A program made the translations under genes and the position numbers. A DNA stretch of 64,000 nt from Collinsella sp. An7 (lineage in GTDB: Bacteria; Actinomycetota; Coriobacteriia; Coriobacteriales; Coriobacteriaceae). This document shows, one piece after another, positions 1-64,000 of this stretch (positions within the stretch are counted from its first letter, which is position 1; each line of letters opens with the position of its first letter). Location: the NCBI RefSeq assembly GCF_002159335.1, contig NZ_NFHP01000003.1:124001-188000 (forward strand). The letters are read 5' to 3'. Below the pieces are notes generated by a model, which worked only from the letters and a program-made list of their open reading frames with translations, did no database searches and was not told the origin of the DNA.

Positions 1-1049
1 CGCGTGAGAAGACCCGTCCGGTACGGGTGGGGTCAGTTACGATCGGTGGCGGCGCGCCCGTGGTGGTCCAGTCGATGACCTCGACCGATACCGCCGATGC
101 TATGGCCACGCTCGAGCAGGTGCGCGCCCTAGCCGCGGCGGGGTGCGACGTGGTTCGGATTTCTGTCCCCACGCGCGAGGCCGTTGAGGGGTTCCGAGAG
201 GTGTGCGCCTCGTCTCCCGTGCCTATCGTAGCCGACATTCACTTCGACTATCGTCTTGCGCTCGCCGCCCTCGAGGCGGGGGCGGCCAAACTCCGCATCA
301 ACCCCGGCAACATCGGCTCATGGGAGAAGGTCGACGCCGTCATCGATGCAGCGGGGGAGGCGGGTGCTGCCATCCGCATCGGCGTGAACGCGGGCTCCCT
401 TGAGGATGACATCGCCTCGCGCGAGGAGCTGACTCTCCCCGAGAAGCTCGTCATGTCATCTGAGCGCTTTGTGGAGCACTTCGAGGCGCGCGGATTTACC
501 GATATCGTGCTCTCGGCTAAAGCACACGACGTACGCACCACGATCGACACGTACCGTGCGCTCTCGCGCGAGCTTCCGCAGGTGCCGCTCCATCTGGGCG
601 TTACGGAGGCGGGTACCGTTCGCCAGGGCACGATCAAGAGCTCGGTGGGTCTCGGCGTGCTTCTGGCTGAGGGTATCGGCGACACGCTCCGTGTCTCGCT
701 CACTGCAGACCCGGTTGAAGAGCCGCCTGTTGCATGGGGCATCCTCGAGTGCCTGGGGATTCGCCGCCGGGGCCCCGAGCTTGTGAGCTGTCCCACCTGC
801 GGACGCACGCAGGTCGACCTGATCGCTCTTGCGGAGGAGGTCGAGCGCCAGCTCACTGGTGTTACCAAGCCGATCTCTGTGGCCGTGATGGGCTGCGTGG
901 TCAATGGGCCGGGTGAGGCGTCGGGCGCCGACGTGGGCGTGGCCTGCGGACGCGGCTGCGGGCTCATCTTCAAGCACGGGGAGGTCGTGCGCAAGGTCCC
1001 GGAGGATCGGATCGTGGACGAGCTCATGGCTGAGATCGATCGGCTGTAA
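1..1049 (+). CDS. ispG: 4-hydroxy-3-methylbut-2-enyl diphosphate synthase IspG (5' end cut by window)
   Basis: The product reductively opens methylerythritol cyclodiphosphate to HMBPP, the next-to-last step of the cytosolic MEP isoprenoid pathway, using a [4Fe-4S] cluster. The frame is open from base 3 and already reads the conserved early stretch KTRPVRVG then VQSMTSTD, so only a short N-terminus lies outside the window. A Cys pair of the cluster is encoded at 789 and 798 (SCPTCGR), and the third Cys with a conserved Glu follows in GCVVNGPGEA. The frame ends with TAA at 1047. ispH, the following pathway step, lies 11 kb downstream rather than next to it. The family call is secure. The true start is not visible. 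Confidence 0.96.
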   Translation, partial: REKTRPVRVGSVTIGGGAPVVVQSMTSTDTADAMATLEQVRALAAAGCDVVRISVPTREAVEGFREVCASSPVPIVADIHFDYRLALAALEAGAAKLRINPGNIGSWEKVDAVIDAAGEAGAAIRIGVNAGSLEDDIASREELTLPEKLVMSSERFVEHFEARGFTDIVLSAKAHDVRTTIDTYRALSRELPQVPLHLGVTEAGTVRQGTIKSSVGLGVLLAEGIGDTLRVSLTADPVEEPPVAWGILECLGIRRRGPELVSCPTCGRTQVDLIALAEEVERQLTGVTKPISVAVMGCVVNGPGEASGADVGVACGRGCGLIFKHGEVVRKVPEDRIVDELMAEIDRL

Positions 1050-1084
1050 TGGGTCAAATCAGCTGTCACCTTGTCTAACCGCCC

Positions 1085-1170
1085 GGCGTGGGGCACGGTT
1101 GTTCTTTCCTCGCTGGTCCTCGGGCTTCGCCCTGCGGAATCGCTCGGAAAGAACAACCGTGCCCCACGCC
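1085..1170. repeat. Long hairpin A: 25-bp perfect arms around a 36-nt loop
   Basis: Arms 1085-1109 and 1146-1170 are perfect reverse complements over 25 bp. The 36-nt loop (1110-1145) is identical, in reverse orientation, to the loop of hairpin B at 1531-1566. The loop itself contains a small GGGC-ttc-GCCC stem. It begins 36 bp after the ispG stop. It could act as a terminator, although no T-run follows, or it could be a dispersed structured repeat. Confidence 0.9.
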
Positions 1171-1303
1171 TGCGTTTGCAATGCTGGTCTGGTCCGACCG
1201 GCCCATGGGGGAAAGTCAATATCGCATGGGTGACGTTGTTGATGCGTTGACGGATTCCCTTGTGGCCACTAGGGCCAATACACCTTTGCCGTTCGCCCAG
1301 CTT

Positions 1304-1346
1304 TTGTGCGGAATGAACGTATATTTTGCGCACTAGGTGAGTGAAC
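1304..1346 (+). repeat. 43-nt three-block intergenic motif, copy 1
   Basis: Three blocks, TTGTGCGGAATG, TTTTGCGCA and GTGAGTGAAC, are separated by 8 and 4 bases. The same blocks at exactly the same spacing occur at 62345-62387, and 32 of 43 positions agree without gaps. The spacers differ while the blocks are kept, as expected for a protein-binding or structured element. The function is unknown. Confidence 0.6.
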
Positions 1347-1506
1347 GACATAACTAAGGGTCGGGGTGCGTCTGCAATGTCTCCCTTCCGGCCAACCTCA
1401 TCGTCTCAATCTTTTGTCCCTTAATCTTTCTTCACCATGCGTCGCGACCGGGCTACTGCCATGTATAACTCTGCAGATTGACCTAGGTTTGGGCACGGTG
1501 CACGAT

Positions 1507-1590
1507 CCCGGGGCGGGCGAGCTGTATTCTGAGCGATTCCGCAGGGCGAAGCCCGAGGACCAGCGAAGAATTCAGCCCGCCCGCCCCGGG
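1507..1590. repeat. Long hairpin B: 24-bp arms around the same 36-nt loop, inverted
   Basis: Arms 1507-1530 and 1567-1590 pair over 24 bp with two mismatches. Their sequence is unrelated to the arms of hairpin A. The loop 1531-1566 is the exact 36-nt reverse complement of the hairpin A loop. It lies 70 bp before the proS start, so it would be in the proS leader if transcription starts upstream of it. Confidence 0.9.
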
Positions 1591-1660
1591 ACCCCAAGCC
1601 GCAACGAGCACGTGGTATCATCTTGCAGCGTTTTAAACCAGCCTGTCAGGAGGTCGCCTC

Positions 1661-3370
1661 ATGGTGATGAAGATGTCCCGTCTCTATGCACCCACCCTCA
1701 AGGAGGACCCGGCCGAGGCCGAGCTTGCGAGCCATAAGCTCATGCTCCGCGCTGGCATGATCCGCAAGCAGGCCGCCGGTCTCTACAGCTACCTGCCGCT
1801 CGCGTGGCGCTCGCTGCGCAAGATCGAGGCCATCGTGCGCGACGAGATGGATGCCGCGGGCGCCCAGGAGATGCTCCTACCCATCCTCACCGACGCCGAT
1901 CTCTGGCGCGAGAGCGGCCGCTGGAACGCCTACGGCCCCGAGCTCATGCGCGTGACCGACCGTCACGGCCGCGAGTTCGCCCTCGGCCCTACGCACGAGG
2001 AGACCATCACCGACCTCATCACCAACGAGCTCAAGAGCTACAAGCAGCTCCCGGTGAACCTCTATCAGATCCAGGACAAGTTCCGTGACGAGATGCGCCC
2101 CCGCTTTGGCCTCATGCGCGGTCGCGAGTTCATCATGAAGGACGGTTATTCCTTCAACGCCACGCAGGAGAGCCTGCAGGAGACCTACGATGCCATGAAG
2201 CAGGCCTATGCCAACATCTGCGAGCGCGTGGGGCTCAAGGCCCTTCCCGTCGTGGCCGATTCCGGCCAGATCGGCGGCGACACCTCCGTCGAGTTCATGG
2301 CGCTTGCCGACGCCGGCGAGGCGGCGCTCGTCTACTGCGACTCCTGCGGCTTTGCGGCCGACGAGGAGGCCGCAACGACCACGGTGCCCGTTTCTGAGGG
2401 CCCGGGCGACGGCACCCTCACCAAGGTGCACACCCCCGGTCTTGGCAGCATCGAGGCCGTGGCGGCGTTCTTCGGCTTCCCCGAGAACGGCACGCGCAAG
2501 TCGCTCGCCCTCATCACCGAGGATGGCACGCCCGTGGTGGCGATCGTTCCGGGCGATCACGAGCTTAACGATTGTAAGGCCGAGAAGCTTTTTGGTGCCT
2601 ATCACCTCATGACCGAGGATGAGCTTACCGAGTACGGTCTCCACAAAGGCTTTATCGGGCCGGTCGGCCTGCCCGAGGGCATCCGCCTTGTGGTGGACGA
2701 GACCCTGCGCGACTCCAAGAGCTGGACGTGCGGCGCCAACGAGGTCGACTACCACTACACGGGCGCGTGCCCCGGCCGCGACTTCACGGTCGACGAGTGG
2801 GCCGACCTCATCACCGTGCACGCCGGCGACCCCTGCCCGCACTGCGGTGAGGCGCTCGCGGGTGCCCGCGGCATCGAGGTCAGCCAGGTCTTCCAGCTCG
2901 GCACTAAGTACTCCGCCTCGATGGGCGCCACTTTTACCGATGAAGATGGCCGCGAGAAACCCTTCCTCATGGGATGCTACGGCGTGGGCGTATCGCGCAC
3001 GCTCGCCGCGATCATCGAACAGCACAACGACGAGCAGGGCATCATCTGGCCCGTCTCGGTGGCGCCCTACGAGGTTTCGGTCATCTCGCTCGACAAGAAG
3101 GGCGAGGCCCTCGACGCGGCAGCCGCCATCGCCGACGAGCTCGAGGCCTCGGGCGTCGACGTCATCTTTGACGACCGCGCTGAGCGCCCGGGCGTCAAGT
3201 TTGCCGACAACGACCTGATGGGCTTCCCGTACCAGGTGATCGTGGGCAAGCGCGGTCTCGCCAACGGCACGGTGGAGCTCAAGTCCCGTGCGACGGGCGA
3301 GCGCGAGGACGTGGCGCTCGACGAGGTCGCCCTTCGCGTCGCCGACCTTGTGAAGGCCCAGCGCGCCTAG
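1661..3370 (+). CDS. proS: Prolyl-tRNA synthetase, bacterial type with editing insertion
   Basis: This cytosolic class II aminoacyl-tRNA synthetase charges tRNA-Pro. Its 569 residues match the usual ~570 of the bacterial form. Motif 2 is seen around residues 147-160 (RFGLMRGREFIMKD) and motif 3 around 437-449 (GCYGVGVSRTLAA). The region between, roughly 230-390, is the YbaK-like insertion that hydrolyses mischarged Ala-tRNA-Pro. The C-terminal ~100 residues form the anticodon-binding domain. AGGAGG lies just upstream of ATG 1661. The gene stands alone between a hairpin-rich leader and a GC-rich terminator-like hairpin at 3387. Confidence 0.98.
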   Translation: MVMKMSRLYAPTLKEDPAEAELASHKLMLRAGMIRKQAAGLYSYLPLAWRSLRKIEAIVRDEMDAAGAQEMLLPILTDADLWRESGRWNAYGPELMRVTDRHGREFALGPTHEETITDLITNELKSYKQLPVNLYQIQDKFRDEMRPRFGLMRGREFIMKDGYSFNATQESLQETYDAMKQAYANICERVGLKALPVVADSGQIGGDTSVEFMALADAGEAALVYCDSCGFAADEEAATTTVPVSEGPGDGTLTKVHTPGLGSIEAVAAFFGFPENGTRKSLALITEDGTPVVAIVPGDHELNDCKAEKLFGAYHLMTEDELTEYGLHKGFIGPVGLPEGIRLVVDETLRDSKSWTCGANEVDYHYTGACPGRDFTVDEWADLITVHAGDPCPHCGEALAGARGIEVSQVFQLGTKYSASMGATFTDEDGREKPFLMGCYGVGVSRTLAAIIEQHNDEQGIIWPVSVAPYEVSVISLDKKGEALDAAAAIADELEASGVDVIFDDRAERPGVKFADNDLMGFPYQVIVGKRGLANGTVELKSRATGEREDVALDEVALRVADLVKAQRA

Positions 3371-3386
3371 GGTGTCTTCACGGGCA

Positions 3387-3422
3387 CCGGGGCAACCCTG
3401 CCGGCTCGGCCGGTTGCCCCGG
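3387..3422 (+). terminator. GC-rich hairpin after proS
   Basis: An 11-bp perfect stem (3387-3397 with 3412-3422) encloses a 14-nt loop, starting 17 bases after the proS stop. No U-tract follows directly, so its strength as an intrinsic terminator is uncertain. Confidence 0.6.
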
Positions 3423-3445
3423 GGCGGTATTCCCCAAAATAGTTC

Positions 3446-3474
3446 TTGCATTCGCCCGGGGCATCCCGTATAGT
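3446..3474 (+). promoter_or_regulatory. Promoter of the first tRNA-Ala
   Basis: TTGCAT at 3446 and TATAGT at 3469 are separated by 17 bases, and the -10 lies 16 bases before the tRNA. The same layout is repeated for the second copy. Confidence 0.8.
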
Positions 3475-3490
3475 ATTTCCCGCACCGGAT

Positions 3491-3566
3491 GGGGGCGTAG
3501 CTCAGCTGGGAGAGCGCTTGACTGGCAGTCAAGAGGTCAGGGGTTCGATCCCCCTCGTCTCCACCA
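3491..3566 (+). tRNA. tRNA-Ala (anticodon GGC), copy 1
   Basis: A full 76-nt cloverleaf with encoded CCA can be folded. The acceptor is GGGGGCG with CGTCTCC, including G-U pairs. The anticodon loop CTGGCAG reads GGC and the T-arm contains GGTTCGATCC. It decodes GCC and GCU alanine codons. It is identical in sequence to the copy at 4474. Confidence 0.97.
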
Positions 3567-3578
3567 TCGGATCTTTTA

Positions 3579-3607
3579 GAGCATCTACTCGGGTAGGTGC
3601 TCTTTTT
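3579..3607 (+). terminator. Intrinsic terminator of tRNA-Ala copy 1
   Basis: The stem GAGCA-T-CTAC pairs with GTAG-G-TGCTC across a TCGG-type loop and is followed by TTTTT. Confidence 0.85.
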
Positions 3608-3637
3608 CGTATGCAGTCATGCGGGGGAGTGCGGCGT

Positions 3638-4345
3638 ATGGATGGAGCGCGAGATACGATCGTCGAGCCGGAGCGCCTTCTGGAGCGGCTTGCGGTCGTG
3701 CATGACGACCGCTGGCGTTTCCCCCGAGGATGACTGCACGATAGCGGCGCCCTCGCGCCGTTTGCGTTCGCGGTCGTGGCACTTGCCGGCATGGCCATCT
3801 GCGCCTATGTTGGCGTGCGCAGCGGGTGGGTCATGCCCCTCATGATCGTCACGGCCGTCTGCGCGCTCCTGTTCGTCGGGCTCACGTGCCTGTCACTCGG
3901 GGTGTATCGCCGCCACGCCGCAGAACCGATGCGCGGGGATCTCTTTGCGATGGGCGGCGTGCTCTTCTCCATCTCGTGGATGGACGACGGGAAGGCTTAT
4001 GGCTCCTCCGGCAAGGGTATCGTTCGTATCCATGCCATCCCGCTCGATCGCGTGCGGGCGTATCGCAACAAGGAGGACCGCACCGTGTGGATTCTCCCAC
4101 AGCATGCGGGGGACTTGCGCGATATTTGGAGGCGGGGGCATCGCTGGGAGGAGCGTCGTGAGCTTTGCCGCAAGCTTCTTGCCCGCGGCATGCGATCGGC
4201 TGGCGAGACGGACCCCTTCTTCGGCGTCCACAAGGAGTTCGAGGACTTCTTGACCGCGCTCGGCGTGTCCATCGCGGACACGGACCAGCCGGTCGACTTT
4301 CTTGCCGGAACGGCGCACGGCGTACTGGCAGATGACCCGGAATGA
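3638..4345 (+). pseudogene. Two-helix membrane protein gene interrupted by an in-frame TGA
   Basis: I do not recognise the family. An ATG at 3638 with GGGGGA upstream opens a frame that meets TGA at 3731-3733 and then stays open, in the same frame, to 4345. The membrane helix that begins APFAFAVVALAG starts upstream of the first later start codon (GTG 3776), which also lacks a ribosome-binding site. The parts before and after the TGA therefore look like one original protein of about 235 residues. Two membrane helices are followed by a cytoplasmic domain rich in charged residues. It lies between two copies of a tRNA-Ala repeat, in a spot prone to loss. Alternatives are a sequencing error or a short protein starting at 3776. 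Confidence 0.55.
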
Positions 4346-4428
4346 TGCGCCTTGTTCGATACCTGCGGTCAATGCCGCGTCGATGAGCCATTTACACGCT
4401 GGCTCCACACATACGAGAAAAAAGGTAC

Positions 4429-4457
4429 TTGCAATCGCCCGGGGCATCCCGTATAGT
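4429..4457 (+). promoter_or_regulatory. Promoter of the second tRNA-Ala
   Basis: TTGCAA at 4429 and TATAGT at 4452 lie 17 bases apart. It differs from copy 1 by one base at the end of the -35 element. Confidence 0.8.
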
Positions 4458-4473
4458 ATTTCCCGCACCAGAT

Positions 4474-4549
4474 GGGGGCGTAGCTCAGCTGGGAGAGCGC
4501 TTGACTGGCAGTCAAGAGGTCAGGGGTTCGATCCCCCTCGTCTCCACCA
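4474..4549 (+). tRNA. tRNA-Ala (anticodon GGC), copy 2
   Basis: The sequence is the same as the tRNA at 3491, including the encoded CCA. It is the first tRNA of a possible Ala-Met transcript, because the next tRNA starts only 45 bases later. Confidence 0.97.
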
Positions 4550-4559
4550 TCGCAGATGC

Positions 4560-4587
4560 ACAGCCTCTGGTTTCAGAGGCTGTTTTT
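4560..4587 (+). terminator. Terminator-like hairpin between tRNA-Ala and tRNA-Met
   Basis: A 10-bp stem (ACAGCCTCTG with CAGAGGCTGT, loop GTTT) is followed by a run of T. The next tRNA starts 6 bases after the T-run, so either this terminator is leaky or it is a processing site. Confidence 0.75.
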
Positions 4588-4593
4588 ATATCT

Positions 4594-4669
4594 GGGCTCA
4601 TGGCGCAACGGTTAGCGCAGGGGACTCATAATCCCTGGGTTGCAGGTTCGAATCCTGCTGGGCCCACCA
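4594..4669 (+). tRNA. tRNA with CAT anticodon (elongator Met, or Ile2)
   Basis: This is a 76-nt cloverleaf with encoded CCA. The acceptor GGGCTCA pairs with TGGGCCC, and the anticodon loop is CTCATAA. The first acceptor pair is G-C and the anticodon stem lacks the three G-C pairs of an initiator, so it is not tRNA-fMet. Elongator Met and the TilS-modified Ile2 tRNA cannot be told apart from the anticodon alone. No separate promoter is visible. Confidence 0.93.
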
Positions 4670-4679
4670 TTGCACACCG

Positions 4680-4707
4680 ACTCGGGGGATTCGTCCCCCG
4701 AGTTTTT
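4680..4707 (+). terminator. Intrinsic terminator after tRNA-Met
   Basis: ACTCGGGGG pairs with CCCCCGAGT over a 6-nt loop and runs into TTTTT. Confidence 0.9.
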
Positions 4708-4794
4708 CGTTTCTATGGCAGCCTTCGCATTTCGTCCACCATGCAGCGTCTTCATGGCCGGGACATCGCTCAAACAACTTTTTGAAATTGGGGG

Positions 4795-4823
4795 TTGGCG
4801 CGCCGCTTGGGCCATGTTATAGT
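4795..4823 (+). promoter_or_regulatory. Promoter of tRNA-Val
   Basis: TTGGCG at 4795 and TATAGT at 4818 have a 17-base spacer, and the -10 lies 21 bases before the tRNA. Confidence 0.75.
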
Positions 4824-4844
4824 AGCTATCGCTGAAAAGCACAC

Positions 4845-4919
4845 GGGCGTTTGGCTCAGGGGTAGAGCACTTCCTTCACACGGAAGGGGTCACAAGTTCA
4901 AATCTTGTAACGCCCACCA
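4845..4919 (+). tRNA. tRNA-Val (anticodon CAC)
   Basis: This is a 75-nt cloverleaf with encoded CCA. The acceptor GGGCGTT pairs with AACGCCC, the anticodon loop TTCACAC reads CAC, and the T-arm is CAAGTTCAAATCTTG. It decodes GUG, a frequent codon in this GC-rich window. Confidence 0.96.
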
Positions 4920-4930
4920 TGCAATGTTCG

Positions 4931-4958
4931 GGGCCGGGGAGAAATCCTCGGCCCTTTT
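4931..4958 (+). terminator. Intrinsic terminator after tRNA-Val
   Basis: GGGCCGGGG pairs with CCTCGGCCC (one G-U) over a 6-nt loop, followed by TTTT. Confidence 0.88.
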
Positions 4959-5011
4959 GCTAGACAAGAACGTTGCGGCCGCTTGACGGCGACCGCTCAG
5001 GAGTGAGTGCC

Positions 5012-7045
5012 ATGATCCTGAACGTCGAGAAGGTTGAGAAGAGTTTTGGTGCACGCGTGCTGTTCTCGGGCGCGTCGTTCCAGGTAAACGCTGGCGACCG
5101 CTTTGCGCTGGTCGGCCCCAACGGTGCGGGTAAGACTACGCTGCTCAAGATCATCATGGGTATCGATACGCCCGATGCGGGAACCATCACCTTTGCCAAG
5201 GGCGTTAACGTGGGTTACCTCGAGCAGGAGACCAAGCTCGCCTCTGACATGTCGGTGATCGATGAGGTCGTTGCCTCCGCGCACGAGATCCGCGCGCTGG
5301 GCGAGCGTGCCGAGGAGCTGCAGCTCCAGATCGCCGAGGCGGGGGAGCGCGGCGAGGACCTCGATCGCCTGCTCGCTGAGTACGGACAGGTCCAGGACCG
5401 CTTTGAGCGCTTGGGCGGCTACGAGCTCGAGAGCAACGCCCGGCAGATTCTCGCGGGCCTGGGATTCCCCGTGAGCGAGTTTGACAAGCCGTGCCGCGAG
5501 TTCTCGGGCGGCTGGCAGATGCGCATCGCGCTCGCCAAGCTCTTTCTGCGTCATCCTGACGTGCTCCTCTTGGATGAGCCCACCAACCACCTCGACCTCG
5601 AGAGCGTGCAGTGGCTCCGCGGCTTTATCGCCACCTATGAGGGTGCTGTGCTCATCGTCAGCCACGACCGTGCCTTTATGGACGCCTGTGTGGACCACGT
5701 CGCCGCCATTGAGAACCGCCGCATCACCACCTACACGGGCAACTACAGCTCCTACCTCAAGCAGCGCGAGGACAACCTCGAGCAGATGCGCGCTAAGCGC
5801 GCCGCGCAGGAGCGCGAGATCGCCCACATGCAGGTCTTTGTTGATAAGTTTCGCTACAAGCCCACCAAGGCCGCACAGGCCCAGGAGCGCATGCGCCGCA
5901 TCGAGCAGATTAAGAGCGAGCTCGTGATCTTGCCGGAGGGTCACAAGCACGTGGACTTCAAGTTCCCCGATCCGCCGCGTTCGGGGGACATGGTGGTCAA
6001 GCTTGAGGACGTGGCTAAGTCATATGGCGATCACCACATCTACGACGGCATCAACCTTACGCTCTATCGTGGCGACCATGTGGCGCTCGTTGGTCCCAAT
6101 GGCGCGGGCAAGTCGACTCTCATGAAGATGCTCGCCGGCATCGAGGCGCCCTCAGCCGGTACGCGTGAGCTTGGTGTGAACGTGGGCGTGGCGTATTATG
6201 CGCAGCACCAGCTGGAGGGCCTCAACGAGTCCAATACGGTTCTGCAGGAGATCGACTCGGTGGCCCCCACGTGGACGGTCCCGCAGCAGCGGAGCCTGCT
6301 CGGCGCCTTCCTCTTCTCGGGTGAGGACGTCGACAAGCGCGTGGGCGTGCTCTCAGGCGGCGAGAAGGCGCGTCTGGCGCTCGCCAAGATGCTCGTTGCC
6401 CCTGAGGCGCTCCTCTGCCTTGACGAGCCCACCAACCACCTCGATATCGACTCGGTGGATATGCTCGAGAACGCTCTCAGGAATTTCCCCGGCACGATCG
6501 TCCTCATCAGCCATGACGAGCATCTCGTGCGCGCCGTGGCAAATCGCGTGGTCGATATCCGTGACGGTAAGATGACGGTGATCGACGGCGACTACGACTA
6601 CTATCTCTACAAGCGCGAGGACCTTGCGGCCCGTGCGGCGGGGGAGTCCGCGTCTGCACCCGCGCCCGCTTCGCCCAAGGCCGACGAGGGGCATCGCGTA
6701 CCGCGCACGCATCGCAGTGCTCAGGAGGCCCTGAGCGCGCCCGCCGGCAAGAAGACCCGCGAGCAGAAGCGCGCCGAGGCGGAGGCCCGAGCCGCCCTCA
6801 ACCGAAAGCTTAAGGGGCGCCGCGACCGGCTCGCCAAGATCGAGCGCCAGCTTGAGGGGGACCGTGCGCGCTACGAGGAGCTCATGGAGCTCATGGCCTC
6901 GGATGAGCTCTACGCCGACCAGGAGCGCTTCGCTGCAGCCCTTGGGGAGTACAACGAGCTCAAGAAGACGATCGGCGCGCTCGAGGACGAGTGGCTCGAG
7001 CTCTCTACCGAGATCGAGGAGGAGGTTGCTCGTGAACGGGCGTAA
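5012..7045 (+). CDS. ABC-F family ATPase (ribosome-associated, Uup/YdiF-like)
   Basis: This soluble protein has two ABC cassettes and no membrane part, as in ABC-F translation factors that act at the ribosomal E site. Walker A motifs lie near residues 36-43 (GPNGAGKT) and 361-368. Signature motifs are FSGGWQMRIAL near 164 and LSGGEKARLAL near 447. Both Walker B motifs read DEPTNHLD, the ABC-F hallmark. The linker between cassettes is rich in charged helices. Residues from about 580 to 677 form a coiled coil resembling the Uup C-terminal domain. ATG 5012 is chosen because AGGAG precedes it by 8 bases. The exact paralogue type (EttA, Uup or YdiF-like) is not settled. Confidence 0.93.
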   Translation: MILNVEKVEKSFGARVLFSGASFQVNAGDRFALVGPNGAGKTTLLKIIMGIDTPDAGTITFAKGVNVGYLEQETKLASDMSVIDEVVASAHEIRALGERAEELQLQIAEAGERGEDLDRLLAEYGQVQDRFERLGGYELESNARQILAGLGFPVSEFDKPCREFSGGWQMRIALAKLFLRHPDVLLLDEPTNHLDLESVQWLRGFIATYEGAVLIVSHDRAFMDACVDHVAAIENRRITTYTGNYSSYLKQREDNLEQMRAKRAAQEREIAHMQVFVDKFRYKPTKAAQAQERMRRIEQIKSELVILPEGHKHVDFKFPDPPRSGDMVVKLEDVAKSYGDHHIYDGINLTLYRGDHVALVGPNGAGKSTLMKMLAGIEAPSAGTRELGVNVGVAYYAQHQLEGLNESNTVLQEIDSVAPTWTVPQQRSLLGAFLFSGEDVDKRVGVLSGGEKARLALAKMLVAPEALLCLDEPTNHLDIDSVDMLENALRNFPGTIVLISHDEHLVRAVANRVVDIRDGKMTVIDGDYDYYLYKREDLAARAAGESASAPAPASPKADEGHRVPRTHRSAQEALSAPAGKKTREQKRAEAEARAALNRKLKGRRDRLAKIERQLEGDRARYEELMELMASDELYADQERFAAALGEYNELKKTIGALEDEWLELSTEIEEEVARERA

Positions 7046-7331
7046 AGCGGGGGCGCTCGCCCTTACCATCGTGGCCTGGGCGCTGCGCCTGTGCGGTATC
7101 GCGTTGGCGGTTATCGTCGTGGCGCTTTCGTTTTCGGGCGTCGCCTCGCGGCTCGGCCTGGTGAACCTCGTGATCGATATCTCGCGCGCGATCCCCTCGG
7201 TCATCGCAGGGTACGGGCTTATCGCGACGCCGATGGGCGGGGTCTTCCGTCTCGACTTTGCCCTCATGGCGGTGCTTTTCTTCTTGCTCGACTATCTCTG
7301 CCAGCGAGTTGCCCGTTCGCTGCGCCGTTAG
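7032..7331 (+). CDS. Small hydrophobic membrane protein, unknown function
   Basis: This 99-residue protein starts at GTG 7032, preceded by AGGAGG, and overlaps the end of the ABC-F gene by 14 bases, so it is probably co-translated with it. It is largely hydrophobic. One helix covers about residues 7-33, and a second lies near the C-terminus (FALMAVLFFLLDYL), followed by a basic tail QRVARSLRR. A weakly hydrophobic middle segment may be a third helix or re-entrant loop. The site-2 protease gene starts 9 bases after its stop. I recognise no family. Its position suggests a membrane partner or substrate of the protease, which is inference only. Confidence 0.7.
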   Translation: MNGRKAGALALTIVAWALRLCGIALAVIVVALSFSGVASRLGLVNLVIDISRAIPSVIAGYGLIATPMGGVFRLDFALMAVLFFLLDYLCQRVARSLRR

Positions 7332-7340
7332 GAGCTCCGT

Positions 7341-8021
7341 ATGGACGTTGCGTACCTCATCTACCTGCTCATCCAGGCGGCGGCGCTCATCTTAGGCCTC
7401 TGTGTGCACGAGAGCGCCCATGCGCTCGCCGCTTGGGCCTTGGGAGATAAGACGGCGCGCTCCCGGGGGCGCGTCTCGCTGAACCCGCTTGCGCACATCG
7501 ACCCCTTCGGCACCGTGCTCCTGCCGCTCATCATGATCGTGCTCGGCGGCCCGGTTTTTGCGTTTGCCAAGCCTGTCCCGGTCTACCTCGGCAACCTCAA
7601 GCACCCCAAGCGCGACGAGGTGCTGGTGGCGCTTGCGGGTCCGCTCTCAAACATCGCGCTCTCCTGCATCGCCACGGCCCTCCTGGCCGCCCTCGGTCAG
7701 ATGACCATTCCCTCAACCGAGTGGTTCCGCGTTATCTACTATGTGGCCGACTTCCTCCAGGTCCTTATGCTCGTCAACCTGTCGCTCTCCTTCTTCAACC
7801 TCATTCCGCTTCCGCCTCTCGACGGCAGCTCCATCCTCGTGCCCTTCCTCAAGGGCGAGGCGCTCAACACCTACTACCAGATCCAGCGCTATGCGATGCC
7901 CATCCTCATCATCGTGCTCTACCTGCTCCCGCAGATTCTGCACATCGACCTCGTGGGCCTCTACTTCAACGTAACCGTGTATCCCTTGTTCGACCTGCTT
8001 CAGGGGCTTGCCTTAGGCTAG
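7341..8021 (+). CDS. Site-2 type zinc metalloprotease (peptidase M50)
   Basis: This 226-residue membrane protease probably cleaves within or beside membrane helices. The zinc-binding HESAH lies at residues 23-27 in the first helix (LCVHESAHALAA). The second metal ligand is the Asp in NLIPLPPLDGS near residue 162, the standard M50 arrangement. There are about five to six membrane helices and no PDZ domain, which matches the short YwhC-like subfamily rather than RseP. AGGAG precedes ATG 7341. It lies just ahead of scpAB, a neighbourhood common for this subfamily. The substrate is unknown. Confidence 0.92.
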   Translation: MDVAYLIYLLIQAAALILGLCVHESAHALAAWALGDKTARSRGRVSLNPLAHIDPFGTVLLPLIMIVLGGPVFAFAKPVPVYLGNLKHPKRDEVLVALAGPLSNIALSCIATALLAALGQMTIPSTEWFRVIYYVADFLQVLMLVNLSLSFFNLIPLPPLDGSSILVPFLKGEALNTYYQIQRYAMPILIIVLYLLPQILHIDLVGLYFNVTVYPLFDLLQGLALG

Positions 8022-8043
8022 AATAAGGGCCGCTAGACCACGA

Positions 8044-8157
8044 CGGCGCGCCGGAGGACCCCGTCTCCCGCGCGGGCTCATGCGGGTCGGGATTCACCGT
8101 GCCGGTGAATCCCTCCCGAAATCGCCCGCACGGGAGACGGGCTCCTCTGGCGCGCCG
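8044..8157. repeat. Nested long hairpin between the protease gene and scpA
   Basis: Outer arms 8044-8076 and 8125-8157 pair over 33 bp with three mismatches. Inside lies a second perfect 11-bp stem, 8089-8099 with 8103-8113, around a 3-nt loop. It starts 22 bases after the protease stop. It is far longer than a normal intrinsic terminator and has no T-run. The loop does not match the loop shared by the two hairpins near 1.1-1.6 kb. Confidence 0.88.
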
Positions 8158-8283
8158 ACAACGGTTGTCTAAGAGCAGGGAGAAGAGAAGACGCTCCTTA
8201 AAGGCAACCTCGTCGCAACGATGCACAATTGGTAGCACTGCGATCGAGCTGACCTTTCAGGTTGAATTCTCTTTTTAATACGT

Positions 8284-8315
8284 GCATGCCGCGCTTTATA
8301 CACAAGTCGGCATGC
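8284..8315. promoter_or_regulatory. Inverted repeat GCATGCCG/CGGCATGC upstream of scpA
   Basis: Two perfect 8-bp arms (8284-8291 and 8308-8315) flank 16 bases containing TTATAC. It ends 39 bases before the scpA start. It could be an operator over a -10 element or an RNA hairpin in the leader. Confidence 0.4.
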
Positions 8316-8354
8316 CCCCGCCGGGCGGGACGGAACAGAGAGGGGAGGGGCCTC

Positions 8355-9155
8355 GTGTCATATCGCGTTACCACGGCGGGCTATTCCGGCCCCTTTGACC
8401 TGTTGCTCCAGCTCGTCTCGCGCCAGAAGGTTGATATCGGCGCTATCTCTATCTCTGAGGTCGCAGAGCAGTATCTGGCCGAGGTTGACCGCATGGACGA
8501 GGTCGACCTCGATGTGGCGAGCGATTTTCTGCTTGTGGCTGCCACGTTGCTCGATATCAAGGCCGCCTCGCTCGTGCCCGATGAGCGCGGGAGCTCCAAG
8601 TCCGACGATCTGGATGAGGACGACGAGCTTGCCGGGCTCGACGGTGAGGCGCTGCGCGAGGTGCTCATTCAGCGACTCATCGCCTACAAGCAGTTCAAGG
8701 GTGCGGCGGCGGCGCTCGGTGCTCGCATGGAGGCGGAGCGTCGCATGCATCCGCGCGTGGCGGGGCCCGACCCAGAGTTTCTGAACCTCATGCCTGACTA
8801 TCTTGCCGGCATCACCCTGCGCGGGCTCGCGGTGATCTGCGCGGACCTCGATGGCCGCCGAGAGACGTTTCTTCTCGAGGCGGAGCACGTGGCACCGCAC
8901 CGCGTGCCGCTCGAGCTCACCGTGGCTTCGGTCGACCGGCTCACCCGCACCAAGGGGACGTGCACTTTCACGGAGCTCATCGAGGGCGCCGAGACCACTG
9001 ACCAGCTCGTTTCGACCTTCTTGGCGATTCTCGAGCTCACCAAGCGTGGCTCGCTTACGCTTTCTCAGGAAGAGAATTTTGGCGAGATTTATATCGAACG
9101 TGTCGAGGGCGCTCCGGAATACCGTCCGGGCGAGGCGCTCTCTGTTGAGGAATAG
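8355..9155 (+). CDS. scpA: Segregation and condensation protein A
   Basis: ScpA is the kleisin that bridges the two heads of the SMC dimer and, with ScpB, forms the condensin-like complex that helps separate chromosomes. The 266-residue product opens with the typical YSGPFDLLLQLV and carries the usual acidic middle region (DLDEDDELAG) before the C-terminal winged helix that binds an SMC head. The start is placed at GTG 8355 because GGGGAGGGG lies just upstream. Open frame extends further back without such a site. scpB follows after 29 bases. The smc gene is not in this window. Confidence 0.95.
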   Translation: MSYRVTTAGYSGPFDLLLQLVSRQKVDIGAISISEVAEQYLAEVDRMDEVDLDVASDFLLVAATLLDIKAASLVPDERGSSKSDDLDEDDELAGLDGEALREVLIQRLIAYKQFKGAAAALGARMEAERRMHPRVAGPDPEFLNLMPDYLAGITLRGLAVICADLDGRRETFLLEAEHVAPHRVPLELTVASVDRLTRTKGTCTFTELIEGAETTDQLVSTFLAILELTKRGSLTLSQEENFGEIYIERVEGAPEYRPGEALSVEE

Positions 9156-9184
9156 GCGCTCGGCGCCAGGGAGGAACGGCAGCT

Positions 9185-9898
9185 ATGGAGGATCTGGAGC
9201 GGTTGGAGCCCGGCTCGCCCAAGGCGGCGCTCGAGGCGCTTCTGCTGGTCTCGAGCGACCCGGTGAGTGCGAGCGCGCTCGCTCAGGCGCTCGACCTTGC
9301 CCCCGGCGAGGCGGCCTCGCTTCTTGCTGAGCTCAAGGTCGAGTACGAGGAGGCCAACCGGGGCTTTCAGCTTCGCGAGGTCGCTGGCGGTTGGCGGCTC
9401 TTCACGCACCCCGCCTTCCACGACCAGGTGGAGTCGTTCGTGCTCTCGTGGGATACCCAAAAGTTGAGCCAGGCGGCACTCGAGGCGCTTGCGGTCATCG
9501 CCTATCATCAGCCCGCCACGCGCGAGCAGGTGCGCGGTATCCGCGGTGTCAACTCAGATGGCGTCATCTCCTCGCTCGTGGACAAGGGCCTTGTGCGCGA
9601 GCTCGGGCGCGATCCGGAGCACGGTCAGGCGATTCTCTACGGCACCACCAATGCGTTTCTTGAGAAGTTCGGTCTCCGCTCGCTCAAGGACCTGCCGGAC
9701 CTCGAGCAGTTTGCCCCCGATGAACAGGCGCGCCAGTTTATTCGCGAGCGTCTCTCGGGTCGCTCTATCCAGTCGACTCTCGAGGAGGCCGACGAGGATC
9801 TTGCCGAGGAGCGCGACCTCATCGAGGATTACGATGAGGATCCCGATGCCGACCTCATGCTCGTGGGCAATGCGACGGACGAGGAATTCGATGACTGA
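9185..9898 (+). CDS. scpB: Segregation and condensation protein B
   Basis: ScpB dimers bind the middle of ScpA and complete the SMC-ScpAB complex. The 237-residue product has the two tandem winged-helix domains of the family. The conserved stretch LSQAALEALAVIAYHQP, near residues 95-111, is followed by TREQVRGIRGVNSDG. The C-terminal ~40 residues form an acidic, probably disordered tail (EEADEDLAEERDLIEDYDED). AGGGAGGAA lies upstream of ATG 9185. Order and spacing suggest one transcript from scpA through cmk and beyond. Confidence 0.95.
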   Translation: MEDLERLEPGSPKAALEALLLVSSDPVSASALAQALDLAPGEAASLLAELKVEYEEANRGFQLREVAGGWRLFTHPAFHDQVESFVLSWDTQKLSQAALEALAVIAYHQPATREQVRGIRGVNSDGVISSLVDKGLVRELGRDPEHGQAILYGTTNAFLEKFGLRSLKDLPDLEQFAPDEQARQFIRERLSGRSIQSTLEEADEDLAEERDLIEDYDEDPDADLMLVGNATDEEFDD

Positions 9899-9974
9899 TC
9901 CGTCTTGCACCGCGCAACATAACAAATTGCGCTCGGATTTAAAACCGGCAGCCACGGGGGAATACCCCCACACG

Positions 9975-10796
9975 ATGCGCCTTCAGCGCTTTTTAGCACG
10001 TGCCGGCGTGGCGAGTCGTCGCGGATCGGAGGATCTTATGACCGCCGGTCGCGTGACGGTCAACGGCGCGCCCGCGACTGAGCTGGGCACCAAGGTCACG
10101 GTTGGCGTGGACCGGGTCGCGGTTGACGGCAAAACCGTTGCGCTTGACCAGGGCGCGGTCTACCTCATGCTCCACAAGCCTGCAGGCTACCTCACCACCA
10201 TGGCCGACCCTCAGGGTAGGCCCTGTGTGGCGAGCCTCGTGCCCCGTGAGCAGTATCCGGGGCTCTTCCCGGTGGGGCGACTCGACAAGGACACGACGGG
10301 CCTTCTGCTCTTTACCACCGACGGCGACCTGGGAAACATCCTGCTGCACCCCTCGCATCACGTTGCCAAGCGCTATCTCGCGCTCGTCGACGGCACGGTG
10401 CGCGATGCGGAGCTTGAGCCCCTGAGAGCGGGCATCACGCTCGATGACGGGCCGTGCCAGCCTGCGCCCTGCCGCATCTTGGATCACTCGGAGGAGGCAT
10501 GTCTCTGGCCCGATACGGCCTCTGCCGAGGCTCGCGGTCGTGCCGGCACGGCGACGGGCGTTGAGGTGATCCTCCACGAGGGCCGCAAGAATCAGGTCAA
10601 GCGCATGCTCGGCGCCATCGGGCACCCGGTGCTCCTCTTGCACCGTGATCGCATGGGTCCGCTCGAGCTGGGCGACCTTGCTCGTGGGTCGTGGCGTATG
10701 CTCACCCCTGAGGAGGTCGACGCGCTGAAACGCGTCTCATCTGTTGCATCGGACCCGGCGTACGCCCGGGATGCTTTGAGAAAGGACCATGCATGA
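9975..10796 (+). CDS. rluB: 23S rRNA pseudouridine synthase, RluB/RsuA family
   Basis: The enzyme isomerises a uridine in 23S rRNA to pseudouridine. An S4 RNA-binding domain covers about residues 1-60 (RLQRFLARAGVASRR). The catalytic core contains GRLDKDTTGLLL near residue 101, whose first Asp is the nucleophile, and GRKNQVKRML near 200. The frame is open further upstream, but ATG 9975 fits the family start (MRLQRFLA). Only a weak GGGGGAA precedes it, inside a small hairpin. The stop overlaps the cmk start as ATGA. RluB is the usual partner of scpAB-cmk clusters. The exact target site is inferred from the family. Confidence 0.9.
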   Translation: MRLQRFLARAGVASRRGSEDLMTAGRVTVNGAPATELGTKVTVGVDRVAVDGKTVALDQGAVYLMLHKPAGYLTTMADPQGRPCVASLVPREQYPGLFPVGRLDKDTTGLLLFTTDGDLGNILLHPSHHVAKRYLALVDGTVRDAELEPLRAGITLDDGPCQPAPCRILDHSEEACLWPDTASAEARGRAGTATGVEVILHEGRKNQVKRMLGAIGHPVLLLHRDRMGPLELGDLARGSWRMLTPEEVDALKRVSSVASDPAYARDALRKDHA

Positions 10797-11479
10797 TCAT
10801 CGCCATCGACGGGCCGGCCGGCTCGGGCAAGTCCACCATCGCGCGCGAGGTCGCGCAGCGCTTCGGCTTTACGAAACTCGATACGGGCGCCATGTACCGC
10901 GCCGTGACGCTTTCTGCCCTGGAGCGCGCCGTCGACCTCGACAACGAGGATGCTATCGACGAGCTTGCGCGCACGATCCAGATCACCTTCCCGGCGGGGT
11001 CGGGCGAGAACGTTCGCATCGCCGTGGATGGCGCCGATGTGAGCGAGGCCATCCGCACGCCGCGCATCGACGCGAACGTTTCCAAGGTAGCGGCGTATCC
11101 GGGAGTCCGCGCGGCGATGCTCACCCCCCAGCGCGCGTTTGCCGAGGGGCGCGACGTGGTGGCCGAGGGTCGCGATATCGGCACGGTGGTCTTTCCCGCG
11201 GCCGAGATCAAGGTTTTTCTCACGGCCGACCCCCGCGAGCGTGCGCGCCGCCGCGTGCTGCAGCGCCATGAGGGCGAGGAGTTCGCCGCCGAGGCGCTCG
11301 AGGCCGAGATAGCCGAGACCCTCGCGGCGATCGAGCGCCGTGACGACCTCGACTCGCACCGCGCTGCCGCCCCGCTCGTTGCGGCGCCCGACGCCGTGGC
11401 GATCGACTCCACGGCCTATACCATCGACGAGGTCGTGGCGCGCATCGCCGAGCTCATCGCCGAGAGGAGGGGCGCATGA
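10793..11479 (+). CDS. cmk: Cytidylate kinase
   Basis: It phosphorylates CMP and dCMP with ATP in nucleotide salvage and DNA precursor supply. The 228-residue product begins with the P-loop MIIAIDGPAGSGKST and continues with the substrate-binding DTGAMYRAVTL. GRDIGTVVFPAA and the Arg-rich lid ERARRRVLQR follow in the family order. It overlaps rluB upstream and plsC downstream by 4 bases each (ATGA), so the three genes are probably translationally coupled. The rluB-cmk-plsC-der order is common in Gram-positive bacteria. Confidence 0.97.
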   Translation: MIIAIDGPAGSGKSTIAREVAQRFGFTKLDTGAMYRAVTLSALERAVDLDNEDAIDELARTIQITFPAGSGENVRIAVDGADVSEAIRTPRIDANVSKVAAYPGVRAAMLTPQRAFAEGRDVVAEGRDIGTVVFPAAEIKVFLTADPRERARRRVLQRHEGEEFAAEALEAEIAETLAAIERRDDLDSHRAAAPLVAAPDAVAIDSTAYTIDEVVARIAELIAERRGA

Positions 11480-12201
11480 AGCTCCTGAACTACCACCTGG
11501 ACGACTACTACGATAACGGGATGCGCGATTACCCCCTGGCGCTCCGCATCTTCTACTACATCGTGATCGGTGTGCTCTTTGCCTTCTCTAAGGTGATGTG
11601 GCGCTGGAAGGTCGAGAACCCCGAGGGCCTCCTCCCCACCGGTGAGACGGGCTCGGTCATCATCTGCAACCACACCTCCATGGCAGAGGTCGTCTCCATC
11701 GTGCCGCATATCGTCACGACCGGTCGCAGAGTGCGCCCCATCATGAAGTCGGAGTTTAACAAGAACCCCATCGTGCGCTGGTTCTTCGGCCGCGTGGGCG
11801 GAATCCCGATCGATCGCGGCACCGCTGACATGAAGGCCATCCGCCGCGCGCAGCACGCCCTCAAGCGCGGCGAGGACATCCTCATCTTCCCCGAGGGCAC
11901 GCGTATCCGCACCGATGATCAGCCGGTGGAGGTGCACGGCGGGTTTGCGCTCATCGCGCAGATGGCCAAGGCCGATATCGTACCCATGGCGGTCTGCGGC
12001 TTTAGAGACATCACGCCTAAGGGCACACATCTCATGCGTCCCGTCAAAACGTGGATCCGCGTGGGGGAGCGCGTCTCCCTCTCCGATGCGCCCGAGGGCC
12101 TCAAGCGCTCCGCTCGCACCAAGTGGGTGGAGGACGAGGCTATCCGACGCATGTACGAGATTCGCGATGAGCTCCGCCACGAGCACCCGGGGAGGCGGTA
12201 G
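11476..12201 (+). CDS. plsC: 1-acyl-sn-glycerol-3-phosphate acyltransferase (PlsC-like)
   Basis: It adds the second acyl chain to make phosphatidic acid at the membrane. The catalytic block reads NHTSMAE (residues 65-71), so the family H-X4-D motif is H-X4-E here. The substrate-binding FPEGTR follows at about 138-143, preceded by GGIPIDR. One hydrophobic segment near residues 25-40 anchors it to the membrane. The 241-residue length is normal. plsY and gpsA, the earlier steps of the same pathway, lie 4 kb downstream in the same gene run. Whether the Glu supports full activity cannot be judged from sequence. Confidence 0.9.
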   Translation: MKLLNYHLDDYYDNGMRDYPLALRIFYYIVIGVLFAFSKVMWRWKVENPEGLLPTGETGSVIICNHTSMAEVVSIVPHIVTTGRRVRPIMKSEFNKNPIVRWFFGRVGGIPIDRGTADMKAIRRAQHALKRGEDILIFPEGTRIRTDDQPVEVHGGFALIAQMAKADIVPMAVCGFRDITPKGTHLMRPVKTWIRVGERVSLSDAPEGLKRSARTKWVEDEAIRRMYEIRDELRHEHPGRR

Positions 12202-12203
12202 CG

Positions 12204-13049
12204 ATGCCCGTCATCGAAGTCGCTCGACAGGCTGGTGCCTGCTACGGTGTTGAGCGCGCGCTCAAGATGGCGCTCGAGGCGTCTGACTCGGCCAGTCAGC
12301 CGGTCCATACCCTGGGGCCGCTCATCCACAACCCGCTCGTGGTCGCTGATCTCGAGGAGCGCGGGGTCCGGCCCGCCGCCGATCCGGCTGAGGCGGGATC
12401 GGGCACGCTCGTCATCCGCGCGCACGGGGTGACCCCGCAGGTCATCGCCGACGCCGAGGCGCGCGGCCTGGCTGTGGTCGATGCCACGTGCCCCTACGTC
12501 AAGCGCGTTCACCGCGCTGCGGCCCGTCTTGCCGCTGAGGGCTATCAGGTGCTCGTGGTGGGGGAGAGCGGACACCCCGAGGTGCAGGGTATTTTGGGTC
12601 ACGCGGGCGAAGGAGCACGTGTGGTCTCGGACGAGGACGACCTTGCCGGCCTTGCGCTTTGCGACAAGGTGGGCGTCGTTGTGCAGACGACCCAGACGGC
12701 CGAACGGTTGGCGCATGTGGTCGCTGCAGTCGTGGGCCGGGTGGGCGAGCTCCGCGTTATCAACACCATCTGCGAGGCCACAAGCGAGCGTCAGGCTGCG
12801 GCCGCCGAGCTTGCCGAGCGGTCCGACGTGATGATCGTGATCGGCGGGCGCGAGTCGGGGAATACCCGCCGCCTTGCGCAGATCTGCCGCGAACGCTGCA
12901 TGAACACGCATCATATCGAGGATGCTGCCGAGCTTGACGCCGCGTGGTTTGACGAGGCGGAGCGCATCGGCATCACCGCCGGGGCATCTACCCCAGCCGA
13001 GCAGATCGAGCGCACTGTCGCTCAGATCGAGCGGGTAGTGGCCGCATGA
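12204..13049 (+). CDS. ispH: 4-hydroxy-3-methylbut-2-enyl diphosphate reductase
   Basis: IspH makes IPP and DMAPP from HMBPP, the last MEP step, with a [4Fe-4S] cluster. The three cluster cysteines are seen at residues 13 (GACYGVERAL), 96 (DATCPYVKR) and 190 (NTICEATSERQ). Diphosphate-binding histidines occur in HTLGPLIHN, RAHGV and GHPEVQG. The 281-residue length is standard. ATG 12204 starts 2 bases after plsC stops, and the end overlaps the next gene by 4 bases. Together with ispG at the left edge this shows a MEP-type isoprenoid pathway. Confidence 0.97.
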   Translation: MPVIEVARQAGACYGVERALKMALEASDSASQPVHTLGPLIHNPLVVADLEERGVRPAADPAEAGSGTLVIRAHGVTPQVIADAEARGLAVVDATCPYVKRVHRAAARLAAEGYQVLVVGESGHPEVQGILGHAGEGARVVSDEDDLAGLALCDKVGVVVQTTQTAERLAHVVAAVVGRVGELRVINTICEATSERQAAAAELAERSDVMIVIGGRESGNTRRLAQICRERCMNTHHIEDAAELDAAWFDEAERIGITAGASTPAEQIERTVAQIERVVAA

Positions 13050-14479
13050 CCGCGCCCACCGTCCCACCCTACGCGCAGGGCCGTGCCGACTACGGCGGTC
13101 GCCCGGATGGCACCGGACAGCCGGTCTTGGGCGGCCGCGTAACTGCCGTCCGCCCGGATTCCCCCGCGTGGGATGCGGGGCTCGAGCCCGGGATGATCGT
13201 CACGAGTGTGGGCGACGAGCCGCTCTCGGACATGGTAGCCTGGCTCTGGGAGTCGGATGGCGACACGGTCGATCTTGAGGTCTTCGATCCGACGGATGGC
13301 ACCACCGCCACCTGCACCCTCGAACGCCTACCCGGCGAGGACTGGGGCGTCGACTTTGACGGGGCGATCTTTGACGGCATGCGGACCTGCGTAAACGGTT
13401 GTATCTTCTGTTTTATGACGATGCTCCCAGCGCACATGCGCGGCTCGCTTTACATCCGCGACGACGATTACCGCCTGAGCTTTCTGCAGGGGAACTTCGT
13501 CACCCTCACCAATCTCAGCGACAACGATATCGAGCGTATCATCTCCTGTCAGCTGAGCCCCATGAACGTCTCGATCCATGCCGTCTCGTCCGATGTTCGG
13601 CGCCGGCTCATGGGCAAGAACGCTGCGCGGGGCATGGAGGCGCTCGAGGCGCTCATGGCTGCGGGGATCGAGATCCATGCGCAGGTGGTGCTCTGTCCGG
13701 GCGTGAACGATGGCGCGGAACTTGACCGCACGCTCGCCTATGTTGAGGCTCACCCCCAGATCACAAGCCTGGGTATCGTGCCGCTCGGCTATACGAAGTT
13801 TCAGAAGCGCTTCGACCGGTCGTTCTCCGACGACCCGGCGGCCGCGCGCGCCGTGGTGGAGCAGGTCCGTCCGTTTCAGGAGCGCGCTCGTGCGCGCACC
13901 GGGCGCTCCGTCTACCAGCTCTCGGACGAGTTCTATCTCGCTGCGGGCGTGCCTGTGCCGGGGGAGGCGTGGTACGACGGCTACCCGCAGTTCTACGACG
14001 GAATCGGCATGATCCGCTCCTATCTCGACGATACGGCGACACTCCGCCGTGATGGCGCCGGGCGGCTCGAGGCGGTTGCTGCGGCCCTTGCGGCAGAAGA
14101 CCTTTCGCTCATGGTGGTCTCGGGTGAGGCCGCGCGCGAGACGGTTGCGGGCTTTGTGGAGGGGGCACCCCTCGGGGGACACGTTGCAGCCATCGAGAAC
14201 CGCTATTTTGGCGGCAACGTCAACGTGACGGGGCTCATCTGCGCCGAGGACCTTTTGGAGCAGCTGCCGCACGACCTCGTGGGGGTTATGCTCTTTCTGC
14301 CGGAGGTCATGTTCAACGCTGACGGCCTCACCCTCGACAGCTATCATCGAGAGGACCTGTTGGATACCCTCACGCGGCGTGGGGCCCGGGCGTACGCCAC
14401 CTCGACGCTCCCTGCCGATCTGCTGGATGCCCTCGAGGCCGCGCTTGCGGTGGACTCGGAGCATCCGGCTGCAAGATAA
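13046..14479 (+). CDS. PDZ-radical SAM protein with DUF512 domain
   Basis: The 477-residue protein has three parts. An N-terminal PDZ-like domain (about residues 20-90, with VRPDSPAWDAGLEPGMIV) is followed by a radical-SAM-like core with a CX3CX2C cluster motif at C115, C119 and C122. The DUF512 domain occupies the C-terminal part. This family is widespread in anaerobic Gram-positive bacteria, often beside der as here, and has no established substrate. The cysteine motif suggests SAM-dependent radical chemistry, while the PDZ domain suggests a protein partner. It overlaps ispH by 4 bases, and der starts 10 bases after it. A role in ribosome or cell-envelope maintenance would be inference from neighbours only. 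Confidence 0.88.
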   Translation: MTAPTVPPYAQGRADYGGRPDGTGQPVLGGRVTAVRPDSPAWDAGLEPGMIVTSVGDEPLSDMVAWLWESDGDTVDLEVFDPTDGTTATCTLERLPGEDWGVDFDGAIFDGMRTCVNGCIFCFMTMLPAHMRGSLYIRDDDYRLSFLQGNFVTLTNLSDNDIERIISCQLSPMNVSIHAVSSDVRRRLMGKNAARGMEALEALMAAGIEIHAQVVLCPGVNDGAELDRTLAYVEAHPQITSLGIVPLGYTKFQKRFDRSFSDDPAAARAVVEQVRPFQERARARTGRSVYQLSDEFYLAAGVPVPGEAWYDGYPQFYDGIGMIRSYLDDTATLRRDGAGRLEAVAAALAAEDLSLMVVSGEAARETVAGFVEGAPLGGHVAAIENRYFGGNVNVTGLICAEDLLEQLPHDLVGVMLFLPEVMFNADGLTLDSYHREDLLDTLTRRGARAYATSTLPADLLDALEAALAVDSEHPAAR

Positions 14480-14489
14480 GGAGTGCTGC

Positions 14490-15824
14490 ATGAAACCCAT
14501 CGTCGCCGTCGTCGGCCGACCCAATGTGGGCAAATCGACGCTGGTGAACCGTATCGCGCAGTCGCAGGACGCGATCGTGCACGAGAGTCGCGGCGTTACG
14601 CGCGACCGCAGCTACCACGACGCCGACTGGAACGGCCGCGAGTTCACGCTCATCGACACGGGCGGTATCGAGCCGCTCAAGAGCGACGACGTCTTTGCCG
14701 CGTCGATCCGCGACCAAGCCCTCGCCGGTGCGGAGGAGGCCGACGCCATCCTCTTTGTCGTGGATGGCTCGGTGGGCGTAACCGAGGAGGACGAGACGGT
14801 CGCGCGCCTGCTCAAGCGCGTTAAGAAGCCGACCTTCCTCCTTGTCAACAAGCTCGACAACCCCGAGCGCGAGCAGGAGCGCCTGTGGGAGTTCTACTCG
14901 CTCGGCGTGGGCGACCCCATCCCCATCTCGGCTACCCATGGCCATGGCACGGGTGACCTGCTCGATGAGCTCATTCAGGTGCTCCCCGAAGAGACCGATG
15001 ACGAGGATCCCTTTCCCGAGGCGCTCGGCGTGGCCATCATCGGCCGCCCGAACGCCGGCAAGTCGTCGCTCTTCAACCGGATCATTGGGGCCGAGCGCTC
15101 GATCGTCTCGGATGTCGCGGGTACCACGCGCGACGCCATCGATACCATCGTCGAGCGCAACGGGCGCGCTTACCGCCTGGTGGATACCGCGGGCATTCGC
15201 AAGAAGAGCACGGTCTACGAGAACGTCGAGTACTACTCGATGGTCCGTGGTCTCAGGGCGATCGATCGCGCCGACGTGGCGCTCCTTGTGATCGACTCGT
15301 CCGTCGGTGTGACGGAGCAGGATCAGAAGGTCGCCAACCTCGCCATTGAGCGCGGCTGCGCCCTCGTGGTGCTCCTCAACAAGTGGGACCTCCTGCCCGA
15401 CGACCGGGCACGCGAGCATGTGCTCGAGACCATCGACCGGCGCCTCACCATGGCACCGTGGGCGGAGTACCTGCGCATCTCGGCGCTCACCGGCCGTTCG
15501 GTGGAGAAGATCTGGGCCTATATCGACGGCGCCGACGACCGCCGCGCCCAGAAGATCCCCACTGCGCGCCTCAACCAGTTCCTCACCGAGCTCCGTGAGT
15601 TTGGCCATACCGTTGTGGACGGCAAGCGCCGCCTGCGCATGCACTACGTTACCCAGACGGGCGTAAAGCCGCCGACGTTTACGTTCTTTGTCAACCACCC
15701 AGACCTCGTAAACGACACGTACGCGCGCTATCTCGAGAACCGTCTGCGCGAGAAGTTCGACCTCAAGGGCACGCCCGTGCGCTTGCGCTTCCGCTCTAAG
15801 AGCGCCGATAAGGCGGGTGAGTAG
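14490..15824 (+). CDS. der: Ribosome biogenesis GTPase Der (EngA)
   Basis: Der is an essential double GTPase that helps mature the 50S subunit. The first G domain has GRPNVGKST near residues 8-16 and NKLD. The second has GRPNAGKSS near 184-192 and NKWD. The C-terminal KH-like domain follows and ends with a basic tail. The start is ATG 14490 with AAGGAG 11 bases ahead. A longer open frame into the preceding gene lacks such a site. At 444 residues it has the normal length. plsY starts 1 base after its stop. Confidence 0.97.
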   Translation: MKPIVAVVGRPNVGKSTLVNRIAQSQDAIVHESRGVTRDRSYHDADWNGREFTLIDTGGIEPLKSDDVFAASIRDQALAGAEEADAILFVVDGSVGVTEEDETVARLLKRVKKPTFLLVNKLDNPEREQERLWEFYSLGVGDPIPISATHGHGTGDLLDELIQVLPEETDDEDPFPEALGVAIIGRPNAGKSSLFNRIIGAERSIVSDVAGTTRDAIDTIVERNGRAYRLVDTAGIRKKSTVYENVEYYSMVRGLRAIDRADVALLVIDSSVGVTEQDQKVANLAIERGCALVVLLNKWDLLPDDRAREHVLETIDRRLTMAPWAEYLRISALTGRSVEKIWAYIDGADDRRAQKIPTARLNQFLTELREFGHTVVDGKRRLRMHYVTQTGVKPPTFTFFVNHPDLVNDTYARYLENRLREKFDLKGTPVRLRFRSKSADKAGE

Positions 15825-15825
15825 C

Positions 15826-16491
15826 ATGGCGGACGGGTTCTCTACAGCCGCCTTCTACACCGTGGCCATGATGGTCGTCTCATACCTCATCTGCGGCATC
15901 CCCTTTGGCAAGATCCTCACCCGGGTCATGACCCACAAGGACATTCAGGCCGAGGGCTCGGGCAACATCGGCACCACCAACGCCCTGCGCGTGGCCGGTC
16001 CCAAGGTGGCCGCCCTCACGCTCGCCTTCGACCTCCTTAAGGGCATGGTCTGCGTGATGTTCTTCCGCGATGTGGTGGTTGCGGGCAACTCCTGGGCGCC
16101 CGACGTCTCAACCGATGTGATGGTCGCCCTCGTGGCGCTCGCCGCCCTGTACGGGCATATCTTTACCCCGTATCTCAAGTTCCACGGCGGCAAGGGCATT
16201 GCTACCGGCGTGGGCATCCTCTTTGGCTTTGCCTGGCCGCTCGCCCTCATCCACCTCGCGATCTTTATCGTGCTCGTGGCCATCACGCGCTACGTCTCGG
16301 TGGGGTCGATCGTCACGGCCGCCGTGGTGCCGCTCACCGTGCACATCATGTTCCCTGCGCTCAACCCGATTGCGCTTGCCATCTGGGCGCTTCTCGGCTG
16401 GACGGTCGTCTGGGCGCACCGGGGCAACATCGCCCGCCTGCGCGCGGGTACCGAGTCCAAGCTCTCGTTTGGCAGTAAGAAGGAGGCGTGA
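15826..16491 (+). CDS. plsY: Acyl-phosphate:glycerol-3-phosphate acyltransferase
   Basis: PlsY is a multi-pass membrane enzyme that transfers the acyl group from acyl phosphate to glycerol 3-phosphate, the first committed phospholipid step. The glycine-rich cytoplasmic loops are visible: GSGNIGTTNALR near residues 44-55 and KFHGGKGIATGVG near 118-130. About five helices are predicted in 221 residues. ATG 15826 is chosen over the in-frame GTG 15817 because AAGGCGGG fits its spacing. gpsA follows, supplying the substrate glycerol 3-phosphate, and the two genes abut through an intervening ribosome-binding site inside the end of plsY. Confidence 0.95.
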   Translation: MADGFSTAAFYTVAMMVVSYLICGIPFGKILTRVMTHKDIQAEGSGNIGTTNALRVAGPKVAALTLAFDLLKGMVCVMFFRDVVVAGNSWAPDVSTDVMVALVALAALYGHIFTPYLKFHGGKGIATGVGILFGFAWPLALIHLAIFIVLVAITRYVSVGSIVTAAVVPLTVHIMFPALNPIALAIWALLGWTVVWAHRGNIARLRAGTESKLSFGSKKEA

Positions 16492-16496
16492 GCTCC

Positions 16497-17516
16497 ATGC
16501 GCATCACCGTTATCGGGGCCGGCTCGTGGGGCACGGCCATCGCGGGCGTTGCCGCGGCGCGCGCAGAGCAGGTGACGCTCTGGTCGTTTGACGCCGAGTC
16601 CGTCGAGGGCATCAACGCCCGGCACGTCAACCCGCTTTATCTTGCCGACTACACCTTGCCCGACAACGTACGGGCCACGGGTTCCTACGAAGAGGCGCTC
16701 GAGGGTGCCGACGGCATCATCGTGGTCGTTCCCTCGCCGTTTCTGCGCGCGACGATCCACCAGGCTGCTCCCTACATTAAGCCGGAAACCCCAGTGCTCA
16801 CGCTTACCAAGGGTATCGAGGAGCACACCGGGGCGCTCATGAGCGAGGTCGTGGCGAGTGAGATCGGTAATCCCGAGCGCGTGGCCGCCCTCTCGGGCCC
16901 CAACCACGCCGAGGAGATCTGCCGCGGGAGCCTCTCCGCCGCGGTCGTCGCCGCGCCGGTGCCCGAGGTGGCCGAGTTCTTCAAGAACCTCCTTATCTCC
17001 CCGAACTTCCGCATCTACCTCTCCGACGACATGGTGGGGATCGAGACCTGCGCCGCGGTAAAGAACGTCATGGCCATCGTCTGCGGCATCGCGGCGGGTG
17101 TGGGCTACGGCGACAACACGCTCGCCCTCATCATGACGCGTGGCCTGGCCGAGATCAGCCGTCTTGTTTCTGCCCGCGGAGGCAACCCGCTCACCTGCAT
17201 GGGCCTTGCCGGCATGGGCGACCTTGTGGTTACCTGTACCTCGCCTCATTCGCGCAACCGCTCCTTTGGCGTGGCGTTTGCCCAGGGTGAGAGTCTCGAG
17301 GACTATCAGGCGCGCACCCACATGATCGTCGAGGGCGCTGCGGCAGCCAAGAGTACCGCCGAGCTCGCGAGAACGCTCGGGGTCGACGCACCGCTCACCT
17401 TTGTGCTCGAGCGCGCGCTCTATCACGGCCTTGGTATCGAGGAGGCCCTCGGCATCTTGCAGGACCGCTTCCCCACGGAGGAGTTCTACGGCCTCACCCC
17501 AACAGGAAGGGATTAA
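16497..17516 (+). CDS. gpsA: Glycerol-3-phosphate dehydrogenase [NAD(P)+]
   Basis: GpsA reduces dihydroxyacetone phosphate to sn-glycerol 3-phosphate for phospholipid synthesis. The Rossmann fold begins at once with ITVIGAGSWGTA. The catalytic Lys is in the block AAVKNVMAI near residue 188, and GLAGMGDLVVTC follows, as in the family. ATG 16497 is preferred to the overlapping GTG 16488, since AGGAGG ends 10 bases before the ATG. The 339-residue length is normal. It sits directly after plsY, which uses its product. Confidence 0.97.
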   Translation: MRITVIGAGSWGTAIAGVAAARAEQVTLWSFDAESVEGINARHVNPLYLADYTLPDNVRATGSYEEALEGADGIIVVVPSPFLRATIHQAAPYIKPETPVLTLTKGIEEHTGALMSEVVASEIGNPERVAALSGPNHAEEICRGSLSAAVVAAPVPEVAEFFKNLLISPNFRIYLSDDMVGIETCAAVKNVMAIVCGIAAGVGYGDNTLALIMTRGLAEISRLVSARGGNPLTCMGLAGMGDLVVTCTSPHSRNRSFGVAFAQGESLEDYQARTHMIVEGAAAAKSTAELARTLGVDAPLTFVLERALYHGLGIEEALGILQDRFPTEEFYGLTPTGRD

Positions 17517-17519
17517 CAC

Positions 17520-18209
17520 ATGACCGACCGTATCATGATCGCCCCGTCGATTCTCTCGGTGAACCTCGGCCACCTCGCCCATAGCCTCGATGACATCAAG
17601 GGTGCCGACTACGTGCACATCGATGTCATGGACGGGCACTTTACCCCCAACCTGACCTTTGGGCCCGAGATGGTCCGCGCCTGCAAGGGCATGACGGACC
17701 TGCCGCTCGACGTGCACCTTATGATCACGAACCCCGACGAGACGGTGCCGTGGTACATCGAGGCCGGAGCCGACCTCATCACCGTGCACTACGAGACGGT
17801 CTCGCACCTCAACCGCGTCGTCAACTACATCAAGGCGTGCGGCGTCAAGGCGGGCGTGGTGCTCAACCCCTCGACCCCGGTCTGCATGCTCGAGAACATC
17901 ATCGACGACGTCGACGTGGTCATGCTCATGAGCGTGAACCCCGGCTTTAGCGGTCAGAGCTTTATCGAGGGCACGCTGCCCAAGCTCCGTGCGCTCCGAG
18001 AGCTCTGCGGTGCGCACGGCGTGTCGCCGCTCATCGAGGTCGACGGCGGCATCTCGCCGGCAACGATCGAGCGCGTCGTGGATGCCGGCGCTAACCTTCT
18101 GGTAGCGGGTTCGGCTGTCTTTGGGGCCGACGACCCCGCGGCCATGGTGGAGAAGCTGCGCACGATGGGCGAGCGTGCCGCCGCCTCGCGGGGCTCACTC
18201 AGGGCGTGA
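17520..18209 (+). CDS. rpe: Ribulose-phosphate 3-epimerase
   Basis: It interconverts ribulose 5-phosphate and xylulose 5-phosphate in the pentose phosphate pathway. The TIM-barrel family signatures are all seen: IAPSILSVNLGHL at the start, HIDVMDGHFTPNLTFG with metal-binding His and Asp, DVHLMI, and VMSVNPGF-like VMLMSVNPGFSGQ. EVDGGIS and a phosphate-binding AGSAVFG lie near the end. The gene is 229 residues, with AGGAAGGG before ATG 17520 and only 3 bases between it and gpsA. Confidence 0.97.
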   Translation: MTDRIMIAPSILSVNLGHLAHSLDDIKGADYVHIDVMDGHFTPNLTFGPEMVRACKGMTDLPLDVHLMITNPDETVPWYIEAGADLITVHYETVSHLNRVVNYIKACGVKAGVVLNPSTPVCMLENIIDDVDVVMLMSVNPGFSGQSFIEGTLPKLRALRELCGAHGVSPLIEVDGGISPATIERVVDAGANLLVAGSAVFGADDPAAMVEKLRTMGERAAASRGSLRA

Positions 18210-18216
18210 GACGCTG

Positions 18217-19395
18217 ATGCAGCAAGAATCGCATAGCGTCGTCAACCTCGATTATGCCGCCTCGGCACCGTTGCGTGCCGAGGCGCGCTCGGCTGAGGCC
18301 GCCTATGACACCGCGCCCTGGGCAGGGGCCAATCCCAATGCCCTTCATTCGCTTGGGCGCGCGGCGGCGAGCGCACTCGAGCGGACTCGCGTCTCGATTG
18401 CGCGCTCACTCGGTCCCGGCGCGCGCCCGCATGAGGTGATCTTTACGGGCGGCGGTACCGAGGCGGATCAGCTGGCACTCCTCGGAATCGCCGAAGGGGT
18501 CCGCGAGCGCGAGCATATCCGCACGCGCGTGGTTGTCTCGGCCATCGAGCACGATGCGATCCTCGACAATCTGCCTCTGTTGCGTGCCGCCGGCTTTAAC
18601 GTAGACATTGTGGCGCCTTGCCGCGCGGGCTATGTGGAGCCGCATGCCCTCGCAGCGCTCATGGGGCCCGACGTGGCACTCGTCTCGATCATGCTCGCCA
18701 ACAACGAGACCGGTGCCGTGCAGCCCGTGGCAGACCTTGCGCACGTGGCGCACGATGCCGGTGCGCGCTTTCACACCGATGCGATCCAAGGGTACCTGCA
18801 TATCCCCATAGACGTGCGCGCGCTCGGCGTGGACGCGCTCTCGATGGCGGCGCACAAGGTGGGAGGTCCCGTTTCTACGGGGGCGCTTTGGCTCAAAAGC
18901 CGCACCCCGCTAAGGCCACAGGTCTTTGGCGGTGGGCAGGAGGCTGGGCGCCGCGCCGGCACGCAGGACGTGCGACAGGCGATGGCCTTTGCCGCGGTGG
19001 CAGACGCCCTTGCGCCCCGCATCAGCGAGGATCGTGCACGGGTTCAGGCGCTTGCCGACGGACTATACGCCCGGCTCTGCACCTCGCCGCGTATCCAGGC
19101 TAGCCTCGATGCTTGGGGTGAGGTGGAGCGCCTACCGGGAATCGTCTCGATCTTGGTTACAGGAGCAGAGTCTGAGGACCTCATTCTCAAGCTTGATGCC
19201 GCGGGCTTTGCCGTCGCCGCGGGCTCTGCCTGCTCGAGCGGCAGTACCGATGCGAGCCATGTGCTCACGGCGATGGGCATCCCGGCAGGCGACGCCGCCG
19301 GGGCGCTCCGCATCTCGTTTGACGAGCGGGTGGATCCGGCTGACCTTGACCGTTTTGCCGATGCCCTGCTGGGGCTTGTGGAGGGATTGCGATGA
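18217..19395 (+). CDS. Cysteine desulfurase, NifS/IscS family
   Basis: This PLP enzyme takes sulfur from cysteine for Fe-S clusters or tRNA thiolation. The PLP lysine is K214 in SMAAHKVGGP, the nearby HTDAIQ supplies the cofactor His/Asp contacts, and the sulfur-carrying cysteine is C339 in GSACSSGS. The 392-residue length fits. No scaffold gene (iscU/sufU) or thiI lies beside it, so its exact role is open. Candidate users of its sulfur within this window include MiaB, RimO, MtaB, IspG and IspH. The start ATG 18217 has only a weak upstream site. The end overlaps the next gene by 4 bases. Confidence 0.92.
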   Translation: MQQESHSVVNLDYAASAPLRAEARSAEAAYDTAPWAGANPNALHSLGRAAASALERTRVSIARSLGPGARPHEVIFTGGGTEADQLALLGIAEGVREREHIRTRVVVSAIEHDAILDNLPLLRAAGFNVDIVAPCRAGYVEPHALAALMGPDVALVSIMLANNETGAVQPVADLAHVAHDAGARFHTDAIQGYLHIPIDVRALGVDALSMAAHKVGGPVSTGALWLKSRTPLRPQVFGGGQEAGRRAGTQDVRQAMAFAAVADALAPRISEDRARVQALADGLYARLCTSPRIQASLDAWGEVERLPGIVSILVTGAESEDLILKLDAAGFAVAAGSACSSGSTDASHVLTAMGIPAGDAAGALRISFDERVDPADLDRFADALLGLVEGLR

Positions 19396-20243
19396 CCGCA
19401 CAGATAGACGATGGGGGAGGACCCCTGACCATAGCCGATCTGGAAGCGGCGCTCTTTGCCGCCTTTCCCAGCGAGCATGCCGAGGGCTGGGACCATGTGG
19501 GACGCTCCGTGGGCGACCCGGATGCGCCGGTTGAACGGGTGATGTGTGCGCTCGATGCCACCGAGGCCAATGTCGTCCGTGCGGCCGAGGCCGGCGCGAA
19601 TGTGCTCGTAGCGCATCATCCTGTCTTCTTGGGGGCACCCGCTGCCTTTGGGCCGCGACCGAGCGCTGAGAATCCTCAGAGCGCAGCTGCCCTCTATGGG
19701 GCGGTGCGGCGCGGTATAGCCATCATCTCCATGCACACGAACCTCGACCGTTCGCTCGAGGCGCGCCAAGCGCTCTGTGAACGATTGGGCCTGCATGCCC
19801 TGAGCTCACTCGAGTATCCGGATGCGCCCGAGCGCTGTGGGCTCGGGGCCCTGGCGGACGCCGAACCGATCGCCCTTGAGGCGCTGTCTCGCCGTGCGGC
19901 GCATGCCTTTTCTACCGTGCCGCGCATCTGGGGCGCGCCAGATGCCATGGTCTCGCGCATCGCCGTACTCGGTGGGTCGCTCGGCGACCTTGGTGAGCTT
20001 GCCATGAAGGCCGGCGCGCAGGCGATCGTGTGCGGGGAGGCCGGCTACCATGTATGTCAGGATCTTGCCGCGCGTGGCTGCGCGGTCGTGCTTTTGGGGC
20101 ACGATGCCTCAGAGTTGCCTTTTGCCGAGGTGCTTGCGCGCACGGTGTGCGCATCAGGTGTACCGACAGATGCTGTAACCGTTATGGGGGAGCGCCGCCA
20201 GTGGTGGTCCCTGGATGAAGGAGCGTTACATGACAACCGCTGA
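19392..20243 (+). CDS. Nif3-like dinuclear metal centre protein
   Basis: This protein belongs to the conserved NIF3/YqfO family (sometimes labelled GTP cyclohydrolase 1 type 2 homologue), a hexameric fold with two metal ions and no agreed function. Metal ligands are visible in VLVAHHPVF and in the later GHDASELPFAE. At 283 residues it is the short form without the PII-like insertion seen in some Gram-positive members. It overlaps the cysteine desulfurase gene by 4 bases. The zinc-ribbon gene begins inside its last codons, a pairing that is common in Actinomycetota. Confidence 0.9.
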   Translation: MTAQIDDGGGPLTIADLEAALFAAFPSEHAEGWDHVGRSVGDPDAPVERVMCALDATEANVVRAAEAGANVLVAHHPVFLGAPAAFGPRPSAENPQSAAALYGAVRRGIAIISMHTNLDRSLEARQALCERLGLHALSSLEYPDAPERCGLGALADAEPIALEALSRRAAHAFSTVPRIWGAPDAMVSRIAVLGGSLGDLGELAMKAGAQAIVCGEAGYHVCQDLAARGCAVVLLGHDASELPFAEVLARTVCASGVPTDAVTVMGERRQWWSLDEGALHDNR

Positions 20244-20949
20244 AACCCTGCTTGAGCTCCAGAGGCTCGACCTTGCCCTCGAGCGCGACGAGGCCTCCCT
20301 CAGGGAGCTCCCTGAGCTTAAGGAGCTCGCTCGCAAGCGAGCCGCCTACCAGAAGCTCAAGGCCGAGGCTGCGCACCTCATGGGTACGCGGAAGGACCTC
20401 GAGACCGAGGTGGCCGACCTCACGCACGAGCAGGCCGAGACCGAGCACGAGGTCACGCTCACGCAGGAGGATGCGCAGCGTCTCAAGGATTACCGAGAGG
20501 TTCAGGCGCTCGAGATCGAGCTCTCCGATCTTGCCAAGAAGCTCGACAAGATCGCTTTCAACCTTAAGGAGAAGGAGTCGGCCCTCGCCGACGCCCTTGA
20601 GCGCGAGGAGAAGGTCAACGCCTACCTTGCAAAGTTCGAGCAGGCGCTTCTGAATGATGCCCAGGCTACACGTGCGGCTGTGACGGCGGTGCAGGAGCGC
20701 ATCGATGCCACCCGCCGCGACCGCAACCGCACGGCGGCATCGCTCGACGCGACTATGCTCGACTCCTACGAGGCGTCGCGTAAGTCCCATAAGGGGATCG
20801 GTGTCGAGGAGCTCCGCAAGAACGTGCCGAGCGTCTGCCGCATGGCCCTCACGGAGGCCTCCATGGAAGATGTAACCCGTGCCGGCTCCATAGCGACCTG
20901 CCCCTACTGCGGCCGCATCCTCATTCAGCGGGAGGTGACCGAGGCGTGA
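20230..20949 (+). CDS. Coiled-coil protein with C-terminal zinc-ribbon remnant
   Basis: This 239-residue protein belongs to the family paired with nif3 in many bacteria. It is mostly one long antiparallel coiled coil (about residues 5-180, rich in Glu, Lys and Leu), ending in a small zinc-ribbon module. In typical members the ribbon has two CXXC pairs. Here the second pair is intact (CPYCGR) but the first reads PSVC, so one cysteine is missing. ATG 20230 is preceded by AAGGAG and overlaps nif3 by 14 bases. The biochemical role of the family is unknown. RNA or nucleic-acid binding has been proposed from the ribbon only. Confidence 0.85.
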   Translation: MTTAETLLELQRLDLALERDEASLRELPELKELARKRAAYQKLKAEAAHLMGTRKDLETEVADLTHEQAETEHEVTLTQEDAQRLKDYREVQALEIELSDLAKKLDKIAFNLKEKESALADALEREEKVNAYLAKFEQALLNDAQATRAAVTAVQERIDATRRDRNRTAASLDATMLDSYEASRKSHKGIGVEELRKNVPSVCRMALTEASMEDVTRAGSIATCPYCGRILIQREVTEA

Positions 20950-22145
20950 GTGAGCGCACGGCATCTGACGAACGCCCTACCGTCCTTCTGTGTGTGACGG
21001 GTTGCATCGCTGCCTATAAGTCCTGTGAGATCGTGCGCCTCCTTCAAAAGCGTGACGTGCGCGTCAAGGTACTCATGAGCGAGCACGCCACGAAGTTTGT
21101 GGGCCCCACGACCTTCCGTGCCCTCACGCATGAGAAGGTTGCCGTGGGACTCTTTGACGACCCCGAGGACCCCATCCATCACATCTCGCTTGCGCAGGAG
21201 GCCGACCTTGTGCTCGTGGCACCTGCCACGGCCAACGTTATCGCCAAGATGGCGACGGGCATCGCCGATGACCTGCTTTCCACAACGCTTCTGGCCACAC
21301 CGGCGCCCATCCTCGTGGCGCCGGCGATGAACGCCGGCATGTGGCGAGCGGCGGCAACGCGCGAGAACATGGAGACGCTCCATCGCCGTGGTGTTGCGGT
21401 GGTGGGACCGGGCTCGGGGTACCTTGCCTGCGGTGACGTAGACGAGGGTCGCCTTGCCGACCCGGACGAGATCGTGGCCCGCACGCTCGAGATGCTCGGG
21501 CGTACGAGCGCCCTTGCCGGCGAGCGGGTGCTGATCACCGCCGGCCCCACGTACGAGCCGATCGACCCGGTGCGCTTTATCGGCAACCGATCCTCCGGCA
21601 AGATGGGTATCGCGCTCGCCGCTGCAGCCCATGCAGAGGGCGCCGAGGTCACGCTCGTCCTGGGACCGACTGCGGAGCCTGCCCCCTCTGGGGTTACGGT
21701 GGTGCGCGTTGAGACCGCTGCCGAGATGCGCGATGCGGCTGTTTCCGCCTTTGCGGACGCCACCATTGCCATTTGCGCCGCCGCCGTGGCAGACTACCGG
21801 CCCCTCATGGTATCGGACCATAAGCTCAAGAAGAGCGAACAGCCGCTCAATGTCATCGAGCTCACCGAGACCGAGGACATCTTAGCCACGCTTTCTGCCG
21901 AGAAGGGCGCGCGACGCGTCATCGGGTTTGCGGCGGAGACCGACCGGCTGCTTGAGCATGCGTGCGCTAAGCTCGCCGCCAAGGGGTGCGACGCAATCGT
22001 GGCCAATGACGTCTCTCGTGCCGATTCGACCTTTGGTTCTGATACCAACAAGGTATGGTGGGTCACGGCTGGGGGGACCGAGGAGCTTCCGTTGCTCAGC
22101 AAGCGCGAGCTCGCGTATGAGATCCTCCATCGAGCCGTACGATAG
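20946..22145 (+). CDS. coaBC: Bifunctional CoaBC (phosphopantothenoylcysteine synthetase/decarboxylase)
   Basis: It joins cysteine to 4'-phosphopantothenate and then decarboxylates the product on the way to coenzyme A. The N-terminal flavin domain (CoaC) shows CVTGCIAAYK, the active-site His in HHISLAQEADL, PAMNAGMW and GYLACG, whose Cys is catalytic. The C-terminal CoaB part shows TAGPTYEPIDPVRFIGNRSSGKMG and the substrate Lys motif KLKKSEQP. The length of 399 residues is normal. The start is GTG 20946, overlapping the previous stop (GTGA). This is the last gene of the long plus-strand run that began at scpA. Confidence 0.96.
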   Translation: MSERTASDERPTVLLCVTGCIAAYKSCEIVRLLQKRDVRVKVLMSEHATKFVGPTTFRALTHEKVAVGLFDDPEDPIHHISLAQEADLVLVAPATANVIAKMATGIADDLLSTTLLATPAPILVAPAMNAGMWRAAATRENMETLHRRGVAVVGPGSGYLACGDVDEGRLADPDEIVARTLEMLGRTSALAGERVLITAGPTYEPIDPVRFIGNRSSGKMGIALAAAAHAEGAEVTLVLGPTAEPAPSGVTVVRVETAAEMRDAAVSAFADATIAICAAAVADYRPLMVSDHKLKKSEQPLNVIELTETEDILATLSAEKGARRVIGFAAETDRLLEHACAKLAAKGCDAIVANDVSRADSTFGSDTNKVWWVTAGGTEELPLLSKRELAYEILHRAVR

Positions 22146-22198
22146 CGTTCATTCTTAGAAAGCTTCTCCGCGACTTTGCAGAAATCCAAAATACCCCC

Positions 22199-22227
22199 TT
22201 GCGTCGCGGGACGGACTTGAGTAAAGT
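22199..22227 (+). promoter_or_regulatory. Promoter of tRNA-Pro
   Basis: TTGCGT at 22199 and TAAAGT at 22222 are 17 bases apart. The -10 ends 31 bases before the tRNA, leaving a short leader with a GCTGC/GCAGC hairpin. Confidence 0.65.
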
Positions 22228-22258
22228 ATCACTTGCTGCACGCAGGCAGCACTTGCTT

Positions 22259-22335
<77 letters not shown>

Positions 22336-22344
22336 GAAGCTTCA

Positions 22345-22370
22345 GGGCATCGGGTAACCGATGCCCTTTT
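22345..22370 (+). terminator. Intrinsic terminator after tRNA-Pro
   Basis: GGGCATCGG pairs with CCGATGCCC over the loop GTAA and is followed by TTTT. Confidence 0.9.
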
Positions 22371-22458
22371 CGTATCCGGCGTGTATCGGGTGCGCATGAG
22401 ACATTGCTCATGGGGTATCATGCCATCTAGTGTACGCAACGTGTGGTAGGGGATATCT

Positions 22459-23166
22459 GTGGGTCTGCGGAAGAAGGTCAAGAAAGAGCTCATCGGCACT
22501 TCCGAGTACCCCTCCAACCAGATATTCACCATCTCTAACTTCATCACGGTACTGCGCCTGGTGCTCACCGTTGTCTTTTTCTATCTCTTTGTCACCGACT
22601 TCAATCGCTATATCGCCCTCGCCATCTATGCCGTTGCCGCTTCCACCGATTGGCTTGATGGCCAGATTGCGCGTCGCACCAAGACGGTAAGCTGGCTTGG
22701 CAAGCTCCTCGACCCGGTGGTCGACCGCGCTCTGCTCTTTACCGGTGTTCTCGGCCTTGTGTGGCGCGGTGAGCTCCCCACTTGGATTTGCGTCGTGATC
22801 ATCGCACGCGATATCTATCTCGCCTGCGGCAACGCCTTCGTGCGCCGGTACCACAAGCGCCCCATCGACGTCGTCTACACGGGCAAGGCCGCTACGGCGC
22901 TTCTCATGACGGGGTTCTCATTTATGCTCCTGGGCCTGCCGGTTGTTTCGGGCCCCGCGCTCTTCCCGCAGTGGGGGGCTTGGCTCCCTGGACTCGACGG
23001 GTCGGCTCAGCCGCTTGGTATTTACCTCGTCTACCTTGGCGTTATCTTCTCGCTCCTCACCGCAGTGATCTATACGGTCAAGGGCTACCGTGCTGCCCGA
23101 TCGGCGCAGCTTCACCCTGAGGATGAGGAGGACGACTTCCTCAACCCCGACATCGTGGAGTCGTAA
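22459..23166 (+). CDS. CDP-alcohol phosphatidyltransferase (first of two)
   Basis: This 235-residue membrane enzyme moves a phosphatidyl group from CDP-diacylglycerol to an alcohol. The family motif DX2DGX2ARX8GX3DX3D is complete, starting at the Asp in STDWLDGQIAR near residue 63. Several helices follow, and the C-terminus is acidic (PEDEEDDF). A second, more standard PgsA is encoded at 43922-44542, so this one may use a different alcohol (for example a cardiolipin synthase-type or inositol-type reaction). The substrate cannot be read from the sequence. The start GTG 22459 follows a TAGGGGA site. Confidence 0.88.
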   Translation: MGLRKKVKKELIGTSEYPSNQIFTISNFITVLRLVLTVVFFYLFVTDFNRYIALAIYAVAASTDWLDGQIARRTKTVSWLGKLLDPVVDRALLFTGVLGLVWRGELPTWICVVIIARDIYLACGNAFVRRYHKRPIDVVYTGKAATALLMTGFSFMLLGLPVVSGPALFPQWGAWLPGLDGSAQPLGIYLVYLGVIFSLLTAVIYTVKGYRAARSAQLHPEDEEDDFLNPDIVES

Positions 23167-23261
23167 GGCTCGTTTTGCGTGCGAGTCTGTGTAGCGGGCG
23201 TGCTGGGGTAGAATGAGTGGGTCGATTGACCGCGCTTCATGCGCAACGATAGGAGATGTTC

Positions 23262-23696
23262 ATGGCTGCTTCTTCGGACTTCCTGCAAGATGGCGTTCCG
23301 TCCACCGAGCAGACCCGTGTCTTTCGTATGCCCGCCGATGACGCCACCGCGCCCGACCTCATGAAGAGCGTCTCGCTTTCGCGTCCGGTGCTCACCATCA
23401 TCAAGGGGCCGCAGACGGGCAACACCTTTGAGCTCGACGATGTGGAGACCACCGTTGGACGCGATCCGGCTAACGCGATCTTCCTCAACGACATGACCGT
23501 CTCGCGCGCCCACGCCAAGATTCTCCGTCGTCCCACGGGAACGGTCATCGAGGACCTTGGCTCGCTCAACGGCACGTGGGTCGACGGTGCCATCGTTAAC
23601 TCGGCACCGCTCCACGATGGCTCGTCGGTGCAGATCGGTACCTTTACGCTGATCTATCACGAGAGCAAACCGGAGCGTATCGAAACGGGTGAGTAG
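23262..23696 (+). CDS. FHA-domain protein (GarA-like)
   Basis: The 144-residue protein carries one forkhead-associated domain, which binds phosphothreonine peptides. Key residues are visible: GRDPANAIFLND, then VSRAHAKI, then GSLNGTWVDG. An N-terminal tail of about 50 residues contains STEQTRVF, which could hold the kinase target threonine as in GarA/OdhI, where a phosphorylated N-terminal Thr folds back onto the FHA domain. That parallel is inference. ATG 23262 is preferred over ATG 23256 for spacing from AGGAG. The MerR-like regulator overlaps its end, as in Actinomycetota. No Ser/Thr kinase gene lies in the window. Confidence 0.9.
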   Translation: MAASSDFLQDGVPSTEQTRVFRMPADDATAPDLMKSVSLSRPVLTIIKGPQTGNTFELDDVETTVGRDPANAIFLNDMTVSRAHAKILRRPTGTVIEDLGSLNGTWVDGAIVNSAPLHDGSSVQIGTFTLIYHESKPERIETGE

Positions 23697-24684
23697 CTTG
23701 GCCGAGCGCAGCTATCTGAGCATCGGTCAGGTCGTCAACTACCTTCGGAGCTCCTATCCCGACCTCTCCAACTCAAAGATCCGCTTTCTAGAGGACGAGG
23801 GCCTCATCACACCGCACCGCACACCCAAGGGGTACCGCCAGTACTCCAAGGAGGATGTCGACCGGCTCGAGGTCATTCTGCACCTCCAGAAGACGCGCTA
23901 CATGCCGCTCAACGTCATCAAGCAGCGGCTCGATAACGCCACCGATCTTTCGACCCTTGCCTACGAGGTCGGTCTGCTCTCTGACGTGCCGCTCAAGACC
24001 GAGCCGCGCGAGACGCAGCAGAAGCTTCATCCCATCGAGGACATCCCCGATCTGCTCGGCGTCAAGATTTCCTTCTTGCGTCAGCTGGCGGAGAACGACC
24101 TCATTAAGATCGTGCGGAGCCCTAAGAATCGCGAGCTTATCGATGGCCGCGATTTTCCGATCATCCGCTATGCATCGGAGCTCTCGCGCTTTAACATCGA
24201 GCCGCGCAACCTTCGTCAGTACGTGCTGGCGGCCAACCGTGAGTCCACGATGTTCGAGCAGGTGCTGACCGGTATGCTTGGCTCAGACACCTCCGAGGAC
24301 AACCGTAACGTCAAGATCGAGCGCGCCTTTAAGAAGCTGCACGACCTGACCGACGGCATCCAGACCGCGCTTCTTAAGAACCGCGTGTATGAGTCGCTGA
24401 ACGTGGTGGTTAACGATGCCGACGTGGACGAGATCGACGAGGAGCTCGATGAATCGGAGGCAATGCGCGACCGAGAGGCTGAGGCCACTGCTGCTGCCGA
24501 TGCAGAGGACGAGGGCGGGAGCGGAGACGAGGCCGCCGGTGGCAACGGTGCCTCAGGCGCAGCGGCTGGCGCGACCTCCGGTACACGCAAGCGCTCCGTA
24601 AAGACCTCGCGCTTCACACCTGAGGTTGAGCCGCTGCCGCTTCCGGGCCTGGAGCCCACGCGGCGTCGCAGCGGAGCCAAGTAA
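23689..24684 (+). CDS. MerR-family transcriptional regulator, FtsR-like
   Basis: This 331-residue regulator begins with a winged-helix MerR DNA-binding domain ([13 protein letters not shown] ... [20 protein letters not shown]). A second helix-turn-helix-like segment lies near residues 115-155 ([21 protein letters not shown]), and the C-terminal tail is low-complexity and acidic, ending in basic residues. The layout and the FHA neighbour match FtsR, which activates ftsZ in Corynebacterium. Whether it does so here is inference. The start is taken as GTG 23689, overlapping the FHA gene by 8 bases. TTG 23698 is an alternative, and neither has a strong ribosome-binding site. Confidence 0.85.
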
Positions 24685-24730
24685 TTACCGCGCCTGCGCG
24701 CAAGACCATGCGTCAGAGAAGGGGAGAGCC

Positions 24731-25264
24731 ATGAGCACGTTTGATTTTGACGCCTATATTCCCTCGATTCCCGACTATCCGGAGCCTGGGGTGATCTTCC
24801 GCGATATCACGCCGCTCTTTGCCGACGCAACCGCCCTCAAGGCTGCGATTGACGCCATTGCCGACCACTTCCGCGGCGAGGGCATTACTAAGGTTGTGGG
24901 GCCCGAGGCGCGCGGTTTTATGGTGGGTGTTCCTGTGGCGATTGCCCTTGGTGCTGGTTTTGTGCCCGCCCGCAAACCCGGCAAGCTGCCGCGTGCGACC
25001 ATCTCGGAGTCTTATGAGCTCGAGTACGGCACCGACACCATCGAGGTGCACGAGGACGCGCTCACGCCTGCTGACAAGGTGCTTTTGGTTGACGACCTCA
25101 TTGCCACGGGCGGTACCATCGCTGCCGCGGCCAAGCTCGTTGAGAAGACCGGTGCCACGGTGGCGGGCTTTGGCTGCATCTTGGAGCTCGCGTTTTTGAA
25201 TCCGCGCGCTGAGCTTGCCAAGCTTGGTGACCACGACGTCTTCTCGCTGGTGCAGTCCAACTAG
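24731..25264 (+). CDS. apt: Adenine phosphoribosyltransferase
   Basis: It converts adenine plus PRPP to AMP in purine salvage. The 177-residue enzyme shows the type I PRTase PRPP loop [13 protein letters not shown] (about residues 115-127), preceded by [14 protein letters not shown] and ARKPGKLP, all standard for Apt. The start ATG 24731 follows GGGGAGA. A purine permease of the AzgA type is encoded at 30.1-31.4 kb on the other strand. Both could serve uptake and reuse of purine bases, though they are not in one operon. Confidence 0.96.
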
Positions 25265-25306
25265 ACGCCTAAATACTGTTCTAGGGCTACATTGACCGTA
25301 GTACTT

Positions 25307-25352
25307 GCCCGCAGGGTATCGTCGCATCGCGCGTTGCCCGGCGGGCGTTTTC
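25307..25352 (+). terminator. Probable terminator after apt
   Basis: GCCCGC-A-GGG pairs with CCC-G-GCGGGC around a long loop, followed by GTTTTCC. It starts 43 bases past the apt stop. Confidence 0.6.
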
Positions 25353-25476
25353 CATGTGAACGACATCCGTTTGAAGGTTTTCCATTGTCGCGCTAAGCGG
25401 CAGGGACTCCATGGCGAGAGCTTCTATACTGTCAGGGACTCCGATACACACTATCCGTACTTTCCGGAGGTTGTAC

Positions 25477-26700
25477 ATGCGTTTATTGCCGCGTTACCGT
25501 CGAGCCGCCCGTGCGCTCACCGCGGTTACCCTTGCCGGCGTGCTCGGCGCTTCGGGCGCCGCCCCCTATATCTCGACCCTTCCCATTGCCGCCTATGCCG
25601 ATACGCAGTCAGAGCTCGATGCCGCTCGTGCGCAGTTGAGTGAGATTGGCGCTGAGTACCAGGCGCTGCAAGAGAAGCTGCAGCAGGCAGGTGCTGAGCT
25701 TGAGGAGACAGCGAGCCAGATCGAGAGCACTCAGCAGGAGCTCGATCAGGCTCAAAAGCTCCTCTCTCAAAACGTCTCGGACGACTACAAGCAGGGCAAT
25801 GTGAGCCTGATTGACATCTTGCTGAGCTCAACTGACTTTACCGACCTTATCTCACGCGTCTTCTATGCGGGCAAGGTCAACGATGCCCAGACCGAGGCAA
25901 TCGACCAGGTCAAGGAGCTCCAGACTCAGCTTGAGGAGCAGCAGGCGCAGCAGCAGGCCAATCTTGAGGCTACCCAGGCACAGGTTGACGAGCAGGCTGC
26001 CAACCAAGCTCGGGCAAGCGCGCTTGTGGCGTCGCTCTCGGCCGAGCTTCAGGCTGAGCTTGAGGCGGAGGCTGCCCAGAACGAGAATCTTGCCTCGGGC
26101 ATCCAGTCTGCCGAGGACGCCTCTAATGGCGCTTCTAACGTGCCGGTTGCCGGCAACGGCTCTACCGATAATGCTGGCGGTACCGTGAGCGGAGGTGGCT
26201 CCACGGGCGGTGGAAGCTCCAACAACTCGAACAATACCAATAATTCCGGCGGTGGCACGCAGGGTGGCGGCTCTACGCCCGCGCCTTCCCCCACGCCCGA
26301 GCCCGACCCGGCACCGCCCACGAATTCCGGTGGTTCTGCGACGGTCTCGAGTCCCATCTCGTATGCGCTTGCCATGGCTGGCCAACCTTACGTCTCCGCC
26401 GGTGAGAGTCTCGCTGAGGGCGGTTTTGACTGCTCGGGCCTGGTGTACTATGCCTATCGTCAGATTGGTATCACCCTGCCGCGCTCTTCGGGCAGCCAGT
26501 ACACGTACTTTAAGAACAACGCGGGGCGCTTTACCACCAACAAGAATGAGCTCCAGTACGGAGACGTTGTGTTCTTCCCGGGTCATGTGGCGTTCTACGT
26601 CGGCAACGGCCAGGTCTTTGGCGCTACGCGTCCTGGCCAGGTTGCAGGGTACGGAAACATCAACTGGTACGGCACCTTCTTGGGGGGCGGCCAGCTCTAA
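25477..26700 (+). CDS. Secreted NlpC/P60 peptidoglycan hydrolase with coiled-coil N-domain
   Basis: The 407-residue precursor has a Sec signal peptide (RRAARALTAVTLAGVLGA, cut probably after AYA near residue 42). A coiled-coil region of about 190 residues resembling the CwlO/PcsB N-domain follows, then a Gly/Ser/Asn- and Pro-rich linker, then a C-terminal NlpC/P60 domain. Catalytic Cys is about residue 319 in FDCSGLVYYAY and His about 369 in GHVAFYVG. Such enzymes cut D-Glu-gamma-diamino acid stem bonds during wall growth and are often controlled through the coiled coil by FtsEX-type partners. GGAGG precedes ATG 25477. The gene stands alone and ends at a strong hairpin. Confidence 0.93.
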   Translation: MRLLPRYRRAARALTAVTLAGVLGASGAAPYISTLPIAAYADTQSELDAARAQLSEIGAEYQALQEKLQQAGAELEETASQIESTQQELDQAQKLLSQNVSDDYKQGNVSLIDILLSSTDFTDLISRVFYAGKVNDAQTEAIDQVKELQTQLEEQQAQQQANLEATQAQVDEQAANQARASALVASLSAELQAELEAEAAQNENLASGIQSAEDASNGASNVPVAGNGSTDNAGGTVSGGGSTGGGSSNNSNNTNNSGGGTQGGGSTPAPSPTPEPDPAPPTNSGGSATVSSPISYALAMAGQPYVSAGESLAEGGFDCSGLVYYAYRQIGITLPRSSGSQYTYFKNNAGRFTTNKNELQYGDVVFFPGHVAFYVGNGQVFGATRPGQVAGYGNINWYGTFLGGGQL

Positions 26701-26739
26701 GACGTGGCAGCTCATTACCCGTTCTGCAGCGTGAACGAA

Positions 26740-26773
26740 GAACCGGTGAGGCGCGCTGGCGCTCCACCGGTTC
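26740..26773. terminator. Bidirectional terminator between convergent genes
   Basis: AACCGGTG pairs with CACCGGTT, continued inward by GCGC/GCGC, in the gap between the NlpC/P60 gene and the oppositely oriented DUF1836 gene. Confidence 0.75.
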
Positions 26774-26814
26774 CTTCATATTGGGTGTGCTGGCTGTTCA
26801 GACGAGATCGTCTG

Positions 26815-27423
26815 CTATTCGTCGTATCCAAGGAACGATAGATAGCCCACAAGGTGGGCCTTCGCTGCAAACGCGAGCACGGCGCTCCGCACCAAAAGCG
26901 ATTCGCGCGTAACGCGTGAAGCGGTATCTTCCCAAGGGTCTGGATCTTGCGCAAAGAACTGATGGATGGCATGCTCCAGCTCGGTTGCCACATAATCGTA
27001 GGCAACGTCGGTGATGTAGGTCATCTTTTGGATACGGAAGAGATCCGAGATGGCAGAGATGGAAAGCACCTGCTTAAAGATGCAGATCACAATGAGACGG
27101 GCAATCTGCTCACGTCCGTAGAGCTTTTTTTGCGGAGCGGCCACAAGATGGACCTTGACGTAGTTGTTGATCATCGATGCGGTGAGCCAGGGTCCGTCCG
27201 TGCAACCATCGAGCGGTGCCAAGACCTGTTCCACATAGGCGATGACTTGCTCGCGATAGAGCTCAACACCCGGCAGCTCGGCGTAACGGGGCACCTTGAA
27301 CGCAAGGACGCGCTGAGCAAGATCTGAGTTGGTGAAGTCATCCGGTAAAATCGTGGGCATAATGTCGACGCGCGTGATGCTGCCCGCTTGGTCGGACATG
27401 GGGATTACGTGCGGATGCTGCAT
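26815..27423 (-). CDS. DUF1836 protein
   Basis: The 202-residue protein matches the DUF1836 family, known mainly from Firmicutes, which resembles a helix-turn-helix regulator. The conserved centre reads LTASMINNYVKVHLVAAPQK then LYGREQIARLIVI and FKQVLSISAISDLF. The start is taken at ATG 27423, preceded by GAGG. An upstream in-frame start at 27453 lacks a site. It is divergent from the degV gene, and palindromes lie in the shared control region (27448-27494), suggesting that it may regulate one or both genes. That is inference. Confidence 0.85.
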   Translation of the reverse strand: MQHPHVIPMSDQAGSITRVDIMPTILPDDFTNSDLAQRVLAFKVPRYAELPGVELYREQVIAYVEQVLAPLDGCTDGPWLTASMINNYVKVHLVAAPQKKLYGREQIARLIVICIFKQVLSISAISDLFRIQKMTYITDVAYDYVATELEHAIHQFFAQDPDPWEDTASRVTRESLLVRSAVLAFAAKAHLVGYLSFLGYDE

Positions 27424-27447
27424 GACAATCGCCTCGACTCCTGTTGG

Positions 27448-27494
27448 AAACACGTTGTGTTTAGGATACCGTAATATCTAGTATGCTACACTAG
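27448..27494. promoter_or_regulatory. Shared DUF1836/degV control region with two palindromes
   Basis: AAACACGTTGTGTTT at 27448-27462 is a perfect inverted repeat. A near-palindrome CTAGTATGCTACACTAG lies at 27478-27494. On the plus strand TTGTGT (27455) and TAGTAT (27479) with an 18-base spacer form a plausible degV promoter, so the first palindrome would cover its -35. Confidence 0.45.
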
Positions 27495-27549
27495 GTCTAA
27501 CGAGATTCACACCATGTGGTCTCAATACCGCACACGAGAGGGGACTGCT

Positions 27550-28413
27550 ATGAGCTGGGCGATTATCGCGGACTCAAGCTGCAACCTACGGGGTTATACC
27601 CCTACGGCGGCCGACACGACCTATGCCGTCGCACCGCTAAAGATCAACGTCGGTGGTACCGAGTACGTTGATGATGACAACCTCGACGTTGCCGAACTCA
27701 ACCGTCTCGTCGCTGAGGAGCAGAGTGCAAGCTCGAGCTCCTGTCCGAGTGTAGGGGAGTGGGCTGAGCTCTTCCGCACCGCCGAGAAGGTTGTGGCCGT
27801 TACCATTTCGGCGAATCTCTCGGGAAGCTACGAGGCTGCTGTCATGGCTCGCGATATGGTGATGGCTGAGGGTGGCCATCAGATTCACCTCGTTAACTCG
27901 CGTGCAGCCGGCGGTAAGCTCGAGCTCATTTGCCTGCTTTTAGATAGGTACCTAACTAAACATCCAGAGGCTTCGTTTGACGAGGTATGTACCTATATCG
28001 ATGGCGTTGAGGCCTTCTCGACGGTTCTCTTCTCGTTGAGCAGCTACGAAAATCTTACCAAGAGTGGACGCATGCCCAAGATGGCGGGGCTCCTTGCCAA
28101 CAAGCTCAACATCCGCATTTTGGGCACGGCTTCAGACGAGGGAACCATCAAGATCGTGGCGCCTACGCGCGGCCAGAAGAAGATGATCCTCAAGGTTGTG
28201 CAGGCCATGGAAGGTGATGGCTTTGCCGGTGGCGTGGTATGCATCGACCATGTAGAGAACGAGGCGATGGCTCGCGAGCTTTCGACAGCTATCGAGAATC
28301 GCTGGCCCAATGCTGAGGTTCACATTATGTCCTGTGGTGGACTTTGCAGCTATTACGCCGAGGCGAAGGGTCTTATCATCGGTTATGGCTGGAATACCGC
28401 CAGCGGCCTGTAG
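27550..28413 (+). CDS. DegV family fatty-acid-binding protein
   Basis: DegV proteins bind fatty acids and, in Gram-positive bacteria, work with fatty acid kinase (as FakB) to bring exogenous fatty acids into phospholipids. The 287-residue product shows the family opening AIIADSSCNL, the SXPS-like SCPSVGEW, and ISANLSGSYEAA, which lines the lipid pocket. ATG 27550 follows GAGGGGAC. No fakA partner lies in the window. It is followed by a strong terminator and an AT-richer gap. The family call is secure and the lipid specificity is not known. Confidence 0.9.
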   Translation: MSWAIIADSSCNLRGYTPTAADTTYAVAPLKINVGGTEYVDDDNLDVAELNRLVAEEQSASSSSCPSVGEWAELFRTAEKVVAVTISANLSGSYEAAVMARDMVMAEGGHQIHLVNSRAAGGKLELICLLLDRYLTKHPEASFDEVCTYIDGVEAFSTVLFSLSSYENLTKSGRMPKMAGLLANKLNIRILGTASDEGTIKIVAPTRGQKKMILKVVQAMEGDGFAGGVVCIDHVENEAMARELSTAIENRWPNAEVHIMSCGGLCSYYAEAKGLIIGYGWNTASGL

Positions 28414-28950
28414 CATGTCATTGCGGGCGGCTCTTTGCGCCACAGGACATTGCGCAAAGAGCCGCTTTCTATGTTCTCGTAACAACATTACATAAGATAT
28501 ATTATCGTGAATCCATTTGTAAAATCAGAGGCCGTGCAACTCTCAGACGCCCAGAGCAAGAACGCTTAATGGAAAACGTCGTTTACTCTTGTAACGGCGT
28601 TATATTGTCGTATTTTGCGCAAAGCCAGGGTGAATGACACCTTATAAACACAATCCACTCATGCTTTGTGCATTTTCGTCTCGCTGCGTCTGTCGGTCGC
28701 ATCTAACCCGAGGCATAACCACATATCAAAGCTCGTTCACGTTAAACGCGCCAATGCAATCAGGGTCGCTGTATATTTGTGATCGACGTAGTATCGTGCC
28801 GCAAAGAATCGAGCCGGGATGCGTATTGGACTTCCTAGCTCGATTCGGCTTAGAGAGTTTGTCTGTCGCGTGTTACGAGGTGCGGGCTGAACTATATGTT
28901 TGCTCGTCTTGCATCCCTCGAAACGCTCCTATTAGTTAGCTACCTAAGTA
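28414..28950. other. 537-bp AT-richer gap between degV and trxB
   Basis: Beyond the degV terminator I see no supported gene. An open frame at 28634-28939 has no ribosome-binding site, Cys- and Ser-rich non-conserved sequence, and codon use unlike the neighbours. The composition is clearly lower in GC than the surroundings. A TTTTGCGCA (28613) followed by GTGAATGAC (28630) resembles part of the 43-nt motif at 1304 and 62345. This may be decayed foreign DNA. Confidence 0.55.
28427..28468 (+). terminator. Intrinsic terminator of degV
   Basis: A 14-bp perfect stem (28427-28440 with 28452-28465) with an 11-nt loop, followed by TTT, starts 13 bases after the stop. Confidence 0.85.
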
Positions 28951-29880
28951 TTATCCGTTCAGGTAGTGGTAGGCTGACATAGCCGCAATGGCACCATCCG
29001 ATGCGGCGGTGATAACCTGGCGAAGCTTTTTGGTTCGCACATCGCCCGCAGCAAAGAGACCGGGCGTCGCGGTGGCCATATCGTCATCGGTTACGACTCC
29101 CCCATCGCGCCCGAGTTCAACAAGCCCCTCAACGAGCTCTACCGTTGGTTGAGTACCGGCAAAGACAAAAATGCCAAACGATCCTTCATCAAAGGACTCT
29201 TCGTGCTCTTCCCCCGCGGCGTTATTACGGAAGGTAATCTTGGAGAGGAGCTGATCTCCCGTAACGCGCACGATCGAGGTCTCGTACCGCACGTCGACGT
29301 TATCTCGCGCCAGCAGCGTGTCAACCACGCCCTGAGGAGCGCGAAACACATCGCGACGAACGACCATGGTAACGTGTCCGGCGATATGGGAAAGGTAGAT
29401 TGCCTCCTCTACGGCAGCATTGCCGCCACCGATCACAAAAACCTGCTTTCCGCGATAGAACATCCCGTCGCAGGTCGCGCAATACGAGATACCGCGACCG
29501 CGATACGTGTCCTCACCCTCAAATCCCACCGTGCGCGGCACGGCTCCCGTTGCCAGAATAAGCGTGGGTGCCGTATAGGTCTGTGCACCGTCCGTAATGG
29601 CAAAGGAATCATCGTCCAGTCGCTCGATGCCAGTGGCCATGGCATAAAGGGTCTCGGCGCCTGCCGCCTCAGCATGCTCTTGGAACTTCATGCCGAGCTC
29701 GGATCCGCTGATGGAGGGAAACCCAGGATAATTCTCAATGACATCGGTTGTGGCGATCTGCCCTCCTGGCATCCCCTGCTCCACAACGGCGCAGGAAAGA
29801 CCTGCACGGGCAGCATAAATTGCAGCGGTATAGCCAGCGGGGCCGCCACCAAGAATCAACGTATCGTAACGATTTGACAT
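28951..29880 (-). CDS. trxB: Thioredoxin reductase
   Basis: This flavoenzyme passes electrons from NADPH to thioredoxin. The FAD site is GGGPAGYTAAIYAARAG at the N-terminus, the redox-active CATC lies at residues 134-137, the NADPH site is GGGNAAVEEA, and the C-terminal FAD block is GLFAAGDVR. The start ATG 29880 (GGGAG 6 bases ahead) is preferred to the ATG two codons upstream. At 309 residues it is the low-molecular-weight bacterial form. It is a single-gene unit. No thioredoxin gene lies nearby. Confidence 0.95.
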   Translation of the reverse strand: MSNRYDTLILGGGPAGYTAAIYAARAGLSCAVVEQGMPGGQIATTDVIENYPGFPSISGSELGMKFQEHAEAAGAETLYAMATGIERLDDDSFAITDGAQTYTAPTLILATGAVPRTVGFEGEDTYRGRGISYCATCDGMFYRGKQVFVIGGGNAAVEEAIYLSHIAGHVTMVVRRDVFRAPQGVVDTLLARDNVDVRYETSIVRVTGDQLLSKITFRNNAAGEEHEESFDEGSFGIFVFAGTQPTVELVEGLVELGRDGGVVTDDDMATATPGLFAAGDVRTKKLRQVITAASDGAIAAMSAYHYLNG

Positions 29881-29960
29881 GTGCATCTCCCAACGGTTAA
29901 AAGGGCGTCTGTGTTAGGGTACCCCACCTTCGCTCATTAACGATGCCAACAGGAGATATA

Positions 29961-29992
29961 AAAAGGCCGACCGGACGATACCGGTCGGCCTT
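29961..29992 (-). terminator. Intrinsic terminator of the purine permease
   Basis: A 12-bp perfect stem with a 6-nt loop runs into TTTT on the minus strand, 62 bases after the permease stop. Confidence 0.9.
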
Positions 29993-30054
29993 AGTCTGCA
30001 ACTCAGGTATGTTGTGCAAGGCAATGAAAATTGCTCTACCTTGAACAGACGAGT

Positions 30055-31371
30055 CTAGAGCAGCAGGAAGTACAGCAGGAACGCGATTGCCGCGACCCAC
30101 ATGAGCGGACGGATCTCCTTGATCTTGCCGCGAACGATGGCAACGATCACGTACGTGATGAAGCCAAGGCCGATGCCGTTGGAGATCGAATAGGTGAACG
30201 GGATGCCCGCGATGATCATGAAGGTCGGGAAGCCCTCGAGGATGTCGGACCAGTCGATGTCGACCACATCGGACATCATGAGGAAGCCCACGAAGACGAG
30301 GGCGCCGCAGGTGGCCGCAGAGGGCACGCAGCTGATGATCGGCGAGAAGAAGGCAGCGAGGATGAAGAGGATGCCCGCGACGACCGAGGTCAGGCCGGAG
30401 CGACCACCGTCAGCAGCGCCAGAAGCGGACTCGACGAACGTGGTGATCGAGGAGGCGCCGAGGATACCGCCAACCGCAGCAGCAACGGAGTCGACAATGA
30501 GGATCGGGCGGATGTCCTCGACCTTGCCGTCCTTGGTGAGGAAGTTACCCTGCTTAGCGACGGCCATGGCGGTACCCATGGTGTCAAAGAAGTCGCTCAT
30601 CATGAGCGAGAAGGCAAAGAGCAGCAGCGCCGGGGTGGAGAATACCTCAACGAGACCCATCACGCCAGAAACACCGCTCTCCTGGAACGGCGCACCAAAG
30701 GTGGTGAAGTCGAGCGGAGCGACGATACCGGAAGGAATGGGGGTCACGCCGAGCGGGATACCCACGATGGCGGCGATGATGATGCCCCAAAGGAGCGAGC
30801 CCTTGATGTTCATGGAGTACAGAATGACCGACAGGGCGATCGAGATGATGCCGACGATGAAGGACGGCGCGGTGACGTCGCCGATAGCGACCATCGTGGA
30901 CTCGTTTGCGACGATGATGCCGGCGTCTTTAAGGCCGATCATGGCGATGAAGAGGCCAAGGCCGATGGAGATGCCGTGACGCAGCGACACCGGGATGGCA
31001 TCCATAATGGCCTCGCGCAGGCCGCAGAGCACGAGCACGAGAATCGCGATGCCCTCGATGAGGATGACGGCCATGGCGGTCTGCCAGCCGAGGCCCATAG
31101 AACTGCAGAGGGTGTAGGCCACGATCGAGTTGATGCCCATGCCGGAGGCGCAGGCGAGCGGGCGGTTGGAGAAGACGCCCATCGCGATCGTCATGATGCC
31201 GGCGCCGATGCAGGTCGCCGTGACAGCAGCGGCAGCCGGAATGCCGGCAGCCGAGAGAATGCTCGGGTTGACGACGATGATGTACGCCATGGCCAGGAAC
31301 GTGGTCAGGCCGGCGCGCACCTCCGTCGCAGAGTTCGAGCTGCGCTCGGATAGCTTGAAGAACGTATCCAT
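30055..31371 (-). CDS. AzgA-type purine base permease (NCS2 superfamily)
   Basis: This is a 438-residue membrane transporter with about 12-14 helices, importing adenine, guanine or hypoxanthine with protons. It matches the AzgA/PbuG branch: ATEVRAGLTTFLAMAYIIVVNP at the start (helix 1), GMGINSIVAYTL, the conserved SDFFDTMGTAMA, and SSITTFVESASGAADGGRSG. AAAGGGGAG precedes ATG 31371. dut ends 50 bases upstream, so the three genes nrdR-dut-permease may share a transcript concerned with nucleotide supply. Base preference cannot be decided from sequence. Confidence 0.93.
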   Translation of the reverse strand: MDTFFKLSERSSNSATEVRAGLTTFLAMAYIIVVNPSILSAAGIPAAAAVTATCIGAGIMTIAMGVFSNRPLACASGMGINSIVAYTLCSSMGLGWQTAMAVILIEGIAILVLVLCGLREAIMDAIPVSLRHGISIGLGLFIAMIGLKDAGIIVANESTMVAIGDVTAPSFIVGIISIALSVILYSMNIKGSLLWGIIIAAIVGIPLGVTPIPSGIVAPLDFTTFGAPFQESGVSGVMGLVEVFSTPALLLFAFSLMMSDFFDTMGTAMAVAKQGNFLTKDGKVEDIRPILIVDSVAAAVGGILGASSITTFVESASGAADGGRSGLTSVVAGILFILAAFFSPIISCVPSAATCGALVFVGFLMMSDVVDIDWSDILEGFPTFMIIAGIPFTYSISNGIGLGFITYVIVAIVRGKIKEIRPLMWVAAIAFLLYFLLL

Positions 31372-31421
31372 CTACTCCCCTTTTCCTTCGATGTGTTCTT
31401 CCGTCCTATATGCTCAGATGC

Positions 31422-31865
31422 CTAGGCGGCACCGCTTGAGCCGAATCCTCCCGTCCCACGGTCGGTCTCGTCGAGTTCATCAACCTCGACGAGCGTCACA
31501 ACGGGGACCTCTTGGATTACGAGCTGGGCGATGCGCTCGCCGCGCTCGATATGAATGGGCTCTTCTGCATCGAGGTTGACCACGATGATCTTGAGCTCGC
31601 CGCGATAATGTGCGTCGATGAGCCCGGGGGTGTTTGCAATGGAGAGACCGCGCTTGAGTGCCATGCCGCTCCGGGGCTGCACAAACCCGGCATAACCGTC
31701 GGGCAGTGCGATGGCGAGGCCTGTAGGGATGAGCACACGACCGTGCGGCGGGATATCAACTGTCTCGTTCGCCCTAAGGTCGAGCCCTGCGTCTCCGGTG
31801 TAAGCGTAGCTCGGGAGCTCGACGGTAGGGTCGAGCCGCTTGATGTTAACGTTGATCGAAGCCAT
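31422..31865 (-). CDS. dut: dUTP pyrophosphatase
   Basis: The trimeric enzyme removes dUTP and supplies dUMP for thymidylate synthesis. All five motifs are visible in 147 residues: AGLDLRA, PRSGMALK, the substrate-binding hairpin PGLIDAHYRGE (His where Asp is more common), RIAQLVI, and the flexible tail RGTGGFGSSG. ATG 31865 follows AAGGTGA. An in-frame GTG 31874 overlaps the nrdR stop and is the alternative start. It is probably co-transcribed with nrdR upstream. Confidence 0.96.
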   Translation of the reverse strand: MASINVNIKRLDPTVELPSYAYTGDAGLDLRANETVDIPPHGRVLIPTGLAIALPDGYAGFVQPRSGMALKRGLSIANTPGLIDAHYRGELKIIVVNLDAEEPIHIERGERIAQLVIQEVPVVTLVEVDELDETDRGTGGFGSSGAA

Positions 31866-31870
31866 GAGAA

Positions 31871-32314
31871 TCACCTTAACTTTGCGAGCTCGTCCACAAA
31901 CTCATCGATGTCCTTAAAGTCGCGGTACACCGAGGCAAAGCGAATGTAGGCCACCTTATCGAGCGCCTCGAGACGCTTAAGGACCATGTCACCGATGTCG
32001 TGAGATGTGATGGATTTAAAGGGGCGGCTGCGCAGCTCCTGCTCGATGCCGTCGATCAGGTTATTGAGCGTAGCGATGTCGATGTCGCGCTTGGACGTTG
32101 CGCGCATGAGGCCCACGAGCAGCTTGTTGCGGTCAAAAGGTTGCGTGGAGCCATCGCTCTTGATGACTTCGATGGGATCCTCGCACCGCTCGAACGTGGT
32201 AAAACGGTATCCGCAGGTACGGCACTCTCGACGACGCTTGATGGCATTAGAGGTATCCTGCATGCGGGAATCAATAACCCGTGTATCGTCGGCACCGCAT
32301 TTGGGACAGCGCAT
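31871..32314 (-). CDS. nrdR: Transcriptional repressor NrdR
   Basis: NrdR represses ribonucleotide reductase genes in response to ATP and dATP. The N-terminal zinc finger has CPKCGADDTRVIDSR and CRTCGYRF (CX2C...CX2C), and the ATP-cone domain follows (VIKSDGSTQPFDRNKLLVGL). At 147 residues the length is standard. AGGAGG lies 4-5 bases before ATG 32314. No nrd genes or obvious NrdR box pairs were found in the window. Its link to dut makes sense for dNTP balance. Confidence 0.97.
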   Translation of the reverse strand: MRCPKCGADDTRVIDSRMQDTSNAIKRRRECRTCGYRFTTFERCEDPIEVIKSDGSTQPFDRNKLLVGLMRATSKRDIDIATLNNLIDGIEQELRSRPFKSITSHDIGDMVLKRLEALDKVAYIRFASVYRDFKDIDEFVDELAKLR

Positions 32315-32468
32315 CAAACCTCCTAGAGCGAGAAAACGTGCCTTAGCATACCACGAGTTGTGTCACTCCGAGCAAAAAAGTGGCACATGTAGATGAGGCG
32401 TAACACTCCTGTGTCGCAAAGAAGATCGTGAGCCGGTGCAACCTAACGTTGTTTAGGAAGAAGAGGTC

Positions 32469-32906
32469 CTACCGAGAGACGGGGACGAGAATCGTCTCTC
32501 CCGCCTGGAGAACAACCCCCTCGAGTTCATTGGCCTCCGCGATAGCATCTGCGGTTTCCTGCGTGGTGAAATCGTTGATAGGATGCTGTGACGCGAGGGA
32601 CCAGAGCGAATCGCCGGCCTGCACTCGAACCTCCTCAAAGGAAATATGGGAGAGCGTATCGGCGTGCGCCTCGGCACGGCCAGCGTACGTGCTCCAGCCC
32701 ACCAAGGCAACCGCAAAAAAGAGCAGTGCGACGACAGTAGCGGCAATCGCAACCGCCGCACGGGAAACATGACGGCCGGAAACTGCGGGGCGCTCGGCAC
32801 GGGCGCCCCGTCCCTCGATAACCGTGAAGCGAGGATTGGGCTCAACGTATGCGGGCTCAGCCGCGAGGGCAAGATTGCCGTACACCTGAAAATCGCGTGT
32901 GCTCAT
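32469..32906 (-). CDS. LysM-domain membrane protein divergent from lexA (YneA-like)
   Basis: The 145-residue protein has a cytoplasmic N-tail of about 50 residues, one membrane helix (VAIAATVVALLFFAVALVGW) and an extracellular LysM domain at the C-terminus (VQAGDSLWSLASQHP ... EGVVLQAGETILVPV). In Bacillus the gene divergent from lexA is yneA, an SOS-induced LysM protein that halts division. Position, topology and a LexA box inside its promoter make the same role likely here, but sequence similarity beyond LysM is limited. GAGAGGAG precedes ATG 32906. The N-tail is longer than in YneA. Confidence 0.82.
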   Translation of the reverse strand: MSTRDFQVYGNLALAAEPAYVEPNPRFTVIEGRGARAERPAVSGRHVSRAAVAIAATVVALLFFAVALVGWSTYAGRAEAHADTLSHISFEEVRVQAGDSLWSLASQHPINDFTTQETADAIAEANELEGVVLQAGETILVPVSR

Positions 32907-32976
32907 GGGAGACTCCTCTCTCTGCGGTATCGTCGGGAACGTTATATCGGTTCGTGCGGACAAAAGTCTGGCGCTG

Positions 32977-32988
32977 GAACGAGTGTTC
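32977..32988. promoter_or_regulatory. LexA box 1 (GAACGAGTGTTC)
   Basis: A perfect GAAC-N4-GTTC operator of the Gram-positive/actinobacterial LexA type, in the lexA/LysM divergent region. A possible lexA -10 (TATCAT, 32992) lies just beside it. Confidence 0.8.
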
Positions 32989-32995
32989 GTGTATC

Positions 32996-33023
32996 ATTAT
33001 CCGCGAACAGCTGTTCCTGTCAA
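32996..33023 (-). promoter_or_regulatory. Promoter of the LysM gene with LexA box 2 in its spacer
   Basis: On the minus strand TTGACA (33023-33018) and GATAAT (33001-32996) are 16 bases apart. The spacer contains GAACAGCTGTTC (33005-33016), a palindromic LexA box. LexA bound there would block RNA polymerase directly. Confidence 0.82.
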
Positions 33024-33032
33024 GAAAAATTC

Positions 33033-33044
33033 GAACAGCAGTTT
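33033..33044. promoter_or_regulatory. Partial LexA box 3 (GAACAGCAGTTT)
   Basis: GAAC-N4-GTTT lies 22 bases before the lexA start, 28 bp (centre to centre) from box 2. One half-site is imperfect, so binding may be weak. Confidence 0.45.
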
Positions 33045-33066
33045 GCTTTCTATAGAGGAGGGTCCG

Positions 33067-33705
33067 ATGGCACGCAAGATCACGAAGCGCCAGCAGCAAA
33101 TCTATGACTTCATCCGCGCCTATCAGCAGGAGAAGGGTTATCCGCCCAGCGTGCGCGAGATGGCGGCAGCCGTTGGCCTCTCCTCCCCTTCCACGGTGCA
33201 CGCCCACCTTTCGGCCCTTGAGGCCCGAGGGCTTATCAAGCGCGACGCCACCAAGCCGCGCGCGCTTGAGCTCTTTAACGAGGATGGTTCGTCCGTCAAG
33301 CTTGCTGAGGTTAAAGAATCTCCCAACCGCAACACTGTCGACCTCCCCCTTGTGGGGCGCGTGGCCGCGGGTATGCCCATCCTTGCCGAGCAGAACGTGG
33401 AGGACACCTTCACCCTCCCGACCGAGATCGCGACCGATTCGTGCTCGTTCATCCTCGAGGTGCATGGCGACTCCATGATCAATGCCGGCATCTTTAACGG
33501 TGACTATCTTGTGGTGCGCGAGCAGAAGAGCGCGATGAACGGCGAGATCGTGGTTGCGATGATCGATGGCGAGGCAACGGTCAAGACGTTCTACAAGGAG
33601 CGCGGCCGTGTGCGCCTGCAGCCGGAGAACGATGCGATGGAGCCCATCTACGTCACCAACCCCACGATCCTCGGCAAGGTTGTGGCGCTTCTGCGGCGCT
33701 TCTAG
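33067..33705 (+). CDS. lexA: SOS repressor LexA
   Basis: LexA represses SOS genes and cleaves itself when RecA filaments form. The 212-residue product has an N-terminal winged helix (QQQIYDFIRAYQQEKGYPPSVREMA-type, residues 9-60) and a serine-protease domain. The cleavage site is A101-G102 (VAAGMP), the nucleophile S136 (GDSM) and the base K173 (TVKTF). GAGGAGG precedes ATG 33067. LexA boxes lie directly upstream, so it is autoregulated. recA, with its own LexA box, is in this window at 42-43 kb. Confidence 0.98.
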   Translation: MARKITKRQQQIYDFIRAYQQEKGYPPSVREMAAAVGLSSPSTVHAHLSALEARGLIKRDATKPRALELFNEDGSSVKLAEVKESPNRNTVDLPLVGRVAAGMPILAEQNVEDTFTLPTEIATDSCSFILEVHGDSMINAGIFNGDYLVVREQKSAMNGEIVVAMIDGEATVKTFYKERGRVRLQPENDAMEPIYVTNPTILGKVVALLRRF

Positions 33706-33706
33706 C

Positions 33707-34441
33707 ATGGATGGCGGTACGGCGGCGGCAACGGCCCGGACACGACGGCGCGTAACCCTTTTCGACACGCTCCGCGGCTTTACCATCATCTCGATGGTCG
33801 CCTTCCATGCGTGCTACGACCTTGCCTATCTTGAGGGCTTTGCGATGCCTTGGTTTACCGGGACGCTCTTTCAGGCGGTGTGGCGCGCGTCCATCAGCTG
33901 GACGTTCCTGCTGCTCGCGGGCTGGATGACATGCTTTTCGCGCAACAATGTGCGTCGTGGGCTCATCTACGGCGTGGCGGCACTCGTGGTCTGGATTGCC
34001 ACGTCGTTAGCGGGTGTAGACACCTCTGTTAGTTTTGGGATCCTGTTCTGCATGGCCGCGAGCACGCTCATCGTGGGCGCACTTGCACCGCTTTTTGATA
34101 GAGTGCCATCAGCATGGGGTCTTGTGATTTCCCTTGCGCTCTTTGCGCTGACCTATAGCGTACCGTTAACGCGGTATCCGGTTGAGGGGTTGGCTTGGCT
34201 CGGATTGCCAAGTCCGAGCTTTGCCTCAGGAGATTACTATCCCCTCATACCGTTTTTCTTTATGTATCTTGCCGGACGCTTTGCGGCCCGCCTTGCCGGT
34301 GAACATTGGGCGGACGGCTATCCAGCGTGGATGTATCGCGATTGGATGCCGCCCCTTACGGCCGTAGGACACGTGAGCCTCGTTATCTACCTCGTGCACC
34401 AGCCGATCTTGTTGCTGCTTACTGAGCTCATCGGGCACTGA
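33707..34441 (+). CDS. Multi-pass membrane protein, DUF1624/HGSNAT-like acyltransferase family
   Basis: This 244-residue protein has about seven membrane helices and starts 1 base after lexA stops. The opening TLFDTLRGFTIISMVAFHACYDL matches the DUF1624 group (heparan-alpha-glucosaminide acetyltransferase-like), where the His on helix 1 (AFHACYDL) is thought to take part in acyl transfer across the membrane. The tail SLVIYLVHQPIL is also typical. No ribosome-binding site is visible, so translation may depend on lexA. Co-transcription with lexA would make it SOS-responsive. The substrate is unknown. Confidence 0.8.
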   Translation: MDGGTAAATARTRRRVTLFDTLRGFTIISMVAFHACYDLAYLEGFAMPWFTGTLFQAVWRASISWTFLLLAGWMTCFSRNNVRRGLIYGVAALVVWIATSLAGVDTSVSFGILFCMAASTLIVGALAPLFDRVPSAWGLVISLALFALTYSVPLTRYPVEGLAWLGLPSPSFASGDYYPLIPFFFMYLAGRFAARLAGEHWADGYPAWMYRDWMPPLTAVGHVSLVIYLVHQPILLLLTELIGH

Positions 34442-34524
34442 CGGTGGGGGTTCACACATAGCGTTTCTAATGGTCGCAGTAACCGCCGCAGTGCTAGGGC
34501 GAGGCGTCCGATGCAGGTCGGTCG

Positions 34525-35826
34525 TTACGGTGCGGTTGCGTACCGTCCGAGCAGACCGGCGATGCGTGGGCTTACCTTGGCGACAAGGTGAACGCCGGTC
34601 TCGTTGTATTCCTCGACCATGATGTGGCCCTGTTCGTGCACGAGCTTGGCAAGTGCTCCCTCGCGATACGGTAGTTCTACGTCGATCAGTCGATCTTGCG
34701 CTGCAGCCTCGTGAGCAAGCCGCTCGATCAGCTCTTCGATGCCGAGCCCGGTGACGGCAGAGCAGAGCACGGCGCCGGGATGCCGGAGCGAAAGGGCGCC
34801 CCGCCCCTCATCGTCCAAAAGATCAGCCTTATTGAAGACTACGAGAGCGGGTGTCTCGCCGGCACCGATCTCGTCGAGTACACGACCAACGGCATCGATA
34901 TGTCGCAGCGCATCCTCGTCGGCACAATCGACCACTTTGACAATAAGGTCGGCATCGCGTGCCTCAGCGAGTGTGGATTTAAAGGCCTCAACCAGGCCGT
35001 GCGGCAGCTTCTGGATAAAGCCGACCGTATCGGTGATCGTCATCTCGCGGCCGCCGGGAAGCCGGTAGGCGCGCGTGGTGGGGTCGAGCGTGGCAAACAG
35101 CCGATCTTGCGCGAGGACTTCAGAGCCCGTCAGCCGGTTAAGCAGCGACGATTTGCCCGCGTTGGTGTACCCGGCCAGCGCCACCCGAAACGCAGCAGAA
35201 GCTTTACGGCTCTTTGCTTGAACGTCGCGCCGACGTTCAAGTTGCGCAAGCTCGCGGCGAAGCGTCGAAATCCGGTTGCGAATGAGCCGGCGGTCGACCT
35301 CGAGCTGACTCTCGCCTTGTCCAAAGCGGCTCCCGATTCCGCCGCGTGTCTGCTCTTTGGCAAGATGGCTCCACATGCCGCGCAGCCGCGGCAGCAGGTA
35401 CTGAAGCTGCGCCAGCTGTACCTGTAGACGCCCTTCTCGCGTAGTGGCATGGAGACCAAAGATATCGAGGATAAGCGCCGTGCGATCGATGATCTTAACA
35501 GGCTCTCCAACCGCTCGCTCGAGATTGGACTGCTGTGAGGGGGTGAGGTCATCATCGAATATCACGACGTCGGCATCGATGCGCTTGACGAGTCCGCAGA
35601 GCTCATCGACCTTACCCGAGCCGATGAAGGTGCGCGGATTGGGCCGCTCAAGCCGCTGCGAGATACGAGCGACAGTTTGAGCGCCCGCAGTGTCGGCGAG
35701 ACGCTCGAGCTCATCGAGCGAGCGGTCAACGGGCCATGCCCCGTGACGGCCCTCGATTCCCACGAGCACGGCGCGCTCGGGGACCGGCGCAGTAGAGACG
35801 AGCGGAAAACGAGGCACCTCTAGCAT
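34525..35826 (-). CDS. hflX: GTPase HflX
   Basis: HflX is a stress-induced GTPase that splits stalled 70S ribosomes. The N-terminal nucleotide-binding domain (about 1-150, with RTFIGSGKVDEL) is followed by the helical linker containing the glycine-rich RGGIGSRFGQGESQLE and the G domain (GYTNAGKSS at residues 219-226, DTVGF, NKADLL). The 433-residue length is normal. ATG 35826 overlaps the miaA stop by 7 bases. A GTG three codons further in has better spacing from GGGAGGG. It is the last gene of the miaB-miaA-hflX unit, as in many bacteria. Confidence 0.96.
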   Translation of the reverse strand: MLEVPRFPLVSTAPVPERAVLVGIEGRHGAWPVDRSLDELERLADTAGAQTVARISQRLERPNPRTFIGSGKVDELCGLVKRIDADVVIFDDDLTPSQQSNLERAVGEPVKIIDRTALILDIFGLHATTREGRLQVQLAQLQYLLPRLRGMWSHLAKEQTRGGIGSRFGQGESQLEVDRRLIRNRISTLRRELAQLERRRDVQAKSRKASAAFRVALAGYTNAGKSSLLNRLTGSEVLAQDRLFATLDPTTRAYRLPGGREMTITDTVGFIQKLPHGLVEAFKSTLAEARDADLIVKVVDCADEDALRHIDAVGRVLDEIGAGETPALVVFNKADLLDDEGRGALSLRHPGAVLCSAVTGLGIEELIERLAHEAAAQDRLIDVELPYREGALAKLVHEQGHIMVEEYNETGVHLVAKVSPRIAGLLGRYATAP

Positions 35827-36737
35827 CCCTCCCGTTCGCAGATTGCCTCAAGGGCACCTTCGATTCCAAGCGCATCCATGTCGAGCCATTGGATGCGCGC
35901 ATCGCGCCTGAACCATGAGAGCTGACGCTTGGCATACCGGCGCGAGCGGCGCTTGATGAGCTCTATGGCGTCGTCAAGCGAAGAGCGGCCTTCAAGGTAA
36001 TCGATGATCTCTTTATAGCCGATAGCCTGACGGGCCGTAAGGTCCTCGCCAAACCCCTGATCAACTAGATGGCGGACTTCGTCCACAAGCCCATCGGCGA
36101 TCATCTGGTCTACACGCAGGTTGATGCGGTCGTAGAGCCGCGAGCGGTCGCAGGCCAGCCCATAGTAGGAGGAGTCGTAACGGGCCTGAGGCGTGGAGAA
36201 ACCCTCCTTTTGACGGGCGTAAGACACCCCCTCATCGGCCATCTCGAGCGCTCGAATCACACGTCGAACGTTGTGGGGATGAATGACCGTGGCGCTCTCG
36301 GGGTCGCGCGTTTGCAAGAGAGCGTAGAGAGCACCTTCGCCCTCCTCGCGCGCCAGTTCATGATATCTACTTCGGGAGGGCGAGCTAGCGTCACCTGCGG
36401 GAAACGACATCTCGTCGAGCGCCGCCCGGACATAGAGGCCCGTTCCTCCACAGACGACGGGCACCGTACCTTCAGCGATGAGGCGATCGAGCTCTGCACG
36501 CGCCGCGCGCTGGTACAAGGCGGCCGAGTAGGATACCGAAGGCTCCGCAACATCAATAAGAAGAAGAGGTGCGTGGCACTCCTCGGGACGCATCTTGGCG
36601 GTACCGATATCCATCCCCCGATACACCTGCATGGCATCGGCAGAAATAACCACGGAATGGAGCCTGTGCGCGAGGGCATCAGCCACAGCACTCTTCCCCA
36701 CCGCGGTGGGCCCGACGATGGCGATAACAGAGGTCAT
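35820..36737 (-). CDS. miaA: tRNA dimethylallyltransferase
   Basis: MiaA puts the isopentenyl group on A37 of tRNAs that read U-starting codons, using DMAPP from the MEP pathway encoded here (ispG, ispH). The P-loop GPTAVGKSAVADAL begins at residue 9. DAMQVYRGMDIGTAK and the tRNA-binding QAIGYKEIIDYLEG, followed by RRYAKRQLSWFRR, are family signatures. The length of 305 residues fits. Its ATG overlaps the miaB stop by 4 bases. MiaB then methylthiolates the same nucleotide, so the two act in sequence. Confidence 0.97.
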   Translation of the reverse strand: MTSVIAIVGPTAVGKSAVADALAHRLHSVVISADAMQVYRGMDIGTAKMRPEECHAPLLLIDVAEPSVSYSAALYQRAARAELDRLIAEGTVPVVCGGTGLYVRAALDEMSFPAGDASSPSRSRYHELAREEGEGALYALLQTRDPESATVIHPHNVRRVIRALEMADEGVSYARQKEGFSTPQARYDSSYYGLACDRSRLYDRINLRVDQMIADGLVDEVRHLVDQGFGEDLTARQAIGYKEIIDYLEGRSSLDDAIELIKRRSRRYAKRQLSWFRRDARIQWLDMDALGIEGALEAICEREGC

Positions 36738-38092
36738 CGGGCCTCGCCTACGATGGAACCCGCAAGGTACCAGGTACGAGCCGTGTCGACGTCCACATCA
36801 ACGATACGCCCCACAAGATCCGCCGGGTCGATACCTTCGGGAACCGGGGCATGAACCGTTTGGTTCTTGGGGCTCTTGCCCTGAATGCGCCGGGCGTTTT
36901 TTTTGGAGACCCCTTCCACCAAGACGGGAACACGTGCACCAAGATCGTGCTGGTTAAAGTCGTAGGCGGTCTGCTCAATCACATGTACGAGCCGATCGAA
37001 GCGCTCTTGAATGACCTCGTGGGGCGTATCATCGGGCATCTCGGCGGCGGGAGTGCCGGCGCGCTTTGAATAGATGAAGGTGAACGCTTGCGCAAAGAGC
37101 GCCTCTTCGGCAAGGCTCAGCGTCTGCTCGAAGTCCTCCTCGGTCTCGCCGGGGAATCCTACGATGATGTCGGTGGTAAGAGCGATGTCGGGGATGCGCT
37201 CGCGCACGCGACGCACCAAATCGAGATAATCCTCGCGCGAGTAGCGGCGGTTCATGAGCTTGAGGATGCGGCTCGAGCCCGATTGAACGGCCAAGTGCAG
37301 GTGGGGCATAACCTGGGGGACCTCAGCGAGCGCGTCGATGGTCTCAGGCAGGAGGTCCTTGGGGTGCGAGGAGGTAAAGCGGATCCGCTCTATGCCGGTC
37401 TCCCCTACGGCGCGAAGCAGCTCAGCAAAGCGCGGAGAGCCGTAAGAGTCCCTACCGTAGGAGTTGACGTTCTGGCCGAGCAGCGTAACCTCGCGAACGC
37501 CCACGCGGGCAAGGCCGCATACCTCGTCGACAATCTCCTCAAAGAGACGACTCTTCTCGCGACCGCGTACATACGGCACGATGCAGTAGCTGCAGAAATT
37601 ATTGCAGCCGGTCATGATGGGCACCCACGCATGATACGAGGTGGCGCGGTGCCAGGGCATCGAGGTGGCCCCAGGCTCGTCGATCTCGGCGGTGAGCACA
37701 TGGCGTTCGTCGTCTTCAAACGCCTGCGCAAGAAGGTCGGCCACATGGGCAATCGAGGAGGTGCCGAAGATCACGCGCACGTTATCGAGATTGGTGAGGA
37801 GCCCCTCGCCGTCTCGCTGGGCGATGCAGCCACCTACGGCGATCACGCGCTTGCCCGAGGGGGATGCAGGTAGGCTCTTGCACGAGGAGCACTGCCCGTA
37901 GAGCCGCTGATCGGCAGCCTCGCGAACACAGCACGTCATAAAGACGACGATATCGGCCTCCGCGGGTGAGGCGACCTCAAGGCAGCCGCACGAATCGAGC
38001 AAGCCGCTGACGCGCTCGGCGTCGTGGAGGTTCATCTGGCAGCCGAAGGTGCGAATGAAATACGTCTTATTGCGAAGGACGGGATAGCTCAT
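36734..38092 (-). CDS. miaB: tRNA-2-methylthio-N6-dimethylallyladenosine synthase
   Basis: This radical SAM enzyme adds a methylthio group to isopentenyl-A37. The N-terminal MTTase domain has cysteines in FGCQMNLHD, TCCVREAA and VGGCIAQRD for the auxiliary cluster. The radical SAM motif is GCNNFCSYCIVPYVRG. The C-terminal TRAM domain ends the 452-residue protein. ATG 38092 is chosen because TGGAGG lies 8 bases ahead. The longer frame starts at 38107 within that site. It is one of three MTTases in this window. Confidence 0.97.
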   Translation of the reverse strand: MSYPVLRNKTYFIRTFGCQMNLHDAERVSGLLDSCGCLEVASPAEADIVVFMTCCVREAADQRLYGQCSSCKSLPASPSGKRVIAVGGCIAQRDGEGLLTNLDNVRVIFGTSSIAHVADLLAQAFEDDERHVLTAEIDEPGATSMPWHRATSYHAWVPIMTGCNNFCSYCIVPYVRGREKSRLFEEIVDEVCGLARVGVREVTLLGQNVNSYGRDSYGSPRFAELLRAVGETGIERIRFTSSHPKDLLPETIDALAEVPQVMPHLHLAVQSGSSRILKLMNRRYSREDYLDLVRRVRERIPDIALTTDIIVGFPGETEEDFEQTLSLAEEALFAQAFTFIYSKRAGTPAAEMPDDTPHEVIQERFDRLVHVIEQTAYDFNQHDLGARVPVLVEGVSKKNARRIQGKSPKNQTVHAPVPEGIDPADLVGRIVDVDVDTARTWYLAGSIVGEAR

Positions 38093-38110
38093 CTCACGCG
38101 CCTCCATCGT

Positions 38111-38431
38111 TTAGCCGACAATCTGGGACTCTCGATGCACATCGACCAGCTCGGTACCGTTGAGTGAGATCTGGTGGACGTACACCGAAAGGCGAATAGC
38201 CGTGCGAGACTCTCCGTTGATGAGGATGTCAGAAAACACCGGAGCGCACGAGATATCAATACCCGTGGGGATCAGAAAGCCCCGGGCGATTGCCATGGCC
38301 TTGATGGCCTGGTTGACGGCGCCAGCTCCCACGCACTGAAGGTTGACGGGAACTCCGTCTTTGACCATGCCGGCAATGGCGCCCGCAACGGACGCGGGCG
38401 AGGACTTGCTCGAGACTTTCAGATAATCCAT
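38111..38431 (-). CDS. spoVS: SpoVS-like Alba-fold protein
   Basis: This 106-residue protein is clearly of the SpoVS family, small Alba-like proteins that probably bind nucleic acid. The conserved pattern LKVSSKSSPASVAGAIAGM, then GAGAVNQAIKAMAIARGFL, then FSDI is complete. In Bacillus it affects late sporulation. Here no sporulation genes are visible, so it likely has another role. It sits after RNase Y and a GHKL ATPase gene, the same rny-spoVS linkage seen in Bacillus. GCAGGAG precedes ATG 38431. It has its own upstream repeats (38447-38500). Confidence 0.93.
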   Translation of the reverse strand: MDYLKVSSKSSPASVAGAIAGMVKDGVPVNLQCVGAGAVNQAIKAMAIARGFLIPTGIDISCAPVFSDILINGESRTAIRLSVYVHQISLNGTELVDVHRESQIVG

Positions 38432-38446
38432 CTACGGTTCTCCTGC

Positions 38447-38500
38447 GTTTACGGTGCGAAAAGTGCAGCTCATTGAGCTTACCGTAAGGTTTACGGTGCG
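38447..38500. promoter_or_regulatory. Repeated GTTTACGGTGCG elements upstream of spoVS
   Basis: GTTTACGGTGCG occurs at 38447-38458 and 38489-38500. The second copy overlaps a perfect 7-bp inverted repeat, ACCGTAA-GGT-TTACGGT (38481-38497). The set fills the 78-base gap between the GHKL gene and spoVS. It could be an operator or an RNA processing hairpin. Confidence 0.5.
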
Positions 38501-38509
38501 GCAAGTAGG

Positions 38510-39592
38510 CTACTCCTCCTTGCCGACGTCAAAGGTGACGGTGATGCGGTCGCGCGAGACGCGCACGGTGGGCTCATGGGCAAGCGTAAGAAAATACCGC
38601 TCGGCGAGGGAAGAGAAGTCGCGCTCAAGGGTACGCGAGAACGCATCAAGATCCTCGCGGGCGATCTTAAGACCGCGGCGATCGCGGGTGAGGTCGACGG
38701 CGACCTCATGGGGGCGCTCTTTGCGCTCTCGGAGCAGACGGGAGGCAACGCTTCGTACCGGCTTGATCGTCCCGGCAAGGATGCGGTGCGCGGTGCGCTC
38801 GGAGAGCTCAAGACCGAGCGAGGCGGCGATCCTCATAAAGTCGGCAGCATCGGCCGCGTAGCCGAGCCGGTCAACCACGGGAAGCTCTCTCTCGGAGTCG
38901 ATAAAGAGGAGCTGCGAGGCATCGAGCGAGCGCCGTGCCTCGGCATAAAGCGTTGCGGCGATCTCGGTTGCCGACCCGAGGTAGACCTCACAGACGTGAT
39001 GCTCCTCGAGGGCAAACTCCGCCGCGGCGCGAATGAGGTTATGCGGCCCACGCGCACAATAGGGATGCCCCGCGTCATCTTTAGCGAGCTCGGGCCAGGT
39101 TGACTGATCAGCACGCTCGGGGAGCCGTTCGGTATCCGCCACAACCGATATGACGGTGCCCTTCCCGGCGCCCGAGGCGACAACACGGGCTTCTTCGCAG
39201 TTCTCCTTGATGGAGAAAAGCGCCATACCGCGGCCATGCACGCCCCAACGGTCCATATGCATGCTCTCGAGCTTTGAGGTGACGCGCGCCTCGAAGATAC
39301 GATCCTGCATGTCCTCGGGCACGCCCGAGCCATCGTCGATCACCACAAGCGAACGCAGCGCGTCCGTCTTGCCCATGGCAAGGTAGACGCGCTGCGCTCC
39401 GGCGTCTCGAGCGTTGCGAAGCAGCTCGATGACGATATCCTCGACATGCTGAATGTCGTGCTTGGCCTGACGACGCTCCGCCTCGGATACCCTAAGGCGG
39501 ACGAAGCCCTCTCCCAGATTCTCCTCGACGCGAAGATTCGCCTCGCCGGTCATCTGGGCAATGAACGAAATGAGCTCCTGCGAGTCAGCCAT
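38510..39592 (-). CDS. Stand-alone GHKL ATPase with MutL-like motifs, unknown function
   Basis: The 360-residue protein begins with a GHKL ATP-binding fold. The N box is ELLRNARDAGA with E56 and N60, an E-X3-N arrangement as in MutL, gyrase and Hsp90, which hydrolyse ATP, rather than the H/N boxes of histidine kinases. DDGSGVP (86-92) contacts adenine. The lid motif GVHGRGMALFSI (117-128) resembles GFRGEALASI of MutL. GTVISV ends the fold. No phospho-acceptor His, receiver or membrane part is present. The remaining ~200 residues are not recognised and include a basic region (RLLRERKERPHE). It lies 13 bases after rny and ahead of spoVS. A nucleic-acid-related clamp is a guess. Confidence 0.82.
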   Translation of the reverse strand: MADSQELISFIAQMTGEANLRVEENLGEGFVRLRVSEAERRQAKHDIQHVEDIVIELLRNARDAGAQRVYLAMGKTDALRSLVVIDDGSGVPEDMQDRIFEARVTSKLESMHMDRWGVHGRGMALFSIKENCEEARVVASGAGKGTVISVVADTERLPERADQSTWPELAKDDAGHPYCARGPHNLIRAAAEFALEEHHVCEVYLGSATEIAATLYAEARRSLDASQLLFIDSERELPVVDRLGYAADAADFMRIAASLGLELSERTAHRILAGTIKPVRSVASRLLRERKERPHEVAVDLTRDRRGLKIAREDLDAFSRTLERDFSSLAERYFLTLAHEPTVRVSRDRITVTFDVGKEE

Positions 39593-39605
39593 GATGCACC
39601 GCCCG

Positions 39606-41156
39606 TTACTTGGCGATGTCGACAGCGCGGCTCTCGCGGATCACCACGACGCGCACCTGACCGGGATACTCCATCTCCTCCTCGATCTGATGGGCGATAT
39701 CGTGAGCGAGCACGGTGGCCTCGGCATCGGAGACCTTGTCGGGCTGCACCATGACGTGGACCTCACGGCCGGCCTGCATGGCGTAGGTGCGCTCGACACC
39801 CTCGTGCGCGTTGGAGATCTCCTCGAGCTTCTCGAGACGCTTGATGTAGTTCTCGGCGGACTCACGGCGCGCACCCGGGCGAGAGGCCGAGATGGCGTCG
39901 GCGGCCATAACAAGCACGGCCACCACAGAGTTGGGCTCAACATCACCGTGGTGCGCCTCGATAGCGTGGACGACGGCAGGCTTCTCGCCGTAGCGGCGGG
40001 CAAGGTCGGCGCCGATAACAGCATGCGGACCCTCAACCTCGTGGTCGATAGCCTTGCCAAGATCATGGAGAAGACCCGCTCGCTTAGCGAGGGCAGTATC
40101 GACCCCAAGCTCGCTCGCCATGATGCCACAGAGCTCAGACACCTCGATCGAGTGCGTGAGCACGTTCTGGCCAAACGAGGTGCGGTACCGAAGGGCACCG
40201 AGGGTCTTGACGATCTCGGGGTGGAGGTCGTGGATACCGATATCAAAGGCCGCCTGCTCGCCCGCCTCGCGAACGCGCTGCTGCACGAGGCTCGCGGCCT
40301 TCTGGTACATCTCCTCGATGCGTGCCGGGTGGATACGACCATCGGCGATGAGGTTCTCGAGGGCGACGCGCGCCGTCTCGCGACGGACGGGGTCGAAGCT
40401 CGAGAGAACGACGGTCTCAGGCGTGTCGTCAATCACGAGATTGACGCCGGAGACCTGTTCGAAGGTGCGGATGTTGCGGCCCTCGCGACCAATGATGCGT
40501 CCCTTGAGGTCGTCAGAGGGGATGTGAACCGAGGTGACCGTAACCTCTGCGGTGTGGTCGGCGGCACAGCGCTGGATAGCGAGTGAGATGATCTCTTGCG
40601 CCGTCTTGTGGCACTCCGCCTTGACCTGCTGCTCGGACTCACGAATGATGGTGGCCGCCTCGTGGGTGACCTCACCGCGAACTTTATCAAGGAGCTCCTG
40701 GTGGGCATCCTCGCGCGTGAGTTCGGAGATGCGCTCCAGCTCTGCGGTCTGCTTGGTCATGAGCTCATCGAGCTGCGCCTTGCGCTTCTCGACTTGACCT
40801 GCCTGGCTCGAGAGCTGGTGCTCGCGCTTATCGAGGGCATCGTTGCGGCGGTCGAGCGATTCCTCGCGCTGCATGATGCGGTTCTCGAGCGCGCGGAGCT
40901 CCTTCTTGCGCTGCTTCTCCTCAGTCTCGGCAGCCTGCTTGCTCTGGATGATCTCTTCCTTCGCCTCGAGCAGGGCCTCTTTCTTTAGCGTCTCAGCCTG
41001 TCGCTGCGCGTCGCCGATCATCTGGTCTGCCTGGGCGCGTGACGACTCCAGTTTGGAATCAGCCTCACGGAGGCTACCCTGCTTGGCGCTGCGCATGGCG
41101 ACCATCGCGCCGCCGGCACCCAGCGCCAGGCAGACGATTGCGATCACAATCTCCAT
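39606..41156 (-). CDS. rny: Ribonuclease Y
   Basis: RNase Y is a membrane-tethered endoribonuclease that starts mRNA decay. Residues 1-20 form the N-terminal membrane helix and about 25-190 a long coiled coil. A KH RNA-binding domain follows ([18 protein letters not shown]), then the HD metal-dependent domain ([16 protein letters not shown]). Its 516 residues match the family. AAGGAGAC precedes ATG 41156, and a near-consensus promoter lies about 140 bases upstream. RNase J is also encoded (50.6 kb), so RNA turnover resembles Firmicutes rather than RNase E systems. Confidence 0.97.
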
Positions 41157-41305
41157 GCCGTCTCCTTGTCAAAATCTCGTCAGACAATAACAGCCCGCAT
41201 GCGCGAGCTGGACATTTGCGTGGTATAGGCACCCGCTATGAAGATTTATCTATGCAAACCATCTCATCGACGATGAGCGTATATCACAAGGCAAATGACC
41301 ATTTC

Positions 41306-41334
41306 AGTCTACGTGGACCCACTCCAGCTGTCAA
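41306..41334 (-). promoter_or_regulatory. Promoter of rny
   Basis: On the minus strand TTGACA (41334-41329) and TAGACT (41311-41306) have a 17-base spacer. A transcript from here would have a leader of about 140 bases and include the GHKL and spoVS genes. Confidence 0.65.
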
Positions 41335-41371
41335 TTGTAAACAGGGTGTCAAGAGTACCATCATAGCCGTT

Positions 41372-42046
41372 CTACACCTCGCTTTGGGCGAGGCGCTCCT
41401 TAACGGCATCGGCCGCCACCCCATAGGGAAAACCCTTACCCATGAGAAACCGAACGAGCTTTTCAAAGGCACGTGCCTCGGGAATGCGCTTCTTTGCCAG
41501 CAGTGAGCGGGCCCGGGAAAGCTCATCGTCCACGGGAAAGAAATCCTCCGGGTACCCGAGCAGCGTGGTTGGGTCTGCACCCTTGCGCGCAAGCTCAAGT
41601 TCGATCTTGCGCCTGCCCCAGCCCCGGCGCTTACGCTCCTCGATGAAATAGCGCATGAAGCGATCGGTATCGAGAAAGCGAGCCCCGCGGGCACGCTGCA
41701 CGGCCTCATCAATCGACGCCGTGCGGAACCCGATAGCACGGAGCTTATCGCGCGCCTCCTGCTCGGCATGGTCGCGTCGCGAGAGCATCTCGACAAGCGT
41801 GGCAAAGCAAAGCCGCGCATCAACGGCGAACAGGGCGTCACGGGCGCTCTCGTAAGCTACGGGGAGGATCGGCTCCTCCTTCTCAAATGCCCGCGCTACT
41901 CGAGGGGGCACGGAGAAATCGAGCGAATCTCCCTGCTCCAGTTCAAAGACCACGTGAGCCTGTGGCTTTTTGCTCCGATACTGTGCAGCGGCTCGGTCCA
42001 CTTTGTCTGGGTAGCGGTACGAGAAACCCGTGACGGAACGCCCCAT
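41372..42046 (-). CDS. recX: Regulatory protein RecX
   Basis: RecX caps or destabilises RecA filaments. The 224-residue protein has the repeated three-helix units of the family (ARDKLRAIGFRTASIDEAV, RFMRYFIEERKRRGWGRRKIE, KLVRFLMGKGFPYGVAADAV). An N-terminal extension of about 70 residues is less conserved. It starts 3 bases after the recA stop, without a clear ribosome-binding site, so translation is likely coupled and its level lower than RecA. Confidence 0.92.
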   Translation of the reverse strand: MGRSVTGFSYRYPDKVDRAAAQYRSKKPQAHVVFELEQGDSLDFSVPPRVARAFEKEEPILPVAYESARDALFAVDARLCFATLVEMLSRRDHAEQEARDKLRAIGFRTASIDEAVQRARGARFLDTDRFMRYFIEERKRRGWGRRKIELELARKGADPTTLLGYPEDFFPVDDELSRARSLLAKKRIPEARAFEKLVRFLMGKGFPYGVAADAVKERLAQSEV

Positions 42047-42049
42047 GAC

Positions 42050-43144
42050 TTACGCCATCTGCTCTGCATCCTCAAGGGCCACGGCGTCGCCCACCGGCTC
42101 GTCGGAGAGCTCGAGTCCGCAGGCAACGCGCACCTTGTGCTCTATCTCGTCACGAAGATCGGGGTTCTGACGCAGAAACTCCTTAGCCGCCTCACGCCCC
42201 TGACCCAAGCGCTCCGTCTCGTAGGTGTACCAGGCGCCGGACTTGTTGACGATGCCGTTCTCGACGGCCATATCGAGGATCGAGCCCTCCTTGGAGATGC
42301 CCGTGCCGTACATGATGTCAAACTCAGCACTCCGGAACGGCGCGGCCACCTTGTTCTTAACGACCTTGGCGCGCACGCGGTTACCCACGACCTCGTTTCC
42401 GTTCTTGATGCTATCGATGCGGCGGATGTCGATACGAACCGACGAGAAGAACTTAAGCGCGCGGCCGCCCGTCGTGGTCTCGGGGTTACCGAACATCACG
42501 CCGATCTTCTCGCGGAGCTGGTTGATGAAGATGCAGGTCGTCTTTGATTTAGCCAGCGAGCCGGCAAGCTTTCGGAGTGCCTGACTCATAAGACGGGCCT
42601 GGAGGCCGACCGTGGTGTCGCCGATCTCTCCCTCGATCTCGGCACGAGGCACGAGTGCGGCAACCGAGTCGATAACGACCGCGTCGATCGCTCCGGAGCG
42701 CACGAGCATATCGCAGATCTCGAGCGCCTGCTCGCCCGTGTCGGGCTGGGAGATGAGCACCTCGTCGATATCGACGCCGATGCGCGCCGCGTACGAGGGG
42801 TCGAGCGCGTGCTCGGCATCGATGAAGGCGACCACGCCGCCCATGGCCTGGGCCTCAGCGAGAATCTCAAGCGAAAGTGTCGTCTTACCCGAGGACTCGG
42901 GGCCGTAAATCTCAATGATGCGACCACGCGGAACACCACCGATGCCAAGCGCGGCATCGAGTGCGAGCGCGCCGGTGGGGATGGCCTCGACCTCAAGCTC
43001 GGGACCGCCGTCGCCGTAACGCATGATAGAGCCCTTGCCGAACTTCTTGACGATATCGGCCTTGGTGGCCTCAATCATCTTCTCGCGCTCCTCGCCCGTG
43101 GTGCGCTCATGAACCTGCTTTACGGGAGCTGAACTCTTAGCCAT
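42050..43144 (-). CDS. recA: Recombinase RecA
   Basis: RecA forms filaments on single-stranded DNA for strand exchange and triggers LexA cleavage. The Walker A site is GPESSGKTT (about residues 81-89), followed by [10 protein letters not shown] and the L1/L2 loop regions ([34 protein letters not shown]). It is 364 residues long with no intein. AAGGAGG lies just ahead of ATG 43144, although the frame stays open upstream. The promoter carries a LexA box, and an unusual heptamer array lies further upstream. recX follows. Confidence 0.98.
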
Positions 43145-43173
43145 GCCCCAACCTCCTTGTCTCAATGGCATCC

Positions 43174-43202
43174 ATGGTAAACGAACGGGTGTTCGCGGTC
43201 AA
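43174..43202 (-). promoter_or_regulatory. SOS promoter of recA with LexA box in the spacer
   Basis: On the minus strand TTGACC (43202-43197) and TACCAT (43179-43174) have a 17-base spacer that encloses GAACGGGTGTTC (43183-43194), a perfect GAAC-N4-GTTC LexA operator. The same arrangement is seen at the LysM gene promoter. Confidence 0.82.
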
Positions 43203-43229
43203 GCTGCTAGCTTGATTCTAGAAAGGAGG

Positions 43230-43301
43230 TCTGACCGGTTTCTGACCATTTCTGGCAAGAATCTAATGGGAATCTAACCAAGATCCAACCGTTTTCTAAC
43301 C
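43230..43301. repeat. Seven phased heptamers (TCTAACC-like) upstream of recA
   Basis: Heptamers start at 43230, 43241, 43251, 43262, 43273, 43284 and 43295. They read TCTGACC, TCTGACC, TCTGGCA, TCTAATG, TCTAACC, TCCAACC and TCTAACC, with steps of 11, 10, 11, 11, 11 and 11 bp. On the recA strand the unit is GGTTAGA-N4. All lie on one face of the helix, starting 28 bp upstream of the recA -35. The pattern resembles direct-repeat sites of OmpR/PhoP-type regulators or iterons. The binding factor is unknown. Confidence 0.8.
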
Positions 43302-43414
43302 AAACCGGGGACATAAGCAGAGAGACCCTGCTCAGCTATGGTAATCATTGTCCTCATCGGGTGGTTCTCAATCTAAGACCCACCCGTTTGTGACAACAAA
43401 TCGTTACAAGAAGA

Positions 43415-43912
43415 CTACACGTTATCTCCACAAGCAGCAATGAGGAGCTCAAGGGCGCGAACGGCGGCTTGCCAGCGTACCTCATCGCGCTCTCCCTCAA
43501 ACTGGCAGCGCTCGACACGCGTACCGTGTTCGTCGGCGCAACCAAGGTATACGGTGCCCACAGGGTCTGCATCCGTTCCCCCGCCGGGCCCTGCATAACC
43601 AGTCACACTCACGGCGATCGAACTTTCAAAAACCCGGCGGGCCCCAACGGCCATCTCACGCGCGCAGGGTTCAGAAACGGCGCTCCAGATGGCAAGTGTT
43701 TCGCGATGGACGCCTAGGACCTGATGCTTAAGCTCGTCTACATAGGTTACGGCTCCACCACGAAGAACCTCAGAGGCACCCGGGATAGAGGCAATGGTAG
43801 AGGCCACAAGACCGGCTGTGCATGACTCGGCGGTAGCCACCGTCAAGCCTGCAGCCGCGGCACACTGCACCAGCTCCAGCGCTCGTTCACGCGCTTTACG
43901 CTCATCCATCAT
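43415..43912 (-). CDS. pncC: Nicotinamide-nucleotide amidohydrolase (CinA C-terminal domain)
   Basis: The 165-residue protein is the stand-alone CinA C-terminal (PncC) domain that deamidates NMN to recycle NAD. Family motifs are TVATAESCTAGLVASTIASIPGAS and SVTGYAGPGGGT, with the catalytic Ser in AESCTAG. The N-terminal CinA domain is absent. It is the last gene of the unit that starts at rnj and lies directly upstream of recA, a very common order (pgsA-cinA-recA). AGGAGG precedes ATG 43912. Confidence 0.94.
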   Translation of the reverse strand: MMDERKARERALELVQCAAAAGLTVATAESCTAGLVASTIASIPGASEVLRGGAVTYVDELKHQVLGVHRETLAIWSAVSEPCAREMAVGARRVFESSIAVSVTGYAGPGGGTDADPVGTVYLGCADEHGTRVERCQFEGERDEVRWQAAVRALELLIAACGDNV

Positions 43913-43921
43913 CGCAGCCTC

Positions 43922-44542
43922 CTAAACACGGAAGACGATCTTACGGGCGTTCCAGAAATACTGCAGGCCCGAGAGCACCGTGAGAACCACGGCGGCAATC
44001 ATGAGGGCGCCCGAGATGCCGAGAATCCAGTTGGCAACGCTGACAACGCCCATCGACTCAAGCGCGAAGGCGATATAAAACCCGCAGAGCGAGACCATGG
44101 TAACCGCAGTCTTGGCCTTACCGAGCTGGTCGGCAGCGATGACCTCGCCCGCAGCGCTCGCGACCATGCGGAGCGCGCTCACCAGAAACTCACGAAAGAG
44201 GATGATAAAGACCGCCCAGACGCTCACATACCCCTCGTCGAGGAGCAGAAGCAGCGCCGAGAACACCAGCAGCTTATCGGCAATCGGATCGAGGAACTTA
44301 CCAAAGTCGGTGATCTCGTTGCGCTTGCGGGCGAGCGAGCCGTCGAGCTTGTCGGTCAGGCTCAGCAGGATGTAGAGAACGCACGATCCGATGGCAAACG
44401 CCGGGCTCACGAGAGCCCCCGAGGTGTCGCGCGCCAAGGTGGCGCAGTACATAAACAGCGGGATGAAGACGATGCGAACGGTCGTGATGATGTTCGCAGG
44501 CGTCCAGATGCTCGTAAGCTCGCCTTGTTCGTTTCGGGCCAT
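43922..44542 (-). CDS. pgsA: CDP-diacylglycerol-glycerol-3-phosphate 3-phosphatidyltransferase
   Basis: PgsA makes phosphatidylglycerophosphate, the precursor of phosphatidylglycerol, in the membrane. The 206-residue protein has the opening TPANIITTVRIVFIPLF and the full CDP-alcohol transferase motif, beginning at the Asp in LTDKLDGSLAR and ending FGKFLDPIADK. Several helices follow. Position between rimO and pncC is the conserved one for pgsA, so this copy is the likely housekeeping enzyme, as opposed to the paralogue at 22.5 kb. Confidence 0.94.
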   Translation of the reverse strand: MARNEQGELTSIWTPANIITTVRIVFIPLFMYCATLARDTSGALVSPAFAIGSCVLYILLSLTDKLDGSLARKRNEITDFGKFLDPIADKLLVFSALLLLLDEGYVSVWAVFIILFREFLVSALRMVASAAGEVIAADQLGKAKTAVTMVSLCGFYIAFALESMGVVSVANWILGISGALMIAAVVLTVLSGLQYFWNARKIVFRV

Positions 44543-44570
44543 CGCTTCCCTACCTCGTCAGCCTATCTCG

Positions 44571-45923
44571 TTACCGAACCACATGACCGACGAGCTCGTA
44601 GCAGAAGCTGTCGGTAAACTCGACCTCAACGATATCACCAACCGCGGCCTCCGTCGCGTCGAGGTGCACGGCGCCGTCGGAATCCGGTGCCTGGAACCAT
44701 GCGTGGCCGATGAGCTCGACGCCGTCTTCAGTCTCCTCGATGCCGTCGACGATCACCGGGGCCCGCTCGCCCACGTGGGCGGCCGTCGCGGCAAAACCAA
44801 GCGCCTCGGCAAGGTCTTGAGCCGCCTGGGCGCGCTCGATCTTGGTCTCCTCGTCGACCTGCCCCTCCATACGGGCGGCGCGGGTGCCTTCTTCTTGCGA
44901 ATAGGAGAAGACGCTCGTGTAGTCAAAGCCCACGCGGTCCATGAAGGCAAGAAGCCGCTCAAACTCCTCATCGGTCTCGGTCGGAAAACCCACGAGCGCC
45001 GTGGAGCGGATGACCATGCCGGGAATCTCGTTGCGCAGGCGCGCGAAGAGCGCTTCGAGCTCCTCCTCAGAGCCGGTGCGATTCATGGCCTTGAGCACCC
45101 GCGCCGAGCAGTGCTGGATGGGGATGTCGATATACGGAAGAACCTCAGGGGTATCGCGTATGGCAGAAACGAGATCGTCGGTCATGCCCTCAGGCTGGAG
45201 ATAGAGCACGCGAATCCAGACGCCCCTGCCACGGAGCTCGGCCGCAAGGGCGCGCAAAAGCCCTGCAAGATTCCTCGGCCCCGCCACATCCTCAGCAAAG
45301 TCCTCGCCCCAGATGCCCGTATCCTGGCCGATGAGCACAAGCTCCCGCACCCCGGCGTCCACCAGGTCGAGCGCCTCTGCGACGATCTCGCGATAGGGGC
45401 GGCTGTGGTAGCGGCCCCGGATATAGGGGATGGCGCAGAAGCTGCAGAAGCGGTTGCAGCCGTCCGAGATCTTGAGATAGGCAACCGCCCCCTCGACCGT
45501 GCGCTTTACCTCGGGGACGAAAGCCGGGACCGCGCGCTCGCGGCCGAGCACCCTGTCGACCACGCCTACGATGGCGTCCTCCTCATCGGTCCGCACAAAG
45601 GCAGAAACCTCGGGGAGCTCGGCGGGCAGCTCGTCACCGTAGCGCGAGGGGACGCAGCCGCACATCACGATCTTGGTCCCGCGCACGCCCTCGGACACCT
45701 CATCGGCGAGCTCGAGCGTCGCCTCGATGCTTTCCTCCGTTGCGGAGGCAAGAAAGGAGCAGGTGTTGATGAGGGCCACGTCGGCGGCAGAGGCGTCGTC
45801 CGTCTCAGCATAGCCCGCAGCGCTCAGCAGGGAGCGCATACGGTCGGTGTCGACTTCGTTTTTGGCGCACCCGAGGGTTATGTAGCAGATCGAGCCGAGC
45901 GGCTCGGCGGTGGTATCGATCAT
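44571..45923 (-). CDS. rimO: Ribosomal protein S12 methylthiotransferase RimO
   Basis: RimO methylthiolates an aspartate of ribosomal protein S12. The N-terminal MTTase domain has LGCAKNEVDTD, NTCSFL and MCGCVPSR. The radical SAM motif is GCNRFCSFCAIPYIRGR, and a TRAM domain closes the 450-residue chain. LGCAKNxVD and SFCAIP are RimO-type rather than MiaB-type. It is preceded by yajQ (44-base gap) and followed by pgsA (28-base gap). Confidence 0.96.
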   Translation of the reverse strand: MIDTTAEPLGSICYITLGCAKNEVDTDRMRSLLSAAGYAETDDASAADVALINTCSFLASATEESIEATLELADEVSEGVRGTKIVMCGCVPSRYGDELPAELPEVSAFVRTDEEDAIVGVVDRVLGRERAVPAFVPEVKRTVEGAVAYLKISDGCNRFCSFCAIPYIRGRYHSRPYREIVAEALDLVDAGVRELVLIGQDTGIWGEDFAEDVAGPRNLAGLLRALAAELRGRGVWIRVLYLQPEGMTDDLVSAIRDTPEVLPYIDIPIQHCSARVLKAMNRTGSEEELEALFARLRNEIPGMVIRSTALVGFPTETDEEFERLLAFMDRVGFDYTSVFSYSQEEGTRAARMEGQVDEETKIERAQAAQDLAEALGFAATAAHVGERAPVIVDGIEETEDGVELIGHAWFQAPDSDGAVHLDATEAAVGDIVEVEFTDSFCYELVGHVVR

Positions 45924-45967
45924 GTCTCCCGCTTTCTGAGGGGGCTGCGCGTACGCGGACCTCTCCC

Positions 45968-46465
45968 CTATCGATAGTTGGTAAACTGCAGGGGCTGGCC
46001 GTAGTCCTGCTCACGCAGAAACTGGATCACAGCCTGGAGCGCGTCTTTGGACGCCGAGCTCACGCGAAGCTTATCGGCCTCGATGGTGACCTTGACCTTG
46101 AGCTTCTGATCCTTGATGTCCTTGTTGATCTTCTTGGCAGTGGGCTGGTCGATGCCCTCGACGATATGGCCCTTTACGCGCACGCTACCGCCCGAGGCTG
46201 CCTCGGGGGCGTCCCAGTGGACCGCCTTGAGGTCGAGCCCGCGCTTAACGAGCTTGCTATTAAGGATATCGGTCACCTGACGAACGACAAAATCGGCCGG
46301 CGCCTGGATGGTGAGCGTGCGCTCTGCCTTGGCAAACTCGAGCGTCGCACCCGAGTCCTTGAGGTCGTAACGCTGAGAGATCTCGCGGACGGCCTGCTGG
46401 TAGGCATTGTCGACCTCCTGGAGATCGACCTGCGAGACCACGTCGAAGCTCGAATCCTTTGCCAT
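45968..46465 (-). CDS. yajQ: YajQ family nucleotide-binding protein (UPF0234)
   Basis: The 165-residue protein has two tandem ferredoxin-like folds. Family signatures are SSFDVVSQVDLQEVDNAYQQA near the start, QRYDLKDS, and GIDQPTAKKINKDIKD in the second half. Members bind nucleotides, and a Xanthomonas homologue binds cyclic di-GMP. A role here is not established. AAAGGAG precedes ATG 46465, and the longer open frame upstream runs into the rodZ-like gene. Its place in an ftsK-rodZ-yajQ-rimO run is conserved in Actinomycetota relatives. Confidence 0.94.
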   Translation of the reverse strand: MAKDSSFDVVSQVDLQEVDNAYQQAVREISQRYDLKDSGATLEFAKAERTLTIQAPADFVVRQVTDILNSKLVKRGLDLKAVHWDAPEAASGGSVRVKGHIVEGIDQPTAKKINKDIKDQKLKVKVTIEADKLRVSSASKDALQAVIQFLREQDYGQPLQFTNYR

Positions 46466-46484
46466 GGTAGCTCCTTTCGGGTTG

Positions 46485-47789
46485 CTATTGAGCGGCGGCG
46501 GCAGAATCGTCCATCGCCCCGTCTGTCGATGCGGTGCCATCGGTTGCCGCAGCCTGATCGGTCGTGGCAGGAGTCTCCGGAGCGGTGATGTTGATGCGCG
46601 CCACACCGGAGGTGCTGGTATCCCACCGAACAGTCTCGCCGTTTTGCGTCACCGTTACGGCAGAGGGCGTGTTGGCTGTGATGCGGATGGAGTCGGTAAC
46701 GGTGTATTCCTGCTCAAAGGGACCGACAACCTCATCGCCGTAGACAATCGAGCCATCGAGCCGCACCTCGAGCCAAGACGATTCGCCCTTGGCAACCGAG
46801 ATGCGCACAACGGTCTGCTGCGGCCCGGTGGTCGCCGCGGGGTCGGTCTCGGCAGTATCGGGCGACGTTGCATCCGCGCCATCGGTCGCGGGCTCGGCCT
46901 CATTGTTCGTCTCGGGTTCGGTCGTGCTTGCTGCAGGCGAGGTGGCGCTCACGGGAGCAGAGCCGGTATCTGTCGTGTCGGAGGGGGCGCACCCGCGAAT
47001 GAGGAGAAGCGCAAGCAGTACGATGATGATCGCAGCAGCGGCTATGAGCGCGATGATGAGTCGCTGGTCGACGCCGTTCTGTGGCGCACGGCCCCTGCCA
47101 CCACGATTTGACCCACGCTGAGGCGGTCGTCCGCCACCGGTTCGCTGGCCTCCGTACGGCGTGCGGGGCGGACGCCCTGAGCCGCCTCCCGCACGATACC
47201 CCTGAGAGGCGGCTCCCCTACTGGGACGCGAACCGTCAACCGGACCAGAAGAGCGGTATGGACGCCCGCCGAGGGGCGCGCTCATGCCGCGCCGTGCGGC
47301 CGCGCCTTGACGAGGCAGAGCGCTGGTTGCGTCCGACGAGAGCTGTCTTCTTCCGTAAGGGCTTTGCGCCCGCTGCGGCTCGTGGCCGCTCTCGACCTCC
47401 GAGACGTAGCCAGCCTGCGGCGGACGCTGCGCATAGCGCGACCGCGGGGCGGACTCGACCATCATAAAGCGTCCCGTTGCGCTATCGGAGCGAGCACTCA
47501 CCATGCCAGCCGGGTCTTGAAAGCGGCCGCCATGATTGCTCGTGGCAAGCTCGTAGGCGCGCAGCTCCTCAAAGTACGACTCCACCACCTCGCGGGGGTT
47601 GAGGCCAAGATAGCGTGCGTAGCTCGAGATCATCCCCTGCGCGTAGCCGCGCGGCGGGATCGAGGCAAAGTCGCCGTTCTCAAAGTACTCGATGATCTGC
47701 GGACGAATCTTGATGGTGTTCGCCACCTGCTGGATCGAGAGACCGAGCTGGCGCCTGCGCTGGTAGAGCATATCCCCAAAGCGTGCCAT
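46485..47789 (-). CDS. RodZ-like helix-turn-helix membrane protein
   Basis: The 434-residue protein has an N-terminal Xre-type helix-turn-helix (about residues 1-75: GDMLYQRRRQLGLSIQQVANT) and a long disordered linker rich in Arg, Gly, Pro and Ser (about 95-240). One membrane helix lies near 245-268, then an acidic Thr/Asp/Ala-rich stretch and a C-terminal DUF4115 domain (SSWLEVRLDGSIVYGDEV). This is the RodZ layout, which links MreB-type cytoskeleton to wall synthesis, though no mreB is in the window. Its ATG shares one base with the ftsK stop. Confidence 0.88.
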   Translation of the reverse strand: MARFGDMLYQRRRQLGLSIQQVANTIKIRPQIIEYFENGDFASIPPRGYAQGMISSYARYLGLNPREVVESYFEELRAYELATSNHGGRFQDPAGMVSARSDSATGRFMMVESAPRSRYAQRPPQAGYVSEVESGHEPQRAQSPYGRRQLSSDATSALPRQGAAARRGMSAPLGGRPYRSSGPVDGSRPSRGAASQGYRAGGGSGRPPRTPYGGQRTGGGRPPQRGSNRGGRGRAPQNGVDQRLIIALIAAAAIIIVLLALLLIRGCAPSDTTDTGSAPVSATSPAASTTEPETNNEAEPATDGADATSPDTAETDPAATTGPQQTVVRISVAKGESSWLEVRLDGSIVYGDEVVGPFEQEYTVTDSIRITANTPSAVTVTQNGETVRWDTSTSGVARINITAPETPATTDQAAATDGTASTDGAMDDSAAAAQ

Positions 47790-50566
47790 CAGAAACCTCC
47801 CATCCCCGTGTCCTCGGCGGCCATCTGAGCCTCAAGCGTCTCGAGCTCGGCAAGCGCCTCCTCATCGAGGAGCACCTCGCGCGGCTTTGAGCCATCGGGC
47901 GGTCCCACGATGCCCTTTTCCTCGAGCATGTCCATGATACGCCCGGCGCGCGCATAACCCACTTTAAGGCGACGCTGCAGGCCCGATGTGGACCCAAGGC
48001 CGGATTCGACGACGATATGAGCGGCCTCCCACATAAGGGGGTCGTCCTCTGTGGCCTCGTGCGCGGCGCTACCTCCACCCATGAGCGTGGCGGGTGCCAC
48101 CGCAGAGAGGATCTCCTCGTGGTAGTCTGCCTCACCCTGCTCGCGCACAAAGTCCACGACCTCGGCGATCTCTTCGTCGGAAACAAAGCAGCCCTGAATG
48201 CGCTTGGGCTTGCCCCAATCGACTTTGGAGAAGAGCATGTCTCCGAGGCCCGTGAGCTTCTCGGCACCCATCTGATCGATGATGACGCGGCTATCGATGC
48301 CCGTCGCCACGTTGAAGGCGATGCGGTTGGTGATGTTGGCCTTGATGAGGCCCGTGACCACATTGGAGCTCGGGCGCTGCGTGGCCACGATGAGGTGGAT
48401 GCCGGCGGCACGGCCGAGCTGCGCGATGCGCACGATCGACGCCTCGACATCTTTACCGGCCACCATCATGAGGTCCGAAAGCTCGTCGATGATGATGACG
48501 AGGTAGGGCATGCGTGCGGGCGGGTTGTCGTAATGCTCAAACTCGCCGGCTGCCTGCTTCTCGTTAAAGGTCGAGATCTTGCGGACCGAGACCTTCTCAA
48601 AGACCTTGAGGCGCCGTTCCATCTCCGACACGGCCCATTGCAGGGCGCTCGCGGCCTGCTTGGGCTCGGTGACGACCGGCACATAAAGGTGCGGAAGGCC
48701 GTTGTAGCCGGCAAGCTCAACGCGTTTAGGGTCGACCATGATGAGGCGCACGTCCTCGGGCACGGTGCGCATGAGGAGCGTGGTGATGATGGAGTTGATC
48801 ATCACGGACTTACCGGAGCCCGTGGTACCGGCGATAAGGAGGTGAGGCATCTTGGCGAGATCGGCCACGATGGGTGAACCCTCGGCGTCGCGGCCGATAG
48901 CGAGCTCGAGCGGACCACCCTGCACATAGGGCAGAACATCGCCGAGAAAGACGTTCTGACGCTTGCGGTTGGGAATCTCGATGCCCACGAGCGACGTGCC
49001 CGGGATGGGCGCGAAGATGCGCACGGACTGCGCCGCGAGTGAGAGCGCGATATCGTCCTCGAGGTTTGAGATGCGGCTCACGCGCTCGCCCTCACCCGGC
49101 TGGACCTTAAAGGTCGTGACCGTGGGGCCGCTGATCCAGCCCACTACGCGCGAGTGCAGGCCAAACTCCTGAAGGGTCGCCTGGAGCGACTCGGCGGTCT
49201 GTGCAAGCTCCTTCTCGGAGGAAGCGGCAGACGCCGATTGCGGGTTATGGCGAAGCATCGAGGCAGGTGGCAGCTGACGGGTCTCGTCATCTGCATCCGG
49301 CTCGATGTCGACAGAGGATGGATTTATGCGCACGGTCGACGCAGATGCAGCAGAGTCCGCAGGCACGGCGCCGGCTGCGCCGTCCACAGCGCCCTTGGGA
49401 TGTAGCAGAAAGTCCGGGATGGGCTGGGCCGCAGCCGTTGCAGGAATAACCGTGGTCGGCGCGCCACTGGCCGCGTGAGACTCCCCCGGCTCAAAGGGCG
49501 GTTCATCCTCGACGTCGTTTAAAAGGTCGAGGTCGATTGCGGCGGGAGCCGTGAGGCCAGACTCAGACCGTTCGGCCTGCTCCGCACGTCCAGCTGCAGA
49601 ACGGGTGCGACCCTTGCGCTTTGTCGGACGCTCGATAAGCGTCGTCTTGGCTTCATCGTCCGCCTGGTCATCCTCGGCAGAGACGGTGTAGGTATCCTCG
49701 ATGGGGATGAGCGTCGTGGCGGCACGCTCGGCAGCAAGCTGGGCGGATACATCAACAAAGGGATTGTCGTCATCGTCATCCGCGTCATCGATGATTCGCG
49801 TCGGTGCGGCACCTGCAGCCGCCTCGGCAACGGCTGCCGCCGGATTTGAGGTGCGCTTGCGCCAGAACGGCTTGGACGCCGGTGCGGCAGGGACCTCATC
49901 GCCCCAAGGTCGGTCGTTTACGGCAACGCGGCGGCGCTCGCGGAGCTCATCGGCCTTCTCGCGGAAGGCGAGCACCACCGACGAGACGGAGAAGCCGATG
50001 AGCACGGCGCCCGCAACGGCCACTCCCACGAGTACCACGGCGGCGATGGGTTTACCGAGTGCGCCCACCAAAACCGAGGCGATGCCGTAGCCCACAAAAC
50101 CGCCGCTGCGGACGAGGTCGGCCTCTCCCACGGTAACACCCCAGACGAGCTGGTCGGGCGTCATGGCGATCACGAGCAGCCCGAGCACTGACAAGAAGAC
50201 GAACGCAGCTCCCACGACGGCGCGGGGACGAACGAGATGCTCGCCGTGCACAAAGACGAGTGCGGCACCCCCGAGGATTACAAACGGCAGCACGTATCCC
50301 CCGAGCCCAAAGCCCAGGTGATAGAAGCCCGCGACCGCACGAGTCACCGGTGCGCTTGCGGGTGTTACGACCGCAATGAGCGAGGCCACCGCCACAACGG
50401 CGAGTACCACACCCGCGATATCGCGTCCGGCGCCGCGGTCCCAGAGCGACTCGACGGGCTCAACCGCCGCGGCGGACGCCTGCCGGTTGGCGCGCAACCG
50501 CGCGGCGCCTCCCTTGGAGGACGTCGCCTTGCGCCCCTTTGCCGTCTGTCCCTTGCGTTCGGCCAC
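47789..50566 (-). CDS. ftsK: DNA translocase FtsK/SpoIIIE
   Basis: This septal ATPase pumps the chromosome termini into daughter cells. The 925-residue protein has four N-terminal membrane helices (within about 25-200) and a long acidic linker (about 210-440). The motor has Walker A AGTTGSGKSV near residue 580, Walker B VIIIDELSDLMM near 690, and the RecA-like signature ATQRPSSNVVTG. A C-terminal gamma winged helix (GYARAGRIMDMLEEKGIVGPP) recognises polar DNA sequences. It starts 1 base after rnj ends. The rnj-ftsK-rodZ order fits actinobacterial and clostridial chromosomes. Confidence 0.96.
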   Translation of the reverse strand: MAERKGQTAKGRKATSSKGGAARLRANRQASAAAVEPVESLWDRGAGRDIAGVVLAVVAVASLIAVVTPASAPVTRAVAGFYHLGFGLGGYVLPFVILGGAALVFVHGEHLVRPRAVVGAAFVFLSVLGLLVIAMTPDQLVWGVTVGEADLVRSGGFVGYGIASVLVGALGKPIAAVVLVGVAVAGAVLIGFSVSSVVLAFREKADELRERRRVAVNDRPWGDEVPAAPASKPFWRKRTSNPAAAVAEAAAGAAPTRIIDDADDDDDNPFVDVSAQLAAERAATTLIPIEDTYTVSAEDDQADDEAKTTLIERPTKRKGRTRSAAGRAEQAERSESGLTAPAAIDLDLLNDVEDEPPFEPGESHAASGAPTTVIPATAAAQPIPDFLLHPKGAVDGAAGAVPADSAASASTVRINPSSVDIEPDADDETRQLPPASMLRHNPQSASAASSEKELAQTAESLQATLQEFGLHSRVVGWISGPTVTTFKVQPGEGERVSRISNLEDDIALSLAAQSVRIFAPIPGTSLVGIEIPNRKRQNVFLGDVLPYVQGGPLELAIGRDAEGSPIVADLAKMPHLLIAGTTGSGKSVMINSIITTLLMRTVPEDVRLIMVDPKRVELAGYNGLPHLYVPVVTEPKQAASALQWAVSEMERRLKVFEKVSVRKISTFNEKQAAGEFEHYDNPPARMPYLVIIIDELSDLMMVAGKDVEASIVRIAQLGRAAGIHLIVATQRPSSNVVTGLIKANITNRIAFNVATGIDSRVIIDQMGAEKLTGLGDMLFSKVDWGKPKRIQGCFVSDEEIAEVVDFVREQGEADYHEEILSAVAPATLMGGGSAAHEATEDDPLMWEAAHIVVESGLGSTSGLQRRLKVGYARAGRIMDMLEEKGIVGPPDGSKPREVLLDEEALAELETLEAQMAAEDTGMGGF

Positions 50567-50567
50567 G

Positions 50568-52232
50568 CTAGACCTCCATGACCACGGGGATGATCATCGG
50601 GCGGGTCTTGGTGCGGTTCCAGATGAAGTTGGAGATGCAGTCGCGCACGGCCTTGCGCAGCGCATCGGTACCGCTCGAGGTGAAGTTGAACTTGCCCTTC
50701 TCGACCATCTTGAAGATGGCCTCCTCGGCATCGTGCGCAAAGACGTCGTCGATGGTGAAGGATACGCCGCGGCTTGAGAACTCCACCGCGTCGATCTTCT
50801 TGCGCTTGAGCGAAACGATGGCAACGGCCGTGACCATACCGTCGTTGGCAAGCTTCTGCCGGTCGCGCAGCACGATGGGGTCGGTATCGCCGATACGCAG
50901 GCCGTCGACGTACACCACGCCGGACTCGACGCTCGGGCCCACCTTGACCACGCCGTCGCGCATCTCGAGCGACTCGCCGTTATCGAGAATGAAGATATGG
51001 TCCTCAGCGATGCCCATCTTGCGGCCGAGCTTGGCATGTGCGCGCAGATGCACTGCCTCGCCGTGGACCGGCATGAAGTAGGCGGGCTTTGCCATGGCGA
51101 GCATGAGCTTGAGCTCCTCCTGGCTGCCGTGACCCGACACGTGCACGAGGGTACGGTTCTTGTCGTAGACATCGCAGCCGATCTTGGCGAGGGAGTTGAT
51201 GACCTGCTGCACGCCCTTCTCGTTTCCAGGGATGGGCGTGGCCGAGATGATCACGGTGTCGCCAGCGTGCATGGAGAGCGTCTTGTGCTCGCCGTTGGCC
51301 ATGCGCGAGAGCGCCGAGAGCGGCTCGCCCTGGCTGCCGGTGCACATGACGACGATCTTGTCCTCGGGAAGGTTGTTGATCTCGTAGGCGTCGATGAGGT
51401 CCTGCTCATCGATCTTGAGGTAGCCGAGCTCGCGTGCCACGCGGGTGTTGGTGAGCATGGAGCGGCCCGTCACCACGACCTTGCGACCGCAGCGCTTGGC
51501 GGCGTCGCAGATCTGCTGCAGACGGTGGATGTGCGAGGAGAAGCTCGCCACAAAGACGCGGCCCGGCGCATTTTTGATGGCGGCGTAGAGCGAGGGGCCC
51601 ACCTCGGCCTCAGACTTGGTAAAGCCGGGGCGCGTGGCGTTGGTGGAGTCGGAGAGAAGAAGGTCGATGCCCTGCTTGGCAAACCGGTTGATGGCGGCAT
51701 AGTCGGGCAGTACCCCGTCGATGGGGGTCTGGTCGAGCTTGAAGTCGCCCGTATGCATGACCGTGCCCTGCGGCGTGCGGATAAAGACGCCGAGCGCGCC
51801 GGGGATAGAGTGGGTCATAGAGAAGAAATCGATCTGGATGCACCCGAGCTGGATGTGCGAGCCGCTCTTGACCTCGCGGAACTTGGGCGACTTGAAGCGG
51901 AACTCGGCGAGCTTGCCCTCGATAAAGCCGAGCGTAAGCTTGCTCGAGAAGATCGGTACCTTGTTGTTGAGGTCCTGCAACAGGTACGGAAGGGCGCCTG
52001 TATGGTCCTCATGACCGTGGGTGACGACGATACCGCGGAGCTTATCCTCGTGCTCGAGCACGTAGGTGTAGTCGGGCAGGACGAGGTCGATGCCCGGCTG
52101 GGAGTCGTCGGGGAACATGAGACCGGCGTCGATGAGCACCATGTCGGGTCCGCACTCGATAACGGTCATGTTCTTGCCGATGCCGTCGAGACCGCCGAGC
52201 GGGATGATGCGTAGGGGTTGGTTCTTTGCCAT
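50568..52232 (-). CDS. rnj: Ribonuclease J
   Basis: RNase J is a 5'-3' exo- and endoribonuclease for mRNA decay and rRNA maturation. The metallo-beta-lactamase/beta-CASP signature HGHEDH lies at residues 72-77. It is followed by the beta-CASP motifs (GRSMLTNTRVARELGYL, CTGSQGEPLSALSRMA) and a C-terminal domain of about 100 residues. The 554-residue length is standard. ATG 52232 follows AAAGGAA. It heads the seven-gene run down to pncC. With RNase Y this makes two Firmicutes-type decay enzymes. Confidence 0.96.
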   Translation of the reverse strand: MAKNQPLRIIPLGGLDGIGKNMTVIECGPDMVLIDAGLMFPDDSQPGIDLVLPDYTYVLEHEDKLRGIVVTHGHEDHTGALPYLLQDLNNKVPIFSSKLTLGFIEGKLAEFRFKSPKFREVKSGSHIQLGCIQIDFFSMTHSIPGALGVFIRTPQGTVMHTGDFKLDQTPIDGVLPDYAAINRFAKQGIDLLLSDSTNATRPGFTKSEAEVGPSLYAAIKNAPGRVFVASFSSHIHRLQQICDAAKRCGRKVVVTGRSMLTNTRVARELGYLKIDEQDLIDAYEINNLPEDKIVVMCTGSQGEPLSALSRMANGEHKTLSMHAGDTVIISATPIPGNEKGVQQVINSLAKIGCDVYDKNRTLVHVSGHGSQEELKLMLAMAKPAYFMPVHGEAVHLRAHAKLGRKMGIAEDHIFILDNGESLEMRDGVVKVGPSVESGVVYVDGLRIGDTDPIVLRDRQKLANDGMVTAVAIVSLKRKKIDAVEFSSRGVSFTIDDVFAHDAEEAIFKMVEKGKFNFTSSGTDALRKAVRDCISNFIWNRTKTRPMIIPVVMEV

Positions 52233-52393
52233 AGGTTACGTAGGTTCCTTTCTGTAGGCCATTGACTATACCTCGCAGCCTTGCTGCGAAAACGTACGAA
52301 GAACGCGCATAGATTCTGAATATTGTAACGGGGTGTTTGAGCATGCGGAGGGGTGCGGGCCAACTCCCACAGGAACTCCCGAGTGATGTCAAT

Positions 52394-52418
52394 TTGGGGA
52401 CGGGTACAAATTGTGCCA
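52394..52418 (+). repeat. Left terminal repeat of the transposase unit
   Basis: It reads TTGGGGACGGGTACAAATTG and on, ending TGCCA. About 21 of 25 positions agree with the reverse complement of 53319-53343. Confidence 0.75.
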
Positions 52419-52498
52419 CTTTTTGATGGCTCTCATGGAAATGAACCCGAGAAGTGGGTAGTACCACCGCATCGAAACGGGATGCGGGGAGGTTACAC

Positions 52499-53269
52499 AT
52501 GGGAAGGATTCCACGGGTTCGTTCGACATCGGGCGTCTACCATATCACCTTACGTGGCAACGGCAAGCAGATACTCTTTGAGCGCGATGAGGATCGACGC
52601 ATGTTTTGCACCATGCTTTCGGACTGCGTAGAGCGCTATCAACTCGATGTACTTGCATGGTGCCTTATGGATAACCATGTTCACCTGCTCGTTCTCGATC
52701 GTCAGCATGAACTGAGCGCCGCCATGCACCAACTCTGCAGCCGCTATGCTCGCATCTACAACCAGTGCACGGGGCATGTAGGGTCGGTCTTTCAGGGACG
52801 CTTTGCCAGCGAACCGGTGGAGTGCAACGCGCATTTGCTCGAGGCGGTGCGTTACATTCATGCCAATCCGGAGAAAGCGGGAATCGCGCAGACTGACGCT
52901 TGGGAATGGAGCAGCTACGCCGAGTACGCTGGCACGCGAAAGGCGAGCATCACAAAGCCCGATCTTGTGCTTAACATGGTAGGCGGCCGCGACGGTTTTT
53001 TACGCATGAGCGCTGAATCGTCGTCGCAGCCACGCTGTGAAGAACAGCACGGACGCATACCAGATGCCGAGGCACTTCAACGCGCCCGTGATGTGCTTGA
53101 TGGCTTTGACCCCGGACTCATAAAGACGCTTGAGCGAAAACTACGCAAACAGGCACTCTCCGGGTTGCGCAGAGAAGGACTGTCCGTACGACAGATTGCA
53201 CGACTCACCGGAGTGGGGGTGCGCACCATCTACCGGGTGACGGCCTTCCGGCGCGGGGTGCAGCCTTGA
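52499..53269 (+). CDS. REP-associated tyrosine (Y1/HUH) transposase
   Basis: The 256-residue protein belongs to the IS200-related transposases that move or shape REP-type palindromes. The metal-binding HUH motif is MDNHVHLL with H60 and H62. Candidate nucleophile tyrosines are Y83 and Y87 (CSRYARIYN), followed by VFQGRF and AVRYIHANPEKAG, both family signatures. The C-terminus adds a helix-turn-helix (SGLRREGLSVRQIARLTGVG) found in chromosomal members of the family. GGGGAGG precedes ATG 52499. The intact frame suggests it is active or recently active. Confidence 0.9.
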   Translation: MGRIPRVRSTSGVYHITLRGNGKQILFERDEDRRMFCTMLSDCVERYQLDVLAWCLMDNHVHLLVLDRQHELSAAMHQLCSRYARIYNQCTGHVGSVFQGRFASEPVECNAHLLEAVRYIHANPEKAGIAQTDAWEWSSYAEYAGTRKASITKPDLVLNMVGGRDGFLRMSAESSSQPRCEEQHGRIPDAEALQRARDVLDGFDPGLIKTLERKLRKQALSGLRREGLSVRQIARLTGVGVRTIYRVTAFRRGVQP

Positions 53270-53318
53270 CGGCACAGCCCAAAATCTAGTCAGCCTATTC
53301 ACGACGATTCGACAAACA

Positions 53319-53343
53319 TGGCACAAATCGCACCCGTCCCCAT
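53319..53343 (-). repeat. Right terminal repeat of the transposase unit
   Basis: Reverse-complement partner of the left repeat. It contains GGCACAAATCGCACCCGTCC on the plus strand and ends 21 bases before the recO stop. Confidence 0.75.
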
Positions 53344-53364
53344 GAGACACAGCACAGCCCAGAA

Positions 53365-54123
53365 TCAGCACCCGAGGAGAAACTCGAAGGCGCGCAGGCG
53401 CGCATCAAGGTGCACGGCGACCCACGCGTGCGCGAGCGCAAGCAAAAACGTCGCCTCCGGAGCCGCGATGGGCGCTGTGGCGAGCTCGTCAAAGCGAAGG
53501 CCCATAAGGGCGCGGAGCCAGGCGACTGTCTGGGCATCGACCTCCTCGGCACCGGGAATGCTCGAGGCGCACGAAGCGCAGACGAGACCGCCGGCAGACG
53601 CAGAGTAATGGCTCACCGCAGGGTCTCCGCATGTCACGCAGCACGAAAGATCGGGACGGTACCCCAGGTGCGCCGGCAGCTTAAAGGCATAGGCCGCCAC
53701 CACAAGGTCGAGATGGGCACCGTCGAGCGGACCCGCCGCCCCACCGAGGACGGCGAGCGCACGCTCGGTGATGGGAAAGACAAAGCTATCCTCAGCGTCT
53801 TCAAAGGAGCAGAAGCGGGCGATCTCGGCCACGGCACTTGCCGCAGAGAGCAGCGTGTAGCTCGGAGAAGCTCCGAGTGGAGCGGCGAGCAGCTCCGCCT
53901 GCGAGACGATGTCGAGATTCCGGCCGTGCGCAAGCAACAGGTCGACCTCGCAGCAGAGCTCGCAGCGGGCCGCGAGCTTGCTCCCCGGTTTGCGCGCGCC
54001 CTTGGCGACCGCCCTGACCTGACGGCCGTCATCGGCAAGCAGCGTTAGGATAAGGTCGCTCTCACCGAGCTTGGTCTTATCGAGCACGATGGCTCGGCAG
54101 CGATACGTGCGGCTCCCCGCCAT
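53365..54123 (-). CDS. recO: DNA repair protein RecO
   Basis: RecO helps load RecA onto SSB-covered DNA in the RecFOR pathway. The 252-residue product has the N-terminal OB fold (YRCRAIVLDKTKLGESDLILTLL) and the helical C-terminal domain with a zinc site, CVTCG and CASC. It follows era by 9 bases, the normal order. It ends near the transposase unit. Along with recA, recX and lexA it completes a good part of the recombination set in this window. Confidence 0.95.
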   Translation of the reverse strand: MAGSRTYRCRAIVLDKTKLGESDLILTLLADDGRQVRAVAKGARKPGSKLAARCELCCEVDLLLAHGRNLDIVSQAELLAAPLGASPSYTLLSAASAVAEIARFCSFEDAEDSFVFPITERALAVLGGAAGPLDGAHLDLVVAAYAFKLPAHLGYRPDLSCCVTCGDPAVSHYSASAGGLVCASCASSIPGAEEVDAQTVAWLRALMGLRFDELATAPIAAPEATFLLALAHAWVAVHLDARLRAFEFLLGC

Positions 54124-54132
54124 TGGGCGCGC

Positions 54133-55167
54133 CTACTCGTCTGCGGCGTACCCGAGGCGCCGAATCTCGCGAACGTCGCTCCGCCAATTGGGCTTAACGC
54201 GCACCTCGAGCTCCAAAAATACCGTGCACCCAAAGATGCGCTCAAGATCGTGGCGCGCCTCGGTACCGATCTTTTTAATCATCGAGCCGCGCTTGCCGAT
54301 AATGATGCCCTTCTGGCCGTCACGCTCCACGAAGATAGTCGCATGCAGCGTAAGGACGCTCCCGCCCTTCTTGTAAGTCATCTCGTCGCAGACAACACCC
54401 ACCGCGTGCGGAACCTCTTCGCGCGTGAGCATGAGGACCTTCTCGCGGATAAACTCCGCCACGAGCATCTCGTCTGACTCGTCGGTCTTCATCCCCGCGG
54501 GGAACCAACGCGGCCCCTCGGGCAGGTAGCTCGCCACAAGGTTGCAGAACGAATCAACGTTGAACCCCTCGACCGAGGAAGTCACGATCTCGTTATCAAA
54601 GTGCATGAGCTCGTGCGCCGCGGTAAGCTGCGCGGCAACCTGCTCGGGCTTGGCGCGGTCGAGCTTGGTGAGCACGAGGATCTTGACGGCAGGGCTTTTA
54701 GAGACGCGCTCCGCGACCCAGGCATCGCCTCGGCCGATGGGCTTGGTGGCATCGATGAGAAAGGCCACCACGTCCACGTCGGCAAGCTCGGCTAGAGCAC
54801 TCTTGTTGAGCTCGCCGCCGAGCGAATCCTGCGGTTTATGGAGACCGGGGGTGTCGACAAACACGATCTGGCAATCCTCGCGGTTGACAACGCCCCGCAT
54901 GCGCCGCCGGGTCGTCTGGGCCACCGGCGAGGTAATGGCGACCTTCTCGCCCAGGCAGGCGTTGAGAAGCGTCGACTTGCCGGCGTTGGGGCGCCCCACG
55001 AGCGCGACAAAGCCCGAGCGGAAGCCTGCCGGCACGTCGTCCATGGCGAGCATACCAAAGGCTTTGCCGGCGTCTTCCTCCTCTGCCATTGCGTCTAGCT
55101 CGTCGTCGGTAAGGTCGGCGAAGGGGTCGTGCTCCTCAATCGATTCAGTTTCTTCGATGTCTGCCAT
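54133..55167 (-). CDS. era: GTPase Era with acidic N-terminal extension
   Basis: Era binds 16S rRNA near its 3' end and helps 30S maturation. The G domain has GRPNAGKST at residues 58-66, DTPGLHKP, and TKLD in place of the usual NKxD. The C-terminal KH domain contains GIIIGKRGSMIKKIG. Compared with typical Era (about 300 residues), this 344-residue protein has about 50 extra, very acidic residues at the N-terminus (many Asp/Glu, including DDELDAMAEEED). ATG 55167 has a GGGGAG site, so the extension is probably real. Its role is unknown. Confidence 0.95.
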   Translation of the reverse strand: MADIEETESIEEHDPFADLTDDELDAMAEEEDAGKAFGMLAMDDVPAGFRSGFVALVGRPNAGKSTLLNACLGEKVAITSPVAQTTRRRMRGVVNREDCQIVFVDTPGLHKPQDSLGGELNKSALAELADVDVVAFLIDATKPIGRGDAWVAERVSKSPAVKILVLTKLDRAKPEQVAAQLTAAHELMHFDNEIVTSSVEGFNVDSFCNLVASYLPEGPRWFPAGMKTDESDEMLVAEFIREKVLMLTREEVPHAVGVVCDEMTYKKGGSVLTLHATIFVERDGQKGIIIGKRGSMIKKIGTEARHDLERIFGCTVFLELEVRVKPNWRSDVREIRRLGYAADE

Positions 55168-55206
55168 GACTACTCCCCGTGTTGCACGAATCGGAACGCC
55201 TTGTCG

Positions 55207-55590
55207 CTACAGACCGAGCTGGAGAAAGGCGCGGATAAAGACGATGGCCCCCACGATGGCGGAGGTGATGGAGAGCGTGAACACGCTCGCGGCGGCGATG
55301 TCCTTCGCGCGCTTGGCGAGCGGATGGAGCTCCTGGGTCGCGAGATCGACGATAGCCTCGATTGCCGTGTTGACGAGCTCCGCAAAGATCACCAGACCGA
55401 TGCAGAGTATCACGAGCACCCACGAGAGCCCGTCGATGCGCAGCGCAAAGCCGGCGATGATGGCGGCCACGCCCACAGCGAGCTGCACCTTGATGTTGCG
55501 CTCGGTGGTGACGGCGGTAACGAAGCCCTCGAGCGCGTAGCGGAAGGAACGGACGAAGGTGGGATGCTCGCGGTCGGATCCGGGAATCAT
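55207..55590 (-). CDS. dgkA: Diacylglycerol/undecaprenol kinase
   Basis: This small membrane kinase of 127 residues has three helices. In Gram-positive bacteria it phosphorylates undecaprenol for wall lipid carriers. Motifs are ERNIKVQLAVG, ELVNTAIEAIVDL (catalytic Glu) and AKDIAAASVFT. Its position between ybeY and era is conserved. Which lipid it uses cannot be told from sequence. Confidence 0.94.
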   Translation of the reverse strand: MIPGSDREHPTFVRSFRYALEGFVTAVTTERNIKVQLAVGVAAIIAGFALRIDGLSWVLVILCIGLVIFAELVNTAIEAIVDLATQELHPLAKRAKDIAAASVFTLSITSAIVGAIVFIRAFLQLGL

Positions 55591-55605
55591 GACGTCTCCT
55601 CTCCC

Positions 55606-56115
55606 CTAGTCATGCTCGTGGCGGGTCGTAGGGCCAACGGCAACCGCGGCGGGATCTGCCCCGCGCTGCACGGCCAACTCGCGCAGCAGCTCGTCCTCGC
55701 GCGCCTCCATGACCTCGGCCTCTTCGTCCTCGATGTGATCGTACCCAAGCAGATGGAGCAGGCCGTGCACGAGCATGAGCCGGCACTCGTCGGCGGGGTC
55801 GTTGCCAAACCCGGGCGCCTGGCGGGCAATCTGCACGGGGGCGAGGATGATGTCGCCAAGCTCCACGGGCTCGCCCGCGGGAAGATCCTCGATCGTGGGC
55901 GCATCGCACTCAAACGAGAGGACGTCCGTGACCTTGTCGATCCCGCGCCACTCGGCGTTGAGCGAGTGCATCTCCTCGTCGTCCACCCAGTTGAGAGAGA
56001 CCTCCACCGGGCGGTCTACCCCTTCGGCGGCGAGCACATGCGCACAGATGGAGCGCACCTCCTCCTCAGTGAGGAGCGGACTCACCCCCTCTGCGCAATC
56101 GATCAGGACGCTCAT
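55606..56115 (-). CDS. ybeY: Endoribonuclease YbeY
   Basis: YbeY is a zinc-dependent RNase involved in 16S rRNA 3'-end maturation and ribosome quality control. The metal site HGLLHLLGYDH (HX3HX5H) is complete, preceded by the conserved LNAEWRGIDKVTDVLSF-type block. The 169-residue protein has an acidic C-tail. Its ATG overlaps the phoH stop by 4 bases. It works at the same 16S end that Era binds, which fits the shared operon. Confidence 0.96.
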   Translation of the reverse strand: MSVLIDCAEGVSPLLTEEEVRSICAHVLAAEGVDRPVEVSLNWVDDEEMHSLNAEWRGIDKVTDVLSFECDAPTIEDLPAGEPVELGDIILAPVQIARQAPGFGNDPADECRLMLVHGLLHLLGYDHIEDEEAEVMEAREDELLRELAVQRGADPAAVAVGPTTRHEHD

Positions 56116-57125
56116 GCGCGCTCCTCCTTTCCCTGGTGGTTCGCAGCGCGCTTCTTGCGGGGCGCGGTTTCATCCCGGCGCGCCTCGAAGGCATCGTAAG
56201 CCTCGACGATCCTCCCCACGAGGGCGTGGCGCACCACATCGGTGCGGTCGAGATGGATAATGGCAACGTCGCGCACACCGTCGAGGATTTCCTCGATATC
56301 GGTGAGGCCCCCGCGACGCCCCACAAGGTCGCGCTGGGTCATATCGCCCGTCACGATGAACTTGGAGTTAAAGCCAAGCCGCGTGAGGAACATCTTCATC
56401 TGCTCGGGCGTGGTGTTCTGTGCCTCGTCGAGAACCACAAAGGCGTCGTTTAAGGTGCGACCGCGCATGTAGGCAAGCGGCGCGATCTCGATGATGCCCT
56501 GCTCGACAAGCTCGCCGGCCCGCTCCATGTCGGTCATGTCAAAGAGCGCGTCAAAGAGCGGGCGGACATACGGGTCGATCTTCTCTTGAAGGGTGCCGGG
56601 GAGAAAGCCGAGGCTCTCCCCCGCCTCCACGACGGGCCGCGTGAGAACGATGCGGCTCACCTCGTGGCGCTTAAGGGCGCCGACGGCCATCGCCATGGCG
56701 AGATACGTCTTGCCCGTGCCGGCCGGGCCCAGGCAGAAGGTGACCGTGTTGGCGCGGATGGCATTGATATAGCGCTTCTGGCCGAGCGTCTTAGGGCGAA
56801 TGGCCTTGCCGCGGTACGTGAGGAGGATATCGTCGCGAAAGCTCGCGGCATCGGCACCGCTCTCCCGGAGGGTCTCGAGCGCACGGAGCGCCTCGTCGGT
56901 CTCGGGTGCACGACCCGAGGCAGCCTCACGCATGAGGTAGGTAAAAAGCCGCGTGAGGAGCTCCACCTCGCCCGGCGCGCCGGTAAGGTGGATGGTATCG
57001 CCCCGCATGGAGATCTGCGCGGTCGTTCGGTGCTCGATGGCACGGAGCGTCGCATCGGCTCCGCCCGTGATGAGCCGCGGGTCGACGCTCTCCGGAATCG
57101 TCAGGCGAACCGTCGCGCTATCCAT
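56112..57125 (-). CDS. phoH: PhoH-like ATPase
   Basis: The 337-residue protein has an N-terminal KH-like region and a superfamily 1-like ATPase core with GPAGTGKTYLAMAMAV (Walker A near residue 120) and VVLDEAQNTTPEQMKMFLTR (Walker B). The start is ATG 57125 with GGAGGAGG ahead. It overlaps mtaB by 8 bases and is followed by ybeY with an ATGA overlap. RNA helicase or RNA-related roles are proposed for the family, and coupling with YbeY supports a role in RNA handling. Confidence 0.94.
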   Translation of the reverse strand: MDSATVRLTIPESVDPRLITGGADATLRAIEHRTTAQISMRGDTIHLTGAPGEVELLTRLFTYLMREAASGRAPETDEALRALETLRESGADAASFRDDILLTYRGKAIRPKTLGQKRYINAIRANTVTFCLGPAGTGKTYLAMAMAVGALKRHEVSRIVLTRPVVEAGESLGFLPGTLQEKIDPYVRPLFDALFDMTDMERAGELVEQGIIEIAPLAYMRGRTLNDAFVVLDEAQNTTPEQMKMFLTRLGFNSKFIVTGDMTQRDLVGRRGGLTDIEEILDGVRDVAIIHLDRTDVVRHALVGRIVEAYDAFEARRDETAPRKKRAANHQGKEERA

Positions 57126-58446
57126 GTGCCTCCTCCGCGTTGGGTCCCGCGGCCACGCTGCAGCGGCCCCACAGGACACCCGTCTCATCCATGCCCATGA
57201 TACCAACCCGTACGAGCGCGGGCGAGTCAGCCTGGGGCGCGTCGAGAATCTGGATCCTATGGAAGGAGCCGAGCGTGGCAGGACGATCCTGCTCGGTCAC
57301 AGCGAGCTCGGTCGTGCCGATGCGACGGCGCGCGTCCACCCGGGCAAGCTCTTGGGCGAGGGCGCGCATCCGGCGGCTCCGGTCCTCCTTGACCTCAGGG
57401 GGTACCTGGTCTGGCATGGAGGCGGCAGGGGTACCGGGCCGAGCGCTATACCGAAAGACGTGCATCCGGGCAAAGCCCACCGAGTGGCAAAGCTCAAGCG
57501 AACGCGAAAACTCCTCCTCGGTCTCGCCGGGAAAGCCCACGATCACATCGCATGAGAGTGCAACATCGGGGAGCGCCGTACGGATGCAGTTGGTAAGCTC
57601 AGAGAATTCCTCGGCCGTATAGGGACGTCCCATGCGGCGGAGCGTATCGGTACAGCCCGACTGAAGCGGGAGGTGCAAAAAGGGCGCCACGCGATCGCGG
57701 TGCGCAGCCATGGTTGCGATGAGGCGGTCGGACACGTCCATGGGCTCAAGCGAGGAGAGGCGAATGCGCCCGATAGCGGTTTGAGCAAGGATGGTCTCGA
57801 CGAGCTCGTCGATCTCGACATGCGCGTCGTGCGAGCCCGCCCCGTCGTAGGCGCCCAAGTTGACCCCGGTGAGCACCACCTCGGGGATACCCGCCGCCTC
57901 TGCGCGGCGCACCTGCTCGAGTACGGCTTCCACGGGGACCGACCGCTCAGGCCCGCGGGCCTTCCACACGATGCAGTACGTACAGCGGTTGTTGCAGCCG
58001 TCTTGCACCTTGATGCCCCAACGCGACCGGCCGAGCAGCTCGGCAAGATCGTGCGGGTCGGGCTGCGCAGCGGCCTCTTCGGCACTCGGATCGGGGACCT
58101 GCTCATAGCCGAGGGCCGTGCAGGCGCGAGCCGCCACATCGACTTTTGAAGGCTCCACAATAACGCGGTCGGAGAGCGCCTCGAGCATGTCGGGGTGCAG
58201 GTTTGCCGCGCAACCCGTGGCGATTACCATGGGGCCGCGTGCGCGACCGAGCGCGTGGCGGACGGCTTTTCTGGTCTTGGCCTCGGCCTCTCCCGTCACC
58301 GCACAGGTGTTTATGACGATGAGCTCGGCCTCATCGGGCTCAACGAGGGTAAAGCCCGCCGAGGCGAGATCGGATGCGATGCGATCGGACTCCACGCGGT
58401 TGACGCGGCACCCGAGATTGATAACAGAGACAAACGGGTTACCCAC
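57118..58446 (-). CDS. mtaB: tRNA t6A37 methylthiotransferase MtaB
   Basis: MtaB converts t6A37 to ms2t6A in tRNAs that read A-starting codons. The MTTase domain shows NLGCRVNRVESD, NTCAVTGEAE and ATGCAANL, and the radical SAM motif GCNNRCTYCIVWKARG is of the MtaB type. A C-terminal TRAM-like domain ends the 442-residue chain. It starts 3 bases after dnaJ, as in Bacillus-like clusters (dnaJ-...-mtaB). With MiaB and RimO it completes the MTTase set. Confidence 0.95.
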   Translation of the reverse strand: MGNPFVSVINLGCRVNRVESDRIASDLASAGFTLVEPDEAELIVINTCAVTGEAEAKTRKAVRHALGRARGPMVIATGCAANLHPDMLEALSDRVIVEPSKVDVAARACTALGYEQVPDPSAEEAAAQPDPHDLAELLGRSRWGIKVQDGCNNRCTYCIVWKARGPERSVPVEAVLEQVRRAEAAGIPEVVLTGVNLGAYDGAGSHDAHVEIDELVETILAQTAIGRIRLSSLEPMDVSDRLIATMAAHRDRVAPFLHLPLQSGCTDTLRRMGRPYTAEEFSELTNCIRTALPDVALSCDVIVGFPGETEEEFSRSLELCHSVGFARMHVFRYSARPGTPAASMPDQVPPEVKEDRSRRMRALAQELARVDARRRIGTTELAVTEQDRPATLGSFHRIQILDAPQADSPALVRVGIMGMDETGVLWGRCSVAAGPNAEEAHG

Positions 58447-58449
58447 GGC

Positions 58450-59601
58450 TTAGTCCAGAATATCATCGATGGCGTCGCGGATGCGGTCGCCCACCGTCTT
58501 GCGCGGAGCCACGGTAAAGCTCTCGCCGTTGGCCTCGGCATACCGCTCGAGCAACTCGCGCGACTCTTGGCTGAGCTTGCGCGGTACCGTCACGCGCACC
58601 TGGGCCACGGCGCGACCACGCGAGCCACCCCCACCGATGCGCGGCATACCCTTCTCGTCCACGGTCACGGTGTCGCCAAACTGCGTCCCTGCGGGAATCT
58701 CAAAGGTGATGACCTCGTCAGGCATGATGCCCTCGACCTCGATGGTGCAGCCGAGTGCCGCCTGGACCATCGAGATGGAGACCTCGCAGGTGAGGTCGTC
58801 GCCCATGCGATGGAAGCGCGGATGCTCCTCAACCGCAACCGTAACGATGAGGTCGCCCGCCTCGGCGCCACGGTAGCCGGCCTCGCCGTAACCGCGCACA
58901 CGCAGCTGACGCCCCGAGGAGATGCCGGCGGGGATCTGCACGTCAAGCTTCTCGTGGCTCGGCGTACGGCCCTGGCCGTCGCACATATCGCAGGGGTGAT
59001 CGATCACGGTGCCCTCTCCGTCGCACTCGGGGCACGGCGCAGACGACTGCACCTGGCCAAAAATCGAGCGCTGGACGGTCGTCACAAAACCGGTACCGTG
59101 GCAGCGCGGGCACTCCTGCTCCTGGGCACCCTCGGCAAGACCGGTACCGTGGCAGTCCTCACACGGAGCCAAGCGGTCGTAGCTGATGGTCTTGGTACAG
59201 CCGAGTGCTGCCTCCTCGAGCGTGACGGAAAGCGAGACGGCCATATCGCGCCCCTGGCGGCGCACCTGCCGGCGATGACCGCCGCCCGCGGCGCCCCCGC
59301 CAAAGAAGGACGAGAAGATGTCGTCCATGCCCATGCCGCCGAAGATATCGTTGAGGTCCACGTAGCCCGATCCCATGGGGCCGTCCGCCGTGCCAAACCG
59401 GTCGTAGTTGGCACGCTTCTGCTCATCGGAAAGGACAGAGTACGCCTCGTTGAGCTCCTTGAACTTCTCCTCAGCGTTGGGGTCGTCGGAGACATCGGGA
59501 TGAACCTTGCGCGCCTTCTTTAAGAACGCACGCTTAATCGTCCGCTGGTCGGCATCGCGGTCGACGCCGAGCACCTCGTAGTAATCCCTCTTGTCTGCCA
59601 C
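58450..59601 (-). CDS. dnaJ: Chaperone protein DnaJ
   Basis: DnaJ stimulates DnaK and holds unfolded protein. The J domain carries the HPD motif in KVHPDVSD and is followed by a Gly/Phe-rich region (DIFSSFFGGGAAGGG). Four zinc-finger repeats follow (CEDCHGTG, CPRCHGTG, CPECDGEG, CDMCDGQG), then both C-terminal substrate-binding domains and a basic tail. The start is GTG 59601 with GGGGAAGGG ahead. At 383 residues it is a full type I DnaJ. dnaK, grpE and hrcA are not in the window. Confidence 0.96.
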   Translation of the reverse strand: MADKRDYYEVLGVDRDADQRTIKRAFLKKARKVHPDVSDDPNAEEKFKELNEAYSVLSDEQKRANYDRFGTADGPMGSGYVDLNDIFGGMGMDDIFSSFFGGGAAGGGHRRQVRRQGRDMAVSLSVTLEEAALGCTKTISYDRLAPCEDCHGTGLAEGAQEQECPRCHGTGFVTTVQRSIFGQVQSSAPCPECDGEGTVIDHPCDMCDGQGRTPSHEKLDVQIPAGISSGRQLRVRGYGEAGYRGAEAGDLIVTVAVEEHPRFHRMGDDLTCEVSISMVQAALGCTIEVEGIMPDEVITFEIPAGTQFGDTVTVDEKGMPRIGGGGSRGRAVAQVRVTVPRKLSQESRELLERYAEANGESFTVAPRKTVGDRIRDAIDDILD

Positions 59602-59651
59602 CTGCAAACCCTTCCCCCACACACGTCACATCTAAGGTAACGCCGACGCTC

Positions 59652-59688
59652 CCGCGCCGGCACATCACATGGTACCCGCCCGGCGCGG
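59652..59688. repeat. Hairpin in the dnaJ leader
   Basis: CCGCGCCGG (59652-59660) pairs perfectly with CCGGCGCGG (59680-59688) over a 19-nt loop. It lies about 50 bases before the dnaJ start on the minus strand. It may be a leader RNA structure. Confidence 0.5.
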
Positions 59689-59719
59689 ACGGTAAACATC
59701 CACGTCGGACGGGCATTGA

Positions 59720-59751
59720 GGCCGCAGCGTCCGGCGCCGGACGCTGCGGCC
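59720..59751. terminator. Perfect 32-bp palindrome between the two dnaJ genes
   Basis: The 16-bp arms are exact complements with no loop. It lies 15 bases past the stop of the membrane DnaJ gene. There is no T-run on either strand, so it may act as a GC-rich pause or attenuator rather than a standard terminator. Confidence 0.6.
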
Positions 59752-59766
59752 AACAGCCATCTCGGC

Positions 59767-60876
59767 CTACCACATGTAGTAATACGGGCGGTAGTAGAGC
59801 CCGCGCGAGCAGCTCATAAACCACAGGGCGATGAGCGCGTAGAAGAGCGCGTTGACAAATCCCGCCCCAAACCGTGCAGCGCCGCGCTTCCACCACAGGC
59901 TCGTGTGATGGAACACGTCGTCCGAGAGCACCTGGAAGACGCCCACGCCAAAGACGATGATCACGATGATGGTGAGCACCGAGAGCAGCTGGAGGTAGGC
60001 GAATAGCGCGAGGAACGGCGTCGCGAATCCCATGAGATAGAAACCGCGATAGGCGCTGCCTTCAAGCCGCTCGGCCGCCACATGGGCGCGTCCCACGAGG
60101 TCGCCCCCCGCCGCGCCGTTGGTTCCGGCGTTACCCATCCCCTTGATGCGGACGCGGTCGCCGTCGTGTGTGCCGGGCGGGAACTCCACCACAGCCTCGC
60201 TCGTTACCTGGGTGCGACCGGTACCGCCGCAATCCGGACAGGGATCGGCCACAACCTTGCCCGAGCCCCCGCATTCCGGGCAGACCATCTGAAACATCCC
60301 CGCCCCAAAGAGGAACGACATGTCGACTCCGATGGTTCCGGTGCCGCCGCAGCTCGGACAGGTGTGCGCTGTCTCGCTCGAGACGGAACCAGAGCCGTGG
60401 CAGTGGCCGCAGGGCTCGTAGCGGCGAAACGATATGCCCTTACGAGCGCCGTGCTTGGCCTCGTCGGCCGTGAGCTCGATATCCACCACAACGTCTGCGC
60501 CGTTCTCGGGGTTGTAGGCAGAAGACCCCTGACGTCCGGGCCGACGCTGCGCATAGCCGCCAAAGCCCGCGCCAAAGGGGAACCCTCCGCCAAAGGGCGA
60601 GGCGCCGTAGCCCCCATAGGGGCTTGCGGATGCGCCGGCCGCCGCATAAGGGTTGCCTGAGCGCATCGCGTCGTAGCGGGCGCGCTTCTGATCGTCGGAG
60701 AGCACGGCATAAGCCTCGGAGACCTCTTTGAATTTCTCCTCGGCGTCGGGTGCCTTGTTGACATCGGGGTGGAGTTTACGGGCCTTCTGCTGGAAGGCCT
60801 TCTGAATCGTACGCTTATCGGCGTCTTTGGACACACCGAGGATGGCGTAGTAATCCTTCTCGTTCATGGTTGCCAT
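59767..60876 (-). CDS. DnaJ-related protein with membrane helices in place of the C-terminal domain
   Basis: The 369-residue protein starts as a type I DnaJ: J domain with HPD near residues 36-38 (KLHPDVNK), a Gly/Pro/Phe-rich region, and four zinc repeats ([32 protein letters not shown]). After a shortened substrate-binding domain (about 215-255), the sequence turns hydrophobic. Two adjacent helices ([34 protein letters not shown]) and a third ([18 protein letters not shown]) are followed by an aromatic tail (YYRPYYYMW). The second substrate-binding and dimerisation parts are missing. ATG 60876 is chosen for spacing from AGGAGG, although starts at 60888 and 60867 are possible. A standard dnaJ follows directly. 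Confidence 0.88.
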
Positions 60877-61046
60877 ATGAGCGGGCATCCTCCTGAGGTC
60901 GAAACATATGGGCCTATTGTAGCGAAGCAGCCCCGCAAGCGCGCAAGACGCGCGCGGGACTTAGGCGCCCTGCACATTTCGCGCAAGGGAGGCATTTTAA
61001 GGCAGGTGTGTTCGGCTTCTGCGGACAGAGTGGGCTTTGGCCCCTG

Positions 61047-62243
61047 TTAGACTCGCGACGCAAGCCCCCACATAAGGCCGTAGAGCTCGTTGCCCATGAG
61101 CCAGCCACGCTCGGTTGGAACCAGCCGCCCGTCGCGCCAAGCGGCAAGTCCCTCACGGCATGCGGTTGTTATGGTAGGGTCCACATGGTCCGGACCGAAC
61201 AGTGCGCGCGCACGCTCGAGCAGCTCTGGAGACACACCCGCGCTCATGCGCATCCCGAGCATAAGGTCCTCGGCCACGGCCTCGTGCGCTCTCAGGCGCT
61301 CAACGTCAAAGCGCGTGGCCCCATCGTTGCGCTGGACGATGCGAATGCGGTCATCGGGCGAGATGCAGGCGAGGTTGCAAGCATCGCCCTGGCTGGGAAA
61401 GAGGTTCGCGAGCTCAAGATATTCGGCGCCCGTGAGCATGCCCGCCGCGGACCGGCCGAGACCCAGATAGCCTACACCCGTCCAGTACGCGATGTTGTGC
61501 TGGCAAGCATGGCCGGGTCGTGCGTAGCTCGCAACCTCGTAGCGCTGGTAGCCGGCGGCCGTCAGCGCATCGCGCGCGGCCTCCATGCAGACAGCCTGGA
61601 AGTCTTCATCCGGCTCAAGCGAGGGGTCTTGTGCAACCTGGCGGGCAAGCGGCGTACCCTCCTCAACCGTCAGAGGATAGACCGAGATATGATCGGGGCC
61701 GGCGGCGAGGGCGCCCTTGAGCGTCTTGCGCCAGCTCTCCCCCGTCTGACCCGGGAGCCCGCACATGAGGTCGCACGACACGCTCATCCCCAGGCGCTTC
61801 ACCCGCGCGATGACCGCGAGGGCGCAGGCAGCATCGTGCAAGCGTCCGATTCGGGCAAGCTCACCGTTATCGAGGCTCTGAACGCCGAGCGAGATCCGCG
61901 TGACGCCCGCCTCGGCGAGCTCGCGCGCAAGGTCCTCGCTGAGCGACTCGGGGTTGGCCTCGCAGGTGAACTCAACCGGTTCGCACCAGCTCCGGACGCG
62001 GCGGACAAGCGCAGGGAGCCGCTCACCCAAAACCGTTGGCGTGCCACCCCCGATATAGACCGTTCGGACGTCTGCGAGAGCCCCGCACTCACCGAACGCG
62101 TTGATACGACGCTCGAGCTGCGCCACGTAAGTCGCAGCCGCCTCATCGAGCGCGCGTCCGCACAACCCGCGTGAGTCGAAGTCGCAGTAGGCGCACTTGG
62201 CATGGCAGAAGGGTATGTGCAGATACAGGGCTCCTACAGACAC
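61047..62243 (-). CDS. hemW: Heme chaperone HemW (coproporphyrinogen III oxidase-like)
   Basis: This 398-residue radical SAM protein has the cluster motif CHAKCAYC at residues 13-20 followed by Asp, then GGGTPTVL and EANPESLS as in HemW. HemW proteins bind heme and hand it to acceptors, rather than carrying out the HemN decarboxylation. The family is often mislabelled hemN. GGGGAGGAG precedes GTG 62243. It follows lepA and dusB and precedes the dnaJ pair, the usual lepA-hemW-heat-shock order. No other heme genes are in the window, so the biological partner is open. Confidence 0.92.
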   Translation of the reverse strand: MSVGALYLHIPFCHAKCAYCDFDSRGLCGRALDEAAATYVAQLERRINAFGECGALADVRTVYIGGGTPTVLGERLPALVRRVRSWCEPVEFTCEANPESLSEDLARELAEAGVTRISLGVQSLDNGELARIGRLHDAACALAVIARVKRLGMSVSCDLMCGLPGQTGESWRKTLKGALAAGPDHISVYPLTVEEGTPLARQVAQDPSLEPDEDFQAVCMEAARDALTAAGYQRYEVASYARPGHACQHNIAYWTGVGYLGLGRSAAGMLTGAEYLELANLFPSQGDACNLACISPDDRIRIVQRNDGATRFDVERLRAHEAVAEDLMLGMRMSAGVSPELLERARALFGPDHVDPTITTACREGLAAWRDGRLVPTERGWLMGNELYGLMWGLASRV

Positions 62244-62445
62244 GAACGCTCCTCCCCACTCTCAACCGCGCGCTTCGTTGTGTACCTCTCAGCAGATCCG
62301 CCCAAGAAACGTCGTCCGCTCATGTGTTGTGCAAAATGTAGCCATTGTGCAAAATGCAGCCAGATTCTGCGCAAAACGTGAGTGAACCCCATTCCCAGGA
62401 ACGACAACAGCCGGTCGAGCCGATTGCCGCCCCTGCACTACGCCT
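62244..62445. other. 202-bp gap between dusB and hemW with tandem repeats
   Basis: No gene is seen. The gap carries the tandem 18-bp repeat and the 43-nt motif at 62327-62387. The composition is less GC-rich than the coding parts. Promoter elements for hemW were not assigned. Confidence 0.6.
62327..62387 (+). repeat. Tandem 18-bp repeat joined to copy 2 of the 43-nt motif
   Basis: TTGTGCAAAATGTAGCCA (62327) is followed directly by TTGTGCAAAATGCAGCCA (62345), one base different. The second unit is also the start of the 43-nt motif that continues with TTCTGCGCA and GTGAGTGAAC to 62387. The same three blocks at equal spacing occur at 1304-1346. Confidence 0.75.
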
Positions 62446-63450
62446 CTACACCCCGGTAAGTACGTCCTCGTGTGCGCGCAGGTCGGCCTCGATTTCGTCC
62501 ACCAGCTCCATAAACTCCTCGTAGGTGGTGCACTGCACCACCCGCCCGCGCCAGCTCGCGGCATGGGGCATGCCCTTCAGGTACCACGTCGCAAAGGTGC
62601 GCGCCCGCGCCATAAAGGGCAGGTAGCGGTGGACGAGCCCGAGGTGCTCGCGCAGGGCGTCAAGCCGCTCAAAGAGGTCGTGCACCGGCGGCTCGACACC
62701 CTCGAGCGCAAGCGCCCGCGCGTCGTCAAAGATCCAGGGATTTCCGTAGGTGCCGCGGGCGATAAACACCGCTGTGGCTGCTGTCTCGCGCAGCATACGA
62801 GCCGCCGCCTCGGCCGAAAACACATCGCCCGAGCCCACCACGGGCACGTCCACCGCGCGCGCCACCTCGTCGATAACCGACCAGTCGGCCTCACCCGTAT
62901 AGAGCTGCTTAGCCGTGCGCCCATGCACCGCTACCGCAGCCACGCCCGCGTCCTCAAGCCGACGCGCAAGCTCGGGAGCGGTGCGCTCACCGGTGGCAAA
63001 CGAAGCGCGCATCTTGACCGTTACGGGAACGTGGGCCTCGCGCACGCAGGCGCGTACGATCTCCTCCGCAAGCTCCGGCGTCTCCATGAGGGCGCAGCCC
63101 TCGCCCTTGGTGATGACCTTGCGCGCAGGGCAGGCCATGTTGATGTCGATGAGCGTGAGCTTCTCCCCCACCCGCTCCTCAACGGCGGCAACGGCGCCCG
63201 AGAACTGCTCGGGCTTGGAGCCAAAGAGCTGGACGCAAATCTGCGGTTCCTCGTCCTCGGGCAGCACGAGGCGCCAGGTCTTGTTGCTTGCGTAGGCAAG
63301 ACCGGCCACGCTCACCATCTCGGAATATGCATGCCGGGCTCCCCGTCTGCGGCACATGATGCGATACGCCGCATCGGTAACGCCCGCCATCGGCGCAAGC
63401 AAAAACGGCTGCTCGGCATAGGCGACACGCAGATCGTCCGAAAACGACAT
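62446..63450 (-). CDS. dusB: tRNA-dihydrouridine synthase, DusB-like
   Basis: This FMN enzyme reduces uridines in the tRNA D-loop. The TIM-barrel flavin site begins at PFLLAPMAGVTDAAYR. The catalytic cysteine is C107 in INMACPARKV (Ala-Arg where Pro-V or Pro-A is more usual), and the substrate/FMN block HGRTAKQLYTGEADW follows. The 334-residue length is normal. GAAGGGAA precedes ATG 63450. It sits between lepA and hemW. The exact uridine position modified is inferred from the DusB-like family only. Confidence 0.93.
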   Translation of the reverse strand: MSFSDDLRVAYAEQPFLLAPMAGVTDAAYRIMCRRRGARHAYSEMVSVAGLAYASNKTWRLVLPEDEEPQICVQLFGSKPEQFSGAVAAVEERVGEKLTLIDINMACPARKVITKGEGCALMETPELAEEIVRACVREAHVPVTVKMRASFATGERTAPELARRLEDAGVAAVAVHGRTAKQLYTGEADWSVIDEVARAVDVPVVGSGDVFSAEAAARMLRETAATAVFIARGTYGNPWIFDDARALALEGVEPPVHDLFERLDALREHLGLVHRYLPFMARARTFATWYLKGMPHAASWRGRVVQCTTYEEFMELVDEIEADLRAHEDVLTGV

Positions 63451-63514
63451 CGGATTCCCTTCATATCAAACCGGGGCAAGGTGGCCTGTCAGGCCCTTGT
63501 CCCTAAACACGTCA

Positions 63515-64000
<486 letters not shown>

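Follow-up and report, generated by a model that had tools for sequence, protein, structure and literature searches.

The window analysed here is a stretch of 64,000 nucleotides from the genome of Collinsella sp. An7, in which two long hairpins, A and B, lie between the stop codon of ispG (at 1049) and the start of proS (at 1661). Hairpin A (1085..1170, + strand) is found 35 nt 3' of the ispG stop codon with its tip directed away from ispG; its two 25-bp arms (1085-1109/1146-1170) form 25 perfect pairs and carry a conserved tip at 1110..1145 (+) that reads TCGCTGGTCCTC-GGGC-TTC-GCCC-TGCGGAATCGCTC. Hairpin B (1507..1590, - strand) is found 70 nt 5' of the proS start with its tip directed away from proS, and its 24-bp arms (1507-1530/1567-1590) are paired at 22 of 24 positions, the two mismatches being G-T and A-A on the tip-carrying strand. 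The tip of hairpin B (1531..1566, -) has the same sequence as that of hairpin A, such that the two are identical across 36 nt in opposite orientation, and the shared block grows to 44 nt at 95% identity once a few flanking bases are counted; the arms of the two hairpins are unrelated in sequence. Both hairpins fold strongly (-70.1 kcal/mol for A and -68.8 kcal/mol for B, with z-scores of -9.5 and -7.3 and no shuffled sequence equally good), and they score 96 and 95 bits, respectively, with covariance model R1. When up to three mismatches are tolerated, chance predicts 0.01 occurrences in the window for a 20-nt segment of the tip, and two were observed. Coordinates and folding thus bear out an earlier note on this DNA, which described a pair of long hairpins whose arms are unrelated and whose 36-nt loops are identical in opposite orientation. 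The 'loop', however, is not unpaired: it contains GC/GC and UCC/GGA pairings and an inner GGGC/GCCC stem.

The exact tip is present in the source genome (G000) in two copies, both at the ispG-proS locus. A search of the same genome with the arm of hairpin A, the arm that was tested, returned no other copy, and the possibility that arms are copied from elsewhere in the genome, in the style of silencing RNAs, was therefore rejected. The spacer between the inward-facing tips (1171..1506) was scanned and contains no canonical terminator and no convincing gene. By eye, a TATCAT motif common to relatives can be seen in the interval from hairpin B to the start of proS; on this basis the proS promoter would probably lie downstream of hairpin B. 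The identity of the two tips may reflect conversion between inverted copies 420 bp apart; such conversion would not be general, as the inner stems differ within hairpin pairs at some other loci.

Comparison across tip classes reveals a common denominator composed of GTCCTCG, a variable inner stem of about 2 to 13 pairs, and CTGCGGAA. The tip has an internal loop, and some classes add a variable mid stem. Among relatives the inner stem covaries, being found as GGGC/GCCC, GCGC/GCGC or GGCC/GGCC, and in an alignment of 14 sequences changes have occurred on both sides at 24 of 31 pairs, with a covariation score of 0.572 against 0.203 when shuffled and 0.11-0.22 when the partner was slid. The tip has been shown to be conserved across phyla, whilst the outer and inner stems vary in sequence and stay strictly Watson-Crick paired. 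This agrees with one of the two proposals of the earlier note, namely a structured repeat family in which the arms diverge under a pairing constraint and the tip is kept. A third long hairpin in the window (8044..8157, +; 25 pairs), situated 22 nt after the stop codon of a co-directional gene, has a tip of another type (GCTCATGCG ... CGAAATCGC), the motif of which recurs in one other hairpin of the source genome (L066/L112); it is tentatively placed in the family, and further tip classes may exist. Long hairpins with family-like tips and a deviating core (for example CAAACAGCTTCGG...CCTGCAGAACTG) were also observed at L339:224-344 (G024), L352:2195-2287 (G027) and L338:1238-1352 (G013), in genomes with few or zero matches to the RNA models; the covariance models probably capture only part of the family.

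The tip recurs in Coriobacteriaceae, Eggerthellaceae, rumen Clostridiales, Spirochaetes and Luteibacter, typically in 5 to 20 copies per genome and nearly always inside long pairing arms that differ between copies. With up to three mismatches it is present in 16 of 100 relatives, which disposes of the idea of a local accident. Using covariance models, members were detected in 60 of 67 genomes from the bacterial family to which Collinsella and Enorma belong and in 21 of the 99 genera sampled across the order; about 15 diverged members are found in the source genome, 28 in G012 and 20 in G003. The flanks of the matches are long arms that pair with each other and differ by locus, apart from a few broken copies. 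Both outcomes that the earlier note named as refuting, a lack of further copies and matches devoid of palindromic flanks, are thereby ruled out. A cross-phylum scan with the pattern GTCCTCGN{4,34}CTGCGGAATCGCTC, taking one genome per species, yielded at least 120 stretches, and among the matches listed were Collinsella, Enorma, Eggerthellaceae, many rumen Clostridiales, Spirochaetes and Luteibacter. These matches have unique pairing arms whose base composition tracks that of the host. A few have no hairpin (e.g. Gemmatimonadetes contig L150) and are probably due to chance; ten pattern-bearing genomes contained 2 to 20 matches each, and 0 to 2 when the pattern was reversed. Neither the exact tip nor the general pattern was found in viral contigs, and no near relatives of the tip were found in plasmids and phages. 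In one genome (G258), two tandem hairpin pairs 78 bp apart (L332:2289-2388 and 5073-5172) each follow a long reading frame, as might result from joint duplication of a gene and its hairpins.

Stem-loop families of bacteria have been surveyed systematically before (PMC1590033, PMC2267715). An Rfam search with the window region and 13 further loci gave sub-threshold matches only, mostly to microRNA precursors that fit the long stems, and no known Rfam family was matched above its gathering score. No description of the hairpin family was found in the open-access literature, in line with the earlier note, whose author knew of no family with this form. Hairpins with a fixed tip and variable stems are apparently an undescribed and widespread class of bacterial element.

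The position of the hairpins relative to genes was assessed using home-made gene calls, with copies de-replicated by arm sequence. Of 77 Coriobacterial hairpins, 70 face outwards from the gene end closest to them (p = 3.5e-14), and in Clostridia outward orientation is weaker, at 28 of 38 (p = 0.005); both p-values are overstated, as the counts include orthologous slots with diverged arms. Among the outward Coriobacterial hairpins, 58 lie after stop codons (median distance about 18 nt) and 12 lie upstream of starts, at 24-120 nt; hairpin A is of the former kind and hairpin B of the latter. The sense-direction position just 3' of a stop codon accounts for 58 of 85 Coriobacterial hairpins, and inverted hairpin pairs that bound an intergenic region recur at other loci. 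A T tract, which would give the look of a canonical terminator, follows only 2 of 82 Coriobacterial hairpins, although T-rich versions occur in some Clostridia. A canonical terminator is found further downstream of 17 of 78 hairpins compared with 91 of 314 other gene ends, and as these frequencies are about equal, replacement of canonical terminators by the hairpins is unsupported. Amongst 1002 flanking proteins there was no recurring transposase, recombinase, reverse transcriptase or integrase, the largest recurring clusters being orthologous housekeeping genes; no partner protein was found either.

Several of the gene-end slots are occupied in more than one genus. The leuA-leuC slot is occupied, with different arms, in genera g1, g2 and g3, and the ispG-proS slot in g1 and g5, represented by the source genome and Enorma massiliensis. 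In Enorma massiliensis, 2.7 kb of foreign-looking DNA separates the two hairpins; this low-GC stretch (L129:3320-5930) has, by eye, the look of a mobile-element remnant with an interrupted gene resembling a radical-SAM rRNA methylase. Sister species of the source organism, in which the start of the ProS protein is 96% identical, have about 55 bp from ispG to proS, with no hairpin and no palindrome, the relatives compared at this slot being G002, G003 and G007. Because slots are common to genera and yet the pair is missing from the sister species, the slots are taken to be old and their occupancy to come and go. A second informative slot follows the gene for a cation ATPase in genomes of the C. 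aerofaciens-like group, where the adjacent coding DNA is 93-100% identical to the query and at least four hairpin forms are found. Genomes G028 and G036 have outer arms in common (GGGGTTTC...GAAACCCC) and entirely different insides, a class 1 tip in one and a class 4 tip in the other, with 97% identity in the neighbouring ATPase DNA. G031 and G035 differ from these two by matched blocks on both arms, and the hairpin of G057 combines a G031-like left half with a G028-like right half and folds less well. In distant relatives without the element at this slot (G030, G010, G055, G015), a short ordinary terminator with an unrelated stem, or no terminator, is found.

The nature of the arm mismatches bears on how pairing is upheld. 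Arms contain 42 G-T and 34 A-C mismatches, and the inner stems contain 717 Watson-Crick pairs with 2 G-T and 4 A-C. In a like-for-like count of ordinary terminators from the same DNA, G-T outnumbers A-C by 17 to 2 (Fisher p = 0.007). Some of the loci were collected with an RNA model in which G-U counts as a pair, a bias towards G-U that makes the parity of G-T and A-C conservative. With no preference for wobble pairs, pairing in these hairpins is kept by a process that is blind to strand. The candidate with the best documentation is template switching in the course of replication, which has been described to create and maintain perfect hairpins (PMC8794818); selection on folded single-stranded DNA is an alternative. 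The RNA hairpins attributed to template switching resemble those described here in that their stems are perfect and change blockwise in both arms; they differ in being the product of a mutational process in rRNA genes, not a dispersed family with a conserved tip (PMC8794818). Taken together, the data point to stems held complementary at the level of DNA, for example by template switching, beneath a tip under direction-dependent selection.

The explanation that we put forward, with a confidence just short of an even chance, is that hairpins A and B belong to a dispersed family of structured elements that marks the ends of transcription units, with stems rewritten by template switching and a tip read in the transcript. 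The stems would be rewritten and re-matched in the DNA, most simply through arm-to-arm template switching in replication, such that arms could drift fast and stay complementary and an identical tip could come to occupy unrelated arms. The sequence and direction of the tip would be kept because the outgoing transcript carries it to a reader: a protein or RNase that may recognise the tip at the 3' end of an mRNA or, at gene starts, of an upstream antisense RNA. The element could then act as a 3'-end boundary for processing, protection or RNA polymerase arrest. The direction of the hairpins relative to genes argues that the tip is read directionally, and the simplest reader would be the outgoing transcript; recognition at transcript ends is our leading guess. 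The parity of G-T and A-C argues against selection on an RNA stem, and the case for reading in RNA thus draws on tip direction only. The full statement for all phyla, of a gene-end class with a directional tip, template-switched stems, a boundary role at both ends (3' in sense and 5' in antisense) and a conserved putative factor, is held more tentatively, as possible but doubtful.

The strongest rival is REP-like mobile DNA, in which a transposase or single-strand nuclease would recognise the folded tip, inverted pairs would be mobile in the manner of REPINs, and location at gene ends would reflect an insertion preference. It would account for the strict, strand-blind Watson-Crick pairing, for the recurrence of inverted pairs in several copies per genome, and for the presence of the whole ispG-proS pair in the source genome when it is missing from the sister species. 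It also accommodates the best indication that members of the hairpin family have moved in the past, a unit of about 450 bp in Luteibacter jiangsuensis that contains two inward-facing hairpins and is 90% identical at two unrelated loci (L325:2040-2486 and L326:2351-2794). Indeed REP, BIME and REPIN sequences are likewise short extragenic palindromes, several per genome and often in inverted pairs at gene ends, with DNA-level folding and conserved irregularities. Nevertheless, none of 30 Y1_Tnp (PF01797) loci had a family hairpin within about 1.5 kb, five element-bearing genomes gave no Y1_Tnp match (some of these assemblies are possibly incomplete), and the flanking proteins lack a recurring transposase. 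Slots kept across genera and low copy numbers are unlike an active repeat, as are arms that are not conserved between copies. The hairpins differ from REP/RAYT systems further in their copy-specific stems, cross-phylum tip and outward orientation, and in that the GTAG/CGTC foot tag is not conserved: Coriobacterial hairpins have a foot consensus of 5' CC..ACC and 3' TGCGTT, and those of Clostridia have no consensus foot. No RAYT/Y1 gene lies near the hairpins, and none was found in several hosts, in contrast to REPs mobilised by RAYT (TnpA-REP). On balance we consider a REP-like origin unlikely, at around half the plausibility of a transcript-read boundary element.

Other palindromes in these genomes deserve mention in their own right. 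Some long palindromes in which the motif TTGGGGACG occurs stand apart from the family, and one of these lies close to a Y1 transposase; a set of long perfect palindromes around TTGGGGACGGG / CCCGTCCCCAA, likewise separate, was seen in Collinsella relatives at L107:2805-2882, L343:1309-1373, L350:2199-2285 and L396:2261-2383. As L396 adjoins a Y1 transposase gene, the palindrome set that includes it may be a local REP-like family. The sole Y1 transposase-like (PF01797) match in the source genome lies within the window at 52535-52864 (+), in a 274-aa open frame with no family hairpin nearby.

A purely RNA-based element, in which selection in the mRNA would act on both stem and tip of a 3'-UTR hairpin (as a stabiliser, a processing site or an unusual terminator), is somewhat less probable again. 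It would account for the location 8-30 nt past the stop codon, for tip direction and for the strong covariation, and it fits the ordinary terminators that relatives lacking the element have at the ATPase slot. As in intrinsic (Rho-independent) terminators, a strong sense-direction hairpin is found just 3' of the stop codon, and ordinary terminators fill one slot in relatives. The resemblance ends with the 20-30 bp stems, the large, structured and conserved tip, the T tract that is absent but for the two cases noted above, and stem mismatches that show no wobble bias where true terminators here favour G-T by 17 to 2. Moreover, the reverse copies 5' of starts probably lie outside the mRNA.

In the other proposal of the earlier note, a 36-bp core goes into the middle of palindromes that already exist, terminators for instance. 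Such insertion would explain an identical tip within unrelated arms and has a precedent in REPs reported inside target palindromes in other bacteria, GTAG-15 dimers sitting in Anabaena variabilis palindromes (PMC3733652). In both cases a conserved element occupies a palindrome centre, but the palindromes targeted there are a consensus (PMC3733652), whereas the arms of the present family are unique to each copy. Comparison of orthologous loci without the core, which covered the ATPase and ispG-proS slots in relatives that are perhaps too distant to decide the matter, revealed no empty palindrome at either. Covariation and turnover affect the arms as well, the tip has a variable inner stem, and tip classes swap while outer arms stay unchanged; insertion into palindromes is accordingly very improbable. 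Least probable of all, and barely credible, are attachment sites for a site-specific recombinase, either folded sites like integron attC or the borders of an invertible region: integrons use folded single-strand recombination sites, and attC is also an imperfect hairpin with conserved extrahelical positions, matching the unpaired conserved bases and inverted pairs seen here, but attC keeps its hairpin base (the R boxes) and varies its tip, the reverse of this family, inversion between paired tips would part matching arms and break both hairpins, and no integrase recurs among the neighbours.

The division of labour in this class of element is unusual: the sequence of the tip is kept, and that of the stem is free yet continues to match itself. 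The stems behave as if template switching, inferred so far mainly from the histories of rRNA genes, rewrites natural hairpins in bulk. The family is also a warning that an RNA function does not follow from strong covariation by itself: covariation is high here and the wobble signature of RNA selection is absent. The strong outward direction of the hairpins at gene ends, for its part, predicts a factor that recognises the tip.
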